NCBI GenBank assembly: GCA_001483205.1
Contig: JPPB01000201.1
Span: 1-14,476, forward strand
Length of the DNA stretch: 14,476 bases
From: an alpha proteobacterium 3107
GTDB taxonomy: Bacteria > Pseudomonadota > Alphaproteobacteria > Rhodobacterales > Rhodobacteraceae
Direction of reading: 5' to 3'
The notes under the pieces are model-generated. The model did no database searches and had not been told where the DNA came from. It saw nothing but the letters and a program-made list of their open reading frames with translations. The translations under genes and the position numbers were made by a program. Below, one piece after another: positions 1 through 14,476 of the stretch; the first letter of the stretch is position 1; the number at the start of each line of letters is the position of its first letter.

Positions 1-670
1 GCGCCCCCCCGGTGTCGGTATGGCGGTTGCCCCCCTGAACCAGAACATATCCCCTGTCGGCGATCTCCAGCGCCTGACGGGCGTTCTGTTCGACCATCAG
101 AATCGAAATTCCGGCGCGGGCGACATTGATGATCCGGTCGAACAGCTCATTCATCACGATGGGGGAAACCCCCGCCGTCGGCTCATCGAGCATCAGCACG
201 CTCGGCCCGGTCATCAGCGCCCGGCCCACTGCCACCTGCTGCCGCTGCCCGCCGGACAGCTCGCCCGCCGCCTGATGGCGCTTTTCCTTCAGAACCGGGA
301 ACAGGTCATAGACCTGTGCCATGGTTTCGGACACATCGTCACTGCGGATGAAAGCCCCCATTTCCAGGTTTTCCTCGACCGTCATCGAGGTAAAGATGTT
401 GTGGGTCTGCGGCACGAACCCCATGCCCCGGCGCACCCGATCCTGCGGGGACAGGGCGGTGATGTCCTCGCCGTCCAGCCGCACCGTGCCCCGGCGCAAC
501 CCGAGCATCCCGAACAGGGCCTTCATCGCCGTGGACTTGCCCGCCCCATTGGGGCCGACAATCGCCGCGATCTCTCCCCTGTTCACCGCGATGGCGCAGT
601 CATGCAGGATGTCCGGCCCCCGCCCGTAGCCGCCGGTCATGCCTATGCCGGAAAGGAACGGCTCAGTCAT
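1..670 (-). CDS. livF: LivF-type ABC transporter ATP-binding protein (3' end cut by window edge)
   Basis: Second ATPase of a branched-chain amino-acid-type (HAAT) importer, acting on the cytoplasmic face of the inner membrane. I translated 223 residues from the ATG at 670 with no stop before the edge; the family is usually about 235-250 aa, so only a short C-terminus is missing. Visible motifs are Walker A GPNGAGKST (about residues 39-47), a Q-loop in FVPQTHN (about 85-91), the ABC signature LSGGQRQQ (138-145), Walker B LMLDEPTAGV (159-168), and VEQN (193-196), the LivF form of the switch region where most ABC ATPases have a histidine. The start overlaps the end of livG by 8 nt, implying translational coupling. 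Order on the minus strand is binding protein, livG, livF; permeases livH/livM would be expected beyond the edge. The substrate (amino acid, amide or urea) cannot be told from this subunit. Confidence 0.95.
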   Translation of the reverse strand, partial: MTEPFLSGIGMTGGYGRGPDILHDCAIAVNRGEIAAIVGPNGAGKSTAMKALFGMLGLRRGTVRLDGEDITALSPQDRVRRGMGFVPQTHNIFTSMTVEENLEMGAFIRSDDVSETMAQVYDLFPVLKEKRHQAAGELSGGQRQQVAVGRALMTGPSVLMLDEPTAGVSPIVMNELFDRIINVARAGISILMVEQNARQALEIADRGYVLVQGGNRHTDTGGA

Positions 671-1457
671 CGCGTTTCGGCCCCCCTTTCGCGGCGGATT
701 TCACACCCGCGCCCAGATAGGCCTCAATCACCCGGTCATCGGCCTTGATCTCTGCCAGTGTGCCGCGCGCGAGCACCCTGCCCTCGGCCATACAGATCAC
801 CGGGCCGCAGATGCGACCGATGAAATCCATATCATGCTCGATGACGACAAAGGTATAGCCGTGTTCCCGGTTCAGCCGCAGAATGGCGTCGCCGATGGTG
901 TTGAGCAGCGTCCGGTTCACGCCTGCGCCGATCTCATCCAGAAACACAACGCGCGCGTCCACCATCATCGTGCGCCCGAGTTCCAACAGCTTTTTCTGCC
1001 CGCCGGAAACCTGCCCGGCCTGGTGATCGGCCAGATGCCCGATGGTCAGAAACTCAAGCACCTGATCGGCCTTCTTGCGCAGGGTGTGCTCTTCCCGCGC
1101 GATCCGGGCGCGCCCGAACCAGGTGTTCCACAGCCTTTCCCCCGATTGCGCGCCGGGCACCATCATCAGGTTTTCCCGGCAGGTCATAGAGCCAAACTCA
1201 TGGGCGATCTGAAAGGTGCGCAACAGGCCCTTGCGGAACAGGACATGGGGCGGCAGGGCGGTGATGTCCTCGCCGTTCATGGTGACCCGGCCTGCGGTGG
1301 GCCGAAGCGCACCGGATATGACGTTGAAAAGGGTTGTCTTGCCTGCACCATTGGGGCCGATCAGGCCGGTTATGGCCCCCCCTTCGATGCTCAGCGTCGC
1401 ACCATCAACGGCGCGAAACCCGCCAAAATGCCGGTGCAGCCCCTCTACGGTTATCAT
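663..1457 (-). CDS. livG: LivG-type ABC transporter ATP-binding protein
   Basis: First ATPase of the importer, 264 aa, close to the usual 250-265 aa for LivG. Walker A GPNGAGKTT is at about residues 34-42, the Q-loop region is LLRTFQIAHEF (78-88), the signature VSGGQKK is at 150-156 and the H-loop IEHD at 206-209. The insertion around GAQSGERLWNTWFGRAR (102-118) is characteristic of LivG rather than LivF. Walker B reads VVFLDEIGAGVN: the catalytic Asp-Glu is intact, but the proline that normally follows is isoleucine. The D-E-x-GAGVN form is, as I recall, common in Rhodobacterales LivG, so I do not read it as inactivation. The TGA overlaps the livF start by 8 nt. It follows the binding-protein gene after an 87-nt gap that contains a hairpin. 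Confidence 0.95.
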   Translation of the reverse strand: MITVEGLHRHFGGFRAVDGATLSIEGGAITGLIGPNGAGKTTLFNVISGALRPTAGRVTMNGEDITALPPHVLFRKGLLRTFQIAHEFGSMTCRENLMMVPGAQSGERLWNTWFGRARIAREEHTLRKKADQVLEFLTIGHLADHQAGQVSGGQKKLLELGRTMMVDARVVFLDEIGAGVNRTLLNTIGDAILRLNREHGYTFVVIEHDMDFIGRICGPVICMAEGRVLARGTLAEIKADDRVIEAYLGAGVKSAAKGGPKRDD

Positions 1458-1487
1458 CCCCGGTGTCCCGTTTGCCGCCCTTTGTGA

Positions 1488-1521
1488 AACGGCCCGGCGG
1501 GCGCGAAACCTCCGGGCCGTT
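1488..1521 (-). promoter_or_regulatory. Intercistronic hairpin between binding-protein gene and livG
   Basis: AACGGCCCGG (1488-1497) and CCGGGCCGTT (1512-1521) form a perfect 10-bp stem with a 14-nt loop in the 87-nt gap. On the minus strand only a short T-run follows (GTTTCAC), so it is not a classic intrinsic terminator. Hairpins after the binding-protein gene are known in ABC-importer operons to stabilise the upstream mRNA or allow partial termination, which yields excess binding protein. That role is inferred here. Confidence 0.6.
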
Positions 1522-1544
1522 CAGACTCATACGCCGTCGGGCAA

Positions 1545-2723
1545 TCAGCGATAGCGGGCGGTGGTGATCTCGCCGTTGCTGATCTCGATCTCCCGATAGC
1601 TGCCGGCGGATTCACCGGGGCCGATCAGTTCGACCGCCGTTGCGCCTACATAGTTGATCTCGCCACCCTCGGCCAGGATCGCCAGCGCCTTTTCCAACTC
1701 ACCGGGAAAGATTTCCTCGCCGGGCGCGTTGGCGACATTCAGCACATGATCCTTATAGACACCCGGATCGGACGACCCCGCCGCCTGCATCGCCAGCAGA
1801 ATCAGTGCCGCCGCGTCATAGGCTTCTGATGTGAACGGAGAGGTCGGGTCAAAAGCGTCGCCGACCATTTCGACAAATTTCGCCTGCCCCGGACTGTCAG
1901 AGCCGGGATGCTGGCCGAAAGAGCCGTCGATCTCGGTGCCGAAAGTGTCCGTCAGGGACGCGGAAATCATGCCGTCGGGAAAGACGAAGGTGTCGAACGC
2001 GCCTGAATCGAGCGAAGCGCGCACGATACCCGCGCCGCCCTGATCGGCATACCCCACCACCACGAGGGCCGCGCCCCCGGCGGAAGCAAGCGCGCCGACC
2101 TCAGCCGAATAGTCGGCTTTGCCGTCCTCATGGGCGGCGGTGATGGTGACTGTGCCGCCTGCGGCCTCAAATGCCGCGACAAAGCTGTCGGCCAGCCCCT
2201 TGCCGTAGTCATTGTTGGTGTAGGTTACGGCGACCTCGCTCACCCCACGGTCAGAGATCACATCGGCCATCACCTCGCCCTGGCGGGCATCCGACGGCGC
2301 GGTGCGGAAAAACAACCCGTTGTCCTCGGCGGTGGTCAGGCCGGGCGAGGTGGCCGATGGCGAGATCATCACCATGCCGTTCGGCACCGCGACATTGGCG
2401 AGGATCGCGCCGGTCACGCCCGAACAATCGGCCCCCATGATGCCTTTCACCCCGTCCGAGGTGACAAGCCGTTCGGCGGCGGTGGTGGCAGCAGCGGCGT
2501 CAACGCAGGTGCTGTCGGCGCGCACCGGGGTGACGGTCGAGCCGCCGAGGAATGCGCCGGTTGCGCTGACCTCTGCCATTGCCATCTCGGCGCTGTCGGC
2601 CATTTGCGGCGTCAGCGATTCGATTGGCCCGGTAAAGCCGAGGATAACCCCCAGCTTGACTTCCTGAGCGGTGGCGGCACTGGCGGCGAGGATCGCGGCG
2701 GTGGCCATAAGCAGTTTTTTCAT
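1545..2723 (-). CDS. Periplasmic branched-chain amino-acid-type substrate-binding protein
   Basis: Extracytoplasmic solute receptor of the importer, type 1 periplasmic-binding fold (Peripla_BP_6/Leu-Ile-Val-binding class), 392 aa with signal peptide. The reading frame continues upstream, but I chose the ATG at 2723 because it gives a good Sec signal peptide (MKKLL, hydrophobic core, cleavage near ATAQ-EVKLG) and is preceded by GGGAAGA about 7 nt away. The mature protein begins EVKLGVILGFTGPIES, typical of the family. Two cysteines (in DSTCVD and GADCSG) could form a disulfide. It is the first gene of the transcription unit, followed by a hairpin and then livG. The ligand cannot be inferred reliably; branched-chain amino acids are the default assumption. 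A livK-like name would be positional only. Confidence 0.93.
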   Translation of the reverse strand: MKKLLMATAAILAASAATAQEVKLGVILGFTGPIESLTPQMADSAEMAMAEVSATGAFLGGSTVTPVRADSTCVDAAAATTAAERLVTSDGVKGIMGADCSGVTGAILANVAVPNGMVMISPSATSPGLTTAEDNGLFFRTAPSDARQGEVMADVISDRGVSEVAVTYTNNDYGKGLADSFVAAFEAAGGTVTITAAHEDGKADYSAEVGALASAGGAALVVVGYADQGGAGIVRASLDSGAFDTFVFPDGMISASLTDTFGTEIDGSFGQHPGSDSPGQAKFVEMVGDAFDPTSPFTSEAYDAAALILLAMQAAGSSDPGVYKDHVLNVANAPGEEIFPGELEKALAILAEGGEINYVGATAVELIGPGESAGSYREIEISNGEITTARYR

Positions 2724-2800
2724 CACATTCTTCCCATGTTGGTTCCGGTTGCGGTTCTGGTGAATCCCGGAGGGCAGGTTATGACGCCTGCGGGTAAATG

Positions 2801-2820
2801 AAAAGCCCCGGTTTCGGGGG
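2801..2820 (-). terminator. Hairpin plus T-run: infC terminator or importer leader attenuator
   Basis: On the minus strand CCCCG-AAAC-CGGGG is followed by CTTTTC. This is a compact stem with a short T tail, as in a rho-independent terminator. It lies about 280 nt downstream of the infC stop and about 78 nt upstream of the binding-protein start. It could therefore stop infC read-through, or, if the importer promoter lies upstream of it, act as an attenuator. The tail is short, so efficiency is uncertain. Confidence 0.5.
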
Positions 2821-2864
2821 ACGGGGGCGCAGGCCGCGATGATATGGCGTGACGAGGTAAAATT

Positions 2865-2887
2865 GATCACAGGTTCCAACCTTGATC
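2865..2887. promoter_or_regulatory. Dyad symmetry upstream of the importer operon
   Basis: AGGTTCCAACCT (2871-2882) has perfect 5-bp arms around CC. The symmetry extends to GATCA (2865-2869) and TGATC (2883-2887) with one unpaired base, about 140 nt upstream of the binding-protein start. The size suits a dimeric repressor or activator site. No regulator gene is adjacent, so ligand and role are unknown. Confidence 0.35.
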
Positions 2888-2912
2888 CTGACGGAGCGCA
2901 AGTTGCAGGCAC

Positions 2913-3080
2913 TTTGCCGGGACAGATGCAGAGAACAGCCCGAAAGGCCGCGTCCGGCCCGCTCGGGGAGGCGCGAACGCGCCGCCCCGTGGGGGGGCGG
3001 GTCGGCCCGGCCCGGCGTTCCGCCGGGCGGGATCAGGGCCGGGATTTGGACTCAAAATCTGGTCGTCAAGCTATATAGCC
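2913..3080 (+). repeat. Multi-hairpin repeat, copy E1
   Basis: A GC-rich repeat unit of consecutive hairpins: H1 GGCCG/CGGCC (2946-2959), H2 GGCGCG-AA-CGCGCC (2970-2983), H3 CCCC-GT-GGGG (2985-2994) and H4 GCCCGGCG-TTC-CGCCGGGC (3010-3028). A non-hairpin tail follows with GGACTCAAAATC (3048-3059) and the palindrome GCTATATAGC (3070-3079). The reverse complement of 11513-11633 matches it over H1-H4 and the tail with few substitutions. The leading TTTGCCGGGACAG recurs at 11218. The copy sits 22 nt from the infC stop codon. Confidence 0.8.
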
Positions 3081-3101
3081 CCCGACACCACCGCGCCGGG
3101 C

Positions 3102-3647
3102 TTATCTGGGCAGCGGGCCGATCATCATTATCATCTGGCGGCCCTCCAGTTTCGGCATGTTCTCGACCCTGCCGATCGCCCTTATGTCCTCGGTCACCCG
3201 CTCCAGCAATTTCCGCCCTAGGCTCTGATGCGCCATCTCGCGCCCGCGAAACCGCAGCGACACCTTCACCTTGTCGCCGTTTTCAAGGAATTTCCGCACG
3301 TTACGCATCTTGACTTCGTAATCATGGGTGTTGGTGTTCGGGCGGAACTTGATTTCCTTGACATCAATCGTCTTCTGCTTCCTGCGCGCCTCGGCCTCGC
3401 GTTTCTGCTGTTCATACTTGAACTTGCCGAAATCCATCACCTTGCAGACCGGGGGGGCCGCGTTCGGGCTGATCTCGACCAGATCAAGGCCCTCCTGCTC
3501 TGCCAGGGCGAGTCCGCGGGACGGGGGAACAACACCGATGTTTTCTCCGTCAGGGCCGATAAGCCGGATTTCGGTGGCCCGGATGCGGTCATTGACGCGG
3601 GGGCCTGTTTCACGCACCGGCGGGGCGTTGTGGGGTCTGCGGGCTAT
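3102..3647 (-). CDS. infC: Translation initiation factor IF-3, proposed AUA start
   Basis: IF-3 binds the 30S subunit, prevents 50S joining and proofreads start-codon/initiator-tRNA pairing. The N-domain ([15 protein letters not shown] through [15 protein letters not shown]), the basic helical linker (EAEARRKQK) and the C-domain ([36 protein letters not shown] end) are all present. The first standard start is a GTG at 3617, giving 171 aa, but it has no Shine-Dalgarno sequence. The frame continues upstream through [10 protein letters not shown], a familiar alphaproteobacterial IF-3 N-terminus, to an ATA codon at 3645-3647 placed 8 nt after AAGGA (3656-3660). Starting there gives 181 aa, close to E. 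coli IF-3 (180 aa), whose gene starts with AUU. A stop codon lies five codons further upstream. Transcribed alone from the promoter at 3687-3715; rpmI/rplT do not follow. The protein identity is certain; the AUA start is inference. Confidence 0.95.
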
Positions 3648-3660
3648 GGCTTTGTTCCTT
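3645..3660 (-). promoter_or_regulatory. Shine-Dalgarno and non-canonical AUA initiation site of infC
   Basis: On the minus strand AAGGA (3656-3660) is followed by 8 nt and then ATA (3645-3647), in frame with the IF-3 coding sequence. Non-AUG starts such as the AUU of E. coli infC are the known basis of IF-3 autoregulation, because IF-3 discriminates against them. This site would allow the same control. Confidence 0.7.
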
Positions 3661-3686
3661 CAGCAGTTGATGACGTGACGGGGGCG

Positions 3687-3715
3687 AAAATAGACGCGAC
3701 GGTTGCGGCTTTCAA
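3687..3715 (-). promoter_or_regulatory. Sigma70-type promoter of infC
   Basis: On the minus strand there is a TTGAAA -35 (3710-3715), a 17-nt spacer and a TATTTT -10 (3687-3692). The predicted transcript start near 3680 leaves a leader of roughly 33 nt before the proposed AUA start. Hexamers and spacing are both good for a GC-rich genome. Confidence 0.6.
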
Positions 3716-3764
3716 CCCGTGATCGGCCCCGGATACGGCAGGGGGCACCGCTTTTCGCCCGCCC

Positions 3765-3793
3765 CTGCCCCGATTCGCCCGGCAATCGGGCAG
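3765..3793 (-). terminator. Possible fpr terminator hairpin (no T-run)
   Basis: CTGCCCCGATT (3765-3775) and AATCGGGCAG (3784-3793) pair with one bulged base, about 60 nt downstream of the fpr stop on the minus strand and upstream of the infC promoter. No T-tract follows, so any termination would have to be rho-assisted. The whole 3648-3851 gap is otherwise GC-rich with only this and the infC promoter recognisable. Confidence 0.3.
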
Positions 3794-3851
3794 GCCCGCG
3801 CGCCGACCGGCCCGGATGACGGGCGATTCGGGCCAGGCATGGGCCGCGCGC

Positions 3852-4682
3852 TCACACACCGTCGCCGACAAACGCCTTTTCGACCACAAACTGGGCAGGC
3901 TCTGAGTTTGCGCCCTCGCACAACCCGGCCCCTTCCAGAATCGCCCTTATGTCATTGTTGAAGGCAAGCGACCCGCACACCATCGCCCGGTCGGTTTCGG
4001 GGTCAAGCGGCGGCAACCCAAGGTCATCAAACAACCGGCCACAGGTGATCAGATCAGTAATCCGGCCGGTCGTCGCGCTGTCCTCGCGGGTGGTGGTCGG
4101 GTAGTATTTCAGCCTGCCCGCCACCATCTCGCCAATCAGCGGGTCACCGTGCAGCGCCGCGATCAGGCGGCGGCCATATTCGAGCTCCGCGACCTCCCGG
4201 CAAGTATGGGTTATGATGACCTGCTCATATTTCTCATAGGTCTCCGGGTCGCGCAGCAGGGACGCGAACGGCGCAAACCCGGTGCCGGTCGAGAAGAAAT
4301 AGAGCCGCCTGCCGGGCAGAAGCGCGTCATGCACCAGCGTGCCGACCGGTTTCGGGCGCAGGATGATCCCGTCGCCCGCCCGGATATGCTGAAGCCGTGA
4401 GGTCAGCGGGCCGTCCGGCACCTTGATCGAGTAAAATTCCAGCTCATCATCCCATGCGGGCGAGGCAATGGAATAGGCCCGCAACAGCGGACGCCCGTTG
4501 TCGCCGGTCAGCCCGATCATCACGAACTCGCCCGAGCGGAAGCGCAGGCTTTTCGGGCGCGTCACCCGAAATGAAAACAGACGGTCCGTCCAGTGGGTCA
4601 CATCCGTGACCGTCTGGGTGTCGGGCAGAGCCGGGGCAGCCTTGGCGCTCAGGGTCTGAGTCACGGTTAATTGCTCGTTCAT
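3852..4682 (-). CDS. fpr: Ferredoxin/flavodoxin-NADP+ reductase
   Basis: FAD enzyme moving electrons between NADPH and ferredoxin, 276 aa, slightly longer than typical bacterial (subclass I) Fpr because of about 15 extra N-terminal residues. Visible features are the FAD-binding motif RAYS in LLRAYSIASP (66-75), the phosphate-binding segment GPLTSRLQ (91-98), the NADP-binding STGTGFAPF (131-139), MVCGS (234-238) and the C-terminal VEKAFVG (267-273). Bacterial Fpr typically ends near VEKAF with a short tail, as here. It is the last gene of the cys cluster, 30 nt after the DUF934 gene. The likely job is supplying reduced ferredoxin to the sulfite reductase encoded upstream in the same unit; a role in oxidative stress, as in other Fpr proteins, is also possible. 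Confidence 0.94.
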   Translation of the reverse strand: MNEQLTVTQTLSAKAAPALPDTQTVTDVTHWTDRLFSFRVTRPKSLRFRSGEFVMIGLTGDNGRPLLRAYSIASPAWDDELEFYSIKVPDGPLTSRLQHIRAGDGIILRPKPVGTLVHDALLPGRRLYFFSTGTGFAPFASLLRDPETYEKYEQVIITHTCREVAELEYGRRLIAALHGDPLIGEMVAGRLKYYPTTTREDSATTGRITDLITCGRLFDDLGLPPLDPETDRAMVCGSLAFNNDIRAILEGAGLCEGANSEPAQFVVEKAFVGDGV

Positions 4683-4712
4683 TGCGTCCTGCGGGGGCGG
4701 CCCCGCCCTTTG

Positions 4713-5168
4713 TCAGCGTTGTGTATATGGGGTTGTGGCGTCAGGGTCCAGCCGCAACCGCGCCTGATAGTCATGGTCACGCCAGTTGGCGCGGAACAGC
4801 CATTGGTCCTCTGGTTGTCGCGCAGCGAGGGCGTCAGGGATCTCCACCTCATCAAACCCCGCGCGGCACGCCATGGCGTATTGATCAGCAATCACATGCC
4901 CCCCGGCACGCAGGCGGCCCCGAAAGCCCATCAACCGCAGGCGACGGGCGATGGTAAAGCCGCGGCCATCGGCGGGGCCGGGGAAATCCACCCGGATCAT
5001 GGCGATCCGGTCAAGCTGTCCGGCGAGGGCCTCGGGGTGCGCGTCCGACGGCAGGGCGACGGCCAGCGGCGACGGCGGGGCGTCGTCGGGCGGCAGGTCT
5101 TCGGGCGAGACATAGCCGCCTGTCCAGTCATCGGGCTGAAAGCCGGTATCGGTGACAATCACGCTCAT
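4713..5168 (-). CDS. DUF934 protein of the sulfur-assimilation cluster
   Basis: A 151-aa soluble protein of the DUF934 family (COG3749), which is usually encoded beside cysI/cysH. The family core is visible: DRIAMIRVDFPGPADGRGF, ARRLRLMGFRGRLRAGGH, VIADQYAMACRAGFDEVEIP. The frame is open to 5231, but I chose the ATG at 5168 because AAGGAG (5176-5181) lies 7 nt upstream and because the extra N-terminus would be encoded by the family-A repeat. There is no transmembrane segment or signal peptide. The biochemical function is unknown; context suggests an accessory role in sulfate or sulfite reduction. It follows the sulfite reductase gene after 132 nt and precedes fpr by 30 nt. Confidence 0.88.
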   Translation of the reverse strand: MSVIVTDTGFQPDDWTGGYVSPEDLPPDDAPPSPLAVALPSDAHPEALAGQLDRIAMIRVDFPGPADGRGFTIARRLRLMGFRGRLRAGGHVIADQYAMACRAGFDEVEIPDALAARQPEDQWLFRANWRDHDYQARLRLDPDATTPYTQR

Positions 5169-5190
5169 GCGGGCGCTCCTTCTACTCGAT

Positions 5191-5254
5191 GTCTTTGCAT
5201 ATTGGCTTAGCCGGGCAGACGGTTTGGCCACCGATGCGCCATTATGCAGAGGTC
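5191..5254 (-). repeat. Family-A palindromic repeat, copy A1
   Basis: Read on the minus strand it begins GACCTCTGCATAATGGCGC and ends ATATGCAAAGAC. It aligns without gaps to copy A2 with about 80% identity. The outer inverted ends are degenerate on one side (GTCTTTGCAT). It lies in the 132-nt gap between the sulfite reductase and DUF934 genes, 10 nt upstream of the DUF934 Shine-Dalgarno sequence, so it is probably transcribed within the cys mRNA. Confidence 0.85.
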
Positions 5255-5300
5255 TTTCATATCCTCTGCCCGCCCTGCATCATCCGGGGGAAAAACGGCC

Positions 5301-6971
5301 TCAGGCGGCATTGCGTCTTGTGCTCTCCGGGTAAAGGGCGGCCTTGAACGGCGCGGCCCCCAGCCGCCGGTAGGTCTCGATAAACGTCTCCTCCGGCCCG
5401 CTGCGCAGGTCAAGATACCCGGTGATCAGCCGCTCAATGGCGGGGGTGATTTCGTCATAGGCAAAGCCCGGCCCGGCGCGTTCGCCGATGGCTGCGGTCT
5501 CGGTCCCGTCGCCGCCAAGGGTGATCTGATAGTTTTCCACCCCGGCGCGGTCGAGGCCGAGAATCCCGATATGGCCGACATGGTGATGGCCGCAGGCATT
5601 GATGCAGCCCGAAATCTTGATCTTGAGCGGGCCGATGTCATGCTCGGTTCTCAATTCCCCGAACCGGGTTGCTATTTCCTGTGCGACCGGGATTGACCGG
5701 GCCGTCGCCAGCGCGCAGTAATCCATCCCCGGACAGGCGATGATGTCGGAAATCAGGCCGATATTGGCGGTCGCGAGGCCAGCCTTTGCAAGCGCCGCGT
5801 AAACCGCCGGAAGGTCGGATTTATGCACATGGGGCAGCACCACGTTCTGCTCGTGGCTGATGCGCAGCTCATCATGGGCGTATCTTTCTGCCAGATCAGC
5901 CATCACCCGCATCTGCTCTGCGGTCGCATCCCCCGGTGTCCCGCCATGGGCCTTGAGCGAGATGGTGGCAATCGCATAGTCCGGGTTGCGGTGCGGGGCC
6001 AGGTTGGTGTCTGACCACGACCGGAAGGCCGGGTTGGTGTCGCGCTCAGTGGCATAGGCGTCTGTCGGGCCTGATACGAAATCCGGCGGGGCGAAATGCG
6101 CTTCGATCCCGGCCAGGCGCGCCTGATCAACGCCCGAGAACTGCGGGCGCAACTGGGCAAAGCGCTCTTCGACCAGGGCGCGAATCTTCTCTGCCCCGTG
6201 TTCATGGACGGTGATCTTGATGCGCGCCTTGTATTTGTTATCGCGCCGTCCCAGCAGGTTATAGACGCTGACGATTGCCTCGACATAGGGCAACAGGTCG
6301 GCCTTTGGCAGAAAGTCGCGGATGACTTTGCCGATCATCGGTGTGCGGCCCAGCCCCCCGCCAACGATGACCTCGAAACCGGGCGCACCCGCCGCATCCC
6401 GAACCATGCGCAGGCCGATGTCATGGGCCTTTGTCACGGCGCGGTCATTGGGGCTGCCGGTGACGGCAATCTTGAACTTGCGCGGCAGGAACTGAAATTC
6501 CGGGTGGTCGGTGGACCACTGGCGCAGAAGCTCGGCCACCGGGCGCGGGTCTTCGATCTCATCTGCCGCCGCACCTGCGAAATGGTCGGCGGTCACGTTG
6601 CGGATGGTGTTGCCCGAGGTCTGGATCGCGTGCATTTCCACCTCGGCCAGCGCATCAAGCATGTCAGGCACATCCCTGAGCTTCGGCCAGTTGAATTGAA
6701 TGTTCTGCCGGGTGGTGAAATGGCCATAGCCCTTGTCCCAACGCTCGGCGATATAGGCAAGCTGGCGCATCCTGGCCCCGTTGAGGGTGCCATAGGGGAT
6801 CGCCACCCGCAGCATATAGGCGTGCAGTTGCAGGTAAAGGCCGTTCATCAGGCGCAGCGGCTTGAACTCGTCTTCGGTCAGCGAGCCATCGATACGGCGC
6901 TCTACTTGAGCACGGAACTGGGCGTTGCGCGCGCGGATGAACGCCGCATCAAAATCGTCATATCTGTACAT
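5301..6971 (-). CDS. cysI: Ferredoxin-type sulfite (nitrite/sulfite) reductase, siroheme [4Fe-4S]
   Basis: Assimilatory siroheme reductase of 556 aa carrying out the six-electron reduction of sulfite to sulfide. It shows the two-fold repeat of the family: a first ferrite-reductase-like half (LRVAIPYGTLN, GHFTTRQNIQFNW near residues 83-95, TSGNTIRNVTAD near 118-129) and a second (ISHEQNVVLPHV). The cluster/siroheme cysteines are C413 and C419 (CPGMDYC) and C456 and C460 (SGCINACGHH), the expected C-x5-C and C-x3-C. I took the ATG at 6971; a TTG one codon upstream is also possible. It overlaps the DUF2849 gene by 14 nt. Nitrite reductases of this fold look alike, so specificity rests on context (cysG, DUF934, fpr). 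No flavoprotein CysJ is nearby, consistent with ferredoxin as donor. Confidence 0.92.
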   Translation of the reverse strand: MYRYDDFDAAFIRARNAQFRAQVERRIDGSLTEDEFKPLRLMNGLYLQLHAYMLRVAIPYGTLNGARMRQLAYIAERWDKGYGHFTTRQNIQFNWPKLRDVPDMLDALAEVEMHAIQTSGNTIRNVTADHFAGAAADEIEDPRPVAELLRQWSTDHPEFQFLPRKFKIAVTGSPNDRAVTKAHDIGLRMVRDAAGAPGFEVIVGGGLGRTPMIGKVIRDFLPKADLLPYVEAIVSVYNLLGRRDNKYKARIKITVHEHGAEKIRALVEERFAQLRPQFSGVDQARLAGIEAHFAPPDFVSGPTDAYATERDTNPAFRSWSDTNLAPHRNPDYAIATISLKAHGGTPGDATAEQMRVMADLAERYAHDELRISHEQNVVLPHVHKSDLPAVYAALAKAGLATANIGLISDIIACPGMDYCALATARSIPVAQEIATRFGELRTEHDIGPLKIKISGCINACGHHHVGHIGILGLDRAGVENYQITLGGDGTETAAIGERAGPGFAYDEITPAIERLITGYLDLRSGPEETFIETYRRLGAAPFKAALYPESTRRNAA

Positions 6972-7272
6972 CAATCAGCCCTGCCTGTTTGCCGTGGGGA
7001 TAGTTGGACGGCCCGACGGCGCGGAACGTCTCTCGGAAATGAACCGGTTCCGGGCCATCCCGCCCCCGGCGCGCATCGGCCAGATAAGCCCCGACGACGG
7101 TGCTTTTCTGCCGCTCGGCGAACAGCAGGCGCAACTGGGCGTGGGCGTGATCTTCGATCAGCTCGGCCTCGTGGTGGTGGCGGGTCCAGCGGTCATCGGC
7201 GGTCAGATAGATGACATCGCCCTCGATCAGCGCGTTGGCGGTGACGACCTTGGGGGTGAATTGCCTGCTCAT
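6958..7272 (-). CDS. DUF2849 domain protein
   Basis: A small soluble protein of 104 aa between cysG and the sulfite reductase gene. The sequence fits the DUF2849 family, which I know mainly from this position in alphaproteobacterial sulfur clusters: FTPKVVTANALIEGDVIYL near the start, then WTRHHHEAELIEDHAHAQL with several histidines. It has no signal peptide, membrane segment or cysteine. Its ATG overlaps the cysG stop (ATGA, 4 nt), and its 3' end overlaps the reductase start by 14 nt, so the three genes are translationally coupled. Function is unknown. The histidine-rich stretch (HHHEAE, EDHAHA) could bind a metal or siroheme, but that is speculation. Confidence 0.88.
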   Translation of the reverse strand: MSRQFTPKVVTANALIEGDVIYLTADDRWTRHHHEAELIEDHAHAQLRLLFAERQKSTVVGAYLADARRGRDGPEPVHFRETFRAVGPSNYPHGKQAGLIDVQI

Positions 7273-8681
7273 CGGATAAGAGCCGTTTGTTCGGGTGTTT
7301 CTTGGGGGGCGTCGGGCTGTGCTGTCGCCCCGGCATGGCGCGGCGCAAGGCCAAGAAAGATGATGGCGGGGCCGGACATACCGGCAACGGCGGCAGGCAA
7401 CCCGGCCAGCGTGGTGGCGACGGTCTGCTGCTCAGGGCGAGAGGCGTTCTCGACCACCGTAACCGGCGTTGCCGGATCAGCACCGTGCATCATCAGGCGG
7501 CCCTGAACAAAGCGGGCGGATTTCTTGCCCATATAGACGGCGGCGACCTCTCCCCGACGCGCCAGTTGCCGCCAGTCATGTTCGGCAAAGCCGCGCACAT
7601 CATGGCCGGTCAGGATACGGACAGAGGAATTGCGCCCGCGTCTGGTCAGGCTCTGACCGATGGCGGCCACCGCAGCAGAGGCGGCGGTCAGGCCCGGAAT
7701 GACCCGCCAGGCAACGCCTGCGGCCTCCAGCGCCCCGATCTCTTCATCCAAGCGCCCGAAGACCCCCGGATCGCCGGATTTCAGCCGCACCACATGCAGA
7801 CCCTTCCGCGCATGACCAATCATCGCCGCGTTGATCGTCTCTTGCGGGGTGTGGGGGCCAAAGCCTTCCTTGCCTGCCTCCAGCAGGATCGCCTCGCGCC
7901 GGGCGAGTTCGAGGATTTCCGGCGCGACCAGACGGTCATGGATCACCACATCCGCCGCATCCAGCGCCTTGCGGGCCTTGAGCGTCAGCAGTTCCGGGTC
8001 GCCCGGCCCGGCCCCGACAAGATCAACACGACCGGCGCGGGGCTGGCGCGCCAGATGCCGGGTCAAGAGCGCATCAAGCGCCGGGCGCACCGCCGCCTCT
8101 CCGCCAGTTTCAACCGCCGCAGGACCGGCGCGGAAATAATAGTCCGCCCAGAACGCCCGCCGCCTGCCCCCGAACGGCAGCGCCTCGGCCCGCTTGCGGA
8201 ACGCCTTGCCGAAACGGGCCAGCACACCCAGCACCGGCGGCAACCGTTCCTCAAGCTCTGCCTTGATCGCACGGGCCAGCACCGGTGCGGCCCCTTCGGT
8301 GCCGATCGCCACCGTCACCGGGTCACGATCCACGATCGCCGGGGTGATGAACCGGCTGTCCTCAAGGTTGTCAACGATATTGACCAGCGCGCCCCCGGCC
8401 TCTGCGAGCGCGGCTACGCGGGCGTCCTCGGCAGCGTCCTCATTGGCGGCATAGAACAGCACCGCCCCGGCTGTGTCACCGGGCGCGAATGCACGGCGGA
8501 CAAGCGTGATCTTTCCGCTTCGGGCCAGGGTTTCGATCTCCGGCGCGGGGGCATCAGCGAAAACCGCTATCCGCGCGTCGGTCTTCATCAGCAGGCGCAG
8601 TTTGGCAACAGCCGCTTCGCCCCCGCCGGAAACGACGATGCGGCGGCCCTCGACGGCCAGGAAGACGGGAAAGTGTTTCAT
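7269..8681 (-). CDS. cysG: Siroheme synthase CysG (trifunctional)
   Basis: A 470-aa fusion that methylates uroporphyrinogen III twice, oxidises precorrin-2 with NAD+ and inserts iron to make siroheme, the cofactor of the reductase downstream. The N-terminal dehydrogenase/chelatase half has the NAD motif GGGEAAVAK (19-27) and the catalytic aspartate equivalent to Salmonella CysG D104 in NIVD (101-104). The residue matching the phosphorylated S128 is threonine here (AIGTEG). The C-terminal SAM uroporphyrinogen methyltransferase half shows GAGPGDPELLTLKA (223-236), VVRLKSGDPGVFGR (297-310) and VIPGLTAAS (327-335). Length compares with about 457 aa for the enterobacterial enzyme. GGGA about 9 nt upstream of the ATG is a plausible ribosome site. 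First gene of the cluster; likely controlled from the promoter region shared with the divergent Lrp-type gene. Confidence 0.95.
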   Translation of the reverse strand: MKHFPVFLAVEGRRIVVSGGGEAAVAKLRLLMKTDARIAVFADAPAPEIETLARSGKITLVRRAFAPGDTAGAVLFYAANEDAAEDARVAALAEAGGALVNIVDNLEDSRFITPAIVDRDPVTVAIGTEGAAPVLARAIKAELEERLPPVLGVLARFGKAFRKRAEALPFGGRRRAFWADYYFRAGPAAVETGGEAAVRPALDALLTRHLARQPRAGRVDLVGAGPGDPELLTLKARKALDAADVVIHDRLVAPEILELARREAILLEAGKEGFGPHTPQETINAAMIGHARKGLHVVRLKSGDPGVFGRLDEEIGALEAAGVAWRVIPGLTAASAAVAAIGQSLTRRGRNSSVRILTGHDVRGFAEHDWRQLARRGEVAAVYMGKKSARFVQGRLMMHGADPATPVTVVENASRPEQQTVATTLAGLPAAVAGMSGPAIIFLGLAPRHAGATAQPDAPQETPEQTALIR

Positions 8682-8710
8682 GTGGGCGGTCCCGGATGCG
8701 ATTTTCAGGG

Positions 8711-8739
8711 TTGATATAGGATATTTTCCCGTTTATGTG
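8711..8739 (+). promoter_or_regulatory. Candidate promoter of the Lrp-family gene
   Basis: TTGATA (8711-8716), a 17-nt spacer and TATGTG (8734-8739), about 85 nt upstream of the gene. The -35 is good and the -10 moderate. It overlaps the left arm of the dyad at 8722-8758, which would suit autoregulation. On the other strand A/T-rich ATATCC-TATATC sequence in the same place may be the cysG promoter, but I cannot assign hexamers there with confidence. Confidence 0.4.
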
Positions 8740-8758
8740 CCAGATGCGGCGGAAAATA
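8722..8758. promoter_or_regulatory. Dyad operator candidate between cysG and the lrp-like gene
   Basis: TATTTTCC (8722-8729) and GGAAAATA (8751-8758) are perfect 8-bp inverted arms, 29 bp centre to centre, in the 142-nt divergent promoter region. A/T-rich arms in a GC-rich genome, on one helical face roughly three turns apart, are the sort of site Lrp/AsnC proteins wrap. That the adjacent regulator binds here is inference. Confidence 0.5.
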
Positions 8759-8823
8759 AGAAGAATTGTCGGCGGTATCGCCGGGAAGAGGGACGATCAT
8801 TCCGGTTTTGCCGGGATCAGGGG

Positions 8824-9285
8824 ATGGATATTCGCATGGATGACACGGATCGCAGGATTCTGGCCGAGTTGCAGCGGGATGCGGGGCAGTCTCTGGATGA
8901 GGTCGCGCGCAGGGTGGGGTCGTCCAGAACGCCGGTGTGGAACCGGATTCGCAGGATGCGGGAGGCCGGGATCATCGGGCGGCAGACGGTGATTCTGGAT
9001 GCGGAAACGCTGGGGCTGGAGGCCTGTTTTTTCGTGCTGATCCGCACCTCAGAGCATGAGGCCGGTTGGCAGAAGCGGTTTCTTGAGGCCCTGCATGACC
9101 GGCCCGAGGTGATGGAGGCGCACCGGCTGGCCGGTGACATTGACTATATCCTCAAGGTTCGGGTGAAGAACGCCCGCGCCTATGACGATTTCTATCAGGC
9201 ACTGATTGCCGAGGTGCGCATCTATAATGTCACCGCGCTGTTGTCGATGGAAGAGCTGAAATCGACGACCATGCTGCCGCTGTGA
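8824..9285 (+). CDS. Lrp/AsnC-family transcriptional regulator
   Basis: A 153-aa DNA-binding protein. The N-terminal winged helix-turn-helix is plain (DDTDRRILAELQRDAGQSLD, then EVARRVGSSRTPVWNRIRRM at about residues 24-43), followed by the RAM/AsnC ligand-binding domain (ACFFVLIRTSEHE, VMEAHRLAGDIDYILKVRV, with the GDIDY loop). It ends MEELKSTTMLPL, a tail seen in DecR/Lrp-type members. The ATG at 8824 is used here; the ATG at 8836 (149 aa) is equally possible, with AGGGG 12 nt upstream. It is transcribed divergently from cysG, so I infer it senses an amino acid (cysteine or methionine would make sense) and controls the sulfite-reduction cluster and itself. The ligand is not shown by sequence. 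Confidence 0.92.
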   Translation: MDIRMDDTDRRILAELQRDAGQSLDEVARRVGSSRTPVWNRIRRMREAGIIGRQTVILDAETLGLEACFFVLIRTSEHEAGWQKRFLEALHDRPEVMEAHRLAGDIDYILKVRVKNARAYDDFYQALIAEVRIYNVTALLSMEELKSTTMLPL

Positions 9286-9324
9286 ATGCTGAGGGAGCCG
9301 CGCAAGGGGGGGCCGTGATTCCAA

Positions 9325-9389
9325 AACCTCTGCATAATGGCGCGCCGGTGGCCAACTTGTCCGCCCGGCTTGGCCAATATGCAGAGGCC
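9325..9389 (+). repeat. Family-A palindromic repeat, copy A2
   Basis: Ends CCTCTGCAT (9327-9335) and ATGCAGAGG (9379-9387) form a perfect 9-bp outer stem; a second stem TGGCCAA/TTGGCCA lies inside, with GGCGCGCC near the left arm. It lies 39 nt after the lrp-like stop and 63 nt before the rmuC start. The remaining gap holds only GCCAC-AC-GTGGC (9402-9413) and the rmuC ribosome site. Confidence 0.88.
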
Positions 9390-9452
9390 CCGTATGCTGA
9401 TGCCACACGTGGCGGCCTCGCCTCGCGCGGAACGGAAAACGAAAGGTGCATC

Positions 9453-10850
9453 ATGGAACAATTCTTCTGGCTGATTGCCGGTGCGTGCGGCGCTCTGGGC
9501 CTGACCCTGCTGTTTCGCCGCCCGGCGCGGGCCGAAATTTCCGCCCTGAAACAGGCACTGGCCGAACAGGACACTGCCCTGCGCGAGGCCCAGAAAGGTG
9601 CCGCCCGCGACGGGGCGCTGGCCGGGGAGCGGAAGGCGGAAATCGACCGCCTGAACGGGGATTTGTCAAAGCTCAGGGCCAGACTGGACGAAGAGGCCCG
9701 AAAGCAGCAGCAGATGACCGGCACCATCGCGCGTCTGGAAACGGCTATGGAAGACACAAGGAAAGCACATGAGGAAAAACTCGCGATGCTGACCGGGATG
9801 CGCCAGGACATGGAAAGCAAATTCCGTGAACTGGCGCAGGAGGCGCTGAAAACCCAGGGCGAGGCGTTTGCGAAATCCAATATTGAAAAGCTCGACGCAA
9901 CCCTGAAGCCGCTGACCAAGGATGTCGGCAGCTTTCGGGAAAAGCTCGAAAACATTCACCGGGAGGCAACCAAGGACCGGCAGGATCTTGAGACCGAAAT
10001 CAAGAACCTCAGCGAACAATCGGCCAAAATCTCGCAGGAAGCGACCGACCTGACCCGCGCGCTCAAAGGCGACCGGCAGAAACAGGGCGCATGGGGAGAG
10101 GTGATCCTTGAAACCATCCTTGAGCGCTCCGGTCTGCGCGAGGGGGAGGAATACGAGGCCCAGGCCCGCCGAACGAATGCCGAAGGCCACCGGATGCAGC
10201 CGGATGTGGTGGTCAATATGCCCGGCCAAAAGACGCTGGTGATCGACAGCAAGGTGTCTCTGCTCGCCTATACCGATGCGGTCAATGCGGAAACGGATGC
10301 GGCATTTGAGGCGGCGCGGAAACGGCATGTCGCATCCCTGCGCGCGCATATCGACGGGCTGGCCGGGAAGGGGTATCAGAGCGCCGAGGGCTTTACGGTC
10401 GATTACGTGATCCTGTTTGTGCCCATTGAGGGCGCGCTGGCAGAGGCGTTGCACGAAGACAGCGGGCTGACGGAATACGCGCTTGGGAAGAATATTATGA
10501 TCGCGACGCCGACGACGCTGATGATGGCGCTGCGGACGATCAAAAATGTGTGGGATGTGGAGCGGCGGAGCAAGAATGCCGAAGAGATCGCCCGGCGGGC
10601 GGGGCGGCTTTACGACAAGGTGGCCGGGTTTGTCAAGAATATGGAGGCCGTCGGCGAACACCTTGGTAAGGCGCAGGAGGCACATCAGAAGGCTTTCGGG
10701 CAGCTTTCGAGAGGGCGCGGCAATGTGCTCGGGCAGGTGGAGACGCTGAAGACCCTGGGCGCGAAGACGACGAAAACCCTTGGGGCGGACTTTGATGACG
10801 AAGGGCCGGAAGAGGCCACGCGGCTGACCCCGGAAAAGACCTCTGCATGA
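9453..10850 (+). CDS. rmuC: DNA recombination protein RmuC
   Basis: A membrane-anchored, coiled-coil protein of the RmuC family (restriction-nuclease-like core), known in E. coli for limiting inversions at short inverted repeats; 465 aa. An N-terminal hydrophobic segment (about residues 4-21) precedes a long charged coiled coil (about 28-205), then the RmuC domain: KQGAWGEVILETILERSGLREG (start near 210), PDVVVNMPG and LVIDSKVSLLAY, YVILFVPIEGALAEAL, IMIATPTTLMMALRTI. The frame is open to 9282, but ATG 9453 has AAAGG 6 nt upstream and puts the membrane anchor first. The last three codons (Thr-Ser-Ala) and the stop lie inside repeat A3. Convergent with topA across 928 nt. Finding RmuC next to a dense inverted-repeat island is notable but may be coincidence. 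Confidence 0.94.
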   Translation: MEQFFWLIAGACGALGLTLLFRRPARAEISALKQALAEQDTALREAQKGAARDGALAGERKAEIDRLNGDLSKLRARLDEEARKQQQMTGTIARLETAMEDTRKAHEEKLAMLTGMRQDMESKFRELAQEALKTQGEAFAKSNIEKLDATLKPLTKDVGSFREKLENIHREATKDRQDLETEIKNLSEQSAKISQEATDLTRALKGDRQKQGAWGEVILETILERSGLREGEEYEAQARRTNAEGHRMQPDVVVNMPGQKTLVIDSKVSLLAYTDAVNAETDAAFEAARKRHVASLRAHIDGLAGKGYQSAEGFTVDYVILFVPIEGALAEALHEDSGLTEYALGKNIMIATPTTLMMALRTIKNVWDVERRSKNAEEIARRAGRLYDKVAGFVKNMEAVGEHLGKAQEAHQKAFGQLSRGRGNVLGQVETLKTLGAKTTKTLGADFDDEGPEEATRLTPEKTSA

Positions 10851-10903
10851 TGGCGCGTCAGTGGCCGGACCATCTGCCCGGCCCAAGCAAATATGCAGAG
10901 GTC
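10838..10903 (+). repeat. Family-A palindromic repeat, copy A3, overlapping the rmuC stop
   Basis: GACCTCTGCAT (10838-10848) and ATGCAGAGGTC (10893-10903) form a perfect 11-bp outer stem, followed by TTTG. The interior (GATGGCGCGTC, GTGGCC, TCTGCCCGG) matches A1 and A2. The left arm supplies the rmuC codons ACC TCT GCA and most of the TGA. The transcript could fold here and end weakly, though the T-run is only three bases. Confidence 0.88.
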
Positions 10904-10908
10904 TTTGC

Positions 10909-11195
10909 AAGGCCGTATCCGGCCCGACAAGGGGGGGTGCGCACCACGCCACCCCATTGAGGGGTGGGCGGCCCGGCCCGGTCTTACGACCGGGCGGGGG
11001 GCAAGGACGAAGGGCGGGACTTCAGAACAGAGGGCAGCGCCCGACCCGGCGGAAGCAAAGCGCCCGCCATGGGGTGAGGCCCGCTTCGGAAACGGTCCGG
11101 GGGACCGTTTCAGGGCCGAACGGGCGGAGCCCCCAGGCGGGCGCTGCCTGGGCAGTTCCGCCGGGCGGGGCGTTTTGGGGGCGATACACCCTTAT
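10909..11195 (+). repeat. Multi-hairpin repeat, copy C1
   Basis: Consecutive hairpins: H1 GGCCG-TATC-CGGCC (10911-10924), a palindrome GGTGCGCACC (10936-10945), H3 ACCCC-ATTGA-GGGGT (10951-10965), H4 GCCCGGTC-TTAC-GACCGGGC (10976-10995), and a long arm pair GGCAGCGCCCG (11033-11043) with CGGGCGCTGCC (11138-11148) whose loop holds element D1. It ends GCGTTTTGGGGGCGATACA, shared with C2, and runs into palindrome B1. Compared with C2 it carries roughly 63 extra nt, essentially D1 and flanks. Confidence 0.8.
11071..11125 (+). repeat. Element D1, perfect inverted partner of D2
   Basis: All 55 nt are the exact reverse complement of 11717-11771. Inside, GAAACGGTCC (11089-11098) and GGACCGTTTC (11102-11111) pair around GGG, and outer segments GCCCG/CGGGC and TTCGG/CCGAA extend the stem. 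It is absent from the otherwise matching copy C2, so it was inserted into C1 or lost from C2. Confidence 0.85.
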
Positions 11196-11206
11196 CCGCG
11201 GATAAG
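11191..11206. repeat. 16-bp palindrome family B, copy B1
   Basis: Perfect palindrome CTTATCCGCGGATAAG, directly at the end of repeat C1 and 12 nt before the start of C2. Same sequence at 11648, 14409 and (cut) 14464. Confidence 0.85.
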
Positions 11207-11217
11207 GCATGGCCCAA

Positions 11218-11465
11218 TTTGCCGGGACAGCGAACAGCACGGAAGGCCGCGTCCGGCCCGCATAGGGGGCACGCGCCGCTCACCCCTCAATGGGGTGGGC
11301 GGCCCGGCCCGGTCTTACGACCGGGCGGGGGGCAAGGACGAAGGGCGGGGCTTCAAGAGAGAGGGCAGCGCCCGGCCCGGCGGGTGCAAAGCGCCCGCCA
11401 TGGGGCGGGGCGGGCGCTGCCCGGCATTCTGCCGGGCGGGGCGTTTTGGGGGCGATACAGCCTTA
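11218..11465 (+). repeat. Multi-hairpin repeat, copy C2
   Basis: Starts TTTGCCGGGACAG as E1 does. It then has H1 GGCCG-CGTC-CGGCC (11245-11258), H3 ACCCC-TCAAT-GGGGT (11282-11296), H4 GCCCGGTC-TTAC-GACCGGGC (11307-11326), the 12-bp arm pair GGGCAGCGCCCG (11363-11374) with CGGGCGCTGCCC (11411-11422), and H6 GCCCGGCA-TTC-TGCCGGGC (11419-11437). From H4 on it is nearly identical to C1 except for the missing D element. The H3 loop is inverted relative to C1. It runs into the composite at 11464. Confidence 0.8.
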
Positions 11466-11510
11466 TGCAGAGGTCTTTATCCGCGGATAAGGGCAAGACC
11501 TCTGACCTAT
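11464..11510. repeat. Composite of family-A end and palindrome (copy B2)
   Basis: TATGCAGAGGTCTTT matches the right end of A1. It is followed by TTATCCGCGGATAAG (11477-11491; the expected first C is T, so 15 of 16 positions match), then GGCAAGACCTCTGACCTAT, which also follows B4. Together CAGAGGTCTT (11468-11477) and AAGACCTCTG (11495-11504) form a perfect 10-bp outer stem around the palindrome. Confidence 0.8.
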
Positions 11511-11512
11511 AG

Positions 11513-11633
11513 CCTGACGCCCGGATTTTGAGTCCAAGTCCCGGCCCTGTTCCCGCCCGGCGCTTGCGCCGGGCCTCACCCCCCCACAGGGCGGCGCGTT
11601 CGCGCCTACCCGTGCGGGCCGGACGCGGCCTTT
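11513..11633 (-). repeat. Multi-hairpin repeat, copy E2
   Basis: Reverse-orientation homologue of E1. On the minus strand it reads AAAGGCCGCGTCCGGCC (H1, 11617-11630), GGCGCG-AA-CGCGCC (H2, 11593-11606), a weak CCC-TGT-GGG, then GCCCGGCGC-AA-GCGCCGGGC (H4, 11555-11574) and the tail ACTTGGACTCAAAATCCGG. H4 is one pair longer than in E1 and its pairs differ by paired changes. Confidence 0.8.
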
Positions 11634-11647
11634 CGGGGGGGGCGCAG

Positions 11648-11663
11648 CTTATCCGCGGATAAG
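11648..11663. repeat. 16-bp palindrome family B, copy B3
   Basis: Perfect CTTATCCGCGGATAAG, 15 nt beyond the H1 end of repeat E2 and 116 nt from the topA stop codon. Confidence 0.85.
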
Positions 11664-11716
11664 GTCAGGTTTGGCGACTTGTTCCCTGATGGTCCGCCGC
11701 GCCGTCATCGGGCTCT

Positions 11717-11771
11717 GCCCGTTCGGCCCTGAAACGGTCCCCCGGACCGTTTCCGAAGCGGGCCTCACCCC
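11717..11771 (-). terminator. Element D2, long hairpin just downstream of topA
   Basis: Perfect inverted copy of D1, starting 8 nt past the topA stop. On the minus strand the RNA would fold GCCCG/CGGGC, TTCGG/CCGAA and AAACGGTCC/GGACCGTTT around a GGG loop, about 19 pairs with a few bulged bases. No T-tract follows, so it would act as a rho-assisted terminator or 3'-end stabiliser rather than a textbook intrinsic terminator. It also qualifies as a repeat. Confidence 0.55.
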
Positions 11772-11778
11772 CGCAGGC

Positions 11779-14295
11779 TCACGATTTCCGCCGCCGCCGC
11801 GTTCCCTTTTTCGCCGCCTTCTCGGCGATCAGTTGCACGGCCATCTCGATGGTGACATCCGCCGGGTTCATATCCCCCGGCAGAGTGGCATTCACCTTTT
11901 CCCACTTCACATAAGGCCCGTATCGCCCGTCCATGACATTGACCGCGCCGCCGCTTTCGGGGTGCTCACCCAGCGCCTTCAGCGGTTTCATCGCCCCCGC
12001 GCGACCGTTCCCGCGAGAGGCAGCCTTTCGCGCCAGCTCTTCCACCGCCCGGTTCATGCCGATGGTGAAAACATCCTCAACGTCCTTGAGGTTGGCATAG
12101 AGCCGCCCGTGCCGGACAAAGGGACCATAGCGGCCAATCCCCGCCTCGATCATTGCGCCGTCTTCCGGATGCGGCCCGATTTCGCGCGGCAGATCAAGCA
12201 GCATCAGCGCTTTCTCGAGCGTCATGTCGTCCGGCGACCACCCCTTGGGCAGGCTGGCGCGGGGCGGTTTCGTCCCGCCGTCACCCGGCTCGCCCCGCTG
12301 CACATAAGGCCCGAACCGGCCATTGCGCAAAGAGATCGCATCGCCGCCGTCATCGCCCAGAACCCTGTCGTCGGGGCCGTTCTGCCCGTCCCCGTCCCCC
12401 GGCGGACCAAAGGGGCGGGTAAACCGGCACTCGGGATAATTCGAGCACCCGATAAACGCGCCCCCGGCCCGCGCCGTGCGGATCGACAGCCGCCCGGCCC
12501 CGCAATGGGGGCACAGGCGGGGATCGGCCCCGTCCTCGCCGGGCGGAAACAGGTGCGGCTCCAGCACCTCGTTGATCTTCTCCAGCACATCGGTGATCCG
12601 CAGCTCGGACGTTTCGGCGATGGCCGCCGAGAAATCCCGCCAGAATTGCGACAGCACCGCCTTGTAATCCGCATCCCCGGCGGAAATCCGGTCAAGCTCT
12701 GCCTCAAGATCGGCGGTAAACCCATAGCCCACGTATTTGCGGAAATAATTGGTCAGGAAAACGGTGACCAGCCGCCCCTTATCCTCGGGGAACAGGCGGC
12801 TCTTGTCCTTGCGCACATAGCCGCGTTCCTGAATGGTCGTGACCACAGAGGCATAGGTCGAGGGCCGCCCGATGCCCAGCTCTTCCATCTTCTTGACCAG
12901 TGTTGCCTCGGTATAGCGGGGCGGCGGCTGGGTGAAATGCTGTTCGGGGGTGATGTCGCCTTTCTCAAGCGGCTCCCCCGCCGTCACCTGGGGCAGAAGT
13001 CTGTCATCGCCCGCCGCAGCGCTGTCATCGCGGCCTTCCTCATAGACCCGGAGAAAGCCGTCAAACAGCACCACCTGCCCGGTGGCGCGCAGCCCGACCT
13101 GCCCGTCGGCACTGCTGATCTCGACCGTCGTGCGTTCCAGCCGCGCCGCTTCCATCTGGCTGGCAATGGTGCGTTTCCAGATCAGACCGTAGAGGTCACG
13201 CTGGTCTTTCGCCAGTCCGGTCAGCTTGCCCGGATCCCGCGACATATCCGTGGGGCGGATACATTCATGGGCTTCCTGGGCGTTTTTGGCCTTGTTCTTA
13301 TACATGCGCGGCGCGGCGGGCACATAGTCCCCGCCATAGCGCGCCCGGATTTCGTCCCGTGCCGCCATCACCGCTTCGGGGGCCATGTCGATGCCGTCGG
13401 TCCGCATATAGGTGATAAAGCCCGCTTCATAGAGCCTCTGGGCGGTGCTCATGGTCTGGCGCGCGCCAAAGCCGAACTTGCGGCTGGCCTCCTGCTGAAG
13501 CGTCGATGTCATAAAGGGTGGCGCGGGGTTTCGGGCCGCCGGTTTCGCCTCGACCGATGTGACGGTCAGCGCGCGCGCCCGCACCGCCTGCACCGCCAGG
13601 TCTGCGGCGGCCTGGCTCTCAAGGTCGTATTTGCCGAGCTTCCGCCCCCCCAGCACCGTCAGCCGGGCCTCGAATGTCTGCCTGCGCGGTGTGGTCAGAA
13701 CCGCCCCGACTGACCAGTATTCGCGGGTGCGGAACGCCTCGATCTCCATCTCGCGCTCGACAATCAGGCGCAGGCACACCGATTGCACCCGGCCCGCCGA
13801 CCGCGCCCCCGGCAGCTTGCGCCACAGAACCGGCGACAGGGTGAACCCCACCAGATAATCCAGCGCGCGGCGGGCAAGATAGGCCTCGACCAGCGGCGCA
13901 TCGACGGTGCGCGGGGTTTTCATCGCCTCGGTCACGGCGGATTTGGTGATCGCGTTGAAAACCACACGCCTGACATCGGTTGATGCCCTGATCGCGCGGC
14001 GCTTTGTCAGCGTTTCCTGCAAATGCCAGCTTATCGCCTCGCCTTCCCGGTCCGGGTCAGTGGCGAGAATCAGCGTGTCATCCTCTTTCAGCGCATCGGC
14101 AATCGCCTTGATATGCTTGCGCGAGCTGCTGCCGACCTCCCATTTCATCTCGAAATTCTGATCGGGATTGACCGAGCCATCCTGGGCAGGCAGGTCGCGC
14201 ACATGCCCGTAAGAGGCCAGCACCGTATAGTCATTGCCAAGGTATTTGTTGATGGTTTTGGCCTTGGCGGGCGATTCGACGACAACGACGGGCAT
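11779..14295 (-). CDS. topA: DNA topoisomerase I (type IA)
   Basis: Relaxes negative supercoils by single-strand passage; 838 aa, similar in size to E. coli TopA (865). The Toprim domain begins VVVVESPAKAKTINKYLG with catalytic E7 and has the metal site DPDREGE (80-86). SAGRVQSV (166-173) follows, and the active tyrosine is Y296 in FITYMRTDG, with R298 beside it. GIGRPSTYASVV (474-485) is also typical. Near residues 595-623 one zinc-ribbon survives (C595, C598, C617, C623). The C-terminus then has three short repeats (NGRFGPYVQRG, IGRYGPFVRHG, DGRYGPYVKW), the alphaproteobacterial type of topoisomerase C-terminal repeat, and a basic tail (KKGTRRRRKS). AAAGGA about 5-6 nt upstream supports the start. 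Convergent with rmuC; repeat elements flank it on both sides. Confidence 0.97.
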   Translation of the reverse strand: MPVVVVESPAKAKTINKYLGNDYTVLASYGHVRDLPAQDGSVNPDQNFEMKWEVGSSSRKHIKAIADALKEDDTLILATDPDREGEAISWHLQETLTKRRAIRASTDVRRVVFNAITKSAVTEAMKTPRTVDAPLVEAYLARRALDYLVGFTLSPVLWRKLPGARSAGRVQSVCLRLIVEREMEIEAFRTREYWSVGAVLTTPRRQTFEARLTVLGGRKLGKYDLESQAAADLAVQAVRARALTVTSVEAKPAARNPAPPFMTSTLQQEASRKFGFGARQTMSTAQRLYEAGFITYMRTDGIDMAPEAVMAARDEIRARYGGDYVPAAPRMYKNKAKNAQEAHECIRPTDMSRDPGKLTGLAKDQRDLYGLIWKRTIASQMEAARLERTTVEISSADGQVGLRATGQVVLFDGFLRVYEEGRDDSAAAGDDRLLPQVTAGEPLEKGDITPEQHFTQPPPRYTEATLVKKMEELGIGRPSTYASVVTTIQERGYVRKDKSRLFPEDKGRLVTVFLTNYFRKYVGYGFTADLEAELDRISAGDADYKAVLSQFWRDFSAAIAETSELRITDVLEKINEVLEPHLFPPGEDGADPRLCPHCGAGRLSIRTARAGGAFIGCSNYPECRFTRPFGPPGDGDGQNGPDDRVLGDDGGDAISLRNGRFGPYVQRGEPGDGGTKPPRASLPKGWSPDDMTLEKALMLLDLPREIGPHPEDGAMIEAGIGRYGPFVRHGRLYANLKDVEDVFTIGMNRAVEELARKAASRGNGRAGAMKPLKALGEHPESGGAVNVMDGRYGPYVKWEKVNATLPGDMNPADVTIEMAVQLIAEKAAKKGTRRRRKS

Positions 14296-14334
14296 GGAGT
14301 TCCTTTCGGCTTTGTGCGATTTTGTGGCGGCGTT

Positions 14335-14363
14335 AGATTTGGCGGCGAGGGGGGAATTGTCAA
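14335..14363 (-). promoter_or_regulatory. Candidate topA promoter
   Basis: On the minus strand there is a perfect TTGACA (14358-14363), 17 nt, then AAATCT (14335-14340); ATCTAA or TCTAAC with a 19-20 nt spacer are alternatives. The -35 is strong and the -10 weak. It lies 40-70 nt upstream of the start codon, between the gene and palindrome B4. Confidence 0.4.
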
Positions 14364-14408
14364 TGGCGGGAATTGACCTGATGCCGATGGGGGGAGTGGG
14401 GTTCGCCG

Positions 14409-14424
14409 CTTATCCGCGGATAAG
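14409..14424. repeat. 16-bp palindrome family B, copy B4
   Basis: Perfect CTTATCCGCGGATAAG upstream of topA. The following GGCAAGACCTCTGACCTAT (14424-14442) is identical to the sequence after B2, so the repeated unit is larger than the palindrome (about 33 nt shared). Confidence 0.85.
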
Positions 14425-14463
14425 GGCAAGACCTCTGACCTATTGGCTCGGGCCGGGCCGGGG

Positions 14464-14476
14464 CTTATCCGCGGAT
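14464..14476. repeat. 16-bp palindrome family B, copy B5 (cut by window edge)
   Basis: The last 13 nt of the window are CTTATCCGCGGAT, the first 13 of the palindrome. With B4 it brackets a 39-nt GC-rich segment (14425-14463). Confidence 0.75.

Follow-up and report, generated by a model that had tools for sequence, protein, structure and literature searches.

What are the hairpin-rich repeats that crowd the space between two convergent genes, rmuC and topA, on a contig from the Rhodobacteraceae—RNAs whose shape is held by selection, or small genomic passengers that multiply as DNA? A preliminary description of the window (the whole of contig C201, 14,476 bases) had noted four related blocks, E1, C1, C2, and E2, whose stems change on both arms at once while the loops vary freely, and had suggested a structured non-autonomous element or a structured RNA family. 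It had proposed a covariance model of the copies in related genomes, a covariation test, and a search of Rfam, and had named gene conversion within arms as one explanation that would count against it. Here we report that short hairpin-linked repeats sit behind genes in many Rhodobacteraceae, and that their folds are kept while their letters change.

Anatomy of the repeat blocks in the window

The window belongs to a draft genome of 2.17 Mb in 337 contigs, 93% complete. Pfam identified infC, a sirohaem synthase, an AsnC-type regulator, and rmuC, and NCBIfam identified topA; the titles of the 80 named loci kept as TopA relatives are almost all Rhodobacteraceae or their genera, the best being 78% identical. 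The blocks C1, C2, and E2, along with a second copy of a module D, lie between rmuC (which ends at 10850) and topA (which ends at 11779), and E1 stands behind infC (minus strand, ends at 3102). The stems quoted in the preliminary description are present in the sequence, with terminal hairpins in all four blocks (starting at 3011+, 10977+, 11308+, 11420+, and 11573-), and the proposed kinship is real, with homology scores for E1 of 73 bits against E2, 28 bits against C2, and 23 bits against C1. By contrast, neither C1 nor C2 stands as a unit—each is a mosaic of cores, D insert, and other repeats, such that C1 consists of a first core, a second core with the 62-base D insert in its loop, and a tail, C2 of two cores, and each E block of a core plus leader and tail (Table 1). 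Measured against dinucleotide shuffles, folding is far stronger in C1 (z -5.15) and C2 (z -5.42) but only slightly stronger in E1 (z -2.13) and E2 (z -1.82), where 2/200 and 12/200 shuffles, respectively, did as well.

Table 1. Repeat features in the window, by position, with strand and the evidence for each
Feature	Position	Strand	Evidence and remarks
E1, E-type copy	2913..3080	+	core 2945-3031 with 5' leader and 3' tail; R1 30.5 bits
T repeat, inverted ends AAAGACCTCTGCAT / ATGCAGAGGTCTTT, at end of rmuC	10835..10906	+	part of the C/E mosaic
C1 first core, inner module B, terminal hairpin TC-TTAC-GA	10909..10997	+	E profile 10903-11004, 55 bits; without R1 match
C1 second core, GGGCAGCGCCCG ... 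GCCGGGCGG, D insert in loop	11032..11168	+	sequence and fold
D module, 62 bases, hairpin within C1 core loop	11071..11132	+	31 matches, some partial, in fetched stretches
14-bp palindrome TTATCCGCGGATAA, between C1 and C2	11192..11205		further copies at 11477-11490, 11649-11662, 14410-14423
C2 first core, inner module B, terminal hairpin TC-TTAC-GA	11240..11330	+	E profile 11218-11330, 57 bits; without R1 match
C2 second core, nearest the family-wide form, terminal hairpin CA-TTC-TG	11363..11440	+	R1 60.3 bits; one of the 13 R1 seeds
E2, E-type copy, inner module A, terminal hairpin CGC-AA-GCG, 3' tail	11508..11651	-	E profile; without R1 match
Second D copy, directly behind topA	11710..11771	-	sequence comparison, 98% complementary to first

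Across the host genome, the C block has 101 BLAST matches and the E block 50, in two overlapping sets; 40 first-look candidates were scored in each. At least 17 of the 101 C-block matches start within 6 bases of a contig start or finish at a contig's last base; the hairpin repeats thus probably broke the assembly at many places, and the host copy numbers are underestimates. The whole E1 block has a single match among plasmid records, over half its length, and relatives match only its middle, which suggests that the leader and tail of the E blocks belong to the host genome alone. As a side observation, the E tail TTGGACTCAAAATC (window 3046-3059 and E2) resembles the anticodon arm of a tRNA-Leu(CAA); when its source was sought among tRNAs, a scan of 26 loci found no tRNA.

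A core shared across the Rhodobacteraceae

When 60 relatives were searched with E1, partial matches appeared in 13, and most of these, once folded, share one form. The common core spans about 86 bases and comprises a 17-bp outer stem (GGGCAGCGCCCGxCCCG / CGGGxCGGGCGCTGCCC), an inner hairpin, and a terminal hairpin (GCCCGGCG / CGCCGGGC) that shares a GCCC with the outer stem. Its four mutually complementary arms, a, b, a', and b', are arranged so that the outer stem a:b' encloses the inner hairpin b:a'. A covariance model built from 13 sequences (R1) matches 73 of 149 family genomes including the host, each of another genus, and single genomes have as many as 25 matches; the core is hence family-wide and not peculiar to the host genome. 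Leaving the host aside, 72/148 family genomes match, vs 1/140 other genomes of a draw from the class, 119 of which came without a listed kinship (Fisher p 1e-24), and without the eight seed genomes and the host the count is 64/140. These numbers are lower bounds under strict filters, since G068 and G162 are unmatched yet hold the core with a long insert at the cysS-cimA junction described below. No R1 match was found in the 80 named topA neighbourhoods.

R1 has 22 matches in the host genome. With E limited to 0.01, it recovers just two of the window's copies, the core of E1 and the second core of C2; the E profile ties C1, the first half of C2, and E2 to the family core. Among 89 copies retained from relatives, borders are sharp (A|GGGC, and GGGC then purines), with A at base -1 in 82% and flanks otherwise near random. 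As regards MITEs, which are marked by terminal inverted repeats and a target-site duplication, the ends of these 89 copies are of GGGC type only, and no fixed duplication was seen at their borders. Two loci of one genome (L132 and L133, both G009) are alike over roughly 25 bases on the downstream side and over part of the flank upstream, and a longer unit seems to have been copied there.

Paired change within the fold and among four arms

The claim of paired substitution stood up well across the family. Over 110 aligned matches, 94.4% of cells are paired (39-47% in slid and 81% in shuffled controls), 23 of 31 pairs show two-sided change, and covariation reaches 0.342, vs 0.115 shuffled and 0.024-0.040 slid. 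The host genome gave the same picture at lower values (45 matches; 90.5% paired; 20 of 31 pairs changed on both sides; covariation 0.190 vs 0.071 shuffled and 0.013-0.030 slid in a structure-fitted alignment). We then applied a tree-aware test in the manner of R-scape, with parsimony-counted substitutions re-placed randomly on the tree in 200 replicates, to the best 89 of the 110 matches (one per locus, eight of them seeds; the 21 set aside mostly represent a retained copy read on its other strand). Under this null, 11 of the 31 model pairs are significant at E<0.05 within the structure, and the most variable pairs are the two innermost of the terminal hairpin, with about 20 substitutions per side. 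Structure-fitted alignments lean towards the model, and the test was therefore repeated on a sequence-only alignment, where three pairs reach E<0.05 among all pairs, all of them inside predicted helices.

The next-best pair in the sequence-only test, 39-50 (E 0.19), and pair 35-59 (E 4.4, paired in 89/89) join arms that are unpaired in the nested fold. The 3' arm can pair with the 5' arm or with the inner 3' arm, two arms of nearly the same sequence (AGCGCCCG...). One column from each arm (8, 27, 35, and 59) reads GCGC, GTGC, or GAGC in 79 of 89 copies, and the remaining rows read CGCG in five copies from five genera, ATAT in one, and a mixture in four. The nested fold is more stable in all 89 copies, at a mean of -56.3 vs -34.7 kcal/mol for two tandem hairpins; with respect to the shared GCCC, both GGGC partners are available in 66/89, the 3' one alone in 13, and the 5' one alone in 10. 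Copying between arms would produce four-way change of this kind, and selection for two alternative folds could do the same.

Cassette shuffling in the host genome

Within the host genome, the paired differences take another form. Terminal hairpins collected with an open pattern (52 matches, some counted twice) fall into few alleles with the loop bound to the stem: the loop is almost invariably TTGC or TTAC on TC stems, usually TTC on CG stems, and AA on CGC stems. The loops do not, then, vary freely. A second pattern, restricted to the alleles named from that result, recovered 66 copies (30 TC-TTRC-GA, 19 CG-TTC-CG, 10 CGC-AA-GCG, and rarer forms). Each of the three common terminal alleles occurs with inner modules A, B, and canonical, and each with and without the E tail; the paired differences of the host genome are therefore mostly whole-cassette exchange. 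The initial observation thus holds for the hairpins, their kinship, and their paired change, the last above chance in both host and family, and fails for the free loops and for C1 and C2 as units. Gene conversion within arms, which it had set against itself, is partly borne out, as cassettes are shuffled in the host and four arms change together across genera.

Other repeats accompany these cassettes. The T repeat, about 70 bases long, is found in the window also at 5193-5256 and 9323-9388 and elsewhere in the host genome. The 14-bp palindrome occurs 134 times in the host genome (the pattern read backwards, 0 times) and in 4 of 148 other family genomes. Seven exact copies stand in tandem with a 30-base period at L040 726-949 (G000:C324), with one further unit carrying a base change. 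Another family member (G006) has four copies around a ParA-like and a ParB-like gene, in a region that matches two Loktanella salsilacus plasmids at ~98% identity, an arrangement from which the palindrome may be a parS-type site in that genome; four copies with similar spacing occur in G169. A search of the host genome with the G006 ParB, run without a positive control, gave no match.

Position relative to genes

We classified 67 of the relatives' copies with a simple codon-based gene caller, the other 22 of the 89 being excluded from context counts as lying at edges (12) or inside predicted frames (10). The extragenic position behind genes that is known from REPs was borne out: 22 copies lie between convergent genes, 42 between codirectional genes, and 3 between divergent ones, at a median distance of 59 bases from the upstream stop. 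With a stricter cut-off, 1/60 element junctions is divergent vs 8/23 other spaced junctions from those loci (p 9e-5). The direction of the codirectional copies is random, 19 running along the genes and 23 against. TTTT follows within 12 bases of the 3' end in only 3/89, so that these hairpins do not look like intrinsic terminators, with the exception of one Leisingera plasmid site (S4, below). Rfam 15 gave no match in the window at gathering score; at E up to 1, over six loci and over window 10800-11800, only four chance-level matches arose, all below gathering scores. The suggestion of a structured RNA family is accordingly not demonstrated by these results; on the reading preferred below, a side effect on mRNA ends would be likely. 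Small RNAs of Paracoccus denitrificans are said to be conserved in Rhodobacteraceae (PMC5107571), and some of those might be transcribed from repeats of this family.

Occupied, reversed, and element-free sites

When flanks were compared with one another by BLAST, seven loci, each from a different genome, turned out to share a junction, with three of the seven in reverse orientation. NCBIfam annotation of one (L152) gave cysS before and cimA after. We then compared 30 cimA loci, which are the closest 30 of the 149 genomes and not a random sample; two (L305 and L317) had no ATG found, and their gaps are approximate. All 30 have a cysS-type frame upstream. The core occupies the junction in 12/30 (32 to 72 bits), six each way, with gaps of 104-334 bases; the genes overlap or nearly touch in 9/30 (gap -4 to 5); and the remaining 9/30 have other spacers, several with other palindromes. 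Six more occupied genomes (G103, G094, G130, G015, G012, and G117) bring the junction to at least 18 of 149. The cysS stop lies within ATGA at 12 of 21 spaced junctions (7/12 with the core), vs 24/93 TGA stops among the predicted genes of element loci—a moderate excess (p 0.002)—and this ATGA is likely the fossil of an old overlapping start. The pattern suggests that the core inserted where the two genes had once overlapped. Copies may also have been lost or turned around in place more than once, and some could be old and vertical; no exact target duplication marks the insertion.

Four spacers without a core match (L294, L308, L310, and L316) contain other palindrome types, that of L316 having a long outer stem of unrelated sequence, as if the junction were a hot spot for hairpins in general. 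Beside the core in the cysS-cimA spacer of L297, in another genus, lies a sequence closely resembling D, GGCCCTGAACCGGTCCACCGGACCGTTTCC, and D may therefore be older than the host genome.

The core is also carried on named plasmids of Phaeobacter, Leisingera, Tritonibacter, Ruegeria, and Sulfitobacter. One family copy (L018) has 61 matches in plasmid records, mostly Phaeobacter and Leisingera; as to a phage origin, the same copy has no match in 50,697 phage records. Five plasmids of a single species, Leisingera aquaemixtae, differ at each of the sites compared. At S2, three strains have the element one way and two another element the opposite way with a different spacer; at S3, a short element is present in one of five and the terminal hairpin alone in four; and at S4, the 25 bases between two AGCGCCC repeats are missing in two of five. 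One-sided changes are also present in single copies of this species. At given sites, then, the core is present, absent, reversed, or shortened, depending on the genome. Discrete borders at unrelated sites, the states of the cysS-cimA junction, plasmid differences within one species, and fold-preserving change across genera together lend good support to the structured non-autonomous element that had been proposed. The junction and the Leisingera plasmids amount to natural experiments, with occupied, reversed, and element-free sites side by side.

What multiplies the repeats and keeps their arms matched

We consider it probable that the hairpin units are non-autonomous extragenic palindromes spread through the Rhodobacteraceae, multiplying as DNA and amplified into mosaics in the host genome. 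On such a model, the core itself would multiply as DNA, with a folded single strand probably serving as the substrate that a host or transposon enzyme cuts and joins, and founder copies with new hairpins would seed sub-families. Through slippage and template switching, short direct repeats inside the core would let arms be lost, exchanged, or copied onto one another, and this would both keep the arms matched and produce mosaics; in the host genome, the family would have been amplified and mixed with D, T, and the 14-bp palindrome. Several observations count against this reading: no mover was found among Y1 transposases (below), neither a clean target duplication nor an exact empty site turned up, R1 matches only two of the window copies, and E1 and E2 fold barely above shuffles; placement behind genes, for its part, fits an RNA role as well. 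A mover of the REP/RAYT type is unlikely. The Y1 transposase domain (PF01797) has no match in the host genome, and in the family the element occurs in 8/15 genomes with it vs 65/134 without (p 0.79; element counts are lower bounds). In a bolder version, which is a doubtful one, the four arms police each other: the folded strand would both move and rewrite unmatched arms, by way of a mover unrelated to REP transposases. If true, the structure would be held without site-by-site selection, direction would flip, and overlapping genes such as cysS and cimA would be split repeatedly.

An RNA role is the natural rival, and the folded form could have been kept as 3' untranslated or intercistronic stabilisers, processing sites, or partial terminators, with stems selected at each site. 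The position of copies behind genes, the repeated occupation of the cysS-cimA junction by the core and by other palindromes, the many G-U among the standard pairs, and the run of T5-T6 after the S4 copy in four of five Leisingera strains all speak for it. Promoter avoidance explains the placement as well, however, and direction relative to genes is random here as at cysS-cimA (19 vs 23; 6 vs 6), TTTT is rare near the hairpin end, one-sided changes and internal deletions occur within one species, and changes in the host genome arrive as cassettes; we regard this role as unlikely, if still deserving of attention. A discrete regulatory RNA, riboswitch-like or a small RNA with the overlapping GCCC arm as its switch, would make sense of the 66/89 copies in which both the 5' and the 3' GGGC can pair with the shared arm. 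It sits poorly with neighbour genes that differ at most sites, with both directions, with several to 25 matches per genome in many genomes, and with the lack of an Rfam family, and we judge it very improbable. Might mutation alone suffice, through hairpin-templated repair and slippage that match arms and yield covariation without selection, leaving the repeats as inert relics? The concerted changes of four arms, the 25-base length difference between internal direct repeats, and the exchange of modules speak for it, yet by itself it leaves the family-wide spread, the sharp borders, the two directions at one junction, and the amplification in the host unexplained, and as a full account it is quite improbable. 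Finally, the fragmented assembly, with so many C-block matches touching a contig end, might suggest chance or an assembly artefact of G+C-rich DNA, an explanation to which we give almost no credence, as the same element is found in one-contig genomes and named plasmids, the slid and shuffled controls are far lower, and the class control stands at 1/140.

Mobile palindromes multiplying as DNA, the reading we prefer, would bear on how covariation is interpreted. Covariation is widely taken as a sign of functional RNA, and here it is seen in DNA repeats with random direction, shuffled cassettes, and concerted arms, making them a good test case for RNA selection vs DNA-level copying, as well as good material for how small genomic passengers persist and move.

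Comparison with known repeat families

RIME of rhizobia and Bru-RS of Brucella are alphaproteobacterial intergenic palindromes of about 100 bases, and RIME are arranged as mosaics. By description, which is the basis of this comparison, our repeats resemble both in size and position and RIME also in architecture: terminal alleles combine with several inner modules, and C1 and C2 show the BIME/RIME type of mosaic. The class draw has next to no R1 matches beyond the family itself, so there is no sign of shared descent with either. ERIC and RU (PMC2759123, PMC2229807) are likewise alike by description, as non-autonomous intergenic repeats of about 100-170 bases, but those belong to the enterobacteria, a different clade.

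The closest behavioural parallel is with REPs, which the text of PMC3733652 describes as palindromes present in high copy number in intergenic DNA, where they follow genes and are mostly flanked by convergent or codirectional pairs, with sub-families that carry alternative complementary stem bases and with dimers that can fold into larger structures. The same text reports CGTC REPs, the class typical of alphaproteobacteria, from all alphaproteobacterial orders, without a dedicated transposase, and REPs proper may accordingly exist in Rhodobacterales too; seven Rhodobacteraceae name stems are absent from its text, and a Rhodobacterales entry is possible in its figures, which were outside our scope. 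The core resembles the GTAG and CGTC REPs of that account in its high copy number, its place behind genes, and its alternative complementary stem bases, and the CGTC class also in having no dedicated transposase. It differs in form: about 86 bases and three linked helices, as opposed to the single hairpin of 20-40 bases given there, a size that the terminal hairpin alone does fit. Whereas CGTC repeats typically have A-T stem ends in the same source, those of the core are G-C; it has no fixed tag like the unpaired GTAG or CGTC at one end of a REP (CGTC nearby in 25/89, GACG in 26/89) and no link to Y1/RAYT genes, with which GTAG REPs go. Given these differences in tag, size, and RAYT association, we do not file the core as a REP. 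No description of it was found in one library of open-access papers, figures and supplements being outside that scope. What the window holds is best read as a family of non-autonomous extragenic palindromes that behave much as REPs do.
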